Positions 1-64,000 of a stretch of DNA of 64,000 nt are shown here, one piece after another. Source of the DNA: Oryzisolibacter sp. LB2S (GTDB taxonomy: Bacteria; Pseudomonadota; Gammaproteobacteria; Burkholderiales; Burkholderiaceae_C); NCBI RefSeq assembly GCF_040732315.1, contig NZ_CP160388.1:1090501-1154500 (forward strand). Reading direction: 5' to 3'. The notes beneath the pieces are model-generated. The model made no database searches, was not told the origin of the DNA, and saw only the letters and a list, made by a program, of their open reading frames with translations. A program made the translations under genes and the position numbers. Numbering within the stretch: position 1 is the first letter of the stretch; the number at the start of each line of letters is the position of its first letter.

Positions 1-825
<825 letters not shown>

Positions 826-869
826 GGTGCGACGTTACCTGAAAACAATTGATACAACGGAGATGAACG

Positions 870-1823
870 GTGAGCAAGACGGGCTATTACACCCACAGCG
901 ATTGCCGCAAGCATGAAATGGGGCCCGGTCACCCGGAATGTCCGGCGCGGCTCGATGCCATCGAGGACAGGCTGCTGGTCACGGGCGTTGCCGATGCGCT
1001 CGATCATCGCGAGGCGCCGCTGGCGTCGCTGACGGACATCGAGCTCGCCCATGACCGCATGCATGTGGCGGCGCTGCGAGGGCTGGCCCTCAGGGTTGCC
1101 GAGGAAGAGGATGCCGGCGGCTCGCCCTACATCCAGCTCGACACCGACACCGCCATGAACCGCCACACCTGGACCGCGGCCCTGCGTTCGGCCGGCGCCG
1201 CCGTGGCCGCCGTCGATGCCATCATGGCTGGCGAGCTCGAGAACGCCTTTTGCAGCGTGCGCCCGCCGGGCCACCATGCGGAACACAACAAGGCCATGGG
1301 CTTTTGCTTCTTCAACAACGTGGCCGTCGCCGCCAAGTACGCGCTGCAGCGCTACAACTTGAAGCGTGTGGCCGTGGTCGACTTCGACGTGCACCATGGC
1401 AACGGTACCGAAGACATCCTGGCCGGCGACGAGCGCGCCCTCATGGTCAGCATCTTCCAGCATCCCTTCTACCCCTACTGCGGCGACAAGGACCCGGCGC
1501 CCAACATGCTCAACGTGCCCGTGCCCGCCTATACCAAGGGCATGGACGTGCGCGAGATCGTCGAGATGGTGTGGATGCCGCGCCTGGAGGAATTCAAGCC
1601 CGAGATGATCTTCATCAGCGCGGGCTTTGACGCTCACCGCGATGACGACATGGGCCAGCTCGGCCTGACCGAGCAGGACTACGCGTGGATCACCATGCGC
1701 ATCAAGGATGTCGCGCGGCGCTTCTCCCACAAGCGCATCGTCTCCTGCCTCGAGGGGGGATATGTGATGGGGCCGCTCGCGCGCAGCGTGGAGGCCCATG
1801 TGCGCGTGCTGGCCGATCTGTGA
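870..1823 (+). CDS. Histone deacetylase-like (AcuC/acetylpolyamine amidohydrolase) family protein
   Basis: Zinc-dependent amidohydrolase of the arginase/deacetylase fold (317 aa), expected to remove acetyl groups from acetylated lysine or polyamines in the cytoplasm; the substrate is unknown. The hallmark motifs are present: RPPGHHAE with the His-His dyad near residue 131, the metal-binding DFDVHHGNGT near 171, GFDAHRDD near 251, and the late GGY with the transition-state Tyr. The start is a GTG at 870 preceded by GGAG at 859-862; an ATG at 863 is in another frame. The next gene, a crotonase, follows after 13 bp, so the two are probably cotranscribed. This fits acyl metabolism, but bacterial members of the family have varied substrates, so acetoin utilisation should not be assumed. 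Confidence 0.92.
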   Translation: MSKTGYYTHSDCRKHEMGPGHPECPARLDAIEDRLLVTGVADALDHREAPLASLTDIELAHDRMHVAALRGLALRVAEEEDAGGSPYIQLDTDTAMNRHTWTAALRSAGAAVAAVDAIMAGELENAFCSVRPPGHHAEHNKAMGFCFFNNVAVAAKYALQRYNLKRVAVVDFDVHHGNGTEDILAGDERALMVSIFQHPFYPYCGDKDPAPNMLNVPVPAYTKGMDVREIVEMVWMPRLEEFKPEMIFISAGFDAHRDDDMGQLGLTEQDYAWITMRIKDVARRFSHKRIVSCLEGGYVMGPLARSVEAHVRVLADL

Positions 1824-1836
1824 AGGAATGGGACCG

Positions 1837-2625
1837 ATGACGAATGCAACGGAGCTGCTGCAGGTGGCGCGCGACGGGCGCGGCGTGGTCACGCTCACGC
1901 TCAATGACCCGGCGCGCTTCAACGCCCTGGGCCACGACATGCTTGCCGCGCTGCAGTGCGCCCTGGCCGATGTGGCGCAGGACGATGAGGCACGCGTCGT
2001 CGTGCTGGCGGCTGCGGGCAAGGCCTTTTGCGCCGGCCACAACCTCAAGGACATGGCGGCGCACCCGGACCTGGCCTGGTACCAGGATTTGTTCACGCGC
2101 TGCAGCCGCATGATGCTCGCCATCCACCGGCTGCCCGTGCCGGTCATCGCACGCGTGCATGGCATGGCCACGGCGGCGGGCTGCCAGCTCGTCGCGCAAT
2201 GTGACCTCGCCGTGGCCAGCGAGGCGGCGAGCTTTGCCACCAGCGGCATTCACTACGGCCTGTTCTGCGCCACGCCCAGCGTGCCGCTGGTGCGCAACGT
2301 GCCGGCCAAGCGGGCCATGGAAATGCTGCTCACGGGCGACTTCATCGACGCGCGCACGGCGCTCGCCGAGGGGCTGGTCAACCGCGTGGTGGCGCACGAG
2401 GCGCTCGACGCCGAGGTCGAATCCCTGGTGCAGGCCATCGTGCAGAAGCCGCGCGCCGCCGTGGCCATGGGCAAGGCCCTGGTCTACCAGCAGCGCGAGC
2501 TCGGCCTGGAGGCTGCCTACCAGCTCGCCGGCCAGACCATGGCCACCAACATGATGGACGAGGCCGCGCAGGAGGGCGCACGCGCCTTTGCCGAAAAGCG
2601 CCAGCCGGCCTGGAAGCGGGGTTGA
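1837..2625 (+). CDS. Enoyl-CoA hydratase/isomerase family protein (crotonase, ECHDC3-like)
   Basis: Crotonase-fold protein of 262 aa. The acyl-CoA binding loop AFCAGHNLKDM (near residue 63) and the oxyanion-hole stretch ATAAGCQLVAQCD (near 110) are clear. The start at 1837 is chosen because AAGGA sits at 1823-1827; the frame is open further upstream, but only into the end of the preceding gene. The two catalytic glutamates of true enoyl-CoA hydratases are not where expected: the Gly-Gly-Gly-Cys-Glu position reads AGCQ, and the second is in a Ser/Gly-rich stretch. It therefore resembles the ECHDC3-like subgroup, and hydratase activity is doubtful. It lies between a deacetylase-like gene and the ETF genes, among other acyl-CoA genes. 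Confidence 0.9.
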   Translation: MTNATELLQVARDGRGVVTLTLNDPARFNALGHDMLAALQCALADVAQDDEARVVVLAAAGKAFCAGHNLKDMAAHPDLAWYQDLFTRCSRMMLAIHRLPVPVIARVHGMATAAGCQLVAQCDLAVASEAASFATSGIHYGLFCATPSVPLVRNVPAKRAMEMLLTGDFIDARTALAEGLVNRVVAHEALDAEVESLVQAIVQKPRAAVAMGKALVYQQRELGLEAAYQLAGQTMATNMMDEAAQEGARAFAEKRQPAWKRG

Positions 2626-2702
2626 CCGCCCCGGCTCCAAGACCCCCTGCAGGCCCTACGGAATGCCTCTCGACCATACGGGAACTCGCTGGCATAATCG
2701 CC

Positions 2703-2724
2703 AAAAAGCACGATCGTTCGTTTT
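2703..2724. promoter_or_regulatory. Imperfect 22-bp palindrome, candidate operator upstream of etfBA
   Basis: In the 200-bp gap before etfB, the bases at 2703-2724 form an interrupted palindrome with the perfect core ACGATCGT and outer AAAA/TTTT arms (18 of 22 positions pair). Its size and symmetry suit a TetR-type dimeric repressor, a class that commonly controls beta-oxidation and ETF genes in betaproteobacteria. A second small palindrome, GTTTACGTACAC, lies at 2781-2792, close to the start. The symmetry is seen directly; the regulator is inference. Confidence 0.4.
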
Positions 2725-2825
2725 TACGTACCTGTTGGCTTGCGCATGGCGCGTGTTGCAGTGCGCAATAGAATGGACGGGTTTACGTACACGTCAATCA
2801 ATCAACCATTGAAGGAGCCGCAGCA

Positions 2826-3575
2826 ATGAAGGTCTTGGTCCCCGTCAAACGCGTGGTGGACTACAACGTGAAGGTCCGCGTGAAGTCGGACGGCACGGGT
2901 GTGGACATCGCCAACGTCAAGATGAGCATGAACCCCTTTGACGAGATCGCCGTCGAAGAGGCCGTGCGCCTCAAGGAAAAGGGCGCCGCCACCGAGGTCA
3001 TCGCCGTCTCCTGCGGCGTGGCGCAATGCCAGGAAACCCTGCGCACCGCCCTGGCCATCGGCGCCGACCGCGCCATCCTGGTCGAGACCGACGCAGAGCT
3101 CCAGCCCCTGGCCGTGGCCAAGCTGCTCAAGGCCCTGGTCGACAAGGAACAGCCCGGCCTCGTGATCCTGGGCAAGCAGGCCATCGACGACGACGCCAAC
3201 CAGACCGGCCAGATGCTCGCCGCGCTCGCCGACCTGCCCCAGGCCACGTTCGCGAGCAAGGTGGAGGTCGCAGGTGACAAGGTCAACGTCACGCGCGAGG
3301 TCGACGGCGGCCTGGAAACCCTGGAGCTGAGCCAGCCGGCCGTCATCACCACCGACCTGCGCCTGAACGAGCCGCGCTACGTCACGCTGCCCAACATCAT
3401 GAAGGCCAAGAAAAAGCCGCTCGAGACCGTCAAGCCCGAGGACCTGGGCGTGGACGTGGCCCCGCGCCTGAAGACCCTCAAGGTGGCCGAGCCCCCGAAG
3501 CGCGGCGCCGGCATCAAGGTGCCCGACGTGGCCACGCTGGTCGCCAAACTCAGGAATGAAGCCAAGGTCATCTAA
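2826..3575 (+). CDS. etfB: Electron transfer flavoprotein subunit beta
   Basis: Beta subunit of the heterodimeric ETF (249 aa), which binds AMP and, with EtfA, carries electrons from acyl-CoA dehydrogenases to ETF:quinone oxidoreductase. It begins [17 protein letters not shown], typical of the subunit, and contains the conserved [16 protein letters not shown] stretch near residue 38 and the DDDANQTGQ loop near 120. AAGGAG at 2812-2817 supports the ATG at 2826. etfA follows 22 bp downstream, so both are one operon, probably under the regulatory region at 2626-2825. The next gene after the terminator is an acyl-CoA dehydrogenase, an expected electron donor. Confidence 0.97.
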
Positions 3576-3597
3576 GGACCGGTAGGAGAACAAGACC

Positions 3598-4530
3598 ATG
3601 ACCGCACTCGTTATTGCCGAACACGACAACGCAAGCCTGAAGAGCGCCACCCTCAACACCGTCACGGCCGCCGCCGCCTGCGGGGGCGAGGTCCATGTGC
3701 TCGTCGCCGGAGAAAACGCTGGCGCCGCCGCCCAGGCCGCCGCCCAGATCGCCGGCGTCGCCAAGGTGCTGCACGCCGACGGCGCCGCCTTGAAGGACGG
3801 CCTGGCGGAAAACCTCGCCGCCCAGGTGCTCGCCATTGCCGGCGGCTACAGCCACATCCTGTTCCCGGCCACGGCCAGCGGCAAGAACGTGGCCCCGCGC
3901 GTGGCCGCCAAGCTCGACGTGGCGCAGATCAGCGACATCACCCGCGTCGACAGCCCCGATACCTTCGAGCGCCCCATCTACGCGGGCAACGCCATCGCCA
4001 CCGTGCAAAGCGCCGACGCCGTGAAGGTCATCACCGTGCGCGGCACGGGCTTTGATGCGGCCGCTGCCACCGGTGGCAGCGCCCAGGTCGAGACCATCGC
4101 CGCCGTGCAGGACGCGGGCAAGAGCCGCTTTGTGGGCCGCGAGGTCACCAAGAGCGACCGGCCCGAGCTCACCGCAGCCAAGATCATCGTCTCGGGCGGC
4201 CGCGCGCTGGGCAGCGCCGAGAAGTTCAACGAGGTCATCACGCCGCTGGCCGACAAGCTCGGCGCGGCCATTGGCGCGAGCCGCGCGGCGGTGGACGCGG
4301 GCTATGCGCCCAACGACCTGCAGGTGGGTCAGACGGGCAAGATCGTCGCGCCCCAGCTCTACATCGCCTGCGGCATCTCGGGTGCGATCCAGCACCTGGC
4401 GGGCATGAAGGACAGCAAGGTCATCGTGGCCATCAACAAGGACCCCGAGGCGCCCATCTTCAGCGTGGCCGACTATGGGCTGGAGGCCGATCTGTTCCAG
4501 GCCGTGCCTGAGCTGGTCAAGGCCTTGTAA
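3598..4530 (+). CDS. etfA: Electron transfer flavoprotein subunit alpha
   Basis: Alpha subunit of ETF (310 aa), which carries the redox FAD. The N-terminal domain begins [15 protein letters not shown]. The C-terminal FAD-binding half includes SGGRALGS near residue 200, the [20 protein letters not shown] segment near 243-262 and the closing [17 protein letters not shown] stretch, all characteristic. AGGAG lies about 10 bases before the ATG. Length and motifs match a group-I ETF. A strong intrinsic terminator lies 17 bp after the stop, so the etfBA transcript probably ends there and the following dehydrogenase has its own start or partial read-through. Confidence 0.97.
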
Positions 4531-4546
4531 GCCAGCACACCGATCC

Positions 4547-4574
4547 AAGGCATCGCTTGCGATGCCTTTTTTTT
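4547..4574 (+). terminator. Rho-independent terminator after etfA
   Basis: A perfect 10-bp inverted repeat (AAGGCATCGC / GCGATGCCTT) with a two-base spacer is followed by an unbroken run of eight T at 4567-4574. This is one of the strongest terminator structures in the window. Confidence 0.93.
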
Positions 4575-4612
4575 GACTGCCATTGGCATCGATTCTGTAT
4601 TGAAGGACCCCC

Positions 4613-6403
4613 ATGAGCTACACCGCCCCCATCAAGGACATGCTGTTTGCCATCGAGCATCTGGCACACATCGACCAGGTGGCGCAGATCCCCGGCTTCG
4701 AGGATGCCGGCCTGGACACGGCCGCCGCCGTGCTCGAGGAATGCGCCAAGTTCAACGAGGGGGTGGTGGCGCCGCTGAATGTCGAAGGCGACAAGAACCC
4801 TTCCTCGTTTGCCAATGGCGAGGTCACGACGACGCCCGGCTTCAAGCAGGCCTTTGCCCAGTTTGCCGAGGGCGGCTGGCAGGGCCTGCAGCACCCCGCG
4901 GACTTCGGCGGCCAGGGCCTGCCCAAGACCATTGGCGCGGCCTGCGGCGAGATTCTCAACAGCGCCAACCTGAGCTTTGCACTCTGCCCGCTGCTGACCG
5001 ACGGCGCCATCGAGGCGCTGCTCACGGCCGGCAGCGAAGAGCTCAAGGCCACCTATCTCGAAAAGCTGATCAGTGGCCAATGGACCGGCACCATGAACCT
5101 GACCGAGCCCCAGGCGGGCTCGGATCTGGCCCTGGTGCGCTCGCGCGCCGAGCCGCAGGGTGACGGCACGTACAAGGTCTTCGGCACCAAGATCTTCATC
5201 ACCTACGGTGAGCACGACATGGCCGAGAACATCGTGCACCTGGTGCTGGCGCGCGTGGCCGGCGCGCCCGAGGGCGTCAAGGGCATCAGCCTGTTCGTCG
5301 TGCCCAAGTTCATGGTGAACGCCGACGGCAGCCTGGGCGCAAGGAACGACGTGCACTGCGTCTCCATCGAGCACAAGCTCGGCATCAAGGCCAGCCCCAC
5401 GGCCGTGCTGCAGTTCGGCGACCATGGCGGCGCCGTGGGCTACCTCGTGGGCGAGGAGAACCGCGGCCTCGAATACATGTTCATCATGATGAACGCCGCC
5501 CGCTACGCCGTTGGCATGCAGGGCATTGCCGTGGCCGAGCGCGCCTACCAGCATGCCGTGCAATACGCCCGCGACCGCGTGCAGAGCCGCCCCGTGGACG
5601 GCAGCCTGCCGGGTGCCGGCCCCATCATCCACCACCCCGACGTGCGCCGCATGCTCATGACCATGCGCGCCTACACCGAGGGCTGCCGCGCCATGGCCAC
5701 GGTGGCCGCGGCCGCCTACGACGCCGCACACCACCACCCGGACGCACAGGTGGCCAAGGACAACGCGGCCTTCTATGAATTCATGGTGCCGCTGGTCAAG
5801 GGTTACAGCACCGAGATGAGCCAGGAGGTCACCAGCCTGGGCGTGCAGGTGCACGGCGGCATGGGCTTCATCGAGGAAACCGGCGCCGCGCAGTACTACC
5901 GCGACGCACGCATCCTGACGATCTACGAGGGCACGACGGCCATCCAGGCCAACGACCTCGTGGGCCGCAAGACCGCACGCGACGGTGGCCAGATGGCCAA
6001 GGCCGTGGCCGCGCAGATCGAGGCCACCGAGGGCGCGCTGCGTGCCAGCGGCACGGCCGACGCGCTGGCCGTGGCGCGGCGCCTGACGGCCGCGCGCCAG
6101 GCCTTCCTGGACGCCGTGGACTTCATCGCCGCCAACACCCGCGCCAACCCGAACGCCGCCTTTGCCGGCAGCGTGCCCTACCTGATGCTGGCGGGCAACG
6201 TAGTGGCCGGCTGGCAACTGGGCCGCGCGCTGCTCGTGGCGCAGGAGCTGTCAAACAAGGGACAGGACGCAGGCTTCATGCAGGCCAAGATCGCTACCGC
6301 GCGCTTCTACGCCGAGCACATCCTCGTGAAGGCGGGCGCGCAGCGCGATGCCATCGTCGAGGGCGCCTCCAGCGTCACGGCAATGGCGCTGGAAGCCTTT
6401 TGA
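4613..6403 (+). CDS. Acyl-CoA dehydrogenase, long form with C-terminal extension
   Basis: FAD-dependent acyl-CoA dehydrogenase of 596 aa, longer than the usual ~380 aa because it has the extra N-terminal segment and the C-terminal domain of the AcdA/AidB-like long family. It should introduce the alpha-beta double bond in an acyl-CoA and pass electrons to ETF. The flavin loop with MNLTEPQAGSDLA is near residue 160, and IYEGTTAIQAND carries the likely catalytic Glu near 438. The start ATG at 4613 lies 38 bp after the etfA terminator. It sits directly downstream of its electron acceptor genes. Chain-length preference cannot be read from the sequence. Confidence 0.94.
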   Translation: MSYTAPIKDMLFAIEHLAHIDQVAQIPGFEDAGLDTAAAVLEECAKFNEGVVAPLNVEGDKNPSSFANGEVTTTPGFKQAFAQFAEGGWQGLQHPADFGGQGLPKTIGAACGEILNSANLSFALCPLLTDGAIEALLTAGSEELKATYLEKLISGQWTGTMNLTEPQAGSDLALVRSRAEPQGDGTYKVFGTKIFITYGEHDMAENIVHLVLARVAGAPEGVKGISLFVVPKFMVNADGSLGARNDVHCVSIEHKLGIKASPTAVLQFGDHGGAVGYLVGEENRGLEYMFIMMNAARYAVGMQGIAVAERAYQHAVQYARDRVQSRPVDGSLPGAGPIIHHPDVRRMLMTMRAYTEGCRAMATVAAAAYDAAHHHPDAQVAKDNAAFYEFMVPLVKGYSTEMSQEVTSLGVQVHGGMGFIEETGAAQYYRDARILTIYEGTTAIQANDLVGRKTARDGGQMAKAVAAQIEATEGALRASGTADALAVARRLTAARQAFLDAVDFIAANTRANPNAAFAGSVPYLMLAGNVVAGWQLGRALLVAQELSNKGQDAGFMQAKIATARFYAEHILVKAGAQRDAIVEGASSVTAMALEAF

Positions 6404-6411
6404 TCGACCCC

Positions 6412-6464
6412 TTGTTTTGATAGCTGTCCGCGCTTGCCTGGCAAGCGCTGGAGCCTGATTTGAC
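6412..6464 (+). repeat. Interspersed GATAGCTG repeat, copy 1 (intergenic)
   Basis: About 53 bp between the acyl-CoA dehydrogenase stop and the nitronate monooxygenase start. It has the family pattern TTTTGATAGCTG, then a hairpin (GCGCTTGCC / GGCAAGCGC with one base between the arms), then GGAGCCTGATTTGA. One of 12 copies recognised in the window; possibly an mRNA-stabilising or processing hairpin. Confidence 0.85.
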
Positions 6465-6480
6465 TATGGAGACTGCCCGC

Positions 6481-7434
6481 ATGTCCAAGCTGCCGCCGGC
6501 TTTGCGAAAGCTCACGCTGCCCGTGATTGGTTCACCGCTGTTCATCATCAGCAATCCCAGACTCGTCATCGAGCAGTGCAAGGCCGGCATCGTGGGCTCC
6601 ATGCCCGCGCTCAATGCCCGGCCTGCGTCCCAGCTCGACGAGTGGCTGCACGAGATCACAGAGACCCTGGCCGCCTGGGACCGGGCACATCCGGACAGCC
6701 CCTCGGCGCCGTTTGCGATCAACCAGATCGTGCACAAGAGCAACGAGCGGCTGGAGCACGACATGCAGGTCTGCGCCAAGTACAAGGTGCCCATCGTCAT
6801 CACGTCCCTGGGCGCGCGCGAGGATGTGAACCAGGCCGTGCATGGCTGGGGTGGCGTCGTGCTGCACGACATCATCAACAACAAGTTTGCGAAGAAGGCC
6901 ATAGAGAAGGGCGCCGACGGCCTGATCGCCGTGGCGGCCGGCGCAGGCGGCCATGCGGGCGTGAAGAGCCCGTTTGCGCTCATTCAGGAAATCCGCCAGT
7001 GGTTCGACGGGCCGCTGGCGCTGTCGGGCTCGATCGCCTCGGGCGGCGCCATCCTCGCGGCCCAGGCTTGTGGAGCGGACTTCGCCTACATCGGCTCGGC
7101 CTTCATCGCCACGCACGAGGCGCGAGCCGTGGACGCCTACAAGCAGGCCATCGTCGATGGCAGCTCCGACGACATCGTCTACAGCAATCTGTTCACGGGC
7201 GTGCATGGCAACTACCTTGCGCCCTCGATCCGCGCGGCCGGGCTGGACCCGGACAACCTGCCCGAATCCGACCCGAGCAAGATGAACTTCGGAGGCGACG
7301 CGAAGAAGGCCTGGAAGGACATCTGGGGCTGCGGCCAGGGCATCGGCCATATCACCGAGGTCACGTCGGCCGCCGAACTCATTGCGCGCCTGCGCCGCGA
7401 GTACCAGGCAGCGCGCGAGCGCCTGGCGCTCTGA
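6481..7434 (+). CDS. Nitronate monooxygenase (2-nitropropane dioxygenase family)
   Basis: FMN-dependent TIM-barrel enzyme (317 aa from the chosen start) of the nitronate monooxygenase family, which oxidises alkyl nitronates to carbonyl compounds and nitrite; many relatives have no proven substrate. Seen: AAGAGGHAGVKSPFALIQEI with the catalytic-type His, the phosphate-binding SGSIASGGAILAA, and GADFAYIGSAFIATHEA. The frame is open from a TTG at 6460 and an ATG at 6466, but 6481 is preferred because GGAG at 6468-6471 is well spaced. The upstream 50 bp is a copy of the dispersed repeat. The gene is probably read with the dehydrogenase before it. A fatty-acid related role is possible from context. 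Confidence 0.92.
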   Translation: MSKLPPALRKLTLPVIGSPLFIISNPRLVIEQCKAGIVGSMPALNARPASQLDEWLHEITETLAAWDRAHPDSPSAPFAINQIVHKSNERLEHDMQVCAKYKVPIVITSLGAREDVNQAVHGWGGVVLHDIINNKFAKKAIEKGADGLIAVAAGAGGHAGVKSPFALIQEIRQWFDGPLALSGSIASGGAILAAQACGADFAYIGSAFIATHEARAVDAYKQAIVDGSSDDIVYSNLFTGVHGNYLAPSIRAAGLDPDNLPESDPSKMNFGGDAKKAWKDIWGCGQGIGHITEVTSAAELIARLRREYQAARERLAL

Positions 7435-7462
7435 AGCCTGCTCTCACGGCTGCTCTCACGGC

Positions 7463-8281
7463 TTACGGGCGAAAGAAGGCGTCGAGCACCGGCGCCAGCG
7501 TGGGAAACTCCTGCGCAAAGCGTGGCCGATCAATGAGGTAGGCCTCGCAGGCCACGGCGAAGAACTCCGCGGGTGCCGTGGCCCCATAGGCGTCGAGCCA
7601 GGGCCAGTCGCCGCCGAAGCGCTCGGCGATGATGACCTGCTCGCGGAACTGCTCGTAGGCCGGCTCCCAGGCCGCGCGCCAGGCCGCATGGGCCGCGCGC
7701 ACGCCGGTCGTACCCATGAAGCCCGGCGGCAGCGGCGGGTTGCCGTCGGCCGGGCCGTTCCTCATGTCGATCTTGTGCATGAACTCGTGGATCACCACGC
7801 TGCTCGCCTGCCCATGGCCGGCGCCGTCCACGGCGGGCCAGCTCAGCATCACCGGGCCATGCTCCATGGCCTCGCCCAGCAGCACCTCGTCGTAGTGGTG
7901 CACCACGCCGGCCTCGTCCACGGCCTTGCGCCGCGCGAGCGCCTCGGCCGGGTGCACGACGATGCCGACAAAGTCGTCATACCAGGCCAGCGCCGTCTCC
8001 GGCGCGCCCCAGTGCAGCAGCGGCAGACAGGCCTGGGCGGCGATGGCCACGGCCATGGCGTCCGTCACCTGCAGGCCATGGGCGCCGCTGAACTCCTTGT
8101 GCTGCAGGAAGAGCGCGCTCAGGGCGCGCAGCTTGGCCTGGTCCTGCAGGGGCAGGGCGGCCAGAAAGGCGTGGCGCTGCAGCGTCTGCAGCCACAGGGC
8201 GGCGGAGATCTCGGGGACCGGCGCGATGGCGGCGCGCAGGCGCCGGGCCATGCGGCGCAGAAAGTGCAGGGCGGCGGCCAT
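7463..8281 (-). CDS. mtfA: M90 zinc metallopeptidase MtfA
   Basis: Zinc aminopeptidase-like protein of the MtfA (Mlc titration factor) family, 272 aa from the chosen start. The signature is HEFMH (residues about 165-169) followed by KIDMRNG, matching the MtfA HExxH region; the surrounding PVMLSWPAV and PGFMGTTG are also typical. In enterobacteria MtfA binds the glucose repressor Mlc; no Mlc is visible here, so the partner is open. The frame extends 13 codons upstream to 8320, but those codons come from the terminal repeat of the MITE-like element at 8286-8450, so the ATG at 8281 is more likely. Reads toward the nitronate monooxygenase gene (convergent, 28 bp apart). Confidence 0.9.
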   Translation of the reverse strand: MAAALHFLRRMARRLRAAIAPVPEISAALWLQTLQRHAFLAALPLQDQAKLRALSALFLQHKEFSGAHGLQVTDAMAVAIAAQACLPLLHWGAPETALAWYDDFVGIVVHPAEALARRKAVDEAGVVHHYDEVLLGEAMEHGPVMLSWPAVDGAGHGQASSVVIHEFMHKIDMRNGPADGNPPLPPGFMGTTGVRAAHAAWRAAWEPAYEQFREQVIIAERFGGDWPWLDAYGATAPAEFFAVACEAYLIDRPRFAQEFPTLAPVLDAFFRP

Positions 8282-8285
8282 GCCG

Positions 8286-8450
8286 CTAGTGTCCTGGGTT
8301 GGAGGTTCGTTGAAAAACAAATCGACCGAGATCGGTGCCAGGCAAGGCGCGAACCGCAGCCATAGCCGTAGCTATGGCGAGGGTTCGCAACGCCGCATGG
8401 CGCCGATATTCGGGTGATCTGCTCATCGAATTTCCAATTCAGGACGCTAG
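8286..8450. mobile_element. MITE-like 165-bp element with inverted termini
   Basis: Non-coding block bounded by CTAGTGTCCTG (8286-8296) and CAGGACGCTAG (8440-8450), which are inverted repeats with one mismatch; the outer CTAG could also be a 4-bp target duplication. The inside is nearly palindromic: GCGAACC (8349-8355) pairs with GGTTCGC (8382-8388) and CCATAGC (8360-8366) with GCTATGG (8371-8377), and the flanks continue to pair imperfectly. No open frame of its own. It lies exactly between lpxH and mtfA: its right end supplies the lpxH stop codon and its left end is 5 bp from the mtfA ATG. I recall similar sequences dispersed in Comamonadaceae genomes but know no accepted name. Confidence 0.75.
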
Positions 8451-9229
8451 GTGGGGGCGACGGCCAGCCGCTGCAAGCCGTCTGCCGTCAGCCGCAGCAC
8501 GCCGGCGCGCGGCGGGTGGGCCTGCAGGTCCCAGTCGGTGAGCACATGGCGCGCCAGGCCCGGCGCCAGCACATGGTCGGCGGGCAGGTGGGTGTGGCCG
8601 TGGATGAGCGCCTGGGCGCGTGCGGCCCGCAGCCAGGCCACGGCGGCATCGGCGTCCACGTCGGCATAGACGGCGCTGCCCGAGCGCTTGCGTGCCTCGC
8701 TCTCGCTGCGCGCGCTGCGGCCCTGGGCGCGGCGCTCGGCGAGCGGGCGCGCCAGCAGCCGGGCCTGCCACTCGGGGTTGCGCGCCACGGCACGAAAGCG
8801 CTGGTACTCGACATCGTTCAGGCACAGTGCGTCGCCGTGCGACAGCAGCCAGCGCCGGCCTGCAAAGCTCAGCACCGTGGGGTCGGCGAGCAGGCCCACG
8901 CCGGTCTGGCGCGTGAAGGCCGTTCCCACGAGAAAGTCGCGGTTGCCATGCATGAAGAACAGCGCCCGGCGCGCGGCAGCGGCGGCCAGCAGGGCGCAGC
9001 ATTGGCCCTCGAAGCTGCCAGGCTCGGCCATCGCGTCGTCGCCGACCCAGACCTCGAACAGGTCGCCCAGGAAGAACACCGCGTCGGCGGGCGTGGCGTC
9101 CAGATAGCGCCGCAGCGCGTCCAGCGTGGCGGGCTGGGCCGGCTCCAGGTGCAGGTCGGCCAGGAAGTCGACCGTGCGCCAGCCGGCTGGCGCGGCCAGC
9201 TCGGTCATGGCGGGCACGGTGTGGGCCAT
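8447..9229 (-). CDS. lpxH: UDP-2,3-diacylglucosamine diphosphatase LpxH
   Basis: Metallophosphoesterase of lipid A synthesis (260 aa) that cleaves UDP-2,3-diacylglucosamine to lipid X and UMP at the inner membrane. All LpxH metal and catalytic motifs are visible in order: LADLHL, FLGDLFEVWVGDD, MHGNRDF, LLSHGD and LIHGHTH. The start at 9229 lies 8 bp after the ppiB stop; an in-frame ATG at 9208 is an alternative and neither has a good ribosome site, suggesting translational coupling with ppiB. The TAG stop at 8447-8449 falls within the CTAG end of the MITE-like element, so the native C-terminus may have been trimmed or replaced at insertion. Confidence 0.95.
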   Translation of the reverse strand: MAHTVPAMTELAAPAGWRTVDFLADLHLEPAQPATLDALRRYLDATPADAVFFLGDLFEVWVGDDAMAEPGSFEGQCCALLAAAAARRALFFMHGNRDFLVGTAFTRQTGVGLLADPTVLSFAGRRWLLSHGDALCLNDVEYQRFRAVARNPEWQARLLARPLAERRAQGRSARSESEARKRSGSAVYADVDADAAVAWLRAARAQALIHGHTHLPADHVLAPGLARHVLTDWDLQAHPPRAGVLRLTADGLQRLAVAPT

Positions 9230-9237
9230 GGCGTGAA

Positions 9238-9765
9238 TTACAGCGCCACGGCCTTGTCGATGACCACGGCGTCAAAGGGCACGTCGTCGTGGAAGCCCTT
9301 GCGCGTGGTGCGCACCTTCTTGATGGCGTCGACCACGTCCTCGCCCTTGACCACCTTGCCGAACACGGCGTAGCCCCAGCCCTGGGGCGTGGGCGAGGTG
9401 TGGTTCAGGAAGGCGTTGTCCACCACGTTGATGAAGAACTGCGCCGTGGCGCTGTGCGGCTCGCCCGTGCGCGCCATGGCGATGGTGTACTTGTCGTTCT
9501 TCAGGCCGTTGGCGGCCTCGTTCTCGATCGGGGCGTCGGTGGCCTTCTGCTTCATGTCGGCGGTGAAGCCCCCGCCCTGGATCATGAAGCCCTTGATCAC
9601 GCGGTGGAAGATGGTGCCGTCGTAATGGCCCTTGTTCACGTAGGCCAGGAAGTTGGCGGTCGACTTCGGCGCGTTGACGGCGTCGAGCTCGAGCGTGATC
9701 ACGCCCTGGGTTGCGGTCTCGGCGACGTTGATGGTGACATGCAGTTCGACTTGCGGGTTGCTCAT
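9238..9765 (-). CDS. ppiB: Peptidyl-prolyl cis-trans isomerase, cytoplasmic cyclophilin
   Basis: Cyclophilin of 175 aa with no signal peptide, so cytoplasmic. Core cyclophilin residues are present: [15 protein letters not shown] with the catalytic Arg, [26 protein letters not shown] and GYAVFGKV. The ATG at 9765 follows AAAGGAC, a good ribosome site. The same frame continues upstream into antisense-like sequence of the neighbouring cyclophilin, which is an artefact of their similarity. It is the second of two tandem cyclophilin genes; ppiA lies 17 bp upstream in the same operon. Confidence 0.96.
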
Positions 9766-9782
9766 GGTGTGTCCTTTCGGGG

Positions 9783-10361
9783 TTACTTGACCAGCGTTGC
9801 GGAGTTGATGACGACGGGTGTGGTGGGCACGTTCTGGTGCGGCCCGCGGTTGCCCGTGGCCACGGCCTTGATCTTGTCCACCACCTCGGTGCCGCTCACC
9901 ACCTTGCCGAAGACGGCATAGCCATAGCCATCGGGGTTGGGCGCGTTGAGCATGGCATTGTTCTTGACGTTGATGAAGAACTGCGAGGTGGCCGAATTCG
10001 GGTTGGCCGTGCGCGCCATGGCGATGGTGTAGGTGTCGTTCTTCAGGCCGTTGTTGGCCTCGAGTGGGATGGGCGCCTTGGTGGGCTTTTGCACCATGTC
10101 GGCCGTGAAGCCCCCGCCCTGGATCATGAAGCCGTCGATCACGCGGTGAAACACGGTGCCGTCGTAATGCTTGTCCTGCACGTAGGCCAGGAAGTTCTCC
10201 ACGGTCTTGGGCGCCTTGGCCGGGTCGAGCTGCACGACGATGTCGCCCATGCTGGTGGCGAGCTTGACGCGCGGCGCCGCCGTGTCGGCGTTTGCTACGC
10301 CGACGATAGCTGCCAGCGCAATGCCAGCAAGCGTCAGAGCCGTATTTCTTCTGGAAATCAT
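9783..10361 (-). CDS. ppiA: Peptidyl-prolyl cis-trans isomerase, periplasmic cyclophilin
   Basis: Cyclophilin (192 aa) with an N-terminal signal peptide: a short basic start (MISRRN), a hydrophobic Ala/Leu/Ile core and a VANA-like cleavage site around residue 25. Catalytic region [15 protein letters not shown] and QFFINV are intact. It should accelerate prolyl isomerisation of envelope proteins in the periplasm. Its ATG overlaps the TGA of the L,D-transpeptidase-like gene by 4 bp, so translation is coupled. The signal peptide is encoded by a diverged copy of the GATAGCTG repeat (10304-10350), like the LolA signal peptide elsewhere in the window. Confidence 0.95.
10304..10350 (+). repeat. Interspersed GATAGCTG repeat, diverged copy inside ppiA
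   Basis: On the plus strand it reads GATAGCTGCCAGCGC, then GCAAGCGTCAGAGCC and a TATTT tail, matching the order and spacing of the family though more diverged than other copies. It lies within the ppiA signal-peptide codons, read antisense. Chance similarity cannot be fully excluded for this copy. Confidence 0.55.
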
Positions 10362-11740
10362 CCAATCACTCCTTCAAAAAAGATCTGCCAGTGCGCGCCC
10401 TTGCGCGTCCAGTACTGGCGCTTGATGGCGCCGCCGCGTGCGCCCTCGGCGACCTCGCCGAAGGTCACCACCATGGTGTCGCTGCTGTCGGTCCAGCGCA
10501 GCAGGCTCTTGTCCTTGAGCTGCAGGTCGCGCCCGGCCAGCGCCCGGCTCTCGGCGCGCAGCGTGTGGGTCCAGTCGGCCAGGCCGGTGTTGCGCAGGCC
10601 CTGGAACTCGGGTGCATAAAAGCGCAGCAGGCGCTGCATGTCGCCCTGGGACTTGGCGGCGCGCCAGGCGTCGAGCACGGCGTCGAAGGACTGGCGCTCG
10701 GCCTGCAGCGCATGGGGGCTGACCCATTGCAGGCGCTGGGCGATCACCACCGGTGTGCTGCGCGGCTCCACGGTCCGCAGGATGCGCTGCAGGTCGGGAT
10801 TGGCCACGACCACGCAGCCATCGGTGGCCAGGGGCGCGCGCGAGAACTGCTCGGGCGGTGTGCCATGCAGCCAGATGCCGCTGCCCGTCTTGCCCCGGCT
10901 CCTGTCGAGCGGGTTGGGGTAGTTGATGGGCAGGGCGCCCGCGCCGTAGAAGTCCCGCAGCGTGGCCGGATCGAGCCGGCTGGTGATGAAGTACACGCCC
11001 AGCGGCGTGCGCTGGTCGCCCTCGACGACCTTGTCGGTGCCGAGCTTGCCGACCGAGGCGTAGTAGTCGGCCAGCAGCACCAGGCCCCGGTCGGTGTTCT
11101 CGAACAGGTACAGGCGCGAGCGCGAGGCATCCATGGCGATGGCGTGGCGCGTGCGCGTGGGCAGCTGCAGGAACTGCGAGGGGATGCTGCCCGCCGGCGG
11201 CGGGGCCTTGCTTGAGTCGACACGCAGGCGCAGCTCGCTGCGCAGGCTGGCCAGCGTCTGCGTCGCCGCCTCGGGCAGGGGCGCCGCGCCAGCCGGGGTC
11301 TGGGGCCGGGGCGCGGCGATGGCGGTGGCAAATCGCAGGCCGGGCAGGGGCTCGGGCGGCTGGGCCGGGGCGGCCGGCTGCGGCTGCACGTCACCCACGC
11401 GGGCCACGGGACGCGCGCGCGCGGCCAGCAGATCGCCCAGGGTGAGCTGGGCGAGCTGGAAGTTCGGGTGATCACGCACCAGGCGCTCGGCCAGCGGCAG
11501 GGCCTCGCGGGCCCGGCCCTGGGTCGTCAGGCGGGAAATCTCGAGCAGGCGTCGTTCGGCATCGCCGTCGCGTGCAGCGGGGGCGGCCTTTCTGGCCTTC
11601 TTGCGCACGGCGGGCTTGCTCGCGGCCTCCGCGGCCACATCGGTCTGCTTCCTGGCCAGCGTGGGCAGGGGCAGGGCCAGGCCGGCCGCCACGGCTGCCG
11701 CGGTCAAGGCCTGATGGAACGATGCGGGCGTCGGAGGCAT
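10358..11740 (-). CDS. L,D-transpeptidase family protein with C-terminal NTF2-like domain
   Basis: Predicted exported protein of 460 aa. After a signal-like segment (about residues 8-28) comes a lysine/alanine-rich stretch, a short TPR-like helical part (residues 60-110), a proline-rich linker, and an L,D-transpeptidase (YkuD) domain from about 195 to 335. Its active site has H292 (LHGTP) and C309 in TDGCVVVAN, where the family's usual S/T-H-G-C has Asp for His. The last ~100 residues ([13 protein letters not shown] onward) look like an NTF2/SnoaL-type fold. It should crosslink peptidoglycan or attach proteins to it in the periplasm. An in-frame start at 11842 would overlap the preceding gene; 11740 gives the signal peptide directly. 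Operon with ppiA. Confidence 0.85.
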
Positions 11741-11822
11741 GCGTGGCGTGCGCTTCTCGAAAATACGGTCAGCGGCGCCGTCCGCGCCGCATATCGTCTG
11801 AATGCTGTGCGCGCAAGGCGTT

Positions 11823-12905
11823 TCAGCCACCCGTGGATTCACGCACGATGGCCCAGCGGCCCGCCTGGTTCACCATATCCAGGGTCTTGCGGCTGCTGAC
11901 GTTCAGGCTGCCCGAGCGGTACTGCTGGCGAAATCGCGCCTGGGCCTTGTCGCCGTCGACACGCACATGCAGGTCGCTGATGCCCACGGTGATCTTGGGG
12001 CGGCCGACGATGCGCTCGCGCCGCTCCTTCTCCCAGGCAGCGCGGTTGGCCTGGCCCTTGGGCTGGAAGCTCTTGGCGTAGGCGCCAAGGTAGGCCCCCA
12101 TGTCCTGATCCTCCCAGGCCGAGGCCCAGGCGCGCACGGCCTTCTCGACCTCCTGCTCGCTGCCGCTAGGCGCCGCGGCCGCCTTGGCCGGGGCTGGCAC
12201 GGGCGCTGCTTCGGCTGGAGCAGCGGCGGGTGCGACCGCCGGTGCGGGGGCTGCCGCTGGTGCGGGTGTCGATGCCGGCGTGGATGCCGGTGCCGCCACC
12301 GTGGCGACGGTCGGCTTGGCGGGCGCTGCCGTGCTGGACGCCGCGGGGGCGGCGGTCTTGGCGGCCGGGGCCTTGGCGTCGCTGGAGAACAGCTCGCGGA
12401 TCAGTGCGAGCTTGGGGCGCAGCGTGTTGGCCTGCGTGGCGTCGAGCTGCAGCGCCCGGTTGTAGGCCTGGCCCGCCAGCTTGGCATAGATGTCGCCCAG
12501 GTTTTCATGGGCCGTGGCGTAGCTGGGATTGGTGCGGATCGCCATCTCCAGCGCGGCGCGTGCCTTGTCCAGCTGGTTCTGGTTGGCGTAGAGCACGGCC
12601 AGATTGTTGTAGGGCTCGGGCAGCTCGGGATAGTCCTCGGTGAGCTTGGTGAAGGTGGCGATGGCGTCGGCCTGCTTGCCCATGTCGGCCTGGGCCACCC
12701 CGCGCAGAAAGCGCAGTTGCGGGTCGCGTGGGTTGGCCGCGATGCGCTGGTCGGCCTTGCTCAGCGCCTCCTGCGCCTTGCCCGAGCGCAGCAGCTGGGT
12801 GATCTCGGCGTAGTCATCCGCCGCATGGGCCAGCGGTAGTCCCAAGAGCGCAGTCAGGGCAACGGTGCGCAGGAGTTGGGCAAGGGGACGGCGTGCGTGC
12901 TTCAT
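11823..12905 (-). CDS. Secreted TPR-repeat protein with C-terminal NTF2-like domain
   Basis: Predicted periplasmic protein of 360 aa. It has a signal peptide (MKHARRPLAQLLRTVALTAL, cleavage near LAHA, residue 28), three to four tetratricopeptide repeats (about residues 30-150), a long Ala/Pro/Thr linker (about 165-240) and a C-terminal domain (about 245-360: VRAWASAWEDQDM, ending WAIVRESTGG) resembling the one at the end of the next gene's product. No enzyme motif is seen. The bases before the ATG at 12905 are CT-rich with no Shine-Dalgarno, which is odd. First gene of the leftward TPR/transpeptidase/ppiA/ppiB/lpxH set, so an envelope role is likely. Divergent from cysS across 218 bp. Confidence 0.82.
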   Translation of the reverse strand: MKHARRPLAQLLRTVALTALLGLPLAHAADDYAEITQLLRSGKAQEALSKADQRIAANPRDPQLRFLRGVAQADMGKQADAIATFTKLTEDYPELPEPYNNLAVLYANQNQLDKARAALEMAIRTNPSYATAHENLGDIYAKLAGQAYNRALQLDATQANTLRPKLALIRELFSSDAKAPAAKTAAPAASSTAAPAKPTVATVAAPASTPASTPAPAAAPAPAVAPAAAPAEAAPVPAPAKAAAAPSGSEQEVEKAVRAWASAWEDQDMGAYLGAYAKSFQPKGQANRAAWEKERRERIVGRPKITVGISDLHVRVDGDKAQARFRQQYRSGSLNVSSRKTLDMVNQAGRWAIVRESTGG

Positions 12906-13123
12906 GGGAGGAGGGGGAGGGAATGCCGGAGCCGGCGACGGGCTTATACTGAAAGGGATTGTAGCCGAGGGGTGCTGGCGCGCCGCCATGCCGCCGCCCG
13001 CCCTGTCATGGCGTCCGCGGGGCCTGGCGCCATCTTTTCGGGCAGTTCGGTGAGCCCGTCCTGCCCCTTGCAAGCGCCGTCATCGCAGCTGCAATTGCCA
13101 CTTCCTTCTCTGACCTTGATTCC

Positions 13124-14500
13124 ATGAGTTTGCGCATCTACAACACGCTGTCGCGTGCCTTGGAAGATTTTTCCCCCATCGAGCCCGGCCATGTGCGCAT
13201 GTATGTCTGCGGCATGACGGTCTACGACCTGTGCCACCTGGGCCATGCGCGCTCCATGATCGCCTTTGACGTGGTGCAGCGCTGGCTGCGCGCCTCGGGC
13301 TATCGCGTCACCTATGTGCGCAACATCACCGACATCGACGACAAGATCATTCGCCGCGCCGTGGACAACGGCGAGAGCATCCGCAGCCTGACGGCGCGCA
13401 TGATCGACGCGCTGCACGAGGACGCCGACGCACTGGGCATCGAGCGCCCGACGCACGAGCCGCGCGCCACCGACTATGTGCCGCAGATGCAGGCGCTGAT
13501 CACCCGCCTGCAGGACCGGGGCCTGGCCTACCAGGCCGCGGGCGGCGACGTGAATTACGCCGTGCGCCAGTTCTCTGGCTACGGCAGGCTGTCGGGCAAG
13601 TCGCTCGACGAGCTCAACGCCGGCGAGCGCGTGGCGGTGCAGGACGGCAAGCGCGACCCGCTCGACTTCGTGCTCTGGAAGAGCGCCAAGCCCGAGGAGC
13701 CGGCCGAGGTGAAGTGGGACAGCCCCTGGGGCGCGGGGCGTCCGGGCTGGCATATCGAATGCTCCGCCATGGGCTGTGCGCTCTTGGGCGAGAGCTTCGA
13801 CATCCACGGCGGCGGCGCCGACCTGGCCTTCCCGCACCACGAGAACGAGATCGCCCAGAGCGAGGGCGCCACGGGCCAGCCCTTTGCGAGGCTGTGGATG
13901 CACAACGGCTTCATCAACGTGGACAACGAGAAGATGTCCAAGAGCCTGGGCAACTTCTTCACCATCCGCGACGTGCTCAAGGAGTATGACACCGAGGTCG
14001 TGCGCTTCTTCGTGGTGCGCAGCCATTACCGCAGCCCGCTGAACTACAGCAATGTGCACCTGGACGACGCCCGCGCGGCCCTGAAGCGCCTGTACACCGC
14101 GCTCAGCCTGGTGGCGCCCGCGCCGGTGCAGATCGACTGGGCCGAGCCCTATGCCGCGCGCTTCAAGGCGGCCATGGACGAGGACTTCGGCACGCCCGAG
14201 GCCGTGGCCGTGCTGTTCGATCTGGCCGGCGAAGTCAACCGCGGCAAGTCGCCCGCGCTCGCCGGCCTGCTCAAGGCCCTGGGCGCGCAGCTTGGGCTGC
14301 TGCAGGACGATCCGCAGGCCTTTCTGCAGGCCGGGGCGAGCCTGGACGAGTCGGCCATCGCCGCGCAGATTGCCGCCCGTGCAGCCGCCAAGGCCGCCAG
14401 GGACTTTGCCGAGGCCGACCGCATCCGCGCCGCGCTGCTGGCCCAGGGCATCGTGCTCAAGGACTCCGCCGCGGGCACGACCTGGGAGGTGGCGCAGTAA
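13124..14500 (+). CDS. cysS: Cysteinyl-tRNA synthetase
   Basis: Class I aminoacyl-tRNA synthetase charging tRNA-Cys (458 aa, normal length). Visible: the zinc-site Cys in [18 protein letters not shown], which also contains the HIGH-type motif HLGH; the later zinc ligands in WHIECSAMG and [12 protein letters not shown]; and KMSKS in [12 protein letters not shown] near residue 270. The DALR-type anticodon region follows. The ribosome site before 13124 is weak. It is upstream of the glycosylase gene, separated by 45 bp that contain a repeat copy. Confidence 0.98.
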
Positions 14501-14512
14501 ATGCGTTCCGAA

Positions 14513-14565
14513 TCAAAACGACTGCAAACGCGCATGGGGTAAGCGATGGCAGCTATAAAAAAAAC
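14513..14565 (-). repeat. Interspersed GATAGCTG repeat, copy 2 (spans start of the glycosylase gene)
   Basis: Reverse-oriented copy: TCAAAACGACTGC at the left and GGCAGCTATAAAAA at the right, with GCGC and AAGCG arms in the middle. It supplies the ATG at 14546 and the first codons of the downstream gene. Confidence 0.8.
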
Positions 14566-15193
14566 AGAAACCCCTGCCATTCCGGACTACTGGGCCGAGG
14601 CCTGCAAGCACCTGAGCAAGAAGGACCGCGTGATGCGCCGGCTGATCCCCCAGGTGGGGGATGTGGCGTTTCAAAGGCGCGGCGACGCGTTCAGCACGCT
14701 GGCGCGCTCCATCGTGGGTCAGCAGGTGTCGGTGGCCACCGCGCAGCGTGTCTGGGACAAGTTCGCCCTGCTGCCGCGCAGCATGACGCCGCGTGGGGTG
14801 CTCAAGCTCAAGGTCGACGACATGCGTGCGGCCGGCCTGTCGGCGCGCAAGGTGGACTACCTGGTCGACCTGGCGCTGCACTTCGACAACGGCCAGTTGC
14901 ATGTCAAGCAGTGGAGCCAGATGGACGATGCCGACATCGTCGCCGAGCTGGTCGCCATACGCGGCATCAGCCGCTGGACGGCCGACATGTTCCTGATCTT
15001 TCATCTGGCGCGACCGAATGTGCTGCCGCTCGACGACGCGACGTTGATCCAGGGCATCAGCCAGCATTACTTCTCCGGCGACCCCGTGAGCCGCAGCGAT
15101 GCGCGCGAGGTGGGCGAGGCGTGGAAGCCCTGGTGCAGCGTGGCAAGTTGGTATATTTGGCGGTCGCTCGCCCCCCTGCCGGTTGACTATTGA
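14546..15193 (+). CDS. DNA-3-methyladenine glycosylase II (AlkA-like, HhH-GPD)
   Basis: Base-excision repair glycosylase of the HhH-GPD superfamily (215 aa, the compact AlkA type without the N-terminal TBP-like domain). It should remove alkylated purines from DNA. Seen: [16 protein letters not shown] near residue 53, the helix-hairpin-helix [16 protein letters not shown] near 136, and LPLDDATL with the likely catalytic Asp near 161. The N-terminus MAAIKKTE is encoded by a copy of the dispersed repeat, and the ATG lies within that repeat, so the true start may have shifted relative to relatives. accA begins 59 bp beyond its stop. Confidence 0.93.
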
Positions 15194-15251
15194 TAACGAA
15201 CCGAGAACAGCAGGGCGGCTGGTTTCGGGCGCCGCCCCGAGGAGAAACAAT

Positions 15252-16226
15252 TTGGCCAAGAAAACCTTTCTGGACTTCGAGCAACCGATTGCCGAGCTCG
15301 AATCCAAAATCGAAGAGCTGCGCTATGTGCAGAACGAGAGCGCGGTGGATATCTCGGAAGAAATCGACCAGCTCAGCAAGAAGAGCCACCAGCTCACCAA
15401 GGACATCTACAGTGACCTGAGCCCCTGGCAGATCACGAAGATCGCGCGCCACCCCGAGCGTCCCTACACCATGGACTATGTGCGCGAGATCTTCACGGAC
15501 TTCGTCGAGATGCACGGCGACCGGCATTTCGCGGACGACCAGTCCATCGTCGGCGGTCTGGCACGCTTCAACGGCCATGCCTGCATGGTGCTGGGCCATC
15601 AGAAGGGCCGCGACACCAAGGAGCGCGCCGCGCGCAACTTCGGCATGAGCCGGCCCGAGGGCTACCGCAAGGCGCTGCGTCTCATGAAGACGGCCGAGAA
15701 GTTCAAGCTGCCCGTGTTCACCTTTGTCGACACGCCCGGCGCCTTCCCCGGCATCGACGCCGAGGAGCGCGGCCAGTCCGAGGCCATCGGCCGCAACATC
15801 TACGAGATGGCCCAGCTCGAGGTGCCCATCATCACCACCGTGATCGGCGAGGGGGGCTCGGGCGGCGCGCTGGCGATTTCCGTGGCCGATCAGGTCATCA
15901 TGCTGCAGTACTCGATCTACTCGGTCATCAGCCCCGAGGGCTGCGCCTCCATCCTCTGGAAGACCAGCGACAAGGCCAAGGACGCGGCCGACGCCATGGG
16001 CATCACGGCGCATCGCCTCAAGGCACTGGGCCTGGTGGACAAGATCGTCAACGAGCCCGTGGGTGGCGCGCACCGTGACCACAAGCAGATGGCGGCATTC
16101 CTGAAGCGCGCCCTGGGCGACGCATTCCGCCAGCTCTCCGACCTCAAGCCCAAGGAGCTGATCGACCGCCGCTACGAGCGCCTGCAGAGCTACGGCCGCT
16201 TCAACGACACCAAGACCGAGCGCTGA
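15252..16226 (+). CDS. accA: Acetyl-CoA carboxylase carboxyltransferase subunit alpha
   Basis: Alpha subunit of the acetyl-CoA carboxylase carboxyltransferase (324 aa; close to the usual 320), committing step of fatty-acid synthesis. The start is a TTG at 15252 giving [23 protein letters not shown] at 15241-15244 is correctly spaced, and the open frame upstream overlaps the preceding gene. Conserved blocks: [42 protein letters not shown], and the oxyanion/CoA region [11 protein letters not shown] near residue 200. The partner accD is not in the window, as is usual in this group. A hairpin follows at 16258-16283. Confidence 0.97.
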
Positions 16227-16257
16227 CCGACAGCGGCATTCCGATCGACGACGACCC

Positions 16258-16283
16258 ACGACGGCCCTTTGGGGCCGTTGTGC
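16258..16283 (+). terminator. Hairpin after accA, possible terminator
   Basis: Inverted repeat CAC-ACGGCC / GGCCGT-GTG with a CTTTGG loop, 31 bp beyond the accA stop. The T-tract is poor, so termination may be partial or Rho-assisted. Confidence 0.5.
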
Positions 16284-16302
16284 CTTGTGCGAGCATCCGC
16301 CC

Positions 16303-17310
16303 ATGACCCAGAGCCTTGCCGCCGCCATGCAGGCCTTTACCCCCAGGCTGCCGCTGGCCGTGGCCTTGAGCGGCGGGGCGGACTCGACCGCGCTGCTGCT
16401 GGCCAGCGCCAGGCGCTGGCCGGGCCAGGTGCATGCCCTGCATGTGCACCACGGCCTGCAGGCCGCGGCCGATGACTTCGAGCGCCACTGCGCCGCTCTG
16501 TGCGCGCGGCTGCAGGTGCCCCTGACGGTGCGTCGTGTCGATGCGCGCCACGCGCCGGGGCAAAGCCCCGAAGACGCCGCCCGCCAGGCGCGCTACAAGG
16601 CTTTTGAGGCCATGGCGCTTGACAGTCAAGCGCAGTCAGCTATTCAAACAATAGCATTGGCCCAGCATGCCGATGATCAGGTGGAGACGCTGCTGCTGGC
16701 GCTCTCGCGCGGCGCTGGCGTCGCGGGCCTGGCAGCCATGCCCGCGCAGTGGCAGCGCGGCGGCCTGCACTGGTGCCGGCCTCTGCTCGGCGTGGCCGGC
16801 GCCGATGTGCGCGCCTGGCTGCGCGCGCAGGGCGAGCCCTGGGTGGAGGATCCGACCAACAGCGACGAGCGCTACACGCGCAACCGCATCCGCCATCGGC
16901 TGCTGCCGGCGCTGCAGCAGGCGTTTCCGCAGTTTCGCGACACCTTTGCACGCAGCTGCGCCCATGCCGCCCAGGCCGACGAACTGCTGCAGGAGCTGGC
17001 CGTGGCCGACCTGGCTGCCACAGGCCGGCCGCCGCGCATCGCGGCGCTGCGGCTTCTGAGCCGCGCTCGCCAGGCCAATGTGCTGCGCCATTGGCTGCGC
17101 AGCGACCATGGCACCACACCCTCGGCCGCGCAGCTCGACGCGCTGCTGCGCCAGATCGCCGCCTGCACCACGCGCGGCCACCGCATCCATCTGAAAGTCG
17201 GCCGCGGCCATGTGGTACGCGAGGGCGAGGCGCTGCATTGGTACAATCAGCAAGTTTTGGATTTCATTTCCGCACGGGACGGCGGCGCACCAAAACAGTC
17301 TTCGCAATAG
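16303..17310 (+). CDS. tilS: tRNA(Ile)-lysidine synthetase
   Basis: ATP-dependent enzyme that converts C34 of the CAU-anticodon tRNA-Ile to lysidine (335 aa from the ATG at 16303; a frame-open GTG at 16285 is less likely). The N-type ATP pyrophosphatase P-loop LSGGADSTAL is at residues 22-31; HHGL, RHAPGQSPEDAARQARY and HADDQVETLLLALSRGAG follow as in TilS. The segment just before HADDQ (about residues 100-118) is encoded by a copy of the dispersed repeat at 16601-16655, giving an unusual Ser/Gln/Ala stretch at a place where the family is variable. Downstream lysC starts after 37 bp. Confidence 0.95.
   Translation: MTQSLAAAMQAFTPRLPLAVALSGGADSTALLLASARRWPGQVHALHVHHGLQAAADDFERHCAALCARLQVPLTVRRVDARHAPGQSPEDAARQARYKAFEAMALDSQAQSAIQTIALAQHADDQVETLLLALSRGAGVAGLAAMPAQWQRGGLHWCRPLLGVAGADVRAWLRAQGEPWVEDPTNSDERYTRNRIRHRLLPALQQAFPQFRDTFARSCAHAAQADELLQELAVADLAATGRPPRIAALRLLSRARQANVLRHWLRSDHGTTPSAAQLDALLRQIAACTTRGHRIHLKVGRGHVVREGEALHWYNQQVLDFISARDGGAPKQSSQ
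16601..16655 (-). repeat. Interspersed GATAGCTG repeat, copy 3 (inside tilS)
   Basis: Reverse-oriented copy with left end CTTTTGAGGCC, hairpin arms GGCGCTTGACA / GTCAAGCGC and right end CAGCTATTCAAACAATAG. It stays in frame within tilS. Confidence 0.85.
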
Positions 17311-17347
17311 CGCCGCTTCTTCAGCGTTCCGTCATTGCAGATATTTC

Positions 17348-18616
17348 ATGGCACTGTTCGTTCATAAATACGGCGGCACCTCGATGGGCTCTACCGAGCG
17401 CATCCGCAACGTCGCCAAGCGCGTGGCCAAGTGGGCACGGGCCGGCCACCAGATGGTGGTGGTGCCCAGTGCCATGAGTGGCGAAACCAATCGCCTGCTG
17501 GCTCTGGCCAAGGAGCTCACCCCCTCGCATGCCACCACGGCCTATTTCCGTGAGCTCGACATGCTGGCCGCCACGGGCGAGCAGGCATCCTCGGCCCTGC
17601 TGGCCATCGCCCTGCAGGCCGAAGGCATGCCCGCCGTGAGCTACACCGGCTGGCAGGTGCCAGTGCGCACCGACAGTAGCTACACCAAGGCGCGCATCGA
17701 ATCCATCGACGACAAGCGCGTGCGCGCCGACCTGGACGCGGGCAAGGTGGTCATCATCACGGGCTTTCAGGGCATCGATGAGGGTGGCAACATCACCACG
17801 CTGGGCCGCGGTGGCTCCGACACCTCGGCCGTGGCCGTGGCTGCGGCCATGAAGGCCAACGAGTGCCTGATCTACACCGACGTCGATGGTGTCTACACCA
17901 CCGACCCGCGCGTCGTGCCGCAGGCCCGGCGCCTGAAGACCGTGAGCTTCGAGGAAATGCTGGAGATGGCCAGCCTGGGCAGCAAGGTGCTGCAGATCCG
18001 CTCGGTGGAGTTTGCCGGCAAGTACAAGGTGCCGCTGCGCGTGCTCTCGAGCTTCACGCCCTGGGACATCGACATCAACGAAGAGGCCAAATCCGGCACC
18101 CTGATCACCTTTGAGGAAGACGAACAAATGGAACAAGCCGTCGTTTCCGGCATCGCGTTCAACCGCGACGAAACCAAGATCTCCGTGCTCGGCGTGCCGG
18201 ACAAGCCCGGCATCGCCTACCAGATCCTGGGCCCCGTGGCCGATGCCAACATCGAAGTCGACGTGATCATCCAGAACATCAGCAAGGACGGCCGCACCGA
18301 CTTCAGCTTCACCGTCAACCACAACGACCATGCCCGCACGCTGGAGCTGCTGCGCGAGAAGGTCGTGCCCGCCCTGGGCGCCCAGGAAGTGGTTGGCGAC
18401 ACCGCCATCAGCAAGGTCAGCATCGTCGGCATCGGCATGCGCAGCCATGTGGGCGTGGCCGCCAAGATGTTCCGCGTGCTCAGCGAAGAAGGCATCAACA
18501 TCCAGATGATCTCCACATCCGAGATCAAGACCTCGGTGGTGATCGAGGACAAGTACCTCGAGCTGGCCGTGCGCGCCTTGCACAAGGCCTTCGACCTCGA
18601 CCAGCCCACGGCCTGA
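17348..18616 (+). CDS. lysC: Aspartate kinase
   Basis: Phosphorylates aspartate as the first step to lysine, threonine and methionine (422 aa). Starts MALFVHKYGGTSMGSTERI, the family's N-terminal signature; LGRGGSDTSAVAVAAAM is the nucleotide/substrate loop near residue 160; two C-terminal ACT domains (about 265-420) should bind lysine and/or threonine for feedback inhibition. The frame is open upstream to 17210, but that part overlaps tilS. Monofunctional: no homoserine dehydrogenase domain. Followed closely by a tRNA-Ser gene. Confidence 0.97.
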   Translation: MALFVHKYGGTSMGSTERIRNVAKRVAKWARAGHQMVVVPSAMSGETNRLLALAKELTPSHATTAYFRELDMLAATGEQASSALLAIALQAEGMPAVSYTGWQVPVRTDSSYTKARIESIDDKRVRADLDAGKVVIITGFQGIDEGGNITTLGRGGSDTSAVAVAAAMKANECLIYTDVDGVYTTDPRVVPQARRLKTVSFEEMLEMASLGSKVLQIRSVEFAGKYKVPLRVLSSFTPWDIDINEEAKSGTLITFEEDEQMEQAVVSGIAFNRDETKISVLGVPDKPGIAYQILGPVADANIEVDVIIQNISKDGRTDFSFTVNHNDHARTLELLREKVVPALGAQEVVGDTAISKVSIVGIGMRSHVGVAAKMFRVLSEEGINIQMISTSEIKTSVVIEDKYLELAVRALHKAFDLDQPTA

Positions 18617-18645
18617 GTTTGTCTCGGGAAGGGTAGAAATCAGGC

Positions 18646-18651
18646 TACAAT
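18646..18651 (+). promoter_or_regulatory. Candidate -10 box for tRNA-Ser
   Basis: TACAAT nine bases before the tRNA 5' end is well placed as a -10 element. The best -35-like hexamer, TTGTCT at 18619-18624, is 21 bases upstream of it, which is too far for a good sigma-70 promoter. Confidence 0.45.
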
Positions 18652-18660
18652 AGCCGGATT

Positions 18661-18753
18661 GGAAACGTGACCGAGTGGCCGAAGGTGCTCCCCTGCTAAG
18701 GGAGTATGGGGTGTAGAGCCTCATCGAGGGTTCGAATCCCTCCGTTTCCGCCA
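18661..18753 (+). tRNA. tRNA-Ser (anticodon GCT)
   Basis: Complete serine tRNA of 93 nt including an encoded CCA. The acceptor stem pairs GGAAACG with CGTTTCC, with discriminator G at 18750. The anticodon stem CTCCC/GGGAG frames the loop CTGCTAA, giving anticodon GCT (reads AGC/AGU). A long variable arm, diagnostic of class II serine tRNAs, separates it from the T arm GAGGGTTCGAATCCCTC. An intrinsic terminator follows immediately. Confidence 0.98.
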
Positions 18754-18759
18754 AAGCAT

Positions 18760-18797
18760 AAACCCAGGCAATTGAGTTGCCTGGGTTTTTGTTTTTT
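18760..18797 (+). terminator. Rho-independent terminator after tRNA-Ser
   Basis: Perfect 12-bp stem AAACCCAGGCAA / TTGCCTGGGTTT with a five-base loop (18772-18776), followed by a T-rich tract to 18797. Confidence 0.95.
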
Positions 18798-18989
18798 GGT
18801 GCTGCTGGCGTGTCATCTGGCACGAGCACCGCTCGATCGGCTAAACACTGGCTGCGGCGCACCCATAGATGCATCGACAGGTGTTTCAAGGTAAAATAAC
18901 CGGTTGCGGTCGGGGGCACAAAGCCTATAAGCCACCCACACCTACTCCCCCGGCTTTTCATCGACTAATTCCTGAGAGATAGAAGTGCC

Positions 18990-19478
18990 ATGGCGATCGT
19001 TGTCAACAAGCCCCTGCCCGAATTTGAAGCTAATGCGACTGGAGGGATCAAGGTCTCCAATGTGTCGCATCTAGGCCAGATTCTGGTCCTGTACTTTTAT
19101 CCAAAGGACAACACCCCGGGCTGCACCACCGAAGCCATGCAGTTCCGTGACAAGTTCAAGGACTTCGAGAAGGCCGGAGCCGTCGTTTTTGGGGTGTCGC
19201 GCGACAACATGAAGTCTCACGACGACTTCAAGGAAAAGCTCGAACTTCCTTTCGAACTCATCGCTGACACCGAAGAGAAGATGTGCCACATGTTCGGCGT
19301 GGTCAAGAACAAGATCATGTATGGCAAGAAGGTCAAGGGCATTGAGCGCAGCACGTTCCTGATCAATCCCGAAGGCGTGCTTGTGCAGGAATGGCGTGGA
19401 CTGAAGGTTCCGGGCCATGTCGACGAAGTGCTCAAGGCTGTCAAGACCATCAAGACGCCGATCAAGCAGGCCGCCTGA
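18990..19478 (+). CDS. Peroxiredoxin (PrxQ/BCP type)
   Basis: Thiol peroxidase of the AhpC/TSA-fold PrxQ group (162 aa), reducing hydrogen and organic peroxides in the cytoplasm. The peroxidatic Cys is C45 in DNTPGCTTEAM. The usual nearby resolving Cys of BCP (five residues on) is replaced by Met50; the only other Cys is C99 in EKMCHMFG, which could act as the resolving residue as in the PrxQ subgroup with a distant resolving Cys. The start has GAGA/GATAGAAG just upstream. Preceded by about 190 bp without a gene, which presumably holds its promoter, and followed by a strong terminator, so it is monocistronic. Confidence 0.94.
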   Translation: MAIVVNKPLPEFEANATGGIKVSNVSHLGQILVLYFYPKDNTPGCTTEAMQFRDKFKDFEKAGAVVFGVSRDNMKSHDDFKEKLELPFELIADTEEKMCHMFGVVKNKIMYGKKVKGIERSTFLINPEGVLVQEWRGLKVPGHVDEVLKAVKTIKTPIKQAA

Positions 19479-19568
19479 ACGGAATGCCCCACGGTCCGTC
19501 GCCGGGCCGTCACAGCGGGTGTGCATAATGGGTCCATGCGGACGCAAGACGCTATACGCCCTCCCATC

Positions 19569-19605
19569 AAAGCCGCCTCGGTCTCCAGGCGGCTTTGTGT
19601 TTTTT
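19569..19605 (+). terminator. Rho-independent terminator after the peroxiredoxin gene
   Basis: Perfect 10-bp stem AAAGCCGCCT / AGGCGGCTTT with an eight-base loop, followed by GTG and a run of six T. Confidence 0.93.
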
Positions 19606-19634
19606 GACATGCCCTAGAGCGAGGCCTTCACACC

Positions 19635-21398
19635 ATGCCCCTGCCCCCCGCACCGACCAAGCGCGCCGCGCTGCTCGCACCCGAGGCCTACCTGCTGACA
19701 GCGCCAAAGGAGCCAAAGGAGGAGGCTCAAGCACCTTTGCCGGCGACCGTGCAACCCCCTTCCGGCGCGACACGCAAACGTGCTGCCAGGAAGGCTCCGG
19801 CGACGGCAAGCGCAGCATCTGTCGGCGTCACAGTCACCGCGCCAGACGCCTCAAACCAGATATCCGACATTGCATCGGTAAAGCAGGCTCGTGACCGATC
19901 GACACGGAGCGTGCCCGTGGATGACGCCACTGCCGAGGTCAGCAACGTGACGCCCATTCGTGCCGTGGCACCCGCCGGCAGTTCGCGCAAGCGACGCGCC
20001 GCAGGCCCGAAGAAGATGTTTGTGCTGGATACGAATGTCCTTCTGCACGACCCGACGAGCCTCTTCCGCTTCGAGGAGCACGATATCTTTCTGCCGATGA
20101 TCGTCCTCGAGGAACTTGACGCGCACAAGAAGGGCATGACGGAAGTGGCCCGCAACGGACGCCAGGCGAGCCGTACGCTGGACGCGCTGGCAGCAGCCCA
20201 TGGTGCGGCCGACATGGCCCATGGACTGAAGCTCGATGCCACGGGCCAACGTGCGGCAACGGGGCGTCTGTTCTTCCAGACTGCACCGCTGTCGTACCAG
20301 TTGCCTTCCAGCCTGCCCCAGGGCAAGGCTGACAACCAGATTCTGGGTGTCGTCGAGGCACTGCGCAAACTGCACGCTCCGCGCGAGGTGGTGTTGGTCT
20401 CCAAGGACATCAACATGCGTGTCAAGGCGCGCGCCCTGGGCCTCGCTGCCGAGGACTACCAGAACGACAAGACCCTGGAGGATGGTGATCTGCTGTATTC
20501 CGGCAGCCTGGCCCTTCCAGCCGATTTTTGGGCCAAGGCCGGCAGAAATGTCGAGAGCTGGCAGAGCGGTGCGCACATGTACTACCGCATCGGTGGCCCG
20601 CTCGTCGCCCAACTCATGGTCAACCAGTTCGTGTACTTCGAGGCTCCGGGGGAAACGAGTATGTACACGCGCGTGACCGAGATACGTGACAAGACGGCCG
20701 TCCTGGAAACGTTGAAGGACTACGGCTCGGCCAAGAATGCCGTCTGGGGCGTCAATACCCGCAACCGTGAGCAGAACTTCGCCATGAACCTGCTCATGGA
20801 CCCGGATGTGGACTTCGTGACCCTCACCGGGACGGCAGGTACGGGCAAGACGCTGATGGCATTGGCCGCAGGCCTCACTCAGGTCCTCGATGAGCGTCGT
20901 TACACGGAGATCATCATGACCCGGGCCACGGTCAGCGTTGGCGAAGACATTGGCTTCCTGCCTGGCACCGAAGAAGAAAAGATGGGGCCATGGATGGGCG
21001 CCCTCGACGACAACCTCGAGTTCCTCGCAAAGGGCGATGGAGGCAACGCCGGCGAATGGGGACGTGCTGCCACCAATGAACTGATCCGCAGCCGTATCAA
21101 GATCAAGAGCATGAACTTCATGCGTGGGCGTACCTTCTTGAACAAGTACGTCATCATCGACGAGGCGCAGAACCTGACCCCGAAACAGATGAAGACATTG
21201 ATCACACGCGCCGGGCCGGGCACCAAGATCATCTGCATGGGCAACCTGGCTCAGATCGATACACCGTACCTGACCGAGGGTTCATCCGGGCTGACCTTCG
21301 CCGTGGATCGCTTCAAGGGCTGGCCCCACAGTGGTCACATCCTGCTGGCACGCGGGGAGCGCTCGCGTCTGGCGGACTTTGCGAGCGAAGTGCTGTAG
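19635..21398 (+). CDS. PIN-PhoH family ATPase (YlaK-like)
   Basis: Two-domain cytoplasmic protein of 587 aa. A PIN nuclease-like domain begins at MFVLDTNVLLHDP (about residue 128), with acidic residues D132, E159/E160 and D162; the C-terminal half is a PhoH-type ATPase with Walker A GTAGTGKT near 400 and Walker B VIIDEAQN near 508. PIN-PhoH proteins are proposed RNases/RNA helicases linked to stress. The first ~125 residues are a low-complexity Lys/Ala/Pro/Thr-rich extension ending in SSRKRRAAGPKK and look disordered and basic, perhaps RNA-contacting. GAGCGAGG lies upstream of the ATG at 19635. Stands alone after a terminator. Confidence 0.93.
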   Translation: MPLPPAPTKRAALLAPEAYLLTAPKEPKEEAQAPLPATVQPPSGATRKRAARKAPATASAASVGVTVTAPDASNQISDIASVKQARDRSTRSVPVDDATAEVSNVTPIRAVAPAGSSRKRRAAGPKKMFVLDTNVLLHDPTSLFRFEEHDIFLPMIVLEELDAHKKGMTEVARNGRQASRTLDALAAAHGAADMAHGLKLDATGQRAATGRLFFQTAPLSYQLPSSLPQGKADNQILGVVEALRKLHAPREVVLVSKDINMRVKARALGLAAEDYQNDKTLEDGDLLYSGSLALPADFWAKAGRNVESWQSGAHMYYRIGGPLVAQLMVNQFVYFEAPGETSMYTRVTEIRDKTAVLETLKDYGSAKNAVWGVNTRNREQNFAMNLLMDPDVDFVTLTGTAGTGKTLMALAAGLTQVLDERRYTEIIMTRATVSVGEDIGFLPGTEEEKMGPWMGALDDNLEFLAKGDGGNAGEWGRAATNELIRSRIKIKSMNFMRGRTFLNKYVIIDEAQNLTPKQMKTLITRAGPGTKIICMGNLAQIDTPYLTEGSSGLTFAVDRFKGWPHSGHILLARGERSRLADFASEVL

Positions 21399-21470
21399 TG
21401 CAGCTTTGGGGGGGCGCCACGTCGTCGCTGCCGCGCGAGTTGATGTAGATCAGGCTCGCGCCTGCCGATA

Positions 21471-22958
21471 TCAATGCGCCTCTGCTTGCCGTGCGGCCTC
21501 GATGCTGGCCTGCGTGTCGTGCTTTGCTCCGTTGAAGAACAGATTGAGCAGCACGGCAGCCAGGGAGGACAGCAGGATTCCCGACTCGATCAACGGATGG
21601 ATGGAATGTGGCATCCACTGGCGGAAGTTGGGTGCCACCAGCGGGATCATGCCCACGCCGATGGATACGGCGACGATCATGGCGTTGTTGCGGTTGTGCT
21701 GGAAGTCGACCTTCGAAAGTATGCGAATGCCGGTCGCCGCCACCATGCCAAACATCACCAGACCTGCGCCGCCCAGCACCACGGTGGGCAGTGACTCGAC
21801 CAGCGCGGCCATCTTGGGAAGCACGCCCAGCACGATCAGGATCACGCCGCCGGCCACACACACCCAGCGGCTCTTGATGCCGGTGACCGCCACCAGTCCC
21901 ACGTTCTGAGAGAAGCTGGTGTAGGGGAAGGTGTTGAAGATGCCGCCGATCAGCGTACCCAGACCATCGGTACGCAGGCCGCGCTTGAGGTCTTCGGGCG
22001 TGATCTCCTTGCCTGTCATCTCGCCCAGTGCGAGAAACATGCCGGTGGACTCGATCATGACAACGATCATCACCAGCGTCATGGTCAGGATCAGTATCGG
22101 GTCGAAGACCGGCATGGCAATCTGAAACGGCAGAACCACGTCCAGCCACTTCGCGCTGCCGACCTTGTGGAAATCCATCAGACCCATGGCCGCCGTGATC
22201 ACGCCACCGACGGCAATGCCCAGCAGCACCGAGATGTTGGCCCAGAAGCCCTTGCCGAAGCGAGCGATCATCAGGATGGTCAGAAGCACAATGCCCGAGA
22301 TGCCGACTCCCGTGAGGTCTGCGTATTTCGGGTTGGGGATGGTCGGGACGATGGCAAAGCCCTTGGGGACGGGTGGAAGGTTGGAACCCGGGGCGCCCGC
22401 GGCGGCCTGGGCATCGGCGAGCCATTTCAGGTGCTCGGGGTTGGGGATGTTGGGCGCGGTGGGCCCCACCGGATTGCCAAAGATCCAATTGATGCCCACA
22501 CGCATCAGGCTGATGCCGATGACGGCGATGATGGTGCCGGTGACCACCGGCGGAAAGAAGCGCAGCATGCGGCTCATGAAGGGTGCAATCAGGATGGACA
22601 CAACCCCTGCGCCAATGACCGCACCGAATATCAGTCCGGCCCCGGCGTGTCCTCCCGTGGACTGCGCCATGGAAACCATGGGTGCGACGGCGGCAAAGGT
22701 GACACCCATCATCACGGGCAACTTGATGCCAAACCATTGTGTCGCCCCCCAGGCCTGAATCAGCGTCACGAGGCCGCAGACGAACAGGTCGGCCGAGATC
22801 AGATGTGCCACCTGCTCGGGAGGGAGGTTGAGCGCGCGCCCGACGATAAGGGGCACGGCCACGGCACCCGCATACATCACCAGCACATGCTGCAGGCCCA
22901 GGGCAGTCAACCGCCCCAGTGGCAGAGTTTCATCGACAGGATGGACTGCGGAACTCAT
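21471..22958 (-). CDS. NCS2-family nucleobase permease (xanthine/urate type)
   Basis: Inner-membrane purine/pyrimidine:cation symporter of 495 aa with about 12-14 hydrophobic segments. The NAT/NCS2 signature QNVGLVAVTGIKSR is present, matching the Q/E/P-N-x-G-x4-T pattern of the xanthine/uric-acid branch; the ESTGMFLALGEMTG segment holds the conserved substrate-site Glu. The ATG at 22958 follows GGAG at proper spacing; the frame also continues 19 codons upstream with no ribosome site. No xanthine dehydrogenase or regulator is nearby, so the exact substrate remains a guess. Convergent with the PhoH gene. Confidence 0.93.
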   Translation of the reverse strand: MSSAVHPVDETLPLGRLTALGLQHVLVMYAGAVAVPLIVGRALNLPPEQVAHLISADLFVCGLVTLIQAWGATQWFGIKLPVMMGVTFAAVAPMVSMAQSTGGHAGAGLIFGAVIGAGVVSILIAPFMSRMLRFFPPVVTGTIIAVIGISLMRVGINWIFGNPVGPTAPNIPNPEHLKWLADAQAAAGAPGSNLPPVPKGFAIVPTIPNPKYADLTGVGISGIVLLTILMIARFGKGFWANISVLLGIAVGGVITAAMGLMDFHKVGSAKWLDVVLPFQIAMPVFDPILILTMTLVMIVVMIESTGMFLALGEMTGKEITPEDLKRGLRTDGLGTLIGGIFNTFPYTSFSQNVGLVAVTGIKSRWVCVAGGVILIVLGVLPKMAALVESLPTVVLGGAGLVMFGMVAATGIRILSKVDFQHNRNNAMIVAVSIGVGMIPLVAPNFRQWMPHSIHPLIESGILLSSLAAVLLNLFFNGAKHDTQASIEAARQAEAH

Positions 22959-23047
22959 CGCTTCGTCTCCAGAAATGCGAGCCGGGCCGGCGCGCCCGGA
23001 TGAAGCCACAGCCATGTCAAGGTCGTGGCTAGTTGGTATGGAAAAAG

Positions 23048-23055
23048 TGTATACA
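23048..23055. promoter_or_regulatory. TGTATACA palindrome upstream of the permease
   Basis: An 8-bp perfect palindrome 90 bp before the permease start, in an A/T-richer patch. GntR-family repressors often bind TGTATACA-like sites. Weak evidence: short, single occurrence seen. Confidence 0.25.
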
Positions 23056-23129
23056 GTTCATAAGACTCAACAGCTTGGTAGAAACCCGCGCGCCGCTTGA
23101 TCGATGTGCGCTGCTTGGGTCGAGGCAGG

Positions 23130-23163
23130 GCGCCCGACATCCCCGAAAGGGAATGTCGGGCGC
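23130..23163 (-). terminator. Strong hairpin after pilE, possible terminator
   Basis: GCGCCCGACAT pairs with ATGTCGGGCGC and an inner CCC/GGG closes a GAAA tetraloop. It lies about 25 bp beyond the pilE stop. No T-tract follows on the minus strand, so it may be a Rho-assisted end or an mRNA 3' protector. Confidence 0.5.
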
Positions 23164-23185
23164 GCCTGGTTGGGTGATGTGGGGG

Positions 23186-23614
23186 CTACTTGCCCCAGCA
23201 GTCGGACACGATGGCGCCGGATGTTTGTCCGTTGGCGCCGCGCAGGCCGGTATTGCTCAATGTGTAGGTGCCGCACTTGTCGCCGCTCTGTGCCCCCTTG
23301 GGTGTGGCTGTGAGGGTGAAGGCAGCCCCGGAGTTGCCTGAAGCAAAGGCAATGTCATAGCGTTTGCTGGCGTCGCCACTCCAGGTGAGAGTCGCCGGCA
23401 GCGTCGTGGGGTAGGTGCCCGTGGCAGTGGCCGCTCGCTCCAGCCACTGCGCCGCCTGCATCAGGCCGGCGCGGGCATCTGCCCTGTGCCCTCGTCGCAC
23501 GTACTCGGTATAGCTGGGATAGGCGATGGATGACAGGATGCCGATAATGGCCACCACGATCATGACCTCGATCAGCGTGAAGCCATGCTGTCTGTTGAGC
23601 GATTGTCGAATCAT
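23186..23614 (-). CDS. pilE: Type IV minor pilin PilE
   Basis: Type IV pilin-like protein (142 aa). The leader [11 protein letters not shown] is followed by the prepilin peptidase site G^[19 protein letters not shown], with Glu at +5, then the usual [18 protein letters not shown] helix. The C-terminal half has two Cys (SGDKCGTYT and SDCWGK) that can form the D-loop disulfide. It is the last gene of the leftward fimT-pilV-pilW-pilX-pilY1-pilE set, 10 bp after pilY1. In Pseudomonas and relatives this gene is a minor pilin that primes pilus assembly with PilY1; the position argues against its being the major pilin. Confidence 0.93.
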
Positions 23615-23624
23615 TGTGCGATTC

Positions 23625-26600
23625 TCACTTCAGTTGGCGCCAGCTGGGGCGCAGGGATTGCTCGGGCATGCATGCCATGGCGATTTTGTTGTTCTTCACG
23701 TCAATGTCGTAGTTCAGACAGTCGCCGCTTCCGCCCTTCTTGATCAGGGTGTGAGAGCCCTTGGCCACTGGCATGCGCGTCACGAGCAAGTCATCCCCGC
23801 AAGACGAGCAACCGCCACTGGGAGGCTGGCTGGGCGGCTGGCTGTAGAACATCCCGTTGCCGTCATGGTCAAGCAGCTGCACCGTCGGGCGCTTGCCGTC
23901 CATGATGTTGACCAGGGTGAGGTATTGGCGCTCCTCATCCACCGTGGTCGATTCGCAGCTTTCCACGTTCGGATCGGCATCGGACCCCTTGGCCGGGACT
24001 TGCGAATACATGGCGAGGATATTGCTTCCGTCGTAGAACTCGAGGGGCTTGAGGACCCGTTCACCAACGGCCGGCAAATCCATGTACCAGCCGTTGTAGT
24101 TGGCCCAGGTTTCCTTCTTGAGCTCATCTGTCGCATCCACACGCGCATGGCCATCGGAGCCCACGGCCGTGATGGACTGCATGGCCAGCTTGGCCGTCGC
24201 CACGCCCTTGCCCAGCGCGGCCGGTGCGGGAACGCAATTGGGGCCAGCCGGGCAGCTGCCGCCTCCCGGATGGACCTCCAGGCGCTTGCCCTTGGTGCCG
24301 GTGACGGTGCGGTAGCGTGTGTTGTCGAGCACGGAATACAGCGTTTGCACCTTGGCGTCGCTCTCGTCCGCCTTGGTGACGTTGCGACCCGTGCCGAAGG
24401 CCACCATCATGCCGCCGACCGATACCGTCTTGGCGCTCGTACCCGTTCCGACTTGCATGGTGCGATCGTTGGCACGCACCGTGGGCGCTGATGTGATGCG
24501 CTGAACCTGCGTGCGTGCGCTGCCCAGCGACGCGGGGCCCGTGGCCGTGAACAATGGCTGGCCGCCGAAGGCCACGTTCCACTGCGTATCATCTTCGTTG
24601 GTGAGATCGAACTTCCACAGGTTGCCCAGGTTGTCGCCCGCGTAGGCAATGTCGGCACGATTGTCGCCATTGAGATCCACGAGGCGCGGGGAAGACAGGC
24701 CATTGTCATTGGCGTTGCCGGTTCCCGTGGCATCGGCCAGAGCCGCGGAGAGGCGCTTGAGCTCCTTGGCTCCGTCCAGATATTGGATCAGCAGCACGGG
24801 GCGCTGGTTGGCGCTGTTGTAGCCATTGCCCATGACCACGGCCCAGCGGTTGTTGTTCATGCGCGTGATCTGCGTGGTACGCATGGGGTTGGTTTCGTCC
24901 AGCACGGGGCGGGCAGTGATGTAGCCAATGTCCCTGTCCTCCGCCACCGTCGTGTTGCATGCGGTTTGCTGTGCTCCGGTCATGACGGCGCAGTTGGGGG
25001 CCGCTTCGCTGCCACGGGTGCGATCAAGCACTACCAGCTTCTGTGCATTGCCCTCGCTGAAGCCGGGAAGCGTTCCCGCATCGCTGCTTGCTGGGTTGGT
25101 CACGTCCAGCACGAAGTAGCCCTTGCCGCCAGCGCCCATGGTGCCGACCAGTACGGTGCGCCAATCGGGGATGGTGGTCGTGGGGTCCGACGGGTCGGGG
25201 CCGCCCAGATCCACGTCGCCGGTCATGGGCGAGCCATCGACAAAGAATTTGTGCTTGTTGTTGTAGCTGGGATCGGTCAGCAGAGGAAGGCTGGCAATCA
25301 CGCCACGCGGCGCGTAGGCGATCTGTTCTGTCCCATCGGTGGCAGAAAAGCCGTGCAGCAATCCGTCGTTGCCACCCACATAAATCATGGGTGTGCGGGA
25401 CTTTCTGGCAAGCGTAAAGGCGCCATACCCCTTGAGCGCGTAGTTGCTCGCTGGCGCGCCGGTGTACCAGACAACCGAGTTGACGATGTCGCCCTGACGG
25501 CTCTTGCGTTCGCGCAAAGGTTTGCTGGTCGTATAGCCGGTGGTTTCTGAACCCTCCTTGGACTGATCGCCGCGGATGAAGTTGAGCCGGTTTTCTGCAT
25601 TGGTGGCTACCGTGACGGTGCTGTCGCTCGGGTCCTTGCCCAGCAGGGCCTTCTGTGCGGTGCTGAGGTAGGTCTGGCCGTTGCTCCACTTGAAAGCCAC
25701 GCCGCCCTTTTCCCCGGAGGTCACCCACTCATCGCTCCAGCTCAGGATCAGCCGGCTGTTGATGTCCATGGCATCGAGCTTGTCGGCCGTGTTCTTTCCA
25801 CCCCAGCTCGTTGTGGGCACGGTGGTGCCATCCTTTTGGACCGTTTCGGCCGTAACGAAACCCTTCCAGGCGTTCTTGGGTTCGTAGTTGCCGGTGAACT
25901 TCCCCACATCGGTGCGCGAAATATTGGAGCCACTGGTCGCTGTGGAAGTCAGGTTGGGATCAACCTGGGTATTGATCTGCTGAAAAATGTCGCGAAAGGC
26001 CTTGGCGAGATCCTCACCCTTTTCAACCGCATAGAAGCGGCCTCGCCCGTTGAGCGCGGCATGCCACAAGTCAAGGGCGTTTCGGTCCTCTGTGCCTGTG
26101 GTCAGCTGAGGCCAGCTCACTTTTCCATTCACCAGGTCAGGGAAGCTGCCGTCATAGCCGAATGGCAGCATGGATGTGGGAGCAGTGATCTGCGGATAGC
26201 TCCACTGAAACGCCATTTTGCTGAAGCCAATGGTGTAGGTCACCATATGCGGCCAGGTGGCAGGGTTGTAGCGCGGGTTCCAGAAGCGATCCAGTTTGGC
26301 GTCGTTTCCAGCGGAGTCCTTGCCAAAGTCTTCCGTGACAGGAGCCTTGTTGTATTCGGCGGTTGTCTGCGGATTGCCCTTGAGCCCGGAGACGCCATTG
26401 GGATCTACGGCCGTTTGCAGCGGTGTGGCCCAGCTCTTGAACGCCCAATCGGCTAGGGTGTTGCTGTGAGTGTCTGAATACAGGTTGCTCTTGGGACGGT
26501 TGGTGGCATTGGTGCTGCCATAGATCGTGCCATCGGGAAGGGTGATATTCGTGGTGTTGTTGTCCTGGGAGCCTCCAGACGCGCTGCCGTTCCAGCGCCC

Positions 26601-27296
26601 GTCGGTCATGAAGATGTGGTAGTTGCGCCTACATCCCAGGTAGGGCGTCTCCTGGTCGCCAGGTATCGAGGCCCAGGGCCCGTTCTTGTTCAAAGTTCGG
26701 CGCATGTAGGCATCGGCCCGAGCAAGCATTTGGTGCGATGGCGTGCCCCCGCCTGGAGTTAGCTTGCTGACAAAACTGAGAAAGTTGGTGCGGTGGGCGC
26801 CCTCCAGCACCTTCATCGAGTTTTCACCGAGGGAACTGCTGTCCACGCTGTTTGCTCCCGCGTGGCTGGTGGTATTCCCGGACTTCCATTGAGTGCCGAC
26901 GCCGGGTGATTTCCCGTTGTTCCACATGGTCTGCCAGGCGAGACGGATTTTTTTGTCCGGCAGCAGGGTGCTGTCGTACTTGGGGTGGGTGGGATCAAAA
27001 ATGGATTTAAGCGCGTACTTGAGCACGTTCATGCGGCGGCTGTTCGTGGGCCAGGTGCCGTCTGCACTCGGTGAGGTGGTGTTGCTTGCGCCTTGGGTGG
27101 ATTCGTAGTCCAGTCGGAAATTCATACTGCCCGAATCGTCTACCGAGATGATGACGTTGGGCGTCACATAGGGTTGCACCGTGCCCGGAGGCGCCTGCAC
27201 GAGGTCGACGGCCCAGACGCCATGGGGTGCCAGCGCTGCGCCAATGGCGATGCAAAGCAGTTTCTTGTGAAAGCGAGGTGGCGTTGTGCAGTGCAT
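23625..27296 (-). CDS. pilY1: Type IV pilus tip/biogenesis protein PilY1
   Basis: Large secreted pilus-tip adhesin and anti-retraction factor (1223 aa). A signal peptide (about residues 1-29) precedes a vWA-like N-terminal region with the MIDAS motif DDSGSMN (53-59) and FMTDGRW near 229. The C-terminal half is the PilC/PilY1 beta-propeller, with the calcium-loop DLNGDNRAD at 874-882. RGD occurs at 575-577 in FIRGDQS. Repeated Cys pairs ([17 protein letters not shown] near the end) suggest disulfides. Belongs to the minor pilin operon between pilX and pilE; the minor pilins are expected to carry it to the pilus tip. Length and domain order are normal for the family. Confidence 0.95.
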
Positions 27297-27332
27297 GGCG
27301 GGCTCCTCCTGATGCTGTAGATGTGATAAGTG

Positions 27333-27383
27333 GATCGGGCTGCAGCGCTCTCGCGTTGGGCGTTGTCAGCTCATGTATTGATA
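27333..27383 (-). repeat. Interspersed GATAGCTG repeat, copy between pilX and pilY1
   Basis: Reads ATCGGGCTGCAGCGCT, then GTTGTCAGCTCATGTATTGATAG. It is strikingly similar to the copy at 31402-31462 (TTGCAGCGCT and CAGCTCTTGTATTGATAG at the same spacing). It fills most of the 96-bp gap between two operon genes. Confidence 0.75.
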
Positions 27384-27392
27384 GTGATGCCC

Positions 27393-28148
27393 TCAGTCCT
27401 TGGTCTTTTGCGGCGCATAGGTTTGCTGCAGTACGACCAGGGTTCCCTGCTTGCGCCCATAGGCCAGCGCCGTGATGCGATAGACCACGCTGGGCGTCAG
27501 GTTCAGCGGCAGGTAGTTGTTTGGCGCGTCGACGATCAGGGCGGCGGTTTTGGCGCTCTCGTCATAGGGCAGCACCTCGATCCAGTACCAGCCGCCCTGG
27601 GTTGCAGGAGTGTTGCTGTCCCATTGCAGGATCGGGTTGATGGGGTTTGTGCTGTCGCCCGTGCCGGCGCCGGTGAACTGGCCATAGCGAGCGCCGACGG
27701 CGGCATCAGCCATTTGCGCAAGCGTCACTCCCTCGCTGGCGTCGGAGTTGTTCCAGAAGTCCTGCTTTCCGACGCGCTTGAGGCACAGCCCCTTGCTGCA
27801 TTTGCTGGCGTGCGCCTCCAGGCTGGCCAGCAAGGGGCCGACGTCCTTGGCTTCCAGGGGGATTTGTTCGCCAATCCCGGCGCGGCAGACATCGCCTGTT
27901 CCGGCGCATGGCGAGCCATCGGATTTCTGGTTGCGGATGTCCAGTTCCGCGTCCTGCAACAGGGCCTGTGCGGCCTCGAAAGCGCGTTGATAGTCGGCGT
28001 CGTTGCCGACCACCATTTCGTTGAACAGTGAGGTGCGCGATGCCCACAATGCCAGCAGCATGGAGAGCATGACGAACACGATGACGACAAACAGTGCGAC
28101 ACCGCGCTGTCGGTGGCGGCGGTGGCGGGCTTGTGGTGCGCGGAGCAT
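27393..28148 (-). CDS. pilX: Type IV minor pilin PilX
   Basis: Minor pilin-like protein (251 aa). The start at 28148 gives a basic leader (MLRAPQARHRRHRQRG) followed by the hydrophobic VALFVVIVFVMLSMLLALWA helix. The usual Glu at +5 after the cleavage Gly is absent, as is common in PilX/GspK-type tip pilins. A region with four Cys (CAGTGDVC, CSKGLC) follows. The C-terminus ends in a YRITALAYGRKQGTLVVLQ beta-strand pattern typical of PilX. Sits between pilW (23 bp upstream) and pilY1. Confidence 0.88.
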   Translation of the reverse strand: MLRAPQARHRRHRQRGVALFVVIVFVMLSMLLALWASRTSLFNEMVVGNDADYQRAFEAAQALLQDAELDIRNQKSDGSPCAGTGDVCRAGIGEQIPLEAKDVGPLLASLEAHASKCSKGLCLKRVGKQDFWNNSDASEGVTLAQMADAAVGARYGQFTGAGTGDSTNPINPILQWDSNTPATQGGWYWIEVLPYDESAKTAALIVDAPNNYLPLNLTPSVVYRITALAYGRKQGTLVVLQQTYAPQKTKD

Positions 28149-28171
28149 GGTAGTCGTAGTCGGATGGGGGC

Positions 28172-29122
28172 TTAGAGCACCGTGCCTACCAGCCCCTGGC
28201 TGCGCAGCTGGAACACGTTGCGAAAGGCGATGTGCATGCGTCGCGCACGTGCACCGGTGAGCGTGGTCATGTCGACCAGGTTGTTCGCGGGCGTGGCGTC
28301 GTTGCCGCAACCCGTGTAGGTGCTGCCCGCCGGCATGTCGATGGGTTCGCTGCCATAGAGCACCAGACAGACCTCTACCGCCTGCACGCGGCTCCAGTTG
28401 GATCCGACGGCGCTTGCATCGACGTACTGAATATGTGTGTCCGCCGGGTTGCTGTTGTCCTGCAGCAGATAGCGGACCTGGAAGTCGGCCACGTTCTGCA
28501 CGATGGGCTGGTCAGAGGCGCCGTTGCCTCCGCACCTCAGTTCATTCTTCGTGGCGTCGAATCGAAAGGCACTCTCCACCCGCTGGTCGTCCTTGCGGGG
28601 CGCCGTGTCGTCCGATGGGCCACCCAGGCAGTTGCGGGAGATGGTCTGTTGCGTTGCGCTGGTATGAACCGACTCCTTGTAACGACGGTAGCTGATGGTG
28701 AGCGTGGCCGGGTTGCTGGTGCCGCTGACGGTGTCTGTGGTGGGGTTGAAGCTGTATGTGCTGCTGGAGCCCGATGGCGGGTCGGCCTTGGCTTCGAACG
28801 CCACGGGGGCGGAGAGAACCTCGCTGGCCGCCGCATCGGTGGGGTTGGGGTTGAGATACAGCGATCCCGCCTGGCGCAACTGCAGGCCTATGACGCGCAT
28901 GGCATAGGCTGCCTGCTGCTGGATGGCGCTGGCGTCACTCACCGTGCCGGAGACGCCACGCGAGACCATGAGTGCGCCCATGGCCACCGCCACGACCAGC
29001 AGGCCGATGGCGACACCCACCATGAGTTCGAGCAACGAGACGCCGCGCTGGTATCTGGGCACCCATGACGGGCGGACAACCTTGATGAAGGGCGTGGCTG
29101 GAGCGGTGGTGATCGGTCGCAT
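28172..29122 (-). CDS. pilW: Type IV minor pilin PilW
   Basis: Minor pilin (316 aa) with a 27-residue leader and prepilin site RG^VSLLELMVGVAIGLLVVAV, Glu at +5. The large C-terminal pilin domain contains SAFRFDATKNELRC and a final FRNVFQLRSQG strand typical of PilW-type proteins. Expected in the inner-membrane priming complex with PilV, PilX, FimT and PilE. Starts 3 bp after the pilV stop, so translation is likely coupled. Confidence 0.9.
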   Translation of the reverse strand: MRPITTAPATPFIKVVRPSWVPRYQRGVSLLELMVGVAIGLLVVAVAMGALMVSRGVSGTVSDASAIQQQAAYAMRVIGLQLRQAGSLYLNPNPTDAAASEVLSAPVAFEAKADPPSGSSSTYSFNPTTDTVSGTSNPATLTISYRRYKESVHTSATQQTISRNCLGGPSDDTAPRKDDQRVESAFRFDATKNELRCGGNGASDQPIVQNVADFQVRYLLQDNSNPADTHIQYVDASAVGSNWSRVQAVEVCLVLYGSEPIDMPAGSTYTGCGNDATPANNLVDMTTLTGARARRMHIAFRNVFQLRSQGLVGTVL

Positions 29123-29125
29123 GGG

Positions 29126-29776
29126 TCAGGCTCCGGGGCAGTAGTACATCTTTGCGCTGCCGCCGGCGTCATAGGGTGCGCAGCGCGCGGACACGGGTAG
29201 GTACTGCAGGTGGCAGGTGAAGCCGTTGGGACAGGTGGTGTTGCCGCCACCGATGGCTGTGTTGATGGCGCCCCGGTATGAAGTGACGTCCTGATCGTCG
29301 CTGTCGGATGTCTTGGCCACGCTCTCGTTTTCGCGCCACCGGATCATCACGCCAAGCTGGCGCGGGTTGGCTGCATCATCGCCCTGGGCCAGAAAAATGG
29401 TGGCATCTCCCAGAGGCAGGGTGCGCTGGACGGTGCCGAGCCATTGGGCCACGTCGTAGGTCGTTAGCTGCGTGCTGCTGCATGCCGTGGTTGCGCAGTT
29501 GACGGAAGGGGTCGGTGCAGGCGTGGAGGGCGTTGTCCAGGCGCTGGCGTAGCTGCCCAGGGTCAGAAGGGCGTTGGGGTGGGCCTTCATGCGCTCGCCA
29601 AGGTCTTCGATCAGACGAATCGCCTGTGCGCGGCGCACGGTGGTTTGTGTATCGGTCAGGGTGCGCATCTGCACGCCCAGGATGCCCAGGATGCCCAGGG
29701 CTGCCACGACGATGGCAACCAGCGACTCGATCAGCGTGATGCCGCTCTGGTGATGCAAGGATTTGGCAAAGCGCAT
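29126..29776 (-). CDS. pilV: Type IV minor pilin PilV
   Basis: Minor pilin (216 aa from the ATG at 29776). Leader MRFAKSLHHQSG is followed by ITLIESLVAIVVAALGILGI, with Glu at +5 and a PilV-typical GILGI end. RAQAIRLIEDLGERMKAHP matches the PilV helix consensus. An in-frame ATG at 29797 would overlap fimT; the chosen start begins 5 bp after the fimT stop. C-terminal Cys residues (CPNGFTC, SARC, YYC) may be disulfide bonded. Confidence 0.88.
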   Translation of the reverse strand: MRFAKSLHHQSGITLIESLVAIVVAALGILGILGVQMRTLTDTQTTVRRAQAIRLIEDLGERMKAHPNALLTLGSYASAWTTPSTPAPTPSVNCATTACSSTQLTTYDVAQWLGTVQRTLPLGDATIFLAQGDDAANPRQLGVMIRWRENESVAKTSDSDDQDVTSYRGAINTAIGGGNTTCPNGFTCHLQYLPVSARCAPYDAGGSAKMYYCPGA

Positions 29777-29781
29777 AGGAC

Positions 29782-30375
29782 TCAACCGGATGTGCATGGA
29801 GGATCGGAAATGACGCGAATGCGCCCGCCGGAGCTGACGCACACACCTCTGGCAGCCGCATCGGAAATGGACTTGTCTTTCGGAACGATGCTCACGCCGA
29901 TCCAGGTGCCATCGACCAGGCCCCAGCGGTTGAGCTTGATGTTCTTGCCGCCGCTGGTGCGGGTGACCTTCAGGTTCGCCGGTGTGTCAAAGCGCTGCAG
30001 TGTCGTGGGGCTGACGCAGTTGCCGCTGGCATTGATGCTGCTGCAGGCCAGCACCTCCCAGCCGCAGCCCCAATCGTTTGAGCCGCTCGCGGTTGTGCAA
30101 CTGCCGTTGTTGGAGAGCTTCTCAATGACGACATTGCCGCCGCGCTTGATGGCCTCGGAGCGGGCGAGATGGATTGTCGATTCCAGGGCCTCGACCGCCT
30201 GACGCACCCGCCAGCGCTCGATGAGTGGCGTAAAGCTGGGGGCAGCCAGCGCAGCGAGAACCGCGAGGATGGCGATGGTCACCATCAGCTCAATCGCCGT
30301 GAAGCCCCGCATGCGCGAACCTGGCGCGGGCTGCCGGTGTGTTTTCGAAGAGTAACTTGAACGCAACGATTGCAT
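29782..30375 (-). CDS. fimT: FimT/GspH-type minor pilin
   Basis: Pseudopilin-like protein (197 aa). The prepilin site is RG^FTAIELMVTIAILAVLAALAAP, Glu at +5, followed by the GspH/FimT pattern FTPLIERWRVRQAVEALEST and LARSEAIKRGGNVVI. FimT relatives have been linked to DNA binding during natural transformation; whether this one does is unknown. The start at 30375 gives a 24-residue leader; an ATG at 30312 would give a 3-residue leader. First gene of the leftward pilin operon, divergent from cbiB across 130 bp. Confidence 0.87.
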   Translation of the reverse strand: MQSLRSSYSSKTHRQPAPGSRMRGFTAIELMVTIAILAVLAALAAPSFTPLIERWRVRQAVEALESTIHLARSEAIKRGGNVVIEKLSNNGSCTTASGSNDWGCGWEVLACSSINASGNCVSPTTLQRFDTPANLKVTRTSGGKNIKLNRWGLVDGTWIGVSIVPKDKSISDAAARGVCVSSGGRIRVISDPPCTSG

Positions 30376-30505
30376 GTTTGTGATGCTATTTGTGTCGTTG
30401 CACTTTGAAACCTCCGAGGTGGACGAGCGGTGTGCCGATCCCGACGAGCGGTGCGAGGTGTTGCTTGCGGGCGTCGCAGCCGCGCCGGCGCGGTAGGCTC
30501 GCCCC

Positions 30506-31480
30506 ATGTCGATCTGGATGTTTGAAGCCGCCATACCCGCCGCCGCCCTGCTGCTGGCCCTGGCCATTGACCGCTGGTGGGGTGAGCCGCCCGCGCGGCT
30601 GCACCCCGTGGTGTGGATGGGCTGGGCCCTGGGGGCCTGCGGGCAGCGCCTGGCGCCCGCACAGCCCACAGGGCGCGATTTATGGTCTTTTTGGCTTGCA
30701 GCGCTTGCCTGGTGCGCGCTGTCAGCTATTGTTTTTATTGCGGCTGCGATGCTGCAATGGGCGGCGCTGGCCCATCTGCCGGCCTGGGGCGCGGCGCTGG
30801 CGCTGGGCCTGCTGCTCAAGCCCCTGCTGGCCTGGCGCATGCTGGCGGGTGAGGTGCTGGCGGTGGAGGCGGCGCTGGGCGAGTCGCTGGCCGCCGGCCG
30901 CGCGCGCCTGGCCTGGCTGGTGAGCCGCGATGTGCAGCCGCTCGATGCCACGGCCGTGCGTGAGAGCGCCATCGAATCCCTGGCCGAGAACCTTTCCGAC
31001 TCGGTGATCGCGCCGCTGTTCTGGTTTGTGCTGCTGGGTCTGCCGGGCGCGGCGCTGTACCGCTTTGCCAATACCGCAGACGCCATGTGGGGCTACCCTG
31101 GCATGCGCGGCGGGCGCTATTGGCAATGGGCGGGCAAATGGGCGGCGCGGGCCGACGATGTGCTGTCGTGGCTGCCCGCGCGGCTCACGGCGCTCTTGTT
31201 GTGGCTGGTGGCCGGCGGCGGCGTGCGCCTGGGCGCTTTGAGGGCGCAGGCGCGGGTCACGCCATCGCCCAACGGCGGCTGGCCCATGGGCGCCATGGCG
31301 CTGGCGCTGGGCGTGCGCCTGGCCAAGCCCGGGGTGTATGCGCTCAACGCCGCGGGACGGGCGGCGCAGGCCGTGGATACGCGGCGTGCCGTGAAATTGG
31401 CGTCAAAATCGGTTGCAGCGCTTGTCTCATGCGCGCTGACAGCTCTTGTATTGATAGCTATAGTGCGCACCCATGCCTGA
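30506..31480 (+). CDS. cbiB: Adenosylcobinamide-phosphate synthase (CbiB/CobD type)
   Basis: Inner-membrane enzyme (324 aa) that attaches (R)-1-amino-2-propanol phosphate to adenosylcobyric acid. Seen: DRWWGEPPARLHPVVWMG near the N-terminus, VSRDVQPLD, the signature ESAIESLAENLSDSVIAPLFW near residue 155, and NTADAMWGYPG. Two pieces come from the dispersed repeat: a membrane segment near residues 60-77 (30684-30737) and the C-terminal hydrophobic tail (31402-31462), which may replace the native tail. First gene of the cobalamin set; its stop overlaps the next start by 8 bp. Called cobD in Pseudomonas nomenclature. Confidence 0.95.
   Translation: MSIWMFEAAIPAAALLLALAIDRWWGEPPARLHPVVWMGWALGACGQRLAPAQPTGRDLWSFWLAALAWCALSAIVFIAAAMLQWAALAHLPAWGAALALGLLLKPLLAWRMLAGEVLAVEAALGESLAAGRARLAWLVSRDVQPLDATAVRESAIESLAENLSDSVIAPLFWFVLLGLPGAALYRFANTADAMWGYPGMRGGRYWQWAGKWAARADDVLSWLPARLTALLLWLVAGGGVRLGALRAQARVTPSPNGGWPMGAMALALGVRLAKPGVYALNAAGRAAQAVDTRRAVKLASKSVAALVSCALTALVLIAIVRTHA
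30684..30737 (-). repeat. Interspersed GATAGCTG repeat, copy inside cbiB (5' part)
   Basis: Reverse-oriented copy reading GGCTTGCAGCGCTTGCC then GCGCTGTCAGCTATTGTTTT. Read in frame, it encodes a hydrophobic Ala/Leu/Ile-rich segment of CbiB. Confidence 0.85.
31402..31462 (-). repeat. Interspersed GATAGCTG repeat, copy inside cbiB (3' end)
   Basis: Reads TCAAAATCGGTTGCAGCGCT, then GCGCTGACAGCTCTTG and a second TTGATAGCTA at the right end. It encodes the last ~20 residues of CbiB before IVRTHA and the stop, and approaches the start of the next gene. Confidence 0.85.
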
Positions 31481-32480
31481 CCAAGCCCCGCTGCACGGCG
31501 GCCCGGACGCCCTGGGCGTGCCGCGCCACGACTTTTCCACCAACGCCAATGCCTGCGGCCCCTGCCCGCAGGCGCTGGACGCCCTGGCGCGCGCCGACCG
31601 CAGCCGCTACCCCGACCCGGCCTATACCGAACTGCGCGCGCGGCTGGCCGCCCGGCATCGTGTGGATGCCGCGCGCATCGTGATGGCGGCCAGCGCCAGC
31701 GAGTTCATCCACCGCATCACGGTGTACGCGGCGCGCGCCGGCCTGCGCCATGCCGTCGTGCCCGCCCATGGCTATGGCGACTACGCGCGTGCCGCCGACG
31801 CCTGGGGGCTGATGCTGGGCAATACGCCCCCGGCCACAGGGTTGCCCGCGCTGCATTGGGCCTGCGAGCCCGCAAGCCCCCTGGGCACACCCGACCCGGC
31901 CCTGGCCCTGTGGGCGCGGCGCGCCGGCCCGGCCGGCAGCCTGCGCGTACTGGACTGCGCCTATGCGCCGCTGCGCCTTGATGGCCTGACGACGGTGCCG
32001 CCCGACGATGCCTGGGAGCTCTGGTCGCCCAACAAGGCCCTGGGCCTCACCGGAGTGCGCGCGGCCTATGCCATTGCCCCGGCCGCCGCGGTGGCCAGCG
32101 GCGCGGTGGCGGCCGTGCGGGCGCTGGCGCCGTCCTGGCCGCTGGGCGCGGACGGCGTGGCCCTGCTCACGGCCTGGACGCAGGGCGACACGCAGGCCTG
32201 GCTGGCGCAGTCGCTCGCCACGCTGCGCGACTGGAAGGCGGCCCAGCTGCGCCTGTGCGCCGATCTGGGCTGGGCCGTGCTGCCGGGCAGCCTGGCCAAC
32301 TTCTTCACCGCGCGCCCGCCGGTGGACGACCTGGGCGCGGCGCTCCACGCGCTGCGCGCGCGCGGCATCAAGCTGCGCGACTGCGCCTCGTTCGGCCTGG
32401 CCGGCCATGTGCGCCTGGGCGTGCTGGCGCCTGCGGCGCAGCGGGCGCTGGCGCTCGATTGGCGACAATCCACCTCATGA
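31473..32480 (+). CDS. cobD: Threonine-phosphate decarboxylase-like PLP enzyme of cobalamin synthesis
   Basis: Fold-type I PLP enzyme (335 aa) expected to decarboxylate L-threonine-O-3-phosphate to the aminopropanol phosphate used by CbiB (called cobC in Pseudomonas). N-terminal LHGGPDALGVPRHDFSTNAN and YPDPAYTELRARLA are typical; the PLP lysine is in LWSPNKALGLTGVRAAY near residue 190. It overlaps cbiB by 8 bp and its TGA overlaps the cobQ ATG, so the three are translationally coupled. Other aminotransferase functions are possible from sequence alone, but the context is decisive. Confidence 0.9.
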   Translation: MPDQAPLHGGPDALGVPRHDFSTNANACGPCPQALDALARADRSRYPDPAYTELRARLAARHRVDAARIVMAASASEFIHRITVYAARAGLRHAVVPAHGYGDYARAADAWGLMLGNTPPATGLPALHWACEPASPLGTPDPALALWARRAGPAGSLRVLDCAYAPLRLDGLTTVPPDDAWELWSPNKALGLTGVRAAYAIAPAAAVASGAVAAVRALAPSWPLGADGVALLTAWTQGDTQAWLAQSLATLRDWKAAQLRLCADLGWAVLPGSLANFFTARPPVDDLGAALHALRARGIKLRDCASFGLAGHVRLGVLAPAAQRALALDWRQSTS

Positions 32481-33961
32481 CGAACAAGACATTCCCCGGC
32501 CCGGCGCGCTGCGTCATGGTGCTGGGCACGAGCAGCGGCGCGGGCAAGAGCTGGCTGGCCACGGCACTGTGCCGCCACTACGCCAACCAGGGTCTGAAGG
32601 TCGCGCCCTTCAAGGCGCAGAACATGAGCAACAACGCGCGCGTGGTGGCCACACCCGCGGGCGGGCAGGGCGAGATCGGCAGTGCCCAGTACTTCCAGGC
32701 CCTGGCCGCGCGCGCCACCCCCGATGTGCGCATGAACCCGCTCTTGCTCAAGCCCGAGGCCGACACCCGCAGCCAGGTGGTGCTGCTCGGGCAGGTCAGC
32801 GAGTCGCTGTCCGCCATGCCCTGGCGCGGCCGCAGCCAGCAGGTGTGGCCGCAGATTGCGGCGGCGCTCGACGCGCTGCGCGCCGAGAACGACGTGGTCG
32901 TCATCGAGGGCGCGGGCTCGCCGGCCGAGATCAACCTGATGCAGAGCGACGTGGTGAACATGCGCGTGGCGCGCCACGTCCAGGCGCGCTGTCTGCTCGC
33001 GGCCGACATCGACCGCGGCGGCGCCTTTGCCCATCTGTACGGCACCTGGGCGCTGCTGCCGGAGGAGGATCGCGCGCTGATCGCGGGCTTTGTGCTCAAC
33101 AAGTTCCGTGGCGATGCGGCGCTGCTGGCCCCCGCGCCCGAGATGCTGAAGGAAAAGACGGGCGTGCCCGTGGTCGCCACCATCCCCATGCAATGGAACC
33201 ATGGCCTGCCGGAAGAAGATGGTGTTTTTGACGCCCGCAGCACCGGGCAGGGCGCCATCCACACGCGCATCGCCGTGGTGGCCTATCCGCGCATCAGCAA
33301 TCTCGACGAGTTCCAGCCGCTCAAGAACCTGCCCGGCGTGCACCTGGCCTGGGCGCGCAGCCCGGCCGAGCTGGAGGGCGCCGACTGGATCATCCTGCCC
33401 GGCAGCAAGGCCACGGCCGCGGACCTGGCCTGGCTGCGTGCCCAGGGGCTCGATGCCGCCATCGCCCAGCATGCCGCGCGCGGCGGCCGCGTGCTGGGCG
33501 TCTGCGGCGGCCTGCAGATGCTGGGCGAGGCGCTGATCGACACCCAGGGCGTGGACGGCAACGGTCCGGGCCTGGGCCTGCTGCCGCTGGTCACGAGCTT
33601 CGAGGCCACCAAGACCGTGCGCCTGACGCAGGCGCGCTTTGGCGCCGCGCAGGGCGCCTGGCAGGCGCTGGCGGGCGTGGCCGTGCAGGGCTACGAGATC
33701 CACCACGGCCAGACCGCACAGCACCCGGCCATGGCCGCCAAGGGCGACGTGGCGCGCGAGCTGATCCCCGGCCTGGCCTGGCAGAACCAGGGCGGCAACG
33801 TGCTCGGCCTGTACCTGCACGGCATGTTCGAGGATGCGGCCGTGCTGCGCGCGCTGTTTGGCGCCGGCGCGCCCACGCTGGACGCCGCGCTCGATGGCCT
33901 GGCCGGCTGCATCGCGCGGCACTTTGCGCCCGGGGTGCTGGACGCCCTGGCCGCGCATTGA
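32477..33961 (+). CDS. cobQ: Cobyric acid synthase (glutamine-hydrolysing)
   Basis: Amidates the b, d, e and g side chains of adenosylcobyrinic a,c-diamide (494 aa). The ATP-binding dethiobiotin-synthetase-like domain has the P-loop GTSSGAGKS at 17-25, then KAQNMSNNA; VEGAGSPAEINL and ADIDRGGAFAHLYGT are conserved. The C-terminal class I glutaminase domain has the nucleophile Cys in GVCGGLQMLG near 342 and His in GYEIHHG near 408. ATGA overlap with the preceding gene fixes the start. A cobalamin riboswitch begins about 36 bp downstream, so the next genes are separately controlled. Confidence 0.96.
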   Translation: MTNKTFPGPARCVMVLGTSSGAGKSWLATALCRHYANQGLKVAPFKAQNMSNNARVVATPAGGQGEIGSAQYFQALAARATPDVRMNPLLLKPEADTRSQVVLLGQVSESLSAMPWRGRSQQVWPQIAAALDALRAENDVVVIEGAGSPAEINLMQSDVVNMRVARHVQARCLLAADIDRGGAFAHLYGTWALLPEEDRALIAGFVLNKFRGDAALLAPAPEMLKEKTGVPVVATIPMQWNHGLPEEDGVFDARSTGQGAIHTRIAVVAYPRISNLDEFQPLKNLPGVHLAWARSPAELEGADWIILPGSKATAADLAWLRAQGLDAAIAQHAARGGRVLGVCGGLQMLGEALIDTQGVDGNGPGLGLLPLVTSFEATKTVRLTQARFGAAQGAWQALAGVAVQGYEIHHGQTAQHPAMAAKGDVARELIPGLAWQNQGGNVLGLYLHGMFEDAAVLRALFGAGAPTLDAALDGLAGCIARHFAPGVLDALAAH

Positions 33962-33997
33962 TTGCGTGGGGCGCCTGCCGCGGTTGCTATCATCCGC

Positions 33998-34171
33998 GCC
34001 CTCAGGTGCCCGTGGTCGCAAGGCCGGGGGAGAATCGGGAAGGCGGTGCAAGTCCGCCGCGTGCCCAACGCTGTAAGGAGGATGACCCCCGCTCGATGCC
34101 ACTGGCCGCCAAGGCCGGGAAGGCGCGGGGGCCAGTGGAGTCCGAGCCAGAAGACCGGCCTGAACGTTCAA
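33998..34171 (+). promoter_or_regulatory. Cobalamin (AdoCbl) riboswitch in front of bluB
   Basis: The 260-bp space between cobQ and bluB contains the ordered hallmarks of a cobalamin riboswitch: an initial CAGGTGCC near 34003, GGGAGAATCGGGAAGG and CGGTGCAAGTCCGCCGCG in the core (34027-34061), and the B12 box GAGCCAGAAGACCGGCCTG near 34144-34162. It should bind adenosylcobalamin and reduce expression of bluB and cobT when B12 is plentiful. About 50 bp separate it from the bluB ATG; no strong T-tract terminator is seen, so control of translation initiation is more likely. A -10-like TATCAT at 33988-33993 could start the transcript. Confidence 0.93.
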
Positions 34172-34222
34172 CGCGCTGCAAGGCCGGGCAGCGTGCGATC
34201 TATTCACGCACAGGGGACTGCC

Positions 34223-34984
34223 ATGAATACCGACGAGGCGCAAGCCACGCCAGGCGCGCACGCCTTTACACCCGAGGCCCGCGACGCCGTCTACCACGCC
34301 ATTTTTTCGCGCCGTGACGTGCGCGGGCAGTTTCTGCCCACGCCCGTGCCCGACGAGGTGCTGAGCCGCATCCTCACCGCCGCGCACCATGCGCCCTCGG
34401 TGGGCTTCATGCAGCCCTGGAACTTCCTCGTGGTGCGCGCGCAGGACGCCAAGCGCCGCGTGCACGACGCCTTCGCCAGGGCCCATGCCGAGGCCGCCGA
34501 CATGTTCCAGGACGAAAAACGCGCCATGTACCAGCGCCTCAAGCTCGAGGGCATTCTGGAGGCGCCCGTCGGCATCTGCATCACCTGCGACCGCGAGCGC
34601 ACCGGGCCCGTGGTGCTGGGGCGCACCCACATGAAGACCATGGACCTGTACAGCAGCGTCTGCGCCGTGCAGAACCTGTGGCTGGCCGCGCGCGCCGAGG
34701 GGCTGGGCGTGGGCTGGGTCAGCATCTTTCACCAGGCCGACCTGCAGCAGGCGCTGGCCATCCCCAGGAACATCACCCCCATCGCCTACCTGTGCGTGGG
34801 CTATGTGAGCCATTTTCACGACCGGCCCGAGCTCGAGACCGCCGGCTGGCTGCCGCGCCTGCCCATGGAAGAGCTGGTGTACTTCGAGCAGTGGGGCCGG
34901 CGCGACGACCGGCAGCCGCTCGTCGAGCACCTGCGGCGCGACCAGGCCGCGGCGCAGCGCAGCCGGCGCGCCGGCGCGGTGTGA
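34223..34984 (+). CDS. bluB: 5,6-dimethylbenzimidazole synthase BluB
   Basis: Flavin-destroying enzyme (253 aa) that converts reduced FMN plus oxygen to 5,6-dimethylbenzimidazole, the lower ligand of B12. Nitroreductase fold with BluB-specific blocks: FSRRDVRGQFLPTPVPDEVL near residue 30, HHAPSVGFMQPWNF near 58, YQRLKLEGILEAPVG and GRTHMKTMDLYSS. The ATG at 34223 is preceded by GGGGA. It is first after the riboswitch and sits before cobT, which uses its product. Its presence means the organism makes its own lower ligand aerobically. Confidence 0.96.
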   Translation: MNTDEAQATPGAHAFTPEARDAVYHAIFSRRDVRGQFLPTPVPDEVLSRILTAAHHAPSVGFMQPWNFLVVRAQDAKRRVHDAFARAHAEAADMFQDEKRAMYQRLKLEGILEAPVGICITCDRERTGPVVLGRTHMKTMDLYSSVCAVQNLWLAARAEGLGVGWVSIFHQADLQQALAIPRNITPIAYLCVGYVSHFHDRPELETAGWLPRLPMEELVYFEQWGRRDDRQPLVEHLRRDQAAAQRSRRAGAV

Positions 34985-35021
34985 GACGCCGAGCCCACCC
35001 ATTCCACCTGCTTTCATCGAT

Positions 35022-35053
35022 GCGCAGGCCCGTGCGCGGGCCGCGCTTTCTTT
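35022..35053 (+). terminator. Terminator-like hairpin between bluB and cobT
   Basis: GCGC-A-GGCCCG pairs with CGGGCC-GCGC around a short loop, followed by TTTCTTT. It could terminate or attenuate transcription between the two genes. Confidence 0.5.
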
Positions 35054-35072
35054 GTCCATAGTTGCAACATCC

Positions 35073-36158
35073 ATGACCACCCCATCGACTACCTCTACGT
35101 CCTTCACGCTGCCTCCGATTGCCGACCTCGCAGACCCGCAGCTCACGGTCGCCCTGCAGCACCGGCTGGACCACAAGACCAAGCCGCTGGGCGCACTCGG
35201 GCGCCTGGAGGCGCTCGCATTGCGCCTGGGCCAGATCCTGGGCACCGACACCCCCGTGCTGCGCGCGCCGCAGGTGCTGGTCTGCGCGGCCGACCATGGC
35301 CTGGCGGCGCGGGGCGTGTCCGCCTACCCAAGCGACGTGACCTGGCAGATGGTGGAGAACTTCCTCGCCGGCGGCGCTGCCGTGAGCGTGCTGGCACGCC
35401 AGCATGGCCTGCAGCTCACCGTGGCCGACTGCGGCGTGGCGCGCGAGATTCCCGCGCGCGCGGCCGCACCGGGGGCGCCGCGCCTGGTCAGCTGCCGCAT
35501 TGCCGCGGGCACGCAGGACGCGAGCGGCGGCCCGGCCATGAGCGCCGCGCAGTGCGAGCAGGCGCTGGCCAACGGCATGGCCATCGTGCGCGGCCTGCCC
35601 GGCAATGTGCTGCTGCTGGGTGAGATGGGCATAGGCAACACCTCGGTGGCCTCGCTGCTGCTGGCGCGGCTCGCCGGCGTGGCGCTGGCCGACTGCGTGG
35701 GCGCCGGCACGGGGCTGGACGAGACGGGCATCGCACGCAAGCGCGCCGTGCTGCAGCGGGCGCTCGATGCCAACGCCGGTGCCACCGAGCCGCTGGCCGC
35801 GCTCGCGGCCCTGGGCGGGTTCGAGGTCGCCACGCTCACGGGCGCCGTGCTGCAGGCCGCGGCCGAGCGCCGCGTGATCGTGGTCGACGGCTTCATCACC
35901 AGCGCCGCCGTGCTGGTGGCCGCACGCCTGGCGCCCCATGTGCTGCAGCGCTGCGTGTTCGCCCACCGCTCGGGCGAGCGCGGCCATGCGTTCATGCTGC
36001 AGGCGCTGCAGGCCGAGCCGCTGCTGGACATGGGCCTGCGCCTGGGCGAAGGCTCGGGCGCCGCCCTGGCCTGGCCGCTGCTGGAATCGGCCTGCCGCGT
36101 GCTGCGCGAGATGGCGAGCTTCGAGAGCGCGGGTGTCGCCGGGCCCAGCGAGTCTTGA
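35073..36158 (+). CDS. cobT: Nicotinate-nucleotide-dimethylbenzimidazole phosphoribosyltransferase
   Basis: Transfers ribose phosphate from nicotinate mononucleotide to 5,6-dimethylbenzimidazole, making alpha-ribazole phosphate (361 aa). Seen: KTKPLGALGRLEALALRLGQ near residue 30, CAADHGLAARGVSAYP, the GEMGIGNTS loop near 186 and the likely catalytic Glu in LGEGSGAAL near 326. An ATG at 35073 is chosen over an upstream TTG at 35052. It uses the BluB product from the preceding gene. The later genes cobS and cobU/cobP are not in this window. Confidence 0.96.
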   Translation: MTTPSTTSTSFTLPPIADLADPQLTVALQHRLDHKTKPLGALGRLEALALRLGQILGTDTPVLRAPQVLVCAADHGLAARGVSAYPSDVTWQMVENFLAGGAAVSVLARQHGLQLTVADCGVAREIPARAAAPGAPRLVSCRIAAGTQDASGGPAMSAAQCEQALANGMAIVRGLPGNVLLLGEMGIGNTSVASLLLARLAGVALADCVGAGTGLDETGIARKRAVLQRALDANAGATEPLAALAALGGFEVATLTGAVLQAAAERRVIVVDGFITSAAVLVAARLAPHVLQRCVFAHRSGERGHAFMLQALQAEPLLDMGLRLGEGSGAALAWPLLESACRVLREMASFESAGVAGPSES

Positions 36159-36251
36159 TCTGGGTTAATGCGGGTAAACCCTGGGGTGCTATGGTTTCTG
36201 TGAGGGAAGGGCAAACGGTATTGCCCACCTCCATCACAGAAAGGACAGCGA

Positions 36252-36755
36252 ATGATCAAAGAAGTCACCGGCGACATCCTGCTCAGCAAGGCGGATCTGT
36301 TGGCACATGGCATTTCGGCCCAGGACCCCTTCGACAGCGGCCTGGCCCTGGCGCTGCGCGAGCGCTGGCCTTCGCTGGTCAAGGACTACCGCCACGACAC
36401 GCGTTCCAACGCCATAGGCGCGGGCGAGGTCTGGGCGTGGACGGGCGTGCAGGAAGGCGGCGGCGTGCGCCGCATCATGAACCTGGTCACGCAGAACACG
36501 CTGGGCCAGGGCCCGACGGCAAAACCTGGCAAGGCCAGCATCGAAAACGTGCGCGCCGCGCTGCAGAACCTGGCCCGCTTCGTGCGCCAGGAGCAGATCA
36601 CCAGCGTCGCCCTGCCGCGTCTGGCCACGGGTGTGGGCGGCCTGGAGTGGGACGAGGTCAGGCCGCTCATCACGCAATACCTGGGCGAGTTGGGCGTGCC
36701 CGTGATCGTCTACAGCACCTACCGCAAGGACATGCAGGCCGACGAAGGGCTGTGA
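36252..36755 (+). CDS. Macrodomain protein (TARG1/DarG-like ADP-ribosylglycohydrolase fold)
   Basis: Single macrodomain protein of 167 aa. It begins MIKEVTGDILLSKADLLAHG, the first strand of a macrodomain, and has ALPRLATGVGGLEWDEVRPL near residue 117, the phosphate-binding loop pattern found in TARG1/DarG-type macrodomains that remove ADP-ribose from proteins or DNA. There is no DarT toxin gene next to it, so it is not an obvious toxin-antitoxin pair. It has its own upstream region with an inverted repeat (GGGTT / AACCC) about 70 bp before the start. Convergent with nth. Function in ADP-ribose signalling or detoxification is inferred from fold only. Confidence 0.85.
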   Translation: MIKEVTGDILLSKADLLAHGISAQDPFDSGLALALRERWPSLVKDYRHDTRSNAIGAGEVWAWTGVQEGGGVRRIMNLVTQNTLGQGPTAKPGKASIENVRAALQNLARFVRQEQITSVALPRLATGVGGLEWDEVRPLITQYLGELGVPVIVYSTYRKDMQADEGL

Positions 36756-36766
36756 TGGCCCAGATT

Positions 36767-36790
36767 GCCGGCGCCGCTCAAGGCGCCGGC
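36767..36790. terminator. GC-rich hairpin between macrodomain gene and nth
   Basis: GCCGGCGCC (36767-36775) pairs perfectly with GGCGCCGGC (36782-36790) around a six-base loop that contains the nth stop codon. It could serve both convergent genes, but there is no T-tract. Confidence 0.4.
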
Positions 36791-37416
36791 GTCTTGGGCT
36801 CGTAGTCGCAATAGGGCGCCACAGCGCATTCCCAGCAGCGTGGCTTGCGCGCCTGGCAGACATAGCGGCCCAGCAGGATCAGCCAGTGGTGCGCGTCCAC
36901 CAGGTACTGCTGCGGCACGCGTTCGAGCAGGCGCTGCTCCACCTCCAGCGGGTTCCTGCCCGGCGCCAGGCCCGTGCGGTTGGACACGCGAAAGATATGC
37001 GTGTCCACCGCCATGGTGGGCTGGCCGAAGGCCACGTTGAGCACCACGTTGGCCGTCTTGCGCCCCACGCCGGGCAACTGCTCGAGCGCCTCGCGCGTGC
37101 GCGGCACCTGGCCGCCATGCTGCTCCACCAGGATGCGGCAGGTGGCCAGCAGGTTCTTGGCCTTGGTGCGGTACAGGCCTATGGTCTTGATGTAGCCCTC
37201 CAAGCCCTCCAGGCCCAGGTCGAGGATGGCCTGGGGCGTGTTCGCCACCGGGAACAGCCGGCACGTGGCCTTGTTCACGCCCACGTCGGTGGCCTGGGCC
37301 GAGAGCAGTACCGCGGCCAGCAGCTCGAACACATTGGTGTATTCCAGCTCGGTATTGGGCTGGGGGTTGGCGGCCTTGAGGGTGGCGAAGAAGGCTTCTA
37401 TATCGCGGGGCTTCAT
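36778..37416 (-). CDS. nth: Endonuclease III
   Basis: Bifunctional DNA glycosylase/AP lyase for oxidised pyrimidines (212 aa). The catalytic pair aligns exactly with the E. coli enzyme: K120 in LPGVGRKTANVVL and D138 in AVDTHIFRVSNR. The [4Fe-4S] ligands C187, C194, C197 and C203 (C-x6-C-x2-C-x5-C) are intact. The ATG at 37416 gives MKPRDIEAFFATLKA; the same frame stays open for 1.3 kb upstream, but that stretch is antisense to the aminotransferase gene. Divergent from that gene with an 84-bp gap. Confidence 0.97.
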   Translation of the reverse strand: MKPRDIEAFFATLKAANPQPNTELEYTNVFELLAAVLLSAQATDVGVNKATCRLFPVANTPQAILDLGLEGLEGYIKTIGLYRTKAKNLLATCRILVEQHGGQVPRTREALEQLPGVGRKTANVVLNVAFGQPTMAVDTHIFRVSNRTGLAPGRNPLEVEQRLLERVPQQYLVDAHHWLILLGRYVCQARKPRCWECAVAPYCDYEPKTPAP

Positions 37417-37500
37417 GGCGGTGATTGTCACCGCGCCGGCGAGGGCGCCGCGATTGGCGACAATGCAGGATTGTTCGCCAACCGCTCTGCCACCCACGCC

Positions 37501-38697
37501 ATGCAATTTGCCGACCGTCTCGACAACGTAGAAACCTCCGCCATCCGCGAGCTGTTCAAGCTGCTGGGCAAGCCCGGCATCATCAGCTTTGCGGGCGGCT
37601 TTCCCGACAGCGCCATGTTCGACGTGGAGGGCATTCGCGAGGCCAGCGCCCGCGCCCTGGCCGAGGAGCCCGGCGCCGCACTGCAATACGGTGCCACCGA
37701 GGGCTACGAGCCGCTGCGCGCGCAGCTCTCGGCCTTCATGTCCGAAAAGGGCGCGCGGGACGTGGCCCCGGGCGAGCTCATCGTCACCACCGGCAGCCAG
37801 CAGGCGCTGGACCTGCTGGGCAAGACCATGATCAGCCCTGGGGACAAGGTGATCGTCGAGGGCCCGACGTTTCTCGCCACCATCCAGTGCTTTCGCCTCT
37901 ATGGCGCCGAGCTCATCAGCGCGCCCATCGACGGCGATGGCGTGAACACGGATGCGCTGGAGCGGCTCATCGCCGAGCACCGGCCCAAGCTTGTGTACCT
38001 GATTCCCACCTTCGGCAACCCCAGTGGCGCCACGCTGAGTCTGGCGCGGCGCAAGAAGGTGCTGGAGCTGGCCGTCAAGTACCAGACGCTTGTCGTCGAG
38101 GACGATCCCTATGGCGACCTGTACTTTGGCGAGGCCCCGCCGCCCAGCCTGCTGGCGCTGTCGCACGAGGTGGCGGGCAGCCGCGCGCTGCTGGCGCATT
38201 GCGGCAGTCTGAGCAAGGTGCTCTCGCCCGGCCTGCGCGTGGGCTGGCTCATCGCCGCGCCCGAGCTCCTGGCCAAGGCCACCATGTGCAAGCAGTTCAG
38301 TGATGCCCACACCAGCACCTTTGCCCAGGCCACGGCGGCGCAATACCTCAAGGCCGGGCGCATGCCGGCCACGCTGGCCCATGTGCGCGCCGTGTACGCC
38401 GAGCGCGCCCAGGCCATGGGCGATGCGCTGCGCGCCGAACTGGGCGCGGCCGTGGACTTCGTCCAGCCACGCGGCGGCCTGTTCGTGTGGGCGCGCCTCA
38501 CGGGTGCGGGCGGCGTGCTGGCCGACGGCAATGTGCTCGCCAAGCGCGCCATCGACCAGGGCGTGGCCTTTGTGCCGGGCGCGCCGTTCTTCTGCGCCCA
38601 GCCCGACCCGGCCACGCTGCGCCTGTCGTTCGCCACGGCCGATGTGGCGAAGATTCGCGAGGGCGTGGCGCGCCTGGGCGCTGCGCTGCGGGGCTGA
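37501..38697 (+). CDS. PLP-dependent aminotransferase (2-aminoadipate/MocR-like class I)
   Basis: Fold-type I aminotransferase (398 aa), without the GntR DNA-binding domain of MocR regulators. Seen: PGIISFAGGFPDSAMF near residue 24, YGATEGYEPLRAQL, VEGPTFLATIQ, PTFGNPSGATLS, EDDPYGDLYF and the PLP lysine in CGSLSKVLSPGLRVGW near 239. Relatives include 2-aminoadipate transaminase LysN and aromatic/branched-chain aminotransferases; substrate is uncertain. The ATG at 37501 is taken because it starts the conserved region; the frame upstream overlaps nth. slyX follows after 14 bp. Confidence 0.92.
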   Translation: MQFADRLDNVETSAIRELFKLLGKPGIISFAGGFPDSAMFDVEGIREASARALAEEPGAALQYGATEGYEPLRAQLSAFMSEKGARDVAPGELIVTTGSQQALDLLGKTMISPGDKVIVEGPTFLATIQCFRLYGAELISAPIDGDGVNTDALERLIAEHRPKLVYLIPTFGNPSGATLSLARRKKVLELAVKYQTLVVEDDPYGDLYFGEAPPPSLLALSHEVAGSRALLAHCGSLSKVLSPGLRVGWLIAAPELLAKATMCKQFSDAHTSTFAQATAAQYLKAGRMPATLAHVRAVYAERAQAMGDALRAELGAAVDFVQPRGGLFVWARLTGAGGVLADGNVLAKRAIDQGVAFVPGAPFFCAQPDPATLRLSFATADVAKIREGVARLGAALRG

Positions 38698-38711
38698 CGG
38701 AGGCTGACGCC

Positions 38712-38930
38712 ATGGACGACGCACGGCAGAGGCTGGAAGAGCGCCTCGAGGCGCTGGAGGTCAAGGTGGCCTTCACCGAGGACATGCTCGACCAGCTCAA
38801 CCTGACCATCTACCGCCAGCAGCAACAGATCGAGCAGCTCGTGCGCGAAGTGGTGCAGCTGCGCCAGCAGCAGCCCGAGGGTGGAGCGGCAGTGCGCAGC
38901 CTGCGCGACGAGCTGCCGCCGCATTATTGA
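38712..38930 (+). CDS. slyX: SlyX-family protein
   Basis: Small protein of 72 aa that is almost entirely a coiled coil: MDDARQRLEERLEALEVKVA, then LDQLNLTIYRQQQQIEQLVR and a Leu/Gln-rich second helix, ending in PPHY, the conserved SlyX C-terminus. Function of SlyX is unknown. It is 14 bp after the aminotransferase gene and 30 bp before gltS. Confidence 0.9.
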   Translation: MDDARQRLEERLEALEVKVAFTEDMLDQLNLTIYRQQQQIEQLVREVVQLRQQQPEGGAAVRSLRDELPPHY

Positions 38931-38960
38931 AGCTCGTGCGGCAACAGAAGAGGAGTGAAC

Positions 38961-40253
38961 ATGCAACCCGTGGTACTTGATGGCTACTACACCTTGATCG
39001 TCGCCACGATCGTGCTCATCGTTGGCCGGTATTTGGTTCAGAAGGTCAAGCTTCTCAACGATTTCAACATCCCCGAGCCGGTGGTCGGCGGGCTTGTGGC
39101 AGCGGTTTTGCTGACCATTGCCCATGCCATGTTCGGCTTTGTCATCAGCATCTACGGCAGCCTGCAAACCGCCATGATGCTGATGTTTTTCTCCTCCATT
39201 GGCCTGGGTGCCGATTTCAGCAAGCTCAAGGCAGGTGGCAAACCCCTGGTGGTACTGACCATCGTGGTGGGTATTTTCATTCTGGTGCAGAACATCACCG
39301 GTATCACGGTGGCAACCCTGTTTGGCATGCACCCGCTGACCGGGCTGGTGACGGGCTCCATCACGCTGACCGGCGGGCATGGCACCGCCGCAGGCTGGGG
39401 GCCACGGCTTGAAGAAATCGGCGTTACCGGCGCAACGACGCTGGGCATTGCCTGCGCCACGTTTGGTTTGGTCATTGGCGGCTTGTTGGGCGGGCCAGTG
39501 GCCCGGCGCTTGATCGCCAAGCACCATCTGACCAACACGCGTCACACCTCCTCGGGTGCGACCCCGGACAAGCAGGCACTGGATGCCACCGGGGCCGAGC
39601 CTGCGCTCAACGAGGATGGCTACATCGATGTCGCCCAGTATCCATTCGAGAACCCGGAGCAAGTGCGCCTCATCACCGCACAGTCCGCGCTGGAGACCTT
39701 GAGCCTGTTCGCCGTCTGCCTGGCCGTCTCGTCCTATATCTCCACCTTCTTCTCGACCAACTTCCCCAACGCGCCCATCACCATTCCGACCTTCGTCTGG
39801 GCCTTGGCAACGGGTGTGGTGGTGCGCAATCTGGTCACGCCCCTGTTCAACTTCAACGTGTTCGACCGCTGCGTTGACGTGATCGGCAACGTCGCGCTGT
39901 CGCTATTTCTGGCCATGGCGCTGCTGTCGCTCAAGTTGTGGGAACTGGTGGATCTGGCGATTCCGTTGCTGGCGATTCTTGCCGTGCAAACCGTTGTGAT
40001 GGCGGTGTTCGCCAGCGTGGCGACCTTCCGCGCCATGGGCAAGGACTACGATGCCGCCGTTGTCGCCGCGGGCCACTGTGGCTTCGGCATGGGCGCCACG
40101 CCCACGGCGGTGGCGAACATGCAGGCCATCACCTCCAAATACGGCGCTTCGCACAAGGCGTTTCTCATCATCCCGCTGGTTGGCGCATTCTTTGTCGACA
40201 TCATCAACGCCACGGTGCTGTCGATCTTCACCTCCCTGCCGTTCCTGCGCTGA
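38961..40253 (+). CDS. gltS: Sodium/glutamate symporter (ESS family)
   Basis: Inner-membrane Na+:glutamate symporter of 430 aa with about ten to twelve membrane segments. ESS family features include LLNDFNIPEPVVGGLVAAVL near residue 33, FFSSIGLGADFSKLK, TGSITLTGGHGTAAGWG near 130 and, in the second half, AGHCGFGMGATPTAVANMQA, the inverted-repeat counterpart. AGAGGAG just before the ATG at 38961 decides the start (a GTG two codons earlier overlaps the ribosome site). The central loop (about residues 180-225) is hydrophilic. Codon choice is slightly less GC-biased than in the neighbours. Confidence 0.95.
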   Translation: MQPVVLDGYYTLIVATIVLIVGRYLVQKVKLLNDFNIPEPVVGGLVAAVLLTIAHAMFGFVISIYGSLQTAMMLMFFSSIGLGADFSKLKAGGKPLVVLTIVVGIFILVQNITGITVATLFGMHPLTGLVTGSITLTGGHGTAAGWGPRLEEIGVTGATTLGIACATFGLVIGGLLGGPVARRLIAKHHLTNTRHTSSGATPDKQALDATGAEPALNEDGYIDVAQYPFENPEQVRLITAQSALETLSLFAVCLAVSSYISTFFSTNFPNAPITIPTFVWALATGVVVRNLVTPLFNFNVFDRCVDVIGNVALSLFLAMALLSLKLWELVDLAIPLLAILAVQTVVMAVFASVATFRAMGKDYDAAVVAAGHCGFGMGATPTAVANMQAITSKYGASHKAFLIIPLVGAFFVDIINATVLSIFTSLPFLR

Positions 40254-40330
40254 GCCAGAACGATGTCGCATCGCCGGCCCGGGCGCTGCTTGAGGCATAT
40301 CGAAAATCAGGTAAAAAAATCCATTGAAAC

Positions 40331-40364
40331 GCCTGTCAGCAAAGCGCAGGCAGCTCTTTTTTTT
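40331..40364 (+). terminator. Possible terminator after gltS
   Basis: A short inverted repeat GCCTG / CAGGC is followed, after five bases, by eight T (40357-40364). The T-run is convincing, the stem is weak. The segment GCAGGCAGCTCTTTTT also loosely resembles the dispersed repeat. Confidence 0.45.
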
Positions 40365-40461
40365 GTAGTAATGTAGCGCCCGTGCATCCGTCCACGCCCT
40401 GACTTGCCGATCCGGCCTATCCGCTGCAGGCAGCGCAGGGCCTAGCCACAGAAGTTCCCGC

Positions 40462-40902
40462 ATGTATCCCTACATCTTTGCCCTGCATGTGCTGGCCGCC
40501 ACCGTCTGGACCGGTGGCCATCTGGTGCTGGCCCTCACCGTGCTGCCGCGCGCGTTGCGCGCGCGCAATCCCCAGGTGCTGCTGGACTTCGAGCAGGGCT
40601 ACGAAAGAATCGGCATGCCGGCGCTGGCGTTTCAGGTGGCCTCCGGCCTGTGGATGGCGCTGCAGCTCGTGCCCGACTGGGTGCGCTGGTTCAACCCCGA
40701 TTCGGCGCTGGAGACGGCCGTGGCCGCCAAGCTGCTGCTGCTGGCCGGCACGGCGCTGGTGGCCGCGCATGCGCGTCTGCGCGTGATCCCGCGCCTGAGC
40801 GCCGCCACGCTGCCGCTCATGGCCTGGCATGTGGCGGCCGTCACGCTGCTGTCGGTGGGCTTTGTGCTCACGGGCATCAGCTTCCGCTACGGCGGGCTGT
40901 GA
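40462..40902 (+). CDS. CopD-like four-helix membrane protein
   Basis: Integral membrane protein of 146 aa with four predicted hydrophobic helices. The first reads YIFALHVLAATVWTGGHLVL, with two His that recall the CopD-family and other small heme/copper-binding four-helix proteins; another His sits in LMAWHVAAVTLL in the last helix. Copper resistance cannot be inferred from this alone. The start at 40462 begins after an untranslated 208-bp gap from gltS. The DUF3820 gene follows after 13 bp and the NO-stress genes lie just beyond. Confidence 0.8.
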   Translation: MYPYIFALHVLAATVWTGGHLVLALTVLPRALRARNPQVLLDFEQGYERIGMPALAFQVASGLWMALQLVPDWVRWFNPDSALETAVAAKLLLLAGTALVAAHARLRVIPRLSAATLPLMAWHVAAVTLLSVGFVLTGISFRYGGL

Positions 40903-40915
40903 GGGGAGGGTGGCA

Positions 40916-41155
40916 ATGGAGATCGCGGGCTGCACGCCCGAGCGGCTGGCGCTGCTGTTCACGCGCGAGATGCCGTTCGGCAAGCACCGCGGCACGGTGA
41001 TTGCCGAGCTGCCGGCCAACTACCTGCACTGGTTTGCGCGCGAGGGCTTTCCGCGCGGCGAGATCGGGCAGCTTCTTGCGCTGATGTACGAGATAGACCT
41101 CAACGGCCTGCGCGACCTGCTCGCGCCGCTGCGCAGGTCGGTTCAGCCGAAATAG
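40916..41155 (+). CDS. DUF3820 family small protein
   Basis: Small cytoplasmic protein of 79 aa. MPFGKHRGTVIAELPANYLH followed by WFAREGFPRGEIGQLLALMY is the DUF3820 signature, annotated in places as a putative quorum-sensing-regulated virulence factor; its function is unknown. The ATG at 40916 has AGGGGAGGG shortly upstream. The 3' end overlaps the convergent truncated-globin gene by 13 bp. Confidence 0.88.
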   Translation: MEIAGCTPERLALLFTREMPFGKHRGTVIAELPANYLHWFAREGFPRGEIGQLLALMYEIDLNGLRDLLAPLRRSVQPK

Positions 41156-41520
41156 CCGCGAAACAGGTTGCGCGCAATGCCGCGCGCCGCCTGCTGCAGC
41201 TCGCGCGCCACCTCGGGCTCGAACAGCGCATCGGTCTGCCGGCCCCAAAGGCGCAGCCAGATGGCGAAATGCTCGGGCTCCACGCCATCGACGGCCATGT
41301 GCTTGCCGAACACGTCGCCTTTGAAGCTGCGCGCGCCCAGCATCACCGTGCTCCAGAAGTCCACCATGCGCGCCAGATGAGCGTCCCAGTGCGGCTCTAT
41401 GACGCGGTCGAACAGGGGGCCGAGCTGGGCGTCGGCGCGCACGTCGGCGTAGAAGCCATGCACCAGCGCGGTGATGCCCGCCACATCGAGCGGGCGTTTG
41501 GTCTGTGTTGCCGTGTCCAT
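41143..41520 (-). CDS. Group III truncated hemoglobin
   Basis: Heme protein of 125 aa of the group III truncated globins (Ctb-like), usually linked with nitric-oxide or oxygen handling. Seen: ITALVHGFYADVRADAQLGPLF, WDAHLARMVDFWSTVMLG, the proximal His in FGKHMAVDG, and WLRLWGRQTDALF. It is 2 bp after the ytfE stop on the same strand, so the two form an operon opposite nsrR, supporting an NO-detoxification role. Its end overlaps the DUF3820 gene on the other strand. Confidence 0.92.
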   Translation of the reverse strand: MDTATQTKRPLDVAGITALVHGFYADVRADAQLGPLFDRVIEPHWDAHLARMVDFWSTVMLGARSFKGDVFGKHMAVDGVEPEHFAIWLRLWGRQTDALFEPEVARELQQAARGIARNLFRGYFG

Positions 41521-41522
41521 GC

Positions 41523-42221
41523 TCAGCTGCAGCCGCAGCCCGAGCCGCAGCCGGCCTGCTCGGTCCTGGCCTCGAACTGCGGGAACAGTACGTTGTTCTC
41601 GAGGTGGATGTGGTTGATCAGGTCGTCATTGAGCTGCGCCAGGCCCGAGTACAGCGCGCGCCAGGTGTTGCAGGCCTCGGCCGGGGGCGTGATGTCGTTG
41701 GTCAGCCGGGCGATGTGTTCCAGGGCCTCGCCATGGTCGGTGTGCTCGTGGCGCATCATGGCGATGGGCTGGCTCACGAAGCTGTTGCCGCCGGCGCGCA
41801 GCATGGGGAAGAGCACGGCCTCTTCCTTGTGCATGTGCAGGGTCAGCTCCTGCTCCATGGCCTCGAGCGCGTCGGCCAGCCCACGCGGGGTGTGGGGGTT
41901 CTCGCGGTGCACGGCCTCCACACGGCGTGCCATGCGGATCAGCTCGGGCAGCTGGGCGCGGTGCACCTCGTGGTAGCGGGCGACGATGTGGTCGATGAGC
42001 TCGGAGGGCGTGCCCGTGTCGGGCAGCTCGCTCGGGCGCTGCAGCGCCGACAGCTCGTCGACCACGGCCTGCAGGTCCAGGCCCTTGTCGCCGGCGGCCT
42101 GCTCCAGGCTGATATGGCCGCCGCAGCAGAAATCAAGCTTCAGGCGGCGAAACACCGCGGTCGCGCCGGGCAGTTGCACGGCGATCTGGCCAATGGCCTG
42201 GCTGGAATCGATGAGGCTCAT
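41523..42221 (-). CDS. ytfE: Iron-sulfur cluster repair di-iron protein YtfE/ScdA (RIC)
   Basis: Repair protein for nitrosatively or oxidatively damaged Fe-S clusters (232 aa). The N-terminal ScdA-type domain has LDFCCGGH (C32, C33, H36); the hemerythrin-like domain supplies the di-iron ligands in HMHKEE, MRHEHTDHGEAL and HIHLENNVLFP. The C-terminal tail is Cys-rich (GCGSGCGCS), which is unusual and could bind metal. Divergent from nsrR; the 90-bp gap should hold an NsrR-controlled promoter. Forms an operon with the truncated globin. Confidence 0.95.
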   Translation of the reverse strand: MSLIDSSQAIGQIAVQLPGATAVFRRLKLDFCCGGHISLEQAAGDKGLDLQAVVDELSALQRPSELPDTGTPSELIDHIVARYHEVHRAQLPELIRMARRVEAVHRENPHTPRGLADALEAMEQELTLHMHKEEAVLFPMLRAGGNSFVSQPIAMMRHEHTDHGEALEHIARLTNDITPPAEACNTWRALYSGLAQLNDDLINHIHLENNVLFPQFEARTEQAGCGSGCGCS

Positions 42222-42250
42222 AGTCGGGTATTTAAAGGTTCATGTGGTTT

Positions 42251-42263
42251 GAATATTTTATTC
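42251..42263. promoter_or_regulatory. AT-rich ytfE/nsrR control region with GAATA-TTT-TATTC palindrome
   Basis: The 42222-42311 gap is much more AT-rich than its surroundings. It holds a perfect 5-3-5 palindrome at 42251-42263 flanked by TTTAAA-like stretches, and TGCATCTT at 42282-42289, which equals one half-site of the enterobacterial NsrR consensus. Either could be an NsrR operator controlling both divergent transcripts. Confidence 0.4.
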
Positions 42264-42311
42264 TTTAAACTTCATCGGGTGTGCATCTTTTGCAATGGAC
42301 GGCTATCTCCC

Positions 42312-42803
42312 ATGCGACTGACCCAGTGGACCGACTACGCGCTGCGCGTGCTGATGTACTGCGCGGCCTGCCAGGATCGCGAGCAGCCCGTGACCATCAG
42401 CGAGGTGGCCGAGGCGCATGCCATCTCGCGCAGCCATCTGACCAAGATCGTGCAGCAGCTTGCCGCCCAGGGGCTGCTGGACACCACGCGCGGGCGCGGT
42501 GGCGGCATGCGCCTGATGCGGCCTGCCAATGAGATCAATGTGGGCGCCATCGTGCGCATGACCGAGACCGACTTCGACATGGTCGAGTGCTTCAACCCCG
42601 AGTTGAACCAGTGCCGCATGAGCAGCCATTGCCGCCTGCAGGGCGTGCTGGCCGACGCCACGCGCGCCTACCTGGCGGTGCTGGACGCACTGAGCGTGGC
42701 CGATCTCGTGGCCCCGCTGCCCGCCGCAGCACAAGCGGGCAGGGCGGCGGTCCAGCCCGTGCGCTGGGTGCCGGGCCTGCCGCAGGTTCTGCGCGGCTTC
42801 TAA
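42312..42803 (+). CDS. nsrR: Rrf2-family NO-sensing repressor NsrR
   Basis: Fe-S transcription repressor (163 aa) released from DNA by nitric oxide. The N-terminal winged helix MRLTQWTDYALRVLMYCA with EVAEAHAISRSHLTKIVQQL is typical; TTRGRGGGMRL follows in the wing. Three cysteines C93, C101 and C107 (ECFNPELNQCRMSSHC) are placed as the cluster ligands. The C-terminal tail (about 130-163) is Ala/Pro-rich and extends past the usual end. Divergent from ytfE, its expected target; no other predicted NsrR target with a site was checked in the window. Confidence 0.94.
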   Translation: MRLTQWTDYALRVLMYCAACQDREQPVTISEVAEAHAISRSHLTKIVQQLAAQGLLDTTRGRGGGMRLMRPANEINVGAIVRMTETDFDMVECFNPELNQCRMSSHCRLQGVLADATRAYLAVLDALSVADLVAPLPAAAQAGRAAVQPVRWVPGLPQVLRGF

Positions 42804-43133
42804 CAAAATCGGCCATTAGTGCCCGCCGGTAAAGCCCGAGAAGCTATTTATTATGTAGCGACATCGGGGCTGATCCACTGCCGTGGGGCTGCCACGCATT
42901 GTGCAAGACGCTCCAACAGGCGGCCATTCCCTCGCCGCGGCACAGGCGCTCGCCGGTGGGTGTGGCAGGGAACCTCCGGCGGGTGATGATGATCTCTCGG
43001 GGCACGGGGTGTGGTGGGGCTTGCGCCGCTATCCAAAGTCGGAACAAGGTGCTACAACGATCCCGAACGAGTGATCAAGCCATGCAACTTTGCGGCACTG
43101 TTGGCTCCGGGGGTGCCGCCACAGGAGGGCCAT
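42804..43133 (+). other. 330-bp gap between nsrR and prkA
   Basis: No convincing gene is present. Frames open into it from prkA, but ribosome site and homology place prkA at 43134. The first 50 bases include an AT-richer patch (AAGCTATTTATTATG, 42840-42854). The rest is GC-rich with GGAAC at 42970-42974 and GGAACAAGG at 43040-43048, which could be parts of extracytoplasmic-stress or general-stress promoters for the prkA operon; neither has a clear partner element. Confidence 0.4.
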
Positions 43134-45056
43134 ATGGACGCCATCAGCAACTACGCAGCACGCTATGTTCGCCTGCGCGAGGAGGAGATGTCGATCGACG
43201 AATACCTCGCCCTGTGCCAGCGTGATCCCATGGCCTATGGCAGCGCCGCGCAGCGCATGCTGGCCGCCATCGGCGAGCCCGAGATGGTGGACACGCGCAA
43301 CGACCCGCGCCTGTCGCGCCTGTTCGCCAACAAGGTGATCCGCCGCTACCCGGCGTTTGCCGAGTTCTACGGCATGGAGGACGCCATCGAGCAGGTGGTG
43401 AGCTTCTTCCGCCACGCCGCGCAGGGGCTGGAGGAGCGCAAGCAGATCCTGTATCTGCTGGGCCCGGTGGGCGGTGGCAAGAGCTCGATCGCCGAGCGCC
43501 TCAAATACCTCATGCAGAAGGTGCCGTTCTATGCGCTCAAGGGCTCGCCCGTGAACGAGTCGCCGCTGGGCCTGTTCGACGTGGCCGAGGACGGCCCGGT
43601 GCTCGAGGAGCAGTACGGCATTCCGCGCCGCTACCTGCAGCATGTGCTCTCGCCCTGGGCCGTCAAGCGCCTGGAGGAATACGGCGGCGACATCCGCCAG
43701 TTCCGCGTGGTCAAGCGCTACCCGAGCATCCTCAAGCAGATCGCCATCGCCAAGACCGAGCCGGGTGACGAGAACAACCAGGACATATCGAGCCTGGTGG
43801 GCAAGGTGGACATACGCAAGCTCGAGAACTTTGCCCAGGACGACACCGACGCCTACAGCTACTCGGGCGGCCTGTGCCTGGCCAATCAGGGCCTGCTTGA
43901 GTTCGTCGAGATGTTCAAGGCGCCCATCAAGGTGCTGCACCCCTTGCTAACGGCCACGCAGGAGGGCAACTACAAGGGTACGGAGGGCTTTGGCGCGATT
44001 CCGTTCGACGGGCTGGTGCTCGCGCACAGCAACGAGAGCGAGTGGAAGGCGTTTCGCAACAACCGCAACAACGAGGCTTTTCTCGACCGCATCTACATCG
44101 TCAAGGTGCCGTACTGCCTGCGCGTGTCCGAGGAGATCAGGATCTACGAAAAGCTCATCCGCGAATCCTCGCTCGCCAACGCCGTGTGCGCGCCGGGCAC
44201 GCTGCGCATGATGGCGCAGTTCTCCGTGCTCACGCGCCTGAAGGAGCCGGAGAACTCCAGCATCTTCAGCAAGATGCAGGTCTACGACGGCGAGAGCCTC
44301 AAGGACACCGACCCGCGTGCCAAGAGTTTCCAAGAGTACCGCGACTATGCGGGCGTGGACGAGGGCATGAGCGGCATTTCCACGCGCTTTGCGTTCAAGA
44401 TCCTGTCCAAGGTCTTCAACTACGACAGCACCGAGGTGGCGGCCAACCCCGTGCACCTGATGTATGTGCTCGAGCAGCAAATCGAGCGCGAGCAGTTCCC
44501 GGCCGAGCTCGAGACCAAGTACACCGGCTTCATCAAGGAATACCTCTCGCCGCGCTATGCCGAGTTCATCGGCAAGGAGATCCAGACCGCCTACCTCGAG
44601 AGCTACAGCGAGTACGGCCAGAACATCTTCGACCGCTACGTGACCTATGCCGACTACTGGATACAGGACAGCGAGTACCGCGATACCGACACCGGCGAGG
44701 TGTTCGACCGCAATGCGCTGAACGCCGAGCTCGAGAAGATAGAAAAGCCCGCGGGCATCGCCAACCCCAAGGACTTTCGCAACGAGATCGTCAACTTCGT
44801 GCTGCGCGCGCGCGCCAACAACCAGGGCAAGAACCCGAGCTGGACGAGCTACGAGAAGCTGCGCCTGGTGATCGAGAAGAAGATGTTCTCCAACACCGAG
44901 GAGCTCCTGCCCGTCATCAGCTTCAACGCCAAGGCCAGCGCCGAGGATGCGCGCAAGCACGAGGACTTCGTCACCCGCATGGTGGCCAAGGGCTACACCT
45001 CCAAGCAGGTGCGCCTCTTGTGCGAGTGGTATCTACGCGTGCGCAAGAGCAGTTGA
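43134..45056 (+). CDS. prkA: PrkA family serine protein kinase (YeaG)
   Basis: Cytoplasmic AAA-domain serine kinase/protease-like protein of 640 aa, the standard PrkA/YeaG length. The ATP site is LLGPVGGGKSSIAERL near residue 105; KGSPVNESPLGLF, GIPRRYLQHVLSPWAVKRL and PLLTATQEGNYKGTE are characteristic. CAGGAGGG at 43121-43128 supports the ATG at 43134, giving MDAISNYAARYVRLREEE. It heads the prkA-yeaH-spoVR group, known elsewhere as a sporulation-like or starvation/stress operon in non-sporulating bacteria. A repeat copy lies between it and yeaH. Confidence 0.96.
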   Translation: MDAISNYAARYVRLREEEMSIDEYLALCQRDPMAYGSAAQRMLAAIGEPEMVDTRNDPRLSRLFANKVIRRYPAFAEFYGMEDAIEQVVSFFRHAAQGLEERKQILYLLGPVGGGKSSIAERLKYLMQKVPFYALKGSPVNESPLGLFDVAEDGPVLEEQYGIPRRYLQHVLSPWAVKRLEEYGGDIRQFRVVKRYPSILKQIAIAKTEPGDENNQDISSLVGKVDIRKLENFAQDDTDAYSYSGGLCLANQGLLEFVEMFKAPIKVLHPLLTATQEGNYKGTEGFGAIPFDGLVLAHSNESEWKAFRNNRNNEAFLDRIYIVKVPYCLRVSEEIRIYEKLIRESSLANAVCAPGTLRMMAQFSVLTRLKEPENSSIFSKMQVYDGESLKDTDPRAKSFQEYRDYAGVDEGMSGISTRFAFKILSKVFNYDSTEVAANPVHLMYVLEQQIEREQFPAELETKYTGFIKEYLSPRYAEFIGKEIQTAYLESYSEYGQNIFDRYVTYADYWIQDSEYRDTDTGEVFDRNALNAELEKIEKPAGIANPKDFRNEIVNFVLRARANNQGKNPSWTSYEKLRLVIEKKMFSNTEELLPVISFNAKASAEDARKHEDFVTRMVAKGYTSKQVRLLCEWYLRVRKSS

Positions 45057-45057
45057 A

Positions 45058-45115
45058 TACTGCAATATTGATAGCTGGTTGCGCTTTTCTGTAGGGCGCT
45101 GCAGCCTGTTTTGAC
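45058..45115 (+). repeat. Interspersed GATAGCTG repeat, copy between prkA and yeaH
   Basis: Forward copy starting one base after the prkA stop: TACTGCAATATTGATAGCTG, then TGCGCTTTTCTGTAGGGCGC and GCAGCCTGTTTTGAC. Its first 20 bases equal those of the copy at lolA (57421). Confidence 0.9.
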
Positions 45116-45145
45116 GCCAAGCCCAACCTCACCCAGGGAGCACAG

Positions 45146-46414
45146 ATGGCCTTGCACATCATCGACCGCAGGCTCTCCGGCAAGAACAAGTCGGTGGGCA
45201 ACCGCGAGCGCTTCATCCGCCGCTACAAGCAGCAGATCGCCGAGGCCGTGCGCCGTGCCGTGGACAAGCGCGACATTCGCCATATCGAGCAGGCCGAGAA
45301 CATCACCATCCCGCGCAAGGACATCCGCGAGCCGGTGTTCCGCCATGGTCAGGGCGGCATTCGCGACATGGTGCACGCGGGCAACAAGGACTATGTGCGC
45401 GGCGACCGCATCGCCCGGCCGCAGGGCGGCGCGGGCGGCAGCGGCTCGCAGGCCAGCGACAGCGGCGAGGGCGAGGATGACTTCACCTTCACGCTCACGC
45501 GCGAGGAGTTCATGCAGCTGTTCTTCGAGGACCTGGCCCTGCCGCGCATGCAGCGCACCCAGCTGGGCGAGACCCCGCAGTACAAGACGCGCCGCGCCGG
45601 CTACAGCCACGATGGCACGCCGCACAACCTGGCCGTGCTGCGCACCATGCGCGGCGCCCTGGGCCGGCGCATTGCGCTGACCAAGGCGCCGCACCGCGAG
45701 CTGCACGCGCTGCAGCAGGAGCTCGATGCGCTGCTGGCGCAGGACGACGGTACGAGCGAGGCCGTGGCCGAGCTGCAGCGGCGCATCGACGCGCTCAGGG
45801 AGCGCGTGTCCAAGGTGGCCTTTCTGGACCCGCTGGATCTGCGCTTTCGCAACCGCACCAAGGTGCCCGTGCCCAGCAGCCAGGCCGTGATGTTCTGCGT
45901 GATGGATGTCTCCGGCTCCATGGACCAGGAGCGCAAGGACCTGGCCAAGCGCTTCTTCATCCTGCTGTACCTGTTTCTCACGCGCCACTACGAGAAGATC
46001 GACATCGTCTTCATACGCCACCACACGCAGGCCGCCGAGGTCGACGAGGAGGCGTTCTTTCACTCCACCGAGAGCGGCGGCACCGTGGTCAGCAGCGCCC
46101 TGGTACTGCTCGAGCAGATCATGCGTGCGCGCTACCCTGCGGGCGACTGGAACATCTACGTCGCGCAGGCCAGCGACGGCGACAACTTCCACGACGACGG
46201 CGGCAACTGCCGCGCGCTGCTCGAGAGCAAGATCCTGCCGCAGGTGCGCTACTTCGCCTATGTGCAGGTGGCCCAGGAGGAGCAGAGCCTGTGGCAGGAA
46301 TACAGCCAGCTGCTGGCGCTGTTTCCGCAATTCGCCATGCGCAAGGTGGCCGCCGCGAGCGAGATCTACCCGGTGTTTCGCGACCTGTTCAAGAAAGAGG
46401 GGGCCGCGGCATGA
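45146..46414 (+). CDS. yeaH: DUF444 (YeaH/YhbH) vWA-domain protein
   Basis: Cytoplasmic protein of 422 aa of the YeaH/YhbH family. N-terminal MALHIIDRRLSGKNKSVGNR and RFIRRYKQQIAEAV are family hallmarks; the middle is a Gly/Ser/Asp-rich linker (about 92-110), and the C-terminal vWA-like domain has the MIDAS DVSGSM near residue 253 followed by HHTQAAEVDEEAFF. Partner of PrkA in stress response, mechanism unknown. CAGGGAG lies upstream of the ATG. Its TGA overlaps the spoVR ATG by 4 bp. Confidence 0.94.
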   Translation: MALHIIDRRLSGKNKSVGNRERFIRRYKQQIAEAVRRAVDKRDIRHIEQAENITIPRKDIREPVFRHGQGGIRDMVHAGNKDYVRGDRIARPQGGAGGSGSQASDSGEGEDDFTFTLTREEFMQLFFEDLALPRMQRTQLGETPQYKTRRAGYSHDGTPHNLAVLRTMRGALGRRIALTKAPHRELHALQQELDALLAQDDGTSEAVAELQRRIDALRERVSKVAFLDPLDLRFRNRTKVPVPSSQAVMFCVMDVSGSMDQERKDLAKRFFILLYLFLTRHYEKIDIVFIRHHTQAAEVDEEAFFHSTESGGTVVSSALVLLEQIMRARYPAGDWNIYVAQASDGDNFHDDGGNCRALLESKILPQVRYFAYVQVAQEEQSLWQEYSQLLALFPQFAMRKVAAASEIYPVFRDLFKKEGAAA

Positions 46415-48039
46415 ACCTCTCGCAATACCCCGTGCTGGCGCGCCGTGCCGCACATCACTCCTGGAAGCAGGCCGCTGCGGCCGAGCGCCGCCAGCGCGGC
46501 GTGCCCCGCGTCCTGCTGCCTGCGGGCAAGCGGCCCGCCCATCCCTTGCCCGACCCGAGCGACTGGACCTTCGAGCTCATCGAGCGCTATCACGGCGCGA
46601 TTGCCGCCACGGCAGAGCGCTATGGCCTGGACACCTACCCCAACCAGCTCGAGGTCATCTCCGCCGAGCAGATGATGGACGCCTATGCGAGCGTGGGCAT
46701 GCCCGTGGGCTATCGCCACTGGAGCTACGGCAAGGAGTTTCTCGCCACCGAGAGGCGCTACCGCCGCGGCCACATGGGCCTGGCCTACGAGATCGTCATC
46801 AACTCCAACCCCTGCATCAGCTACCTGATGGAGGAGAACACCACCGCCATGCAGGCGCTGGTCATCGCCCATGCCGCCTACGGGCACAACAGCTTCTTCA
46901 AGGGCAACTACCTGTTCGGCATGTGGACCGACGCGGGCAGCATCATCGACTACCTGGTCTACGCGCGCGACTTCGTGGCCCAGTGCGAGGAGCGCTACGG
47001 CCTGGACACCGTGGAGCAGTGGCTCGATTCCTGCCACGCGCTGACCAACCTGGGCGTGGACCGCTATCACCGCCCGTCCAAGAAAAGCCTGGCGCGCGAG
47101 CGCGCCGAGCGCGAGCAGCGCGAGGCCTATGCCCAGCAGCAGGTCAACGTGCTGTGGCGCACGCTGCCCACGCGCCCGGGCAAGGACAGCGCGGTGCAGG
47201 GGGCGGAGCGCTTCCCCAAGGAGCCCGAGGAGAACATCCTCTACTTCATCGAGAAGAACGCCCCCCTGCTCGAGCCCTGGCAGCGCGAGATCGTGCGCAT
47301 CGTGCGCAAGATCGCCCAGTACTTCTACCCGCAGCGCCAGACCCAGGTCATGAACGAGGGCTGGGCCACCTTCTGGCATTACACGCTGCTCAACACCTTG
47401 TACGACGAGGGCTGGCTGACCGACGGCGTCATGGTCGAATGGCTGTCCTCGCACACCAACGTGATCTACCAGCCGCCCGTGGGGCACCCCGCCTACAGCG
47501 GCATCAATCCGTACGCGCTGGGCTTTGCCATGTACCGGGACATTCAGCGCATCTGCCAGGAGCCCACGGAGGAAGACCGACGCTGGTTCCCTGATCTGGC
47601 CGGCACGCCCTGGCTGCCGGCGCTGCACCACGCCATGCAGAACTTCAAGGACGAGAGCTTCGTGGGCCAGTACCTGAGCCCGCACCTGATGCGCAAGATG
47701 CGCCTGTTCGCCATCCACGACGACGCGAGCGAGCGCGAACTGCTGGTGAGCGCCATCCATGACGAGGACGGCTACCGCGAGCTGCGCCAGACGCTCTCGC
47801 AGCAGTACGACCTGGGCGTGCGCGAGCCCAACATCCAGGTCTGGAACGTGAACCTGCGCGGCGACCGGTGCCTGACCCTGCGCCACACCCAGTACCAGGG
47901 CCGGCCCCTGGCCGACGACGCGCTGGAGGTGCTCAAGCATGTGGCGCGCCTGTGGGGCTTTGGCGTGCAGCTCGAGAGCGTCAATGGCGACGGCGCCTTG
48001 CCGGTGCTGCTGCACAGCGTGCCCGCGCCCTCTGCCTAG
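46411..48039 (+). CDS. SpoVR family protein (YcgB)
   Basis: Cytoplasmic protein of 542 aa; family named for a Bacillus spore-cortex gene but common in non-sporulating bacteria. Conserved blocks include DWTFELIERYHGAIAATAER, HWSYGKEF, the acidic/His-rich LMEENTTAMQALVIAHAAYG with NSFFKGNYLF, and NEGWATFWHY (an ExxxH-type motif). The function is unknown, possibly metal dependent. It is translationally coupled to yeaH, completing the prkA-yeaH-spoVR unit seen across proteobacteria. Confidence 0.95.
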   Translation: MNLSQYPVLARRAAHHSWKQAAAAERRQRGVPRVLLPAGKRPAHPLPDPSDWTFELIERYHGAIAATAERYGLDTYPNQLEVISAEQMMDAYASVGMPVGYRHWSYGKEFLATERRYRRGHMGLAYEIVINSNPCISYLMEENTTAMQALVIAHAAYGHNSFFKGNYLFGMWTDAGSIIDYLVYARDFVAQCEERYGLDTVEQWLDSCHALTNLGVDRYHRPSKKSLARERAEREQREAYAQQQVNVLWRTLPTRPGKDSAVQGAERFPKEPEENILYFIEKNAPLLEPWQREIVRIVRKIAQYFYPQRQTQVMNEGWATFWHYTLLNTLYDEGWLTDGVMVEWLSSHTNVIYQPPVGHPAYSGINPYALGFAMYRDIQRICQEPTEEDRRWFPDLAGTPWLPALHHAMQNFKDESFVGQYLSPHLMRKMRLFAIHDDASERELLVSAIHDEDGYRELRQTLSQQYDLGVREPNIQVWNVNLRGDRCLTLRHTQYQGRPLADDALEVLKHVARLWGFGVQLESVNGDGALPVLLHSVPAPSA

Positions 48040-48118
48040 CCGTAGGCCGCGCCGAAAAGGCGTTGCGGCGCGTGTCTGACCTCGGCCCCGCACGGCACCT
48101 CATGGGCGCCGCGCCGAT

Positions 48119-49234
48119 TCAGGCGAACACCCCCGCCTGGTCCTGCATGCGCGCCGACACCTCGCCCAGGTGGTGCAGGGTGTCGCCCCAGCCCATCTCG
48201 AGCTGCGTGAGCGTCTTGAAGTAGTGGCTGACGATGTACTCGTCCGTGACGCCTATGCCGCCGGAGAGCTGCACGGCCTGCTGGCCCACGAAGCGCATCG
48301 ACTGGCCCAGCTGCACCTTGGCGCGTGACAGGGCGCGGCGGCGCTCGTCGCGCGCGGCGCCTAGCTTGAGGCTGGCGTAGTAGCTCATGGAGCGCGCGAG
48401 CTCGAGCTGCATCTTCATGTCGGCCGCGCGGTGGCGCAGGGCCTGGAAGCTCGCAATCGGCACGCCGAACTGCCGGCGCTGGTTCAGGTAGTCGAAGGTG
48501 ACGGCGCAGGTCTGGTCCATCACGCCCACGGCGTAGGCGCAGGCGGCGGCGATGCCGGTGTCCTGGGCCAGCTCCAGTGCGGCCAGGCCGTCGGTGGTGA
48601 TGAGCGTGGCCGGCGTGTTGACGAGCTGCAGATCCGCGCCGCGGCTGCCGTCCTGCAGGCCGTAGCCGCGCGTGGTGCTGCCGGCGGCGCCGTGCTCCAC
48701 CAGAAACAGCGCAATCTGCCCATCGAGCCGCGCGGGCACGATGAAGGCGTCTGCCTGGTCGCCCGCGGGGACTATGTTTTTGATAGCTGTCAGCGTGTAT
48801 CCGGTGGGCGTTGCAACTGCTTTTGCCTCACATTGATCGAGGTGGTAGCGGGCCTTGCGCTCCTGCTGTGCCAGCACCACCAGGGCCTGGCCGCTGGCGA
48901 TGCGCGGCAGCCAGGCGGCCTGCAGCTCGGCGCTGGCGTACTGGCTCAGCACGCTGGTGGCGATGAAGGTCTGCGCCAGCGGCTCGAGCACGATGCCGCG
49001 GCCCAGCTCTTCCATGGCGATCATGGCGTCGATGGCGCCCTGGCCCATGCCGCCATGGGCCTCGGGCACGGTCAGGGCCGTGAGGCCGAGTTCGGCCAGC
49101 TCGCCATAGGCCGCGCGGTCGAAGCCGCCCGCGGCGACGATGGCGCGGCGGCGCTCGAAGCCATAGCCCTTGTCCACCCAGCGGCGCACGGCGTCGCGCA
49201 GTTGTTCCTGGTCGTCGGAGAAGTTGAAGTCCAT
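48119..49234 (-). CDS. Acyl-CoA dehydrogenase family protein (PimD-like small subunit)
   Basis: Acyl-CoA dehydrogenase-fold protein of 371 aa, beginning MDFNFSDDQEQLRDAVRRWV from the ATG at 49234. The family core is visible (EAHGGMGQGAIDAMIAMEEL; FDYLNQRRQFGVPIASFQAL; AVQLSGGIGVTDEY), but the usual catalytic YEGT-type motif is absent. Such proteins often pair with a second dehydrogenase as an alpha2-beta2 complex, like PimC/PimD or the steroid-chain enzymes. The partner gene lies 14 bp upstream. A repeat copy at 48771-48830 encodes residues around 135-155. The start is chosen at the conserved N-terminus. Confidence 0.88.
   Translation of the reverse strand: MDFNFSDDQEQLRDAVRRWVDKGYGFERRRAIVAAGGFDRAAYGELAELGLTALTVPEAHGGMGQGAIDAMIAMEELGRGIVLEPLAQTFIATSVLSQYASAELQAAWLPRIASGQALVVLAQQERKARYHLDQCEAKAVATPTGYTLTAIKNIVPAGDQADAFIVPARLDGQIALFLVEHGAAGSTTRGYGLQDGSRGADLQLVNTPATLITTDGLAALELAQDTGIAAACAYAVGVMDQTCAVTFDYLNQRRQFGVPIASFQALRHRAADMKMQLELARSMSYYASLKLGAARDERRRALSRAKVQLGQSMRFVGQQAVQLSGGIGVTDEYIVSHYFKTLTQLEMGWGDTLHHLGEVSARMQDQAGVFA
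48771..48830 (+). repeat. Interspersed GATAGCTG repeat, copy inside acyl-CoA dehydrogenase gene
   Basis: Reads TTTTTGATAGCTGTCAGCG, then GGGCGTTGCAACTGCTTTTG. Lies antisense within the gene, encoding a segment around TAIKNIV. Confidence 0.85.
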
Positions 49235-49248
49235 GGGGTTGTCTCCTG

Positions 49249-50454
49249 TCAGCCGAGCACGGTCTGGGCCACGATGTTGCGCTGCACCTCGTTGCTGCCG
49301 CCGTAGATCGTGGTCTTGCGCATGTTGAAGTAGGTGGAGGCCAGCGGCGCGTTGGCCAGCGTGCCGCCAGGGAAACCGCCGATCGCCCCTGCGGCAGCGT
49401 CGCCCTGCCAGCCCGCGTCCATGGCCTCGTGGATCAGCGGCAGCGCGAACGGGCCGGCGGCCAGCATCATGAGTTCGCTGTAGCGCTGCTGGATCTCGCT
49501 GCCGCGGATCTTCAAGAGGCCCGCGATGTCCAGCGGGTTCTTGCCGCTCTTTTCCATGCTGAGCACGCGCAGCACCAGCATCTCCAGCGCCACGACGTCC
49601 ACCTCCAACAGGGCGATCTGGTCGCGAAAGCGGTTGTCGTCCCACAGGCCTTCGTTTTTGGCGATGCGCTTCAAACGCTCGAGCTCGCGCTTGGCGCGGT
49701 TGACGTCGGCGATGTTGGTGCGCTCGTGCGAGAGCAGGAGCTTGGCGTAGGTCCAGCCCTTGTTCTCCTCGCCGATGAGGTTCTCCACCGGCACCTCGAC
49801 GTTGTCGAAGAACACCTCGTTGACCTCGCATTCGCCATCGAGCAGTCGTATGGGTCGCACGGTGACGCCGGGCGACTTCATGTCCAGCAGCAGAAAGCTG
49901 ATGCCCGTCTGCGGCTTGCCCTCATTGCTGGTGCGCACCAGGTTGAACATCCAGTCGCCATGCTGGCCCAGCGTGGTCCAGGTCTTCTGGCCGTTGACGA
50001 TGTACTTGTCGCCGCGGCGTTCGGCGCGGGTCTTGAGGCTGGCCAGGTCCGAGCCCGAGCCCGGCTCGCTGTAGCCCTGGCTCCACCAGACGGAGCCGTC
50101 GGCAATGCCGGGCAGGAAGCGCCGTTGCTGCTCGGGCGTGCCGTAGGCCATGATGACGGGCGCCACCATCACCGGGCCGAAGGGCATGATGCGCGGCGCG
50201 CCGGCCATGGCGCATTCCTCCTCGAACAAATGCTTTTGCACGGCCGTCCAGCCCGGGCCGCCGAACTCCCTGGGCCAGCCAAAGGCCAACCAGCCCTTCT
50301 GGCCCAGGATCCTGGCCCAGCCCTGCATGTCGTCGCGCGTCAGGCGCAGGGCGTTGTGCACCTTGTGGGCGATCTCGGGCGGCAGATGGGCGCGCACCCA
50401 GTCGCGCACCTCCTCGCGGAAGGCCTGTTCTTCGGGGGTGAATGCGAGATCCAT
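49249..50454 (-). CDS. Acyl-CoA dehydrogenase (PimC-like large subunit)
   Basis: FAD-containing acyl-CoA dehydrogenase of 401 aa. Seen: MDLAFTPEEQAFREEVRDWV, FGGPGWTAVQKHLFEEEC, the flavin loop QGYSEPGSGSDLASLKT near residue 130 and VNGQKTWTT. The place of the usual catalytic Glu reads IYGGSNEVQRN, so Glu is replaced by Gly, as in PimC and related heteromeric enzymes where the base is elsewhere. Expected partner is the downstream 371-aa protein, and ETF the electron acceptor. A dicarboxylic or ring-derived acyl-CoA substrate is possible, but not shown. GGAGGCACAGC precedes the ATG. Confidence 0.92.
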   Translation of the reverse strand: MDLAFTPEEQAFREEVRDWVRAHLPPEIAHKVHNALRLTRDDMQGWARILGQKGWLAFGWPREFGGPGWTAVQKHLFEEECAMAGAPRIMPFGPVMVAPVIMAYGTPEQQRRFLPGIADGSVWWSQGYSEPGSGSDLASLKTRAERRGDKYIVNGQKTWTTLGQHGDWMFNLVRTSNEGKPQTGISFLLLDMKSPGVTVRPIRLLDGECEVNEVFFDNVEVPVENLIGEENKGWTYAKLLLSHERTNIADVNRAKRELERLKRIAKNEGLWDDNRFRDQIALLEVDVVALEMLVLRVLSMEKSGKNPLDIAGLLKIRGSEIQQRYSELMMLAAGPFALPLIHEAMDAGWQGDAAAGAIGGFPGGTLANAPLASTYFNMRKTTIYGGSNEVQRNIVAQTVLG

Positions 50455-50502
50455 GCTGTGCCTCCTTGTATGTCGCGGACGGTTGTAGCATGGACGTTCG
50501 CG

Positions 50503-51216
50503 CTATTCCTGTCCGGGCGGCGACAGCGCAGAGTCCAAGTCCAGCGCAGGGTCCAGCCCCAGCTCGGCGCACAGGCGGCGCACGGTGGCCTGCAGCTGGG
50601 CCACGTCCGACTCCAGCGCCTGCACGCGCGCCTGCAGGGCCGGGGCCGCGGGGGCGCCGCCACCGCCACCAGCAGCGGCCTGCAGTGCTTCGACATCGAC
50701 CGGGCCGCACAGCAGCTGGGCCCAGCGGCTCTCGCGCGCGCCGGGCGCACGCGGCAGCAGCGTGACCAGCGGGCCGCCCTTGTCGTCGCCGCGCTCGGCC
50801 AGCTCGTTCAGAAAGGCCTCGACCGACGAGGTGTCGGCAAAGCGGTGCCAGCGCTCGGCGTTCAGGCGCAGCTCGGCCGCGGTCTGCGGGCCGCGCAGCA
50901 TGAGCAGGCCCAGGAGCGCCGCAGCCTGGCTTGGCACGCCCATGCCGCGCTCGAAGTTGTGCTCCCAGCGCGCCACGCGGGCGCCGCCTATCTCCACCAC
51001 CAGCGCCTGCTCGCGCAGCGTCTCGAGCGCCTGCAGCACCTCGTCGTCCGTGAGCTGCATGACGGGCTCGCGGCTCGTCTTCTGGTTGCAGCCTGTGACC
51101 AGGCTGTTGAGCGTGAGCGGGTAGCTGTCGGGCACGGTGCGGGACTTTTCCAGCAGCGTGGCGAGCACGCGGGCCTCGGGGGCCGAGAGGGGGCGTTGTC
51201 GGGGGTCGAAGGGCAT
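50503..51216 (-). CDS. yceH: DUF480 family winged-helix protein YceH
   Basis: Cytoplasmic protein of 237 aa. [20 protein letters not shown] and [20 protein letters not shown] are diagnostic of DUF480, which contains two winged-helix domains; function unknown. The C-terminal part has a Gly/Ala linker (about 185-195) and a short predicted coiled coil ([20 protein letters not shown]). Divergent from purN with only 20 bp between the starts. Confidence 0.92.
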
Positions 51217-51236
51217 GGCGGGATAATCCGGATCAC

Positions 51237-51815
51237 ATGAAAAACATCGTGATTCTGATCTCTGGCGGTGGCTCCAACATGGCCGCCATCATTCGTACGG
51301 CCCAGCAGCAGGACTGGGCGGGGCGCCACGGCATCCGCGTGGCCGCGGTGCTGAGCAACAAGGCAGATGCCAAGGGCCTGGCCCTGGCGCGCGAGCAGGG
51401 CATTGCCACCGAGGTGCTGGACCACAAGGCCTACCCCTCGCGCGAGGCCTTCGACGCCGCCCTGGCCCAGGCCATCGACGCCCATGACCCGGCGCTGGTG
51501 GTGCTGGCGGGCTTCATGCGCATCCTCACGCCGGGCTTTGTGGCGCATTTCGCAGGCCGGCTGGTGAACATCCATCCCTCGCTGCTGCCGGCCTTCACCG
51601 GGCTGCACACGCACCAGAGGGCCATCGACGCGGGCTGCAGGTTTGCCGGGGCCACCGTGCACGAGGTGACGGCCGAGCTCGACGTCGGCCCCATCCTCGA
51701 CCAGGCCGTGGTGCCGGTGCTTCCGGACGACACGGCCGACACGCTGGCCGCGCGCGTGCTCACGCAGGAGCATGTGATCTACCCGCGTGCGGTGCTCGCG
51801 CATCTGCTACGTTAA
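51237..51815 (+). CDS. purN: Phosphoribosylglycinamide formyltransferase
   Basis: Folate-dependent GAR transformylase of purine synthesis (192 aa). [15 protein letters not shown] is the phosphate-binding N-terminus; the catalytic triad appears as N and H in [20 protein letters not shown] (near residue 105) and D in [10 protein letters not shown] near 143. Only a weak ribosome site (GGAT) is visible, and the yceH start is 20 bp away on the other strand; a GATAAT at 51222-51227 could give a nearly leaderless transcript. A repeat copy begins at the stop codon. Confidence 0.97.
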
Positions 51816-51863
51816 CCATAGCTTGCCGCGCTTGTCCAGCAAGGGCTGGAGGCTGTTTTTGCC
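51816..51863 (+). repeat. Interspersed GATAGCTG repeat, copy after purN
   Basis: Starts one base beyond the purN stop: CCATAGCTTGCCGCGCTTG, then CAAGGGCTGGAGGCTGTTTTT. Slightly diverged (ATAGCTTG for ATAGCTG) but with the same order and spacing. Confidence 0.8.
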
Positions 51864-51914
51864 ATTTATCCGGGGTGCGGCGCGGCCGGGCGGCAAGATG
51901 GGACAATCACGCCC

Positions 51915-53186
51915 ATGCATCCCAAAGCCCTTCTGGACGCCTGCGCCGAGCTGGTGCGTCTGACCCTGAACTTCGAACACCCGGCCGACGCCGTGGTGTC
52001 GCGCTATTTCCGTGACCATCGCAACCTGGGCCCGCGCGAGCGCGCCACGCTGGCCGAGACGGCCTACGCCGTGCTGCGCAAAAAGCCCTTGTTCGAGCAG
52101 CTCGCGCGCTCGGGCTCGGGCCCGAAGGAGCGGCGCCTGGCCATCCTGGGCTTTTTCGGCCCGCGCGATTTTCTGAAGAGCGCCCTCACGCCACAAGAGA
52201 AGGACTGGGTGGACGCCTGCGACGCCGTGCGCGAGGAGGACTTGCTCGAACCCCAGCGCCACAATCTGCCCCAATGGCTGGCCGAGCCGCTCAAGGCCCA
52301 GCTGGGCGACGAATTCTGGGCCCTGGCGCGCAGCCTGCAGGAGCAGGCGCCGCTGGACCTGCGCGTCAACACTCTGCAGGCAAAACGCGACCAGATCCAG
52401 AAGGAACTTGCGCAGGCAGCTATTCAATCCGTAGCAACGCCGTATTCGCCCTGGGGCCTGCGTGTGGCGGGAAAGCCCGCGCTCAATCGGCTCGATGCCT
52501 TCACGCGCGGCGCGCTCGAGGTGCAGGACGAGGGCTCGCAGCTGCTCGCGCTGCTGCTGGACGCCAAGCGCGGCGAGATGGTGGTCGATTTTTGCGCCGG
52601 CGCGGGCGGCAAGACGCTGGCCATCGGCGCGCAGATGCGCAACACCGGGCGGCTCTATGCGTTCGACGTGTCGGGCCACCGGCTCGATGCGCTCAAACCC
52701 CGCCTGGCGCGCTCGGGCCTGTCCAACGTGCACCCGGCGGCCCTGGCGCATGAGAGGGACGAGCGCGTCAAGCGCCTGGCCGGCAAGATAGACCGCGTGC
52801 TGGTCGATGCGCCCTGCAGCGGCCTGGGTACGCTCAGGCGCAACCCCGACCTCAAATGGCGCCAGAGCCCACAGGCGGTGCAGGAACTCACGGCCAAGCA
52901 GGCCGCCATCCTGGCCAGCGCCGCGCGCCTGGTCAAACCCGGCGGGCGCCTGGTCTATGCCACCTGCAGCGTGCTGCCCGAGGAGAACGAGGCCATTGCA
53001 AAGGCCTTTGGTGCGGCCCATGCCGACTTCGTGCCGCTGAGCGCGGGCGAGCTGCTGGCGCAGCTCAAGGTGGAGCAGGCCGCCGGCCTGTGCAGCGGCG
53101 GCGAGGACGGCCAGCGCTACCTGCGCCTGTGGCCGCATCGGCACGAGACCGACGGCTTCTTTGCCGCCGTGTGGCAGAGAAAGTAG
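51915..53186 (+). CDS. RsmB-type 16S rRNA (cytosine-5) methyltransferase
   Basis: NOL1/NOP2/Sun-type RNA m5C methyltransferase (423 aa), closest in layout to RsmB, which modifies C967 of 16S rRNA. An N-terminal helical region is followed by the SAM-binding motif DFCAGAGGKTLAIGAQ near residue 225, DAPCSGLGTLRRNPDLKW (releasing Cys near 300) and the nucleophile Cys in YATCSVLPEEN near 352. It lacks the full NusB-like N-terminal domain length of E. coli RsmB, so the exact target is not certain. The segment around residues 157-174 (AQAAIQSVA) derives from a repeat copy at 52381-52436. Confidence 0.92.
   Translation: MHPKALLDACAELVRLTLNFEHPADAVVSRYFRDHRNLGPRERATLAETAYAVLRKKPLFEQLARSGSGPKERRLAILGFFGPRDFLKSALTPQEKDWVDACDAVREEDLLEPQRHNLPQWLAEPLKAQLGDEFWALARSLQEQAPLDLRVNTLQAKRDQIQKELAQAAIQSVATPYSPWGLRVAGKPALNRLDAFTRGALEVQDEGSQLLALLLDAKRGEMVVDFCAGAGGKTLAIGAQMRNTGRLYAFDVSGHRLDALKPRLARSGLSNVHPAALAHERDERVKRLAGKIDRVLVDAPCSGLGTLRRNPDLKWRQSPQAVQELTAKQAAILASAARLVKPGGRLVYATCSVLPEENEAIAKAFGAAHADFVPLSAGELLAQLKVEQAAGLCSGGEDGQRYLRLWPHRHETDGFFAAVWQRK
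52381..52436 (-). repeat. Interspersed GATAGCTG repeat, copy inside rsmB-like gene
   Basis: Reverse-oriented: begins CAAAACGCGA, ends GCAGGCAGCTATTCAATCCG. The middle is diverged and the hairpin is lost, suggesting an older copy adapted as coding sequence. Confidence 0.65.
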
Positions 53187-53240
53187 GGTGATGCGGCCCT
53201 GAAGGCCACAGGGCTGTTGCCACCGTCTGTTGCCACCGTC

Positions 53241-53260
53241 ATCCCCGCGAAGGCGGGGAT
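53241..53260. repeat. REP/dRS3-like palindrome
   Basis: Perfect 8-bp stem ATCCCCGC / GCGGGGAT with a GAAG loop, preceded by CCGTC. This CGTCATCCCCGCGAAGGCGG-type palindrome is a common small dispersed repeat in proteobacteria. It sits just before a bidirectional terminator. Confidence 0.7.
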
Positions 53261-53287
53261 CCTCAGAGGAGGCGACGCAAGCCCATG

Positions 53288-53323
53288 AAAAAACCGCCAG
53301 AGCCTGCGCCGTGGCGGTTTTTT
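53288..53323. terminator. Bidirectional terminator between rsmB-like gene and rpmG
   Basis: AAAAAACCGCCA pairs with TGGCGGTTTTTT around a 12-base loop, giving a T-run on both strands. Serves the convergent methyltransferase and ribosomal protein genes. Confidence 0.93.
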
Positions 53324-53341
53324 CGTGGGAGCGGTGCCGAA

Positions 53342-53512
53342 TTACTTCAGCTTGGCTTCCTTGTACTCGACGTGCTTGCGAGCCTTGGGATCGAACTTGA
53401 TGATGCTCATCTTCTCGGGCATCGTCTTCTTGTTCTTGGTGGTGGTGTAGAAGTGACCGGTTTCAGCCGTGGAAACCAGCTTGATCTTTTCGCGTCCGCC
53501 TTTTGCAGCCAT
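53342..53512 (-). CDS. rpmG: 50S ribosomal protein L33
   Basis: Ribosomal protein L33 (56 aa): [20 protein letters not shown], then [13 protein letters not shown] and EYKEAKLK. It is the Cys-free (zinc-independent) form. ATG at 53512, ribosome site AAGGAGAA just upstream. Second gene of the rpmB-rpmG operon, 20 bp after rpmB, and ends at the bidirectional terminator. Confidence 0.97.
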
Positions 53513-53532
53513 GGTGGTTCTCCTTCAGTGAA

Positions 53533-53766
53533 TCAGGCCTGGCCACGGGCACGCATGTCTGCGAGCACGGAGTCGATGCCGTTCTTGTCGATCAGACGCA
53601 GGGCGGCGCTGGAGACACGCAGGCGCACCCAGCGGTTTTCGCTTTCCACCCAGAAACGACGGTACTGCAGGTTGGGCAGGAAACGACGCTTGGTCTTGTT
53701 GTTGGCGTGGGAAACGTTGTTTCCCACCATGGGCTTCTTGCCCGTAACTTCACATACGCGTGCCAT
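53533..53766 (-). CDS. rpmB: 50S ribosomal protein L28
   Basis: Ribosomal protein L28 (77 aa): [20 protein letters not shown], then [18 protein letters not shown] and [16 protein letters not shown] single Cys near the N-terminus rather than the zinc-binding pairs. ATG at 53766; the longer open frame upstream is not conserved. Begins the rpmB-rpmG operon, with a -10 box near 53889. Confidence 0.97.
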
Positions 53767-53888
53767 GAGGACACTCCGGTAGTTGCACGGCTGCCGGCCC
53801 TTGCGGCTGGCAGCCTCACCTCGCCAGTTGAATCGGGTGGCGGTAACCCGGCGTCTTTCGGGCGGGCCCGAATTCAGCAAAGCCGCGC

Positions 53889-53894
53889 ATTATA
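53889..53894 (-). promoter_or_regulatory. Candidate -10 box for rpmB-rpmG
   Basis: Perfect TATAAT on the minus strand, about 120 bp before the rpmB start, between trxB and rpmB. No good -35 hexamer is seen at the usual distance. A leader of about 115 nt would follow. Confidence 0.5.
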
Positions 53895-53909
53895 GCGCGA
53901 CATGAAAAT

Positions 53910-54917
<1,008 letters not shown>

Positions 54918-55055
54918 TCAGCGCGGCCATTGTATGAATCCACGAATAACGTCGGGCGGCTACGTGCATGGCGGCTGCAGCCCCCTGGCAAGGGACTGGC
55001 AGTCCCCCTCATGGGGTAAGCTTCACGGCTGTTTTCCCAACCGGTTCGCGATCTC

Positions 55056-57395
55056 TTGACCTATTCACTGAATACATTGAATGCCTCGGCGGCGGGCAAA
55101 TCCGGGCCGCGTTCGGCAGCGGCGCGCCTGGGTCACGAAATCGGCCTCATTCTGGGCCTGCTGGCCCTGGTTTTCTGGTTGCTCGCCATGGTGAGCTATT
55201 CGCCGCAGGATGCGGCCTGGTCCACCTCCGGCGCCGGTGGCGGGCGGCCGCTGGCCAACTGGGTGGGGCGCCTTGGCGCCTGGCTGGCCGATGGCAGCTA
55301 CTTCATGTTCGGCCTGTCCGTCTGGTGGTGCGTGGCCGCGGGCATACGTGCCTGGCTGTCGTCGCTGGCGCGCTGGATGCGCGGGGGTGATGCCGGCGCT
55401 TCCAGGTTTGGCGCCTGGGGCAGGTTGGCCCTGTTCTGGGGCGGGCTGGTGCTGCTGATGCTGGCGAGCACGGCGCTCGAATGGTCACGTCTGTATCGCT
55501 TGGAAGGGCTGTTGCCGGGCCATGCCGGCGGCATGTTGGGCTATGTGACGGGGCCGGCGGCCGTGAAATGGCTGGGCTTTACGGGCTCGGGCCTGGCCGG
55601 CGTGATTCTGGTGGTGCTGGGTCTGGCGCTGGTGTTCCGCTTCTCCTGGGGGCAGCTGGCCGAACGCCTGGGTGCGCGCATCGACGCGCTGGTGCAGACC
55701 GGCCGCGCGCAGCGCGAGAAGGCCAAGGATGTGGCCGTGGGCAAGCGCGCCGCGCGCGAGCGCGAGGAGGTGGTGCAGGAGGAGCGCCACGAGATCGCGG
55801 CGCACCACCCGCAGCCGGTGCAGATCGTCGAGCCCGTGCTCGTCGACCCACCCCAGAGCACGCGCGTGGTCAAGGAGCGGCAAAAGCCCTTGTTCAGCGA
55901 CATGCCCGACAGCCCGCTGCCGCAGGTGGATCTGCTCGACCCGGCCCAGGCGCGCCAGGAAACGGTGTCGCCCGAGACGCTGGAGATGACGAGCCGCCTG
56001 ATCGAGAAAAAGCTCAAGGACTTCGGCGTGGAGGTCACGGTGGTGGCGGCCAGCCCCGGCCCGGTGATCACGCGCTACGAGATCGAGCCGGCCACGGGCG
56101 TCAAGGGCTCGCAGATCGTGAACCTGGCCAAGGACCTGGCGCGCTCGCTGTCTCTCGTGTCCATCCGCGTGATCGAGACCATTCCGGGCAAGAACTACAT
56201 GGCGCTGGAGCTGCCCAACGCCAAGCGCCAGATGATCCGCCTGTCGGAGATTCTGGGCTCGCAGGTCTATCACGACGCCAAGAGCCTCTTGACCATGGGC
56301 CTGGGCAAGGACATCGTGGGCGCGCCCGTGGTGGCCGACCTGGCCAAGATGCCCCATGTGCTCGTCGCCGGCACCACGGGCTCGGGCAAGTCCGTGGGCA
56401 TCAACGCGATGATTCTGTCGCTGCTCTACAAGGCCGAGGCGCGCGACGTGCGCCTGATGATGATCGACCCGAAGATGCTGGAAATGTCGGTCTACGAGGG
56501 CATTCCGCATCTGTTGTGCCCCGTGGTCACCGACATGAAGCAGGCCGCCCATGGCCTGAACTGGTGCGTGGGCGAGATGGAGCGGCGCTACAAGCTCATG
56601 AGCAAGCTCGGCGTGCGCAACCTGGCCGGCTACAACGCCAAGATAGACGACGCCAAGGCGCGCGAGGAGTCCATCCCCAACCCCTTCAGCCTGACGCCCG
56701 AGGCGCCCGAGCCGCTCGAGCGCCTGCCGCACATCGTGGTCGTCATCGACGAGCTGGCCGACCTGATGATGGTCGTGGGCAAGAAGATCGAGGAACTGAT
56801 CGCGCGCCTGGCGCAGAAGGCGCGCGCCGCGGGCATCCACCTGATCCTGGCCACGCAGCGCCCGAGCGTCGACGTGATCACAGGCCTGATCAAGGCCAAC
56901 ATCCCCACGCGCATCGCGTTCTCGGTGGGCAGCAAGATCGACAGCCGCACCATCCTCGACCAGATGGGGGCCGAGGCCCTGTTGGGCATGGGCGACATGC
57001 TTTACATGGCCAGCGGCACGGGCATGCCGATTCGCGTGCATGGCGCCTTCGTCTCCGACGACGAGGTGCACCGCGTCGTGAGCTACCTCAAGGAACAAGG
57101 CGAGCCCGATTACATCGAAGGTGTACTCGAGGGCGGCTCTGCGGACGGTGAGGACAGCGGCTTTGGCTTCGGCGACAGCGAGGGCGGCGACGGCGAGAAG
57201 GACCCGATGTACGACCAGGCCGTGGAGGTGGTGCTCAAGGACCGCAAGGCCAGCATCTCCTACGTGCAGCGCAAGCTGCGCATTGGCTACAACCGGTCGG
57301 CGCGGCTGCTCGAGGACATGGAGAAGGCCGGCCTGGTCAGCGCCCTGACGGCCAGCGGCCAGCGCGAGGTGCTGGTGCCCGCGCGCGCGGAGTAG
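55056..57395 (+). CDS. ftsK: DNA translocase FtsK
   Basis: Septal DNA pump (779 aa) that moves chromosome termini and activates XerCD at dif. Four hydrophobic segments (about residues 27-180) anchor it; a short linker (about 215-290) leads to the alpha/beta motor with Walker A GTTGSGKS near 438 and Walker [12 protein letters not shown] near 562; the winged-helix gamma domain ([20 protein letters not shown], about 712-775) reads KOPS. The start is a TTG at 55056 without a clear ribosome site, chosen because the sequence MTYSLNTLN fits relatives. lolA follows after 11 bp. Confidence 0.95.
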
Positions 57396-57406
57396 GAGAG
57401 CAGTGC

Positions 57407-58039
57407 ATGAAACGATCGATTACTGCAATATTGATAGCTGTCAGCGCCCAGTGGGTAAGCGCTGACGGCCTGAAAAGCCTTGAAAACTTCATGAGATCGG
57501 CCCACAGTGGCCGGGCCGATTTCACCCAGACCGTGACGGCCCCCCCGAAGGACGGTCAGGCGCAGCGCCCCAAGGTGTCGAGCGGCAGCTTCGAGTTCCA
57601 GCGCCCCGGGCGCTTCAAGTTCGTCTACACCAAGCCGTTTGCGCAGACCATCGTCGCCGATGGCAAGACCCTGTGGCTTTATGACGTGGACCTGAACCAG
57701 GTGACCGAGCGCGCCCAGGCCCAGGCGCTGGGCAGCACGCCCGCGGCGCTGCTGGCGTCGGCCCCCGACCTGGCGGCGCTGCGCGCCGACTACCAGCTCG
57801 AATCCGCCCCCGATCAGGATGGCCTGCAGTGGGTGCTGGCGACACCAAAGGCCCAGGGCGGCCAGCTCAAGAGCGTGCGCGTGGGCCTGGAGGGCGATCG
57901 GCTGGCCGCGCTCGACATTCTGGACAGCTTTGGCCAGCGTTCGCTCATCCGCTTCACGGGCATGCAGCTCAACCCGCAGCTGCCCGCGGGCAGCTTTCAG
58001 TTCAAGCCGCCCGCGGGGGCGGATGTGCTCAGGCAGTAG
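57407..58039 (+). CDS. lolA: Outer-membrane lipoprotein carrier protein LolA
   Basis: Periplasmic chaperone (210 aa) that carries lipoproteins from LolCDE to LolB. The signal peptide MKRSITAILIAVSAQWVSAD is followed by ADFTQTVTAPP, SSGSFEFQRPGRFKFVYTKP, DGKTLWLYDVDLNQVTERA and the C-terminal beta sheet ending PAGADVLRQ, all typical. The signal-peptide codons are a copy of the dispersed repeat (57421-57476), one of the clearest cases of repeat-derived coding sequence. Cotranscribed with ftsK, as in many betaproteobacteria. Its last 11 bp overlap the convergent cytochrome b fusion gene. Confidence 0.95.
   Translation: MKRSITAILIAVSAQWVSADGLKSLENFMRSAHSGRADFTQTVTAPPKDGQAQRPKVSSGSFEFQRPGRFKFVYTKPFAQTIVADGKTLWLYDVDLNQVTERAQAQALGSTPAALLASAPDLAALRADYQLESAPDQDGLQWVLATPKAQGGQLKSVRVGLEGDRLAALDILDSFGQRSLIRFTGMQLNPQLPAGSFQFKPPAGADVLRQ
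57421..57476 (+). repeat. Interspersed GATAGCTG repeat, copy encoding the LolA signal peptide
   Basis: Reads TACTGCAATATTGATAGCTG, hairpin arms GTCAGCGC / GCGCTGAC, then GGCCTGAAAA. Nearly full-length; the first 20 bases equal those of the copy after prkA (45058). Confidence 0.9.
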
Positions 58040-59978
58040 CGGCGCCGCTGCCCGCCGAGGGCGCCGCCTGGGCCGCGGGTGCGGCCATGACGAAGGCGTC
58101 GGAGAAGCAGAAGCTCTCGTCCAGGCCATGGGCGATGAAGGCGGGCACGGCGGTCTCCACCATGCGCACCGACCCGCAGAGGTAGACCTCGTTGCCGCTC
58201 AGGCTGGGGAAGTCGGCCAGCATGGCCTCGTGCACCAGGCCCGTGCGGCCGCTCCAGCCATCCTCGGGCAGAGGCTCGGACACCACGGGCACCACGGTGA
58301 AGTTGGGGTGCTCGCTCTGCCATGCCTCGCACTGCGCCAGCATGTACAGGTCCTGCGGGCGGCGCACGCCCCAGTACAGCCGCATGGGCCGTTGCACGCC
58401 GCGCGCGAACGCGTCCTCGACGATGCTCTTGATGGGCGCAAAGCCCGTCGCGCCGGCGATGAACAGAATCGGGTGCGGGCTCTCGCGCAGCGTGAACTGG
58501 CCGAGCGGCCCCTCGAAGCGCACATGCTCGCCGGGCTTCATCTGCTCGAACACATGGGTGGTCCAGCGCCCACCGGGCACCAGGCGCACATGCAGCTCGA
58601 TCAGGTTGCTCGCGCCCGGCCGGTTGGCGAAGGAGAACGCGCGGCGCTGTCCGTCCTCGAGCAGGATGTTGATGTACTGGCCCGCCGCGTACTGCAGCAC
58701 CTGGCCCGCGGGCAACTGCAGCTCCACACGCATCACGTCGGGGCTCAGGCGTTCGAGCTGCGCCACCGTGGCGTGAAAGACCTCGCGCGTCTGCGCCGCG
58801 GCCCCGGTGAATCCGGCGACGTCGATGGCCATGTCCTCCTGCGGCACGGCGCAGCACATCAGGGCCTTGCCACGCTCCCTGTCGGCATCGGACAGGGCCG
58901 TCTTCTGGTAGGGGCGATGCCGGTACTGGCCCTGCTCGATGGAGCAGACGCACAGGCCACAGGCGCCATTGCGGCACTCGTAGGCCAGGGCCAGGTTCTG
59001 GCGCAGGCCGGCGTCGAGAATGGTCTCGTCCTGGCGCACGGTGATGGTGCTCAGCGCCCCCTGTTCGCCGTGGATCTGCACGCGATGCACGCGCTTTTCG
59101 CCGCGCCGGAACTGTGGCGGCCACCAGGGCAGCAGGGCGATCACCACGGTCACGCCGATCACCAGCGCCCACACGCGGCCCAGCGGCCATTCGGTGAGCA
59201 GCGGAAAGATGGCCATGTAGAACCAGTCCAGCTCGATCTGCGTGGCGGCGCGGGCCAGGTCGGTCTGCCCGCCCTGGCTGTGCACCGGCGCCACCAGCGA
59301 CAGCACGACCAAGGTGGCCAGCAGCCCCCAGACGATGGGGCCGGGTGGCGCGGTGCGAGCCTTGGGCACGCGCTGCACATGGATCCACATCAGCATCAGC
59401 AGCACCAGCGGCACCCCCAGATGCATGAAGGACAACAGCGTGAAGAAGCGCGCGCCCACATGGTCGGAGTACAGGAAGTTGCGCATCAGGCTGCCGTTGA
59501 AGATGGGCAACCAGTCGAGCCATTCGAAGCTGGTCACCGTGATGAACTGCGCCAGCTGATCCCAGGGCAGCATGTAGCCGTTGATGCCTGCGGCGTAGAC
59601 CATCCAGATCAGCATCACGCCGGTGATCCACGAGAACCAGCGAAAGCCGTGGAACAGGTTGAAGGCAAAGTAGCGCAGCATGTGCAGCACCATGGTCAGC
59701 ACCATGGCGTCCGATGCGTAGCGGTGCACGCTGCGCATGATGCCGCCGAGCCACCATTGCCGGGTGGTGAGCGTGACCACCGAGGCATAGGCCTCGTCCA
59801 CCCCGGTCTCGAAGAACACATACAGGTACAGGCCGCTCGCACCCACGACCCAGAACAGGAAGAAGGTGATGGCGCCGAGGTGATAGAAGGGGTTGATGCG
59901 GTCGCCGAAGGCCGCGTTGAACAGCCCCTCCACACGCAGGAAAAGCCACTGCAACAGGTCCTGTAGCTTCTTGATCAT
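58029..59978 (-). CDS. Cytochrome b fused to [2Fe-2S] ferredoxin and FAD/NAD(P)H reductase
   Basis: Membrane redox protein of 649 aa with an unusual fusion. Residues about 1-285: N-terminal half of a bc1/b6-type cytochrome b with two heme pairs, H85/H186 and H99/H200 (HRY and LHM in helix B, MHLG and IHVQR in helix D, both spaced 14). Residues about 297-385: plant-type [2Fe-2S] ferredoxin, ligands C335, C340, C343 and C375. Residues about 400-625: reductase with FAD motif RAFSFANRP and nucleotide site IAGATGFAPIKSI, ending VYLCGSVRMVE. It could pass electrons between NAD(P)H, the [2Fe-2S] centre and membrane hemes. Downstream gene of the leftward oxidase-like operon, 12 bp from the subunit I gene; convergent overlap with lolA. 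Confidence 0.88.
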   Translation of the reverse strand: MIKKLQDLLQWLFLRVEGLFNAAFGDRINPFYHLGAITFFLFWVVGASGLYLYVFFETGVDEAYASVVTLTTRQWWLGGIMRSVHRYASDAMVLTMVLHMLRYFAFNLFHGFRWFSWITGVMLIWMVYAAGINGYMLPWDQLAQFITVTSFEWLDWLPIFNGSLMRNFLYSDHVGARFFTLLSFMHLGVPLVLLMLMWIHVQRVPKARTAPPGPIVWGLLATLVVLSLVAPVHSQGGQTDLARAATQIELDWFYMAIFPLLTEWPLGRVWALVIGVTVVIALLPWWPPQFRRGEKRVHRVQIHGEQGALSTITVRQDETILDAGLRQNLALAYECRNGACGLCVCSIEQGQYRHRPYQKTALSDADRERGKALMCCAVPQEDMAIDVAGFTGAAAQTREVFHATVAQLERLSPDVMRVELQLPAGQVLQYAAGQYINILLEDGQRRAFSFANRPGASNLIELHVRLVPGGRWTTHVFEQMKPGEHVRFEGPLGQFTLRESPHPILFIAGATGFAPIKSIVEDAFARGVQRPMRLYWGVRRPQDLYMLAQCEAWQSEHPNFTVVPVVSEPLPEDGWSGRTGLVHEAMLADFPSLSGNEVYLCGSVRMVETAVPAFIAHGLDESFCFSDAFVMAAPAAQAAPSAGSGAATA

Positions 59979-59990
59979 GGCTTGCCTCCC

Positions 59991-61454
59991 TCAGGTGGAC
60001 CTGGTGCCGGACGGGCGCATGGCGCGCAGCACAACGACGATGAACAGCAGCCCACCAATGATGGCGATGAGACCGCCCAGGCCCATCAGCCCCATGCCCG
60101 CGACCTCGGCCGTGCTGCGCAGCACCTGGTCGCTGCCGGCCACCTTGCGCTGCACGCCGTAGCCGCCGGACCAGACCAGGCCGATGATGTGCATGAGCTG
60201 GCCCAGGCCATAGGCCCATGGCTGCCATGCGGCCAGGCGATCCTGGGGCGCCTGGTAACCGAGCGCCGGCAGGATGCGGTAGACCACGCCCATGAGCGCC
60301 AGCGTCACGCCGACGATGGCGCCGTGGTAATGCGCCGGAATGCGCACGTTGCTGCCGTGGATGAAGATGCCTATCAGGCCGCCCGCGCCAAACAGCAGCA
60401 CCGAGGACAGCAGCGCCGCGCGCAGCGGGCGCAGGCGCGCGTCGTCAGGGCGCTGCGCCAGCACGCCGAGCACGGCGGCCAGGGCCACGGGCACGATGGC
60501 CGGGCCGCCGCCCAGGCGCATGGCCCAGGTCAGCAGGTCGCGGTGCTCGACCGATGTCACCTCGTGCGCCAGATAGGCCACGGGCGTGACGAAGACGCCC
60601 GCCAGCCCCACCAGCAGCAGCAGCAGGGTGACGCGCGGGCTGAGCAATATGCGCGCCCCGCAGGCGCTGGCCAGCCACAGCCAGGCCACCAGCATGAGCA
60701 GTGTCCAGGTGAACTGCAGCGCGTGGCCTCCACCCCAGAACAGCACCTCGTAATAGGCCTTGCCGTGCAGGCTCGTGGGCAGCACGGCCCAGGACCAGGC
60801 AAAGCACAGCAGGGCCACGGCGCCTGCCACGGCCGCGGCCGTCAGACCGAAGCTCAGCACCCCGGGCCCGCGCAGCGGCAGGCCCAGGACGGGGGCGGCC
60901 CTGAGGCTGCGCAGCACCAGCAGCCCTGCGCCCAGGCCGAACACCGAGAGGCCCGTGAGAAACAGGCCCGATTCGAGCACTGGGACGTAGTTGGCCATGA
61001 TGGGCTCGCCCGGGTCTGCGAACGGCGCCAGCGCCATGGCCAGCGTGCCGCCTCCCGTGAGCCACCATGCAAGCCAGCCCAGACCGGTGGCGCGGGCGCT
61101 GCCATGCAGGCTCCACAGCAGCCCGGCCATGGCGACGAACCACACCAGCACCGACAGATCCACATGCAGCACCAGGGCGATGTGAAAGAAGTTGGCCGTG
61201 GGCAGCCACTGATTGACATAGGGCGTGCGAGAGGCGACGAGCAGCACCGAGAACAGGCCCGAGGCGATCAGGGCCGCCAGCCCGAGCCAGAGCCAACCGC
61301 GTGCCAGCGCCAGGCGGGCGTCGCCCGGCAGGCTGAGCTGGTAGCTCGTGGCCGCGCCGGTTACGGGACTGGTGGAGGGGCTGGTGGCGGGGCCATCACC
61401 AGTCGCCGCATGCTCGGGAGAGCCATTGGGAAACAGGGGAATGTGGATGCTCAT
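59991..61454 (-). CDS. Heme-copper oxidase subunit I-like protein with altered CuB site
   Basis: Polytopic membrane protein of 487 aa with about 12 hydrophobic helices and the heme-copper oxidase/NO reductase fold. Low-spin heme ligands: H97 (or H91) in FHIALVLHVDL and H377; high-spin heme ligand H375 in RIPAHYHGAIVG. CuB-side H244 is in FWGGGHALQFTW, but the His-His pair of helix VII is not intact: the region reads AYLAHEVTSVEHRDLL, so one His appears replaced by Glu. The crosslink Tyr of A-type oxidases (H+4) is Phe. It could be an oxidase or NO reductase of an uncommon branch. ATGA overlap with the preceding small gene; no subunit II is in the window, but SCO upstream hints one exists. Confidence 0.8.
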   Translation of the reverse strand: MSIHIPLFPNGSPEHAATGDGPATSPSTSPVTGAATSYQLSLPGDARLALARGWLWLGLAALIASGLFSVLLVASRTPYVNQWLPTANFFHIALVLHVDLSVLVWFVAMAGLLWSLHGSARATGLGWLAWWLTGGGTLAMALAPFADPGEPIMANYVPVLESGLFLTGLSVFGLGAGLLVLRSLRAAPVLGLPLRGPGVLSFGLTAAAVAGAVALLCFAWSWAVLPTSLHGKAYYEVLFWGGGHALQFTWTLLMLVAWLWLASACGARILLSPRVTLLLLLVGLAGVFVTPVAYLAHEVTSVEHRDLLTWAMRLGGGPAIVPVALAAVLGVLAQRPDDARLRPLRAALLSSVLLFGAGGLIGIFIHGSNVRIPAHYHGAIVGVTLALMGVVYRILPALGYQAPQDRLAAWQPWAYGLGQLMHIIGLVWSGGYGVQRKVAGSDQVLRSTAEVAGMGLMGLGGLIAIIGGLLFIVVVLRAMRPSGTRST

Positions 61455-61954
61455 TGCAGAACAATGCCTCCCTTGTCGGGGCTGTAGTCGATCACCAGCA
61501 CCTGGGCCGGCTGCAGCGTGATGGTTTCCTTGAGCTCAGATGTGTAGCCCTCGGCCTTCTGGTCGTCCTTGAAGCGCACCGCGATCTGATGCTGCCCCGC
61601 CGGCACGTTCATGCGCTGGTACAAGGTGGATGCACCGTCGCGCGACAGGCCCGACGGCGGGGAGGTGCGTGCGAGCACGGTCTTGCCGTCGATGTCCACC
61701 TCGATGGAGACGGGCGAGCGCTCGCGCTCGCATTTCTCTGCCTTGCGCATGTTGGGCGGCAGCTTGGCCTGCTCCTCGGGCGTGTACGGGCGGCAGGGCG
61801 CCAGGCGCGCGCCGTGGTGGGCAAAGCTGACCTTGATCTGCGCCATGCCTTCGGGAACCGGGTGGTACACGGGCCAGCGCGAGAACACGCCCAGCGCCAC
61901 GGCAAAGCCGCCGTACAGAACTGCCTGGCCTAGCCAGTTGAGGGCTGGGTTCAT
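61451..61954 (-). CDS. Small membrane-anchored protein of unknown function in oxidase-like operon
   Basis: Unrecognised protein of 167 aa. One N-terminal hydrophobic helix (about residues 9-25, LGQAVLYGGFAVALGVFS) is followed by a soluble domain, probably periplasmic, rich in beta-strands (VSIEVDIDGKTVL, HQIAVRFKDDQKAE). Two Cys are present (APCRPYTPEE and AEKCERE) about 21 residues apart. No known subunit II CuA motif or heme-c CxxCH. It overlaps both neighbours by 4 bp (ATGA), so it is translated as part of the same unit and may be an accessory subunit of the oxidase-like protein. Confidence 0.75.
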   Translation of the reverse strand: MNPALNWLGQAVLYGGFAVALGVFSRWPVYHPVPEGMAQIKVSFAHHGARLAPCRPYTPEEQAKLPPNMRKAEKCERERSPVSIEVDIDGKTVLARTSPPSGLSRDGASTLYQRMNVPAGQHQIAVRFKDDQKAEGYTSELKETITLQPAQVLVIDYSPDKGGIVLQ

Positions 61955-63549
61955 GGGGGGCTCTCCTCGTAAGCAGGGTGCGCGCCGGCGGGGCAGCTCT
62001 GGCGCAGCGCCTGCACTGCGGCCGCCAGCCGGCGCTCATCGCCGGCGTCGGTCCAGGCCACCTGCCAGCGGCCCTGCGGGACCGAGCGGCGCAGGTGGGG
62101 CTCGCGCGCGCCCGTCAGGCGCTCGGCCGTCCAGCGCTGGCCCAGGCGAAACTCGCATCCGCCCTCGCGGCAGCCGTGGATGAGCACGCCATCGGCGCCA
62201 TGGCGCAAGGCGTACTCGATGAACGCAGGCGGCAGCGCCCCGGCGCAGGCGAGCGGCAGGTGCAGTACGTCGCTCGCCTGCACCGCCATGCGCGCGCCCT
62301 GGGCACAGCCGAAGACCACCAGGCGCTGCGGCCCCGGCATGGCCTGCAAACCCTGCACGAGCCGCGTGCGCAGCGCGTGCACGGGCCACTGCGGCATGTC
62401 AATGCCCGTGACCAGTTGCTCGGTGCTGCGAAATGGCGTGGACGAAGGGCAGGCACCCGCGCAGATGCCGCAGCTGGCGCACAGGTCGGCGTTCACCTCG
62501 GCCAGGCGCATGCCGGGCTTGCCGTTGGTGTGCGCCACCATGGTGATGGCGGCGTAGGGACAGTCGTCAAAGCAGCGCGCGCAGCCGCTGCAATGCTGTG
62601 GATAGACCAAAGCCACGGGCTCCCGGGCCGGGGCCGGCCACAGCGGCGGCGCGACCAGCAGGACAAAGGCCAGCAGCACCAGGCCCCAGGCGAAGGCCGG
62701 CGAGGTCGCGTCCATGACCGGGTGGATGAAGAGCAGCCACCAGTCGAGCGCCAGCGCCGTGGGCTGGCTGCGCAGGTCCGCAGGCCCCTGACTGAGCACG
62801 GGAAGGGCCCAGGACAGCGCCAGCAGCATGCACAGGACGGCCCACGCCAGCGGGCGCGGTGGAAACACCTTGGCCAGATTGATGCGCTGTATGTGGAACC
62901 ACAGTCCGAACACCATGAGCAGCGGCATGCCGATGTGGATGAAGATGAACAGCGTGAAGAGCCGGTCGCTCAGGCTCACGTCGCCCAGAAAATTGCGTGC
63001 CAGGGGGGCGCCCAGAAAGGGCAGGGCATCAAGCCACTCGGCCGTGGCCACGACCGAGTACTGGCCCAGGCGATCCCAGTTGAGCCAGAAGCCGCCTATC
63101 GCGCTCACGAAGGCCAGCCCGACCAGGGGCACGCCCGTCCACCAGATGGCCCGGCGCCAATGTCGGTAGCGCCCGAGCAGCCATTCGCGCAGGATGTGCA
63201 CGGCCATGACGAGCACGAAGGCATCCGCGCCATAGCGGTGCAGCCCGCGCAGCATGGTGCCCAGCATCCAGGGCACATCGGCCAGCGAGTCGATGGACCC
63301 ATAGGCCCCAGCGGCCGAGGTGTCGAGCACGATGTACAGCACGCTGCCGCTGGCCACCAGCAGCCACAGCAGCATGAAGCCGAGCGCGCCCAGGTGCTTG
63401 AGCGGGTTGGCGCGCGCGCCCAGGGCGGTGTCCAGCCCATGCTCGAGCCGGCGATAGGCGCGGGCGAGCCGGGGCAGGGGCAGGGGCGCTGGGGCTGGCT
63501 CCGGCGGCGCGAGACCGCCCAGGGGCAGGGTGGATGCGGGCGACGGCAT
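61951..63549 (-). CDS. Cytochrome b fused to two [4Fe-4S] sites and an MvhD-like domain
   Basis: Membrane protein of 532 aa with three parts. After a Pro-rich N-terminus (about 1-30) comes a cytochrome b N-terminal-type domain with heme pairs H104/H205 and H118/H219 (LHRYGADA, VHILRE; FIHIGMP, WFHIQRI). Residues about 315-375 hold two ferredoxin-like [4Fe-4S] motifs (C320/323/326/330, then C357/360/363/367). The C-terminal ~130 residues contain VVFGCAQGAR, LACAGALPP and IHGCREGGC, matching MvhD/FrhD-type hydrogenase/heterodisulfide electron-transfer subunits (C415, C435, C460, C465). It may link low-potential electron carriers to membrane hemes. No hydrogenase is nearby. ATGA overlap with the next gene. 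Confidence 0.85.
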   Translation of the reverse strand: MPSPASTLPLGGLAPPEPAPAPLPLPRLARAYRRLEHGLDTALGARANPLKHLGALGFMLLWLLVASGSVLYIVLDTSAAGAYGSIDSLADVPWMLGTMLRGLHRYGADAFVLVMAVHILREWLLGRYRHWRRAIWWTGVPLVGLAFVSAIGGFWLNWDRLGQYSVVATAEWLDALPFLGAPLARNFLGDVSLSDRLFTLFIFIHIGMPLLMVFGLWFHIQRINLAKVFPPRPLAWAVLCMLLALSWALPVLSQGPADLRSQPTALALDWWLLFIHPVMDATSPAFAWGLVLLAFVLLVAPPLWPAPAREPVALVYPQHCSGCARCFDDCPYAAITMVAHTNGKPGMRLAEVNADLCASCGICAGACPSSTPFRSTEQLVTGIDMPQWPVHALRTRLVQGLQAMPGPQRLVVFGCAQGARMAVQASDVLHLPLACAGALPPAFIEYALRHGADGVLIHGCREGGCEFRLGQRWTAERLTGAREPHLRRSVPQGRWQVAWTDAGDERRLAAAVQALRQSCPAGAHPAYEESPP

Positions 63550-63568
63550 GGCTCTGGTGCGTTGCCTC

Positions 63569-64000
63569 TCAGGCGTTGCGCACTCCCTGGTTGCGAGCCA
63601 ATTTCCGGCTGGAGCGCCATTCGTTGATGAAGAACACCAGCATCACGATGAAGAACGTGATGCCGCCGGCAATCTGCAGGGGCAGCGTGTAGTCCACCTT
63701 GTAGGCACCGGTCTTTGGGTCGTACACGGTGCAGAGGATACGCACCCTGTCCAGGAGCTGATCCATGAGTGTGTTGTTTTCGACGGGTTGGCCCGCGAGC
63801 AGCATCTTCAGCGGCTCGCCGAGCTCGGCGGGCACCAGGCCCTCGCCGTAGACCTGGCGCACGATGCGCCCGCGCGCGTCGAGTATCGATACCTGCAGCA
63901 CATGATCGAACCCCGCCGGGGAGGGCTGGAACACGAAGCCGAAATCCCGCGCCAGTGCCGGCACGATGGCCGCCGGCGGGCTGAGGAATTCCCAGTTGGG
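63569..64000 (-). CDS. SCO family copper chaperone, C-terminal part (5' end outside window)
   Basis: C-terminal 143 residues of a SCO1/SenC-like thioredoxin-fold protein, open to the right edge. Visible are FGFVFQPSPAGFDHVLQVSI with the conserved copper-ligand His, and LDARGRIVRQVYGEGL; the CxxxC motif should lie outside. Unusually for SCO proteins, the end carries a transmembrane helix (about LQIAGGITFFIVMLVFFI) followed by a basic cytoplasmic tail, so it is C-terminally anchored. SCO proteins insert copper into the CuA site of cytochrome oxidase subunit II; that subunit is not in the window. It is 19 bp upstream of the cytochrome b/Fe-S/MvhD gene. Confidence 0.85.
   Translation of the reverse strand, partial: PNWEFLSPPAAIVPALARDFGFVFQPSPAGFDHVLQVSILDARGRIVRQVYGEGLVPAELGEPLKMLLAGQPVENNTLMDQLLDRVRILCTVYDPKTGAYKVDYTLPLQIAGGITFFIVMLVFFINEWRSSRKLARNQGVRNA

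Follow-up and report, generated by a model that had tools for sequence, protein, structure and literature searches.

The right-hand end of the window, by which we mean the whole 64,000-nucleotide stretch of Oryzisolibacter sp. LB2S DNA analyzed here, holds five leftward genes whose products combine a heme-copper-like protein with two cytochromes b fused to redox domains. Do these proteins work together, and if so, in what process? The first-pass annotation had proposed a possibly undescribed membrane electron-transfer operon. We find that the window edge cuts a nine-gene operon, and that the five in-window genes (g5 to g9) are its downstream part. Our preferred reading, to which we give a probability of about 0.6, is that g1 to g9 form one operon encoding an eNOR-type NO reductase, the factors that assemble its heme and copper centers, and a module for electron transfer in the membrane, and that this system serves in NirS-type denitrification or at low oxygen. 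On the best reading, the core is of a known kind (eNOR-type) and the electron module is undescribed.

Table 1. Coordinates of the operon genes and of two motif positions; numbering is that of the window and continues beyond its end at 64000.
Feature	Position	Strand	Product or assignment	Length (aa)
g9	58029..59978	-	bc1-type cytochrome b (1 to ~295), plant-type [2Fe-2S] (309-380), FAD/NAD(P)H reductase (402-630)	649
D251-W252 of g9	59223..59228	-	aligned at the Qo motif (PxWY) position of cytochrome b	
g8	59991..61454	-	heme-copper-oxidase-fold, subunit I-like; 12 main helices	487
g7	61451..61954	-	one N-terminal TM helix, beta-strand domain	167
g6	61951..63549	-	bc1-type cytochrome b (1 to ~303), 2x[4Fe-4S] (314-370), MvhD/FlpD (415-515)	532
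D269-W270 of g6	62740..62745	-	Qo-motif position	
g5	63569..64441 (in-window part ends 64000)	-	SCO/SenC copper-assembly protein	290
g4	64457-65356 (outside window)	-	heme O synthase (CtaB)	
g3	65371-67065 (outside window)	-	complete heme-copper oxidase (HCO) subunit I	
g2	67079-67618 (outside window)	-	CuA subunit II	
g1	67631-67786 (outside window)	-	TM peptide	51

All five in-window genes were located where they had been annotated (Table 1), with spacings of 12 bp, -4, -4 and 19 bp along g9/g8/g7/g6/g5, and the remaining four leftward genes follow upstream of g5 at gaps of 12-15 bp. The domain composition proposed for the two cytochrome b fusions agrees with Pfam, which finds Cytochrome_B, Fer2, FAD_binding_6 and NAD_binding_1 in g9 and Cytochrome_B, Fer4_7 and FlpD/MvhD in g6; g8 matches COX1 (E 1e-13). 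Full-length g5, which has a second hydrophobic stretch close to its C terminus, matches SCO1-SenC (E 6.7e-15), and its in-window part gives no Pfam match. Subunit II and cytochrome c genes had been suggested as right-hand neighbors to look for: the former is present as g2, and no CxxCH motif occurs in any of g1 to g9 in this genome. Except for g7, the residue counts given below come from alignments in which matches had to pass a minimum bit score and coverage, with no more than one match per locus, identical sequences counted once, and one extra copy of the window's reference sequence.

The CuA ligands of g2 (H126, C161, E163, C165, H169 and M172) are kept in 98/98 rows, and the gene sits 13 bp upstream of g3. 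In g3, the HCO histidines H229, H278, H279, H383 and H385 are present in all 99 aligned rows and H67 in 98, with one gap. Among solved structures, ba3 oxidases are nearest to g3 (7deg, E 1.6e-46; 1ehk). When g3 is aligned to 7deg and 4gp8, however, the cross-linked TM6 Tyr of the ba3 oxygen reductases is absent; its position is taken by Q233 (H229+4), a Gln in 99/99 rows. Since a subunit I with Gln at this site is classed as eNOR, with Asn as sNOR and with Tyr as O2 reductase (PMC8756737), we call the core eNOR-type, and on this single diagnostic residue together with the gene layout g3 appears to belong to eNOR. As a result, the proposal of an undescribed complex holds for the electron module but not for the core. 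An initial guess of sNOR, made from the combination of SCO, CuA subunit and subunit I, was excluded by the invariant Gln; the subunit I of an AMO-positive genome reads HVVIN, i.e., Asn, and is 22% identical to g3.

Where the annotation had left the substrate as oxygen or NO, the involvement of such a site is borne out, and the active-site Gln and the NirS association described below favor NO. It is quite improbable that g1 to g3 instead serve microoxic growth as a high-affinity oxygen reductase whose reduction of NO is secondary. The ba3 relatives would fit that assignment, as would the heme O synthase and SCO genes of the operon, FNR-type boxes that are compatible with oxygen limitation too, and the related sNOR question that is open for Nitrosomonas (PMC6967387). 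Nevertheless, the cross-linked Tyr is missing throughout, the link to NirS is strong, and the genome already encodes aa3, bo3, cbb3 and cbb3-like enzymes (types assigned by visual inspection of the sequences). The host also encodes a qNOR, so a second NO reductase would need a reason, which counts against our preferred reading.

What, then, is g8, the heme-copper-like protein inside the window? The fold assigned to it earlier stands: its AF2 model (pLDDT 83.1) aligns with the NO reductase 4xyd over 401 residues (VIA-align Z 30.0, rmsd 4.0). A phmmer search of g8 against PDB sequences gives no match at E <= 0.01. The heme ligands H97, H375 and H377 are present in 102/102 rows, so that both the low-spin and the high-spin heme sites are retained, as are H244 and R436-K437. 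These 102 rows can include TPR-fused paralogues; a smaller conservation set comprised 19 rows, without L031, L032, L051 and L052, and set A1 comprised 18, with L045 also left out. Of the three-His CuB/FeB site, only H244 is retained. Across the 102 rows, residues 266-332 contain no conserved HH, i.e., the TM7 His pair of CuB is absent: HH occurs in 14 rows, the eight printed instances fall in the loop after TM7, and the best His column of the segment (H304, 89/102 rows) lies in that same loop. The missing pair excludes g8 as a canonical terminal catalytic oxidase, and the canonical catalytic subunit is g3, outside the window. We consider it unlikely that g8 provides, rather than an electron carrier, a second catalytic site for NO or another gas with non-canonical metal ligands (E236, H244 and Q247). 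Such a site would agree with the invariance of H244, Q247, F248 and the heme histidines, with E236 being Glu in 98 rows and Asp in 4, and with a second SCO-like gene after or facing g8 in three loci (L035, L038 and L050), but the two lost CuB histidines have no conserved substitute, H304 being His in only part of the rows and lying in the loop after TM7.

The electron-transfer module is centered on g6 and g9. In g6, the axial histidines (104/118/205/219), the eight 4Fe-4S cysteines and the four MvhD cysteines are all present in 97/97 rows; in g9, the axial histidines (85/99/186/200) and the 2Fe-2S cysteines (335/340/343/375) are present in 83-84 of 84. Both proteins carry an Asp-Trp pair between helices E and F (D269 and W270 in 97/97 rows each of g6; D251 in 84/84 and W252 in 82/84 of g9) that aligns with PVWY of the host's own bc1 cytochrome b, the alignment that is the sole basis of the Qo-position assignment. 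Of PxWY, the initial residue is substituted and the final one varies. PF00032 is matched in the host genome by the bc1 cytochrome b alone, and the C-terminal helices of g6 and g9 do not score. The C-terminal domain of g6 is PF02662 (FlpD, 2.7e-13), and the reductase half of g9 has BenC as its best match (8e-66, 222 bits versus a cut-off of 430); among the 25 matches listed per protein, none reaches its NCBIfam cut-off. The third component, g7, has two invariant cysteines (54 and 75) and 14 invariant columns in 22 rows, and its model (pLDDT 95.9) has no PDB match for the fold at E <= 0.001, just as its sequence has no Pfam family at that threshold. The g7 rows comprised 22 of 23 sequences (the fragment L038 left out), and a smaller set of g6 rows comprised 16 of 17 (L044 left out). 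The copies of g7 fall into subtypes according to which cytochrome b fusion precedes them, and g7 is probably a partner subunit of these fusions.

Altogether, these features suggest the following mechanism. A B-family heme-copper enzyme with a CuA subunit II and Gln in place of the oxidase Tyr would be supplied with heme and copper by CtaB (g4) and SCO (g5). The paralogous bc1-like cytochromes b of g6 and g9, with helices A-F and two b hemes, are predicted to have a Qo-like site toward the periplasm and their fused domains ([2Fe-2S]-FAD-NAD(P)H reductase on g9, 2x[4Fe-4S]-MvhD on g6) toward the cytosol. They may pair with the anchored g7 and cooperate with g8, and their b hemes would pass electrons across the membrane, linking NAD(P)H or Fe-S carriers of the cytosol with the quinone pool or the reductase; the CuA-g3 unit would turn NO into N2O. 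The likeliest direction would be from cytosolic reductant to the reductase, giving a route of NO removal independent of complex I and bc1. The earlier suggestion that NAD(P)H or Fe-S carriers are joined to a quinone or oxygen/NO site survives to the extent that the cytochrome b proteins, with four axial histidines and the Qo-position Asp-Trp, are capable of linking such cytosolic carriers to the opposite face of the membrane. Sending NAD(P)H electrons out to a site on the periplasmic side would waste membrane potential, and this counts against the eNOR reading.

Electrons might also flow the other way. If the Qo-like site of each cytochrome b split the electrons of quinol, one could go to the NO reductase (via g7, CuA or g8) and the other could travel along the b hemes and reduce NAD(P)+ (at g9) or a carrier at the level of ferredoxin (at g6). 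The nearly invariant Asp-Trp at the Qo position, the reductase domains fused behind helix F, and the presence of a strong-oxidant enzyme in the same operon all speak for this scheme, as does the anchored g7 that accompanies the fusions, in the position that the anchored Rieske protein takes in bc1; quinol bifurcation has been proposed for the anammox Rieske/cytochrome b complexes with NAD(P) oxidoreductases (PMC12954380). We regard it as doubtful, given that g1 to g9 contain neither a Rieske family match nor a Rieske-type Cys/His pattern, that g7 matches no Pfam family above cut-off, and that the PxWY motif is altered at both ends. Less probable again is its fully NO-driven, Rieske-less form, in which quinol electrons would be split between the eNOR-type reductase and NAD(P)+ (g9) plus a low-potential Fe-S carrier reached via MvhD (g6), so that the driving force of NO reduction is kept as reducing power.

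The distribution of the genes supports the proposal that they act together. Their arrangement is not accidental: 40 of 80 named loci have the complete set of nine in this order and on a single strand, separated by median gaps of -4 to 31 bp, and the genes are likewise clustered in several families of the order. Of 200 genomes sampled from the order, 19 have g3 and the identical 19 have g8; these genomes carry 13 family labels; two lists of 20 genomes were reduced to these by removing G145 (a TPR-fused g8 paralogue only) and G081 (27% identity, a Tyr-type oxidase). Named records with the operon include Alicycliphilus, Comamonas, Castellaniella, Simplicispira, Ramlibacter, Herbaspirillum, a Rhodocyclaceae bacterium and several gammaproteobacterial MAGs, and the cluster also occurs in records named Gammaproteobacteria, Lysobacterales and Steroidobacteraceae. 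The operon core extends to a second class of the phylum, probably Alphaproteobacteria. In 17 loci of that class, g3 is always accompanied by g1, g2 and g5, while g4 joins them in 14 and g6-g7 in 9 (g6 occurs in 10 of 20 loci), which argues that the reductase is the core and that the rest was added on.

The same variability bears on whether g6 to g9 belong to a separate respiratory complex that is merely co-regulated with the reductase, for example one passing electrons from NAD(P)H or an Fe-S carrier to quinone, or supplying NirS or heme d1 synthesis. Eight of the 17 loci, some truncated at a contig end, have g3 without g6 to g9 in the examined stretch; one genome (G153) has g9 without g3; and elsewhere the g9-type cytochrome b-FNR gene lies apart from g3, either inside nir clusters downstream of a nirN-like gene (L233 and L234) or directly after nirS (L235). 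On the other hand, the nine genes form a single tightly spaced run in half of the named loci, and at least one cytochrome b fusion is present in 19/19 g3 genomes of the order versus 1/181 others. We therefore consider a separate complex rather unlikely, and less probable than a single functional unit.

Our reading of the operon as part of NirS-type denitrification is based on co-occurrence and on upstream sequences. NirS-family genes are present in 18 of the 19 g3-positive genomes versus 37 of the 181 others (Fisher p 1.2e-10, uncorrected for kinship); the exception, G100, has no NirS-family or NirK match. NirK shows a weak opposite trend (0/19 versus 31/181, p 0.049), and NosZ no association (5/19 versus 25/181, p 0.17). 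A NirS-like protein is encoded near the operon in 14 of the 80 named loci, including Curvibacter and an Acidiferrobacteraceae record, with none in the examined stretch of the other 66, and also near some loci of the other class. The placing of the cytochrome b-FNR gene within or next to nir genes in L233, L234 and L235 likewise speaks for this link. Upstream of g1, exact FNR/DNR-type boxes occur in 38 of 98 regions (at least three contigs being counted twice: L035/L089, L036/L113 and L037/L100) versus 1.3% of 1920 random windows. NsrR-like boxes occurred in 7/98 of these regions (shuffle mean 3.1), RegA-like boxes in 11/98 (shuffle mean 9.3) and a copper-type palindrome in 0/98, and these candidates were set aside. 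In Accumulibacter, cbaA, a gene named as a ba3 oxidase that may or may not be g3, was grouped with FNR-repressed genes and changed little (PMC6446978), which we count against our preferred reading.

Comparison with known systems separates the familiar from the new. With eNOR, reported from Alpha-, Beta- and Gammaproteobacteria, the operon shares the Gln, the six HCO histidines and a CuA subunit II directly upstream (PMC8756737). It differs in that g7, two cytochrome b fusions and an HCO-like protein lacking CuB follow the core, and in often lying near nirS, whereas the eNOR neighborhood in SURF MAG 42 is described as having no other denitrification genes (PMC8756737, Fig. A7 legend). The sNOR cluster of ammonia oxidizers (norSY-senC-orf1) likewise groups a B-family subunit I, a CuA subunit II and SenC/SCO (PMC4940428, PMC6967387, PMC3772326), but has Asn at the active site and, in the cluster as listed there, no cytochrome b fusions. 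The CuA-NOR/bNOR of Bacillus azotoformans shares a small membrane peptide, the CuA subunit, a ba3-like subunit I and SenC, and in B. bataviensis ctaB adjoins the CuA-NOR genes as g4 does here; in this system, however, the active site has Asn and a six-TM protein replaces the cytochrome b module (PMC3475470). The anammox complexes also wire a bc-type cytochrome b to a cytoplasmic-side NAD(P) reductase, but do so with separate subunits, alongside Rieske and multiheme c proteins, rather than by direct fusion (PMC12954380). The g6 C-terminal domain shares four conserved cysteines with MvhD of methanogen hydrogenase/heterodisulfide reductase, and the g9 reductase half resembles BenC-type reductases; here each of the two forms part of a fusion with a membrane cytochrome b. 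The main eNOR study (PNAS 2024), which may describe part of this system, lies outside the literature covered; within that literature we found no cytochrome b fusions sharing an operon with an HCO reductase, and the phrase "hydrogenase iron-sulfur subunit" does not occur in the 10 papers checked for it. We found no described role for three kinds of protein: Rieske-less cytochrome b fusions with a Qo-position Asp-Trp, the g7 family, and an HCO-fold protein without TM7 CuB ligands.

The N2O output of denitrifiers depends on their NO reductases. Annotations often label B-family NO reductases as cytochrome c oxidases (PMC8756737, PMC11388526), and the operon offers a defined gene set on which the wiring of an eNOR-type enzyme can be tested. 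If the cytochrome b module just delivers NAD(P)H electrons, a dedicated NO-removal chain would be defined; if it bifurcates, denitrification would gain an energy-conserving branch of which we met no prior description.

Gene calls on the window (G000:C1:1090501-1154500, within the single 3.84-Mb contig of the host genome) placed the five genes of the first-pass annotation on one strand and where it had put them, and profile searches recovered the domain content it had assigned. The SCO gene (g5), which it had described as partial, is complete once the stretch to the right of the window (L001) is included. Upstream of SCO, four further genes follow in the same direction, spaced 12-15 bp, among them the CuA subunit II that the annotation had proposed to seek among the right-hand neighbours. 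The finding is real and extends past the window.

Operon genes beyond the window, neighbouring genes and related genes at other loci
Feature	Position	Description
g1		one-helix peptide, 51 aa; upstream of SCO
g2		CuA subunit II, 179 aa; upstream of SCO
g3		full heme-copper subunit I, 564 aa; upstream of SCO
g4		CtaB/CyoE heme O synthase; upstream of SCO; TIGR01473 match above cut-off
g5 (SCO)	window-scale 63569-64441	mostly past window end; second hydrophobic stretch near C terminus
Gene that we take, from its sequence, to be LolA-like	window 57407-58039	convergent, tail to tail with g9; 3' ends overlap by 11 bp
TPR-extended g8-like proteins	L031:8297-10411, L032:10397-12316, L051:9259-11343	loci of the host's order
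Diverged second SCO-like gene	L035:12628-13212, L038:3699-4238, L050:9454-10035	adjoins g8; 25-31% identical to g5
NnrS-like membrane protein (by eye)	L233:12966-14183	immediately after cyt b-FNR
P460-like small protein (by eye)	L234:6152-6673	between nir run and cyt b-FNR

g3 is a B-family heme-copper enzyme whose best PDB relatives are ba3 oxidases. The histidines of both hemes and of CuB are kept in 98-99 of 99 aligned homologues, and the TM6 histidine is followed by S-S/T/A-Q-Q, which places Gln at the position of the cross-linked Tyr of oxidases in 99/99. According to PMC8756737, Gln marks the nitric oxide reductase eNOR, Asn marks sNOR, and Tyr marks O2 reductases, and an eNOR example has a cupredoxin subunit II immediately upstream; g3 shares both the Gln and the subunit II directly upstream. 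The Asn expected of sNOR was found instead in a heme-copper subunit I (H-V-V-I-N) at L231, 22% identical to g3, in G063; seven genomes carry AMO-family genes, and G063 belongs to this set. Judged by sequence, the operon core appears to be of the eNOR type, a known kind, so the earlier description of the operon as possibly undescribed falls for the core and stands for the attached g6-g9 module, a new variant with a putative electron-transfer role. By eye, the host also encodes aa3, bo3, cbb3 and cbb3-like enzymes and qNOR; that it already has qNOR counts against an NO reductase role. L153 and L154 (G011:C46 and G132:C8) encode a further B-family-like subunit I that has diverged to 29-30% identity with g3; it has H-N-M-H-Y at TM6 and Y-F-H for the H-F-H of other enzymes, so that a heme ligand appears to be substituted.

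Across 200 sampled genomes of the order, g3 and g8 each matched in 20. With G081 (a Tyr-type oxidase) set aside from the g3 list and G145 (a TPR-fused paralogue) from the g8 list, both lists comprise the same 19 genomes, host included, with 13 family labels. A cytochrome b fusion of the g6 (cyt b-MvhD) or g9 (cyt b-FNR) type occurs in 19/19 of these versus 1/181 others (G153); g6 is present in 17 of the 19 and g9 in 18. Distant g9 copies in G118, G039, G126, G030, and G153 match in the reductase half too. Among the named loci, the best 80 of at least 531 confirmed candidates gathered with the g8 alignment, 40 carry g1-g9 complete and in order, with median gaps of 31, 12.5, 15, 11.5, -2.5, -4, -4, and -4 bp, where some extremes look like starts or stops misassigned by the script. 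The order g1-g5, g9, g7, g6, g8 is found in 12 more (plus two with an additional g7), and many of the rest are interrupted by contig ends. Elsewhere in the phylum, g3 also occurs at 61-66% identity in genomes of a different class, which is probably Alphaproteobacteria. For 20 of the 32 phylum-level g3 matches, flanks were examined, some interrupted: the 17 close loci have g1, g2, g3, and g5 in 17/17, g4 in 14, g6 and g7 in 9, g8 in 1, and g9 in 0, and L201 (48% identity), one of three remoter loci, has g6-g8. From this distribution we read g1-g5 as the operon core, with g6-g9 as a recurring addition.

The cytochrome d1 family (NirS and relatives, PF02239) matched in 18/19 g3 genomes versus 37/181 others (Fisher p 1.2e-10, without correction for kinship); the corresponding counts are 0/19 versus 31/181 for NirK and 5/19 versus 25/181 for NosZ. 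At some loci nir genes also adjoin the operon: the stretch examined contains a NirS-like protein in 14/80 named loci (best 80 of at least 531; one only 22% identical), in 4/22 order loci (one the query source, one only 24% identical) and in 8/20 phylum-level loci, where four fall below 26% identity and are perhaps NirN/NirF-like. Against a NirS link, neither NirS nor NirK was matched in one of the g3 genomes, and most named loci show no nirS in the stretch examined. The host nirS lies ~0.37 Mb from the operon. At L233, genes named by eye, the nir genes being backed by PF02239 matches, run nirS-like, small cytochrome c, nirF-like, two Lrp-like of nirD/L/G/H type, a further frame, nirN-like, cyt b-FNR, and NnrS-like; on the same naming, cyt b-FNR ends a similar nir run at L234, after the P460-like gene, and lies directly 3' of nirS at L235. 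L237 (G153:C304) holds a complete cyt b-FNR fusion plus a partial second cytochrome b gene, in a genome with NirS- and AMO-family matches and without a g3 or g8 match.

Upstream of g1, TTGAY-N4-RTCAA occurs exactly in 38/98 regions versus 1.3% of 1920 random windows from the same loci, and with at most one mismatch in 69/98 versus 5.4%, a scan in which FNR, ANR, and DNR sites are indistinguishable. The host box is TTGAGGTAAATCAA at -239, with one mismatch. An Accumulibacter gene called ba3 oxidase is grouped with FNR-repressed genes in PMC6446978; if it is g3, this counts against the NO reductase reading.

The cytochrome b fusions g6 and g9 are 32% identical across 464 residues and keep four axial histidines in the aligned homologues. 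Their helices A-F match the host bc1 cytochrome b, with D-W aligned to its Qo motif PVWY (D in 181/181 and W in 179/181 homologues of both). Cysteines are invariant for the [2Fe-2S] of g9 and for the 2x[4Fe-4S] and MvhD of g6. Given bc1 topology, the C-terminal domains would be cytosolic. g7 combines a single helix with a beta-strand domain (AF2 model, pLDDT 95.9), a fold without a PDB match at E <= 0.001. L034, L035, L037, and L038 each hold two g7 genes; every copy comes after a cytochrome b fusion in the first three, and the L038 contig begins within the first g7. In the g7 tree, labels change once for copies behind cyt b-FNR and twice behind cyt b-MvhD (0/500 shuffles as low; modest branch support, 75/46). 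Because the copies sort by fusion, g7 appears to be a partner protein dedicated to these cytochromes b. g8 adopts a 12-helix heme-copper oxidase fold (NOR 4xyd, Z 30.0, rmsd 4.0, 401 aligned), keeps both heme sites and 1/3 CuB ligands, and carries R-K in place of the R-R pair of relatives. The TPR-extended proteins are ~39-48% identical to g8, keep its heme histidines, and end in TPR-like repeats (by eye); none of the other operon genes was seen in these stretches. In SCO, a conserved C-x-x-Y-D precedes the second hydrophobic stretch (C237, Y240, D241 in 17/17).

CtaB and SCO proteins supply heme O and copper, and those of the operon would provide both to the enzyme. As suggested by the active-site residue and the NirS association, g1-g3 may reduce NO made by NirS. 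The cytochromes b may wire either NAD(P)H or, via MvhD, an Fe-S carrier to the membrane's outer face, with quinone, g7, g8, or CuA as the next carrier. For anammox Rieske/cytochrome b complexes, reverse or bifurcating flow has been proposed (PMC12954380); the operon has no Rieske protein. Forward electron flow, if true, would serve to remove NO quickly, and flow that is reversed or bifurcating, if true, would store energy.
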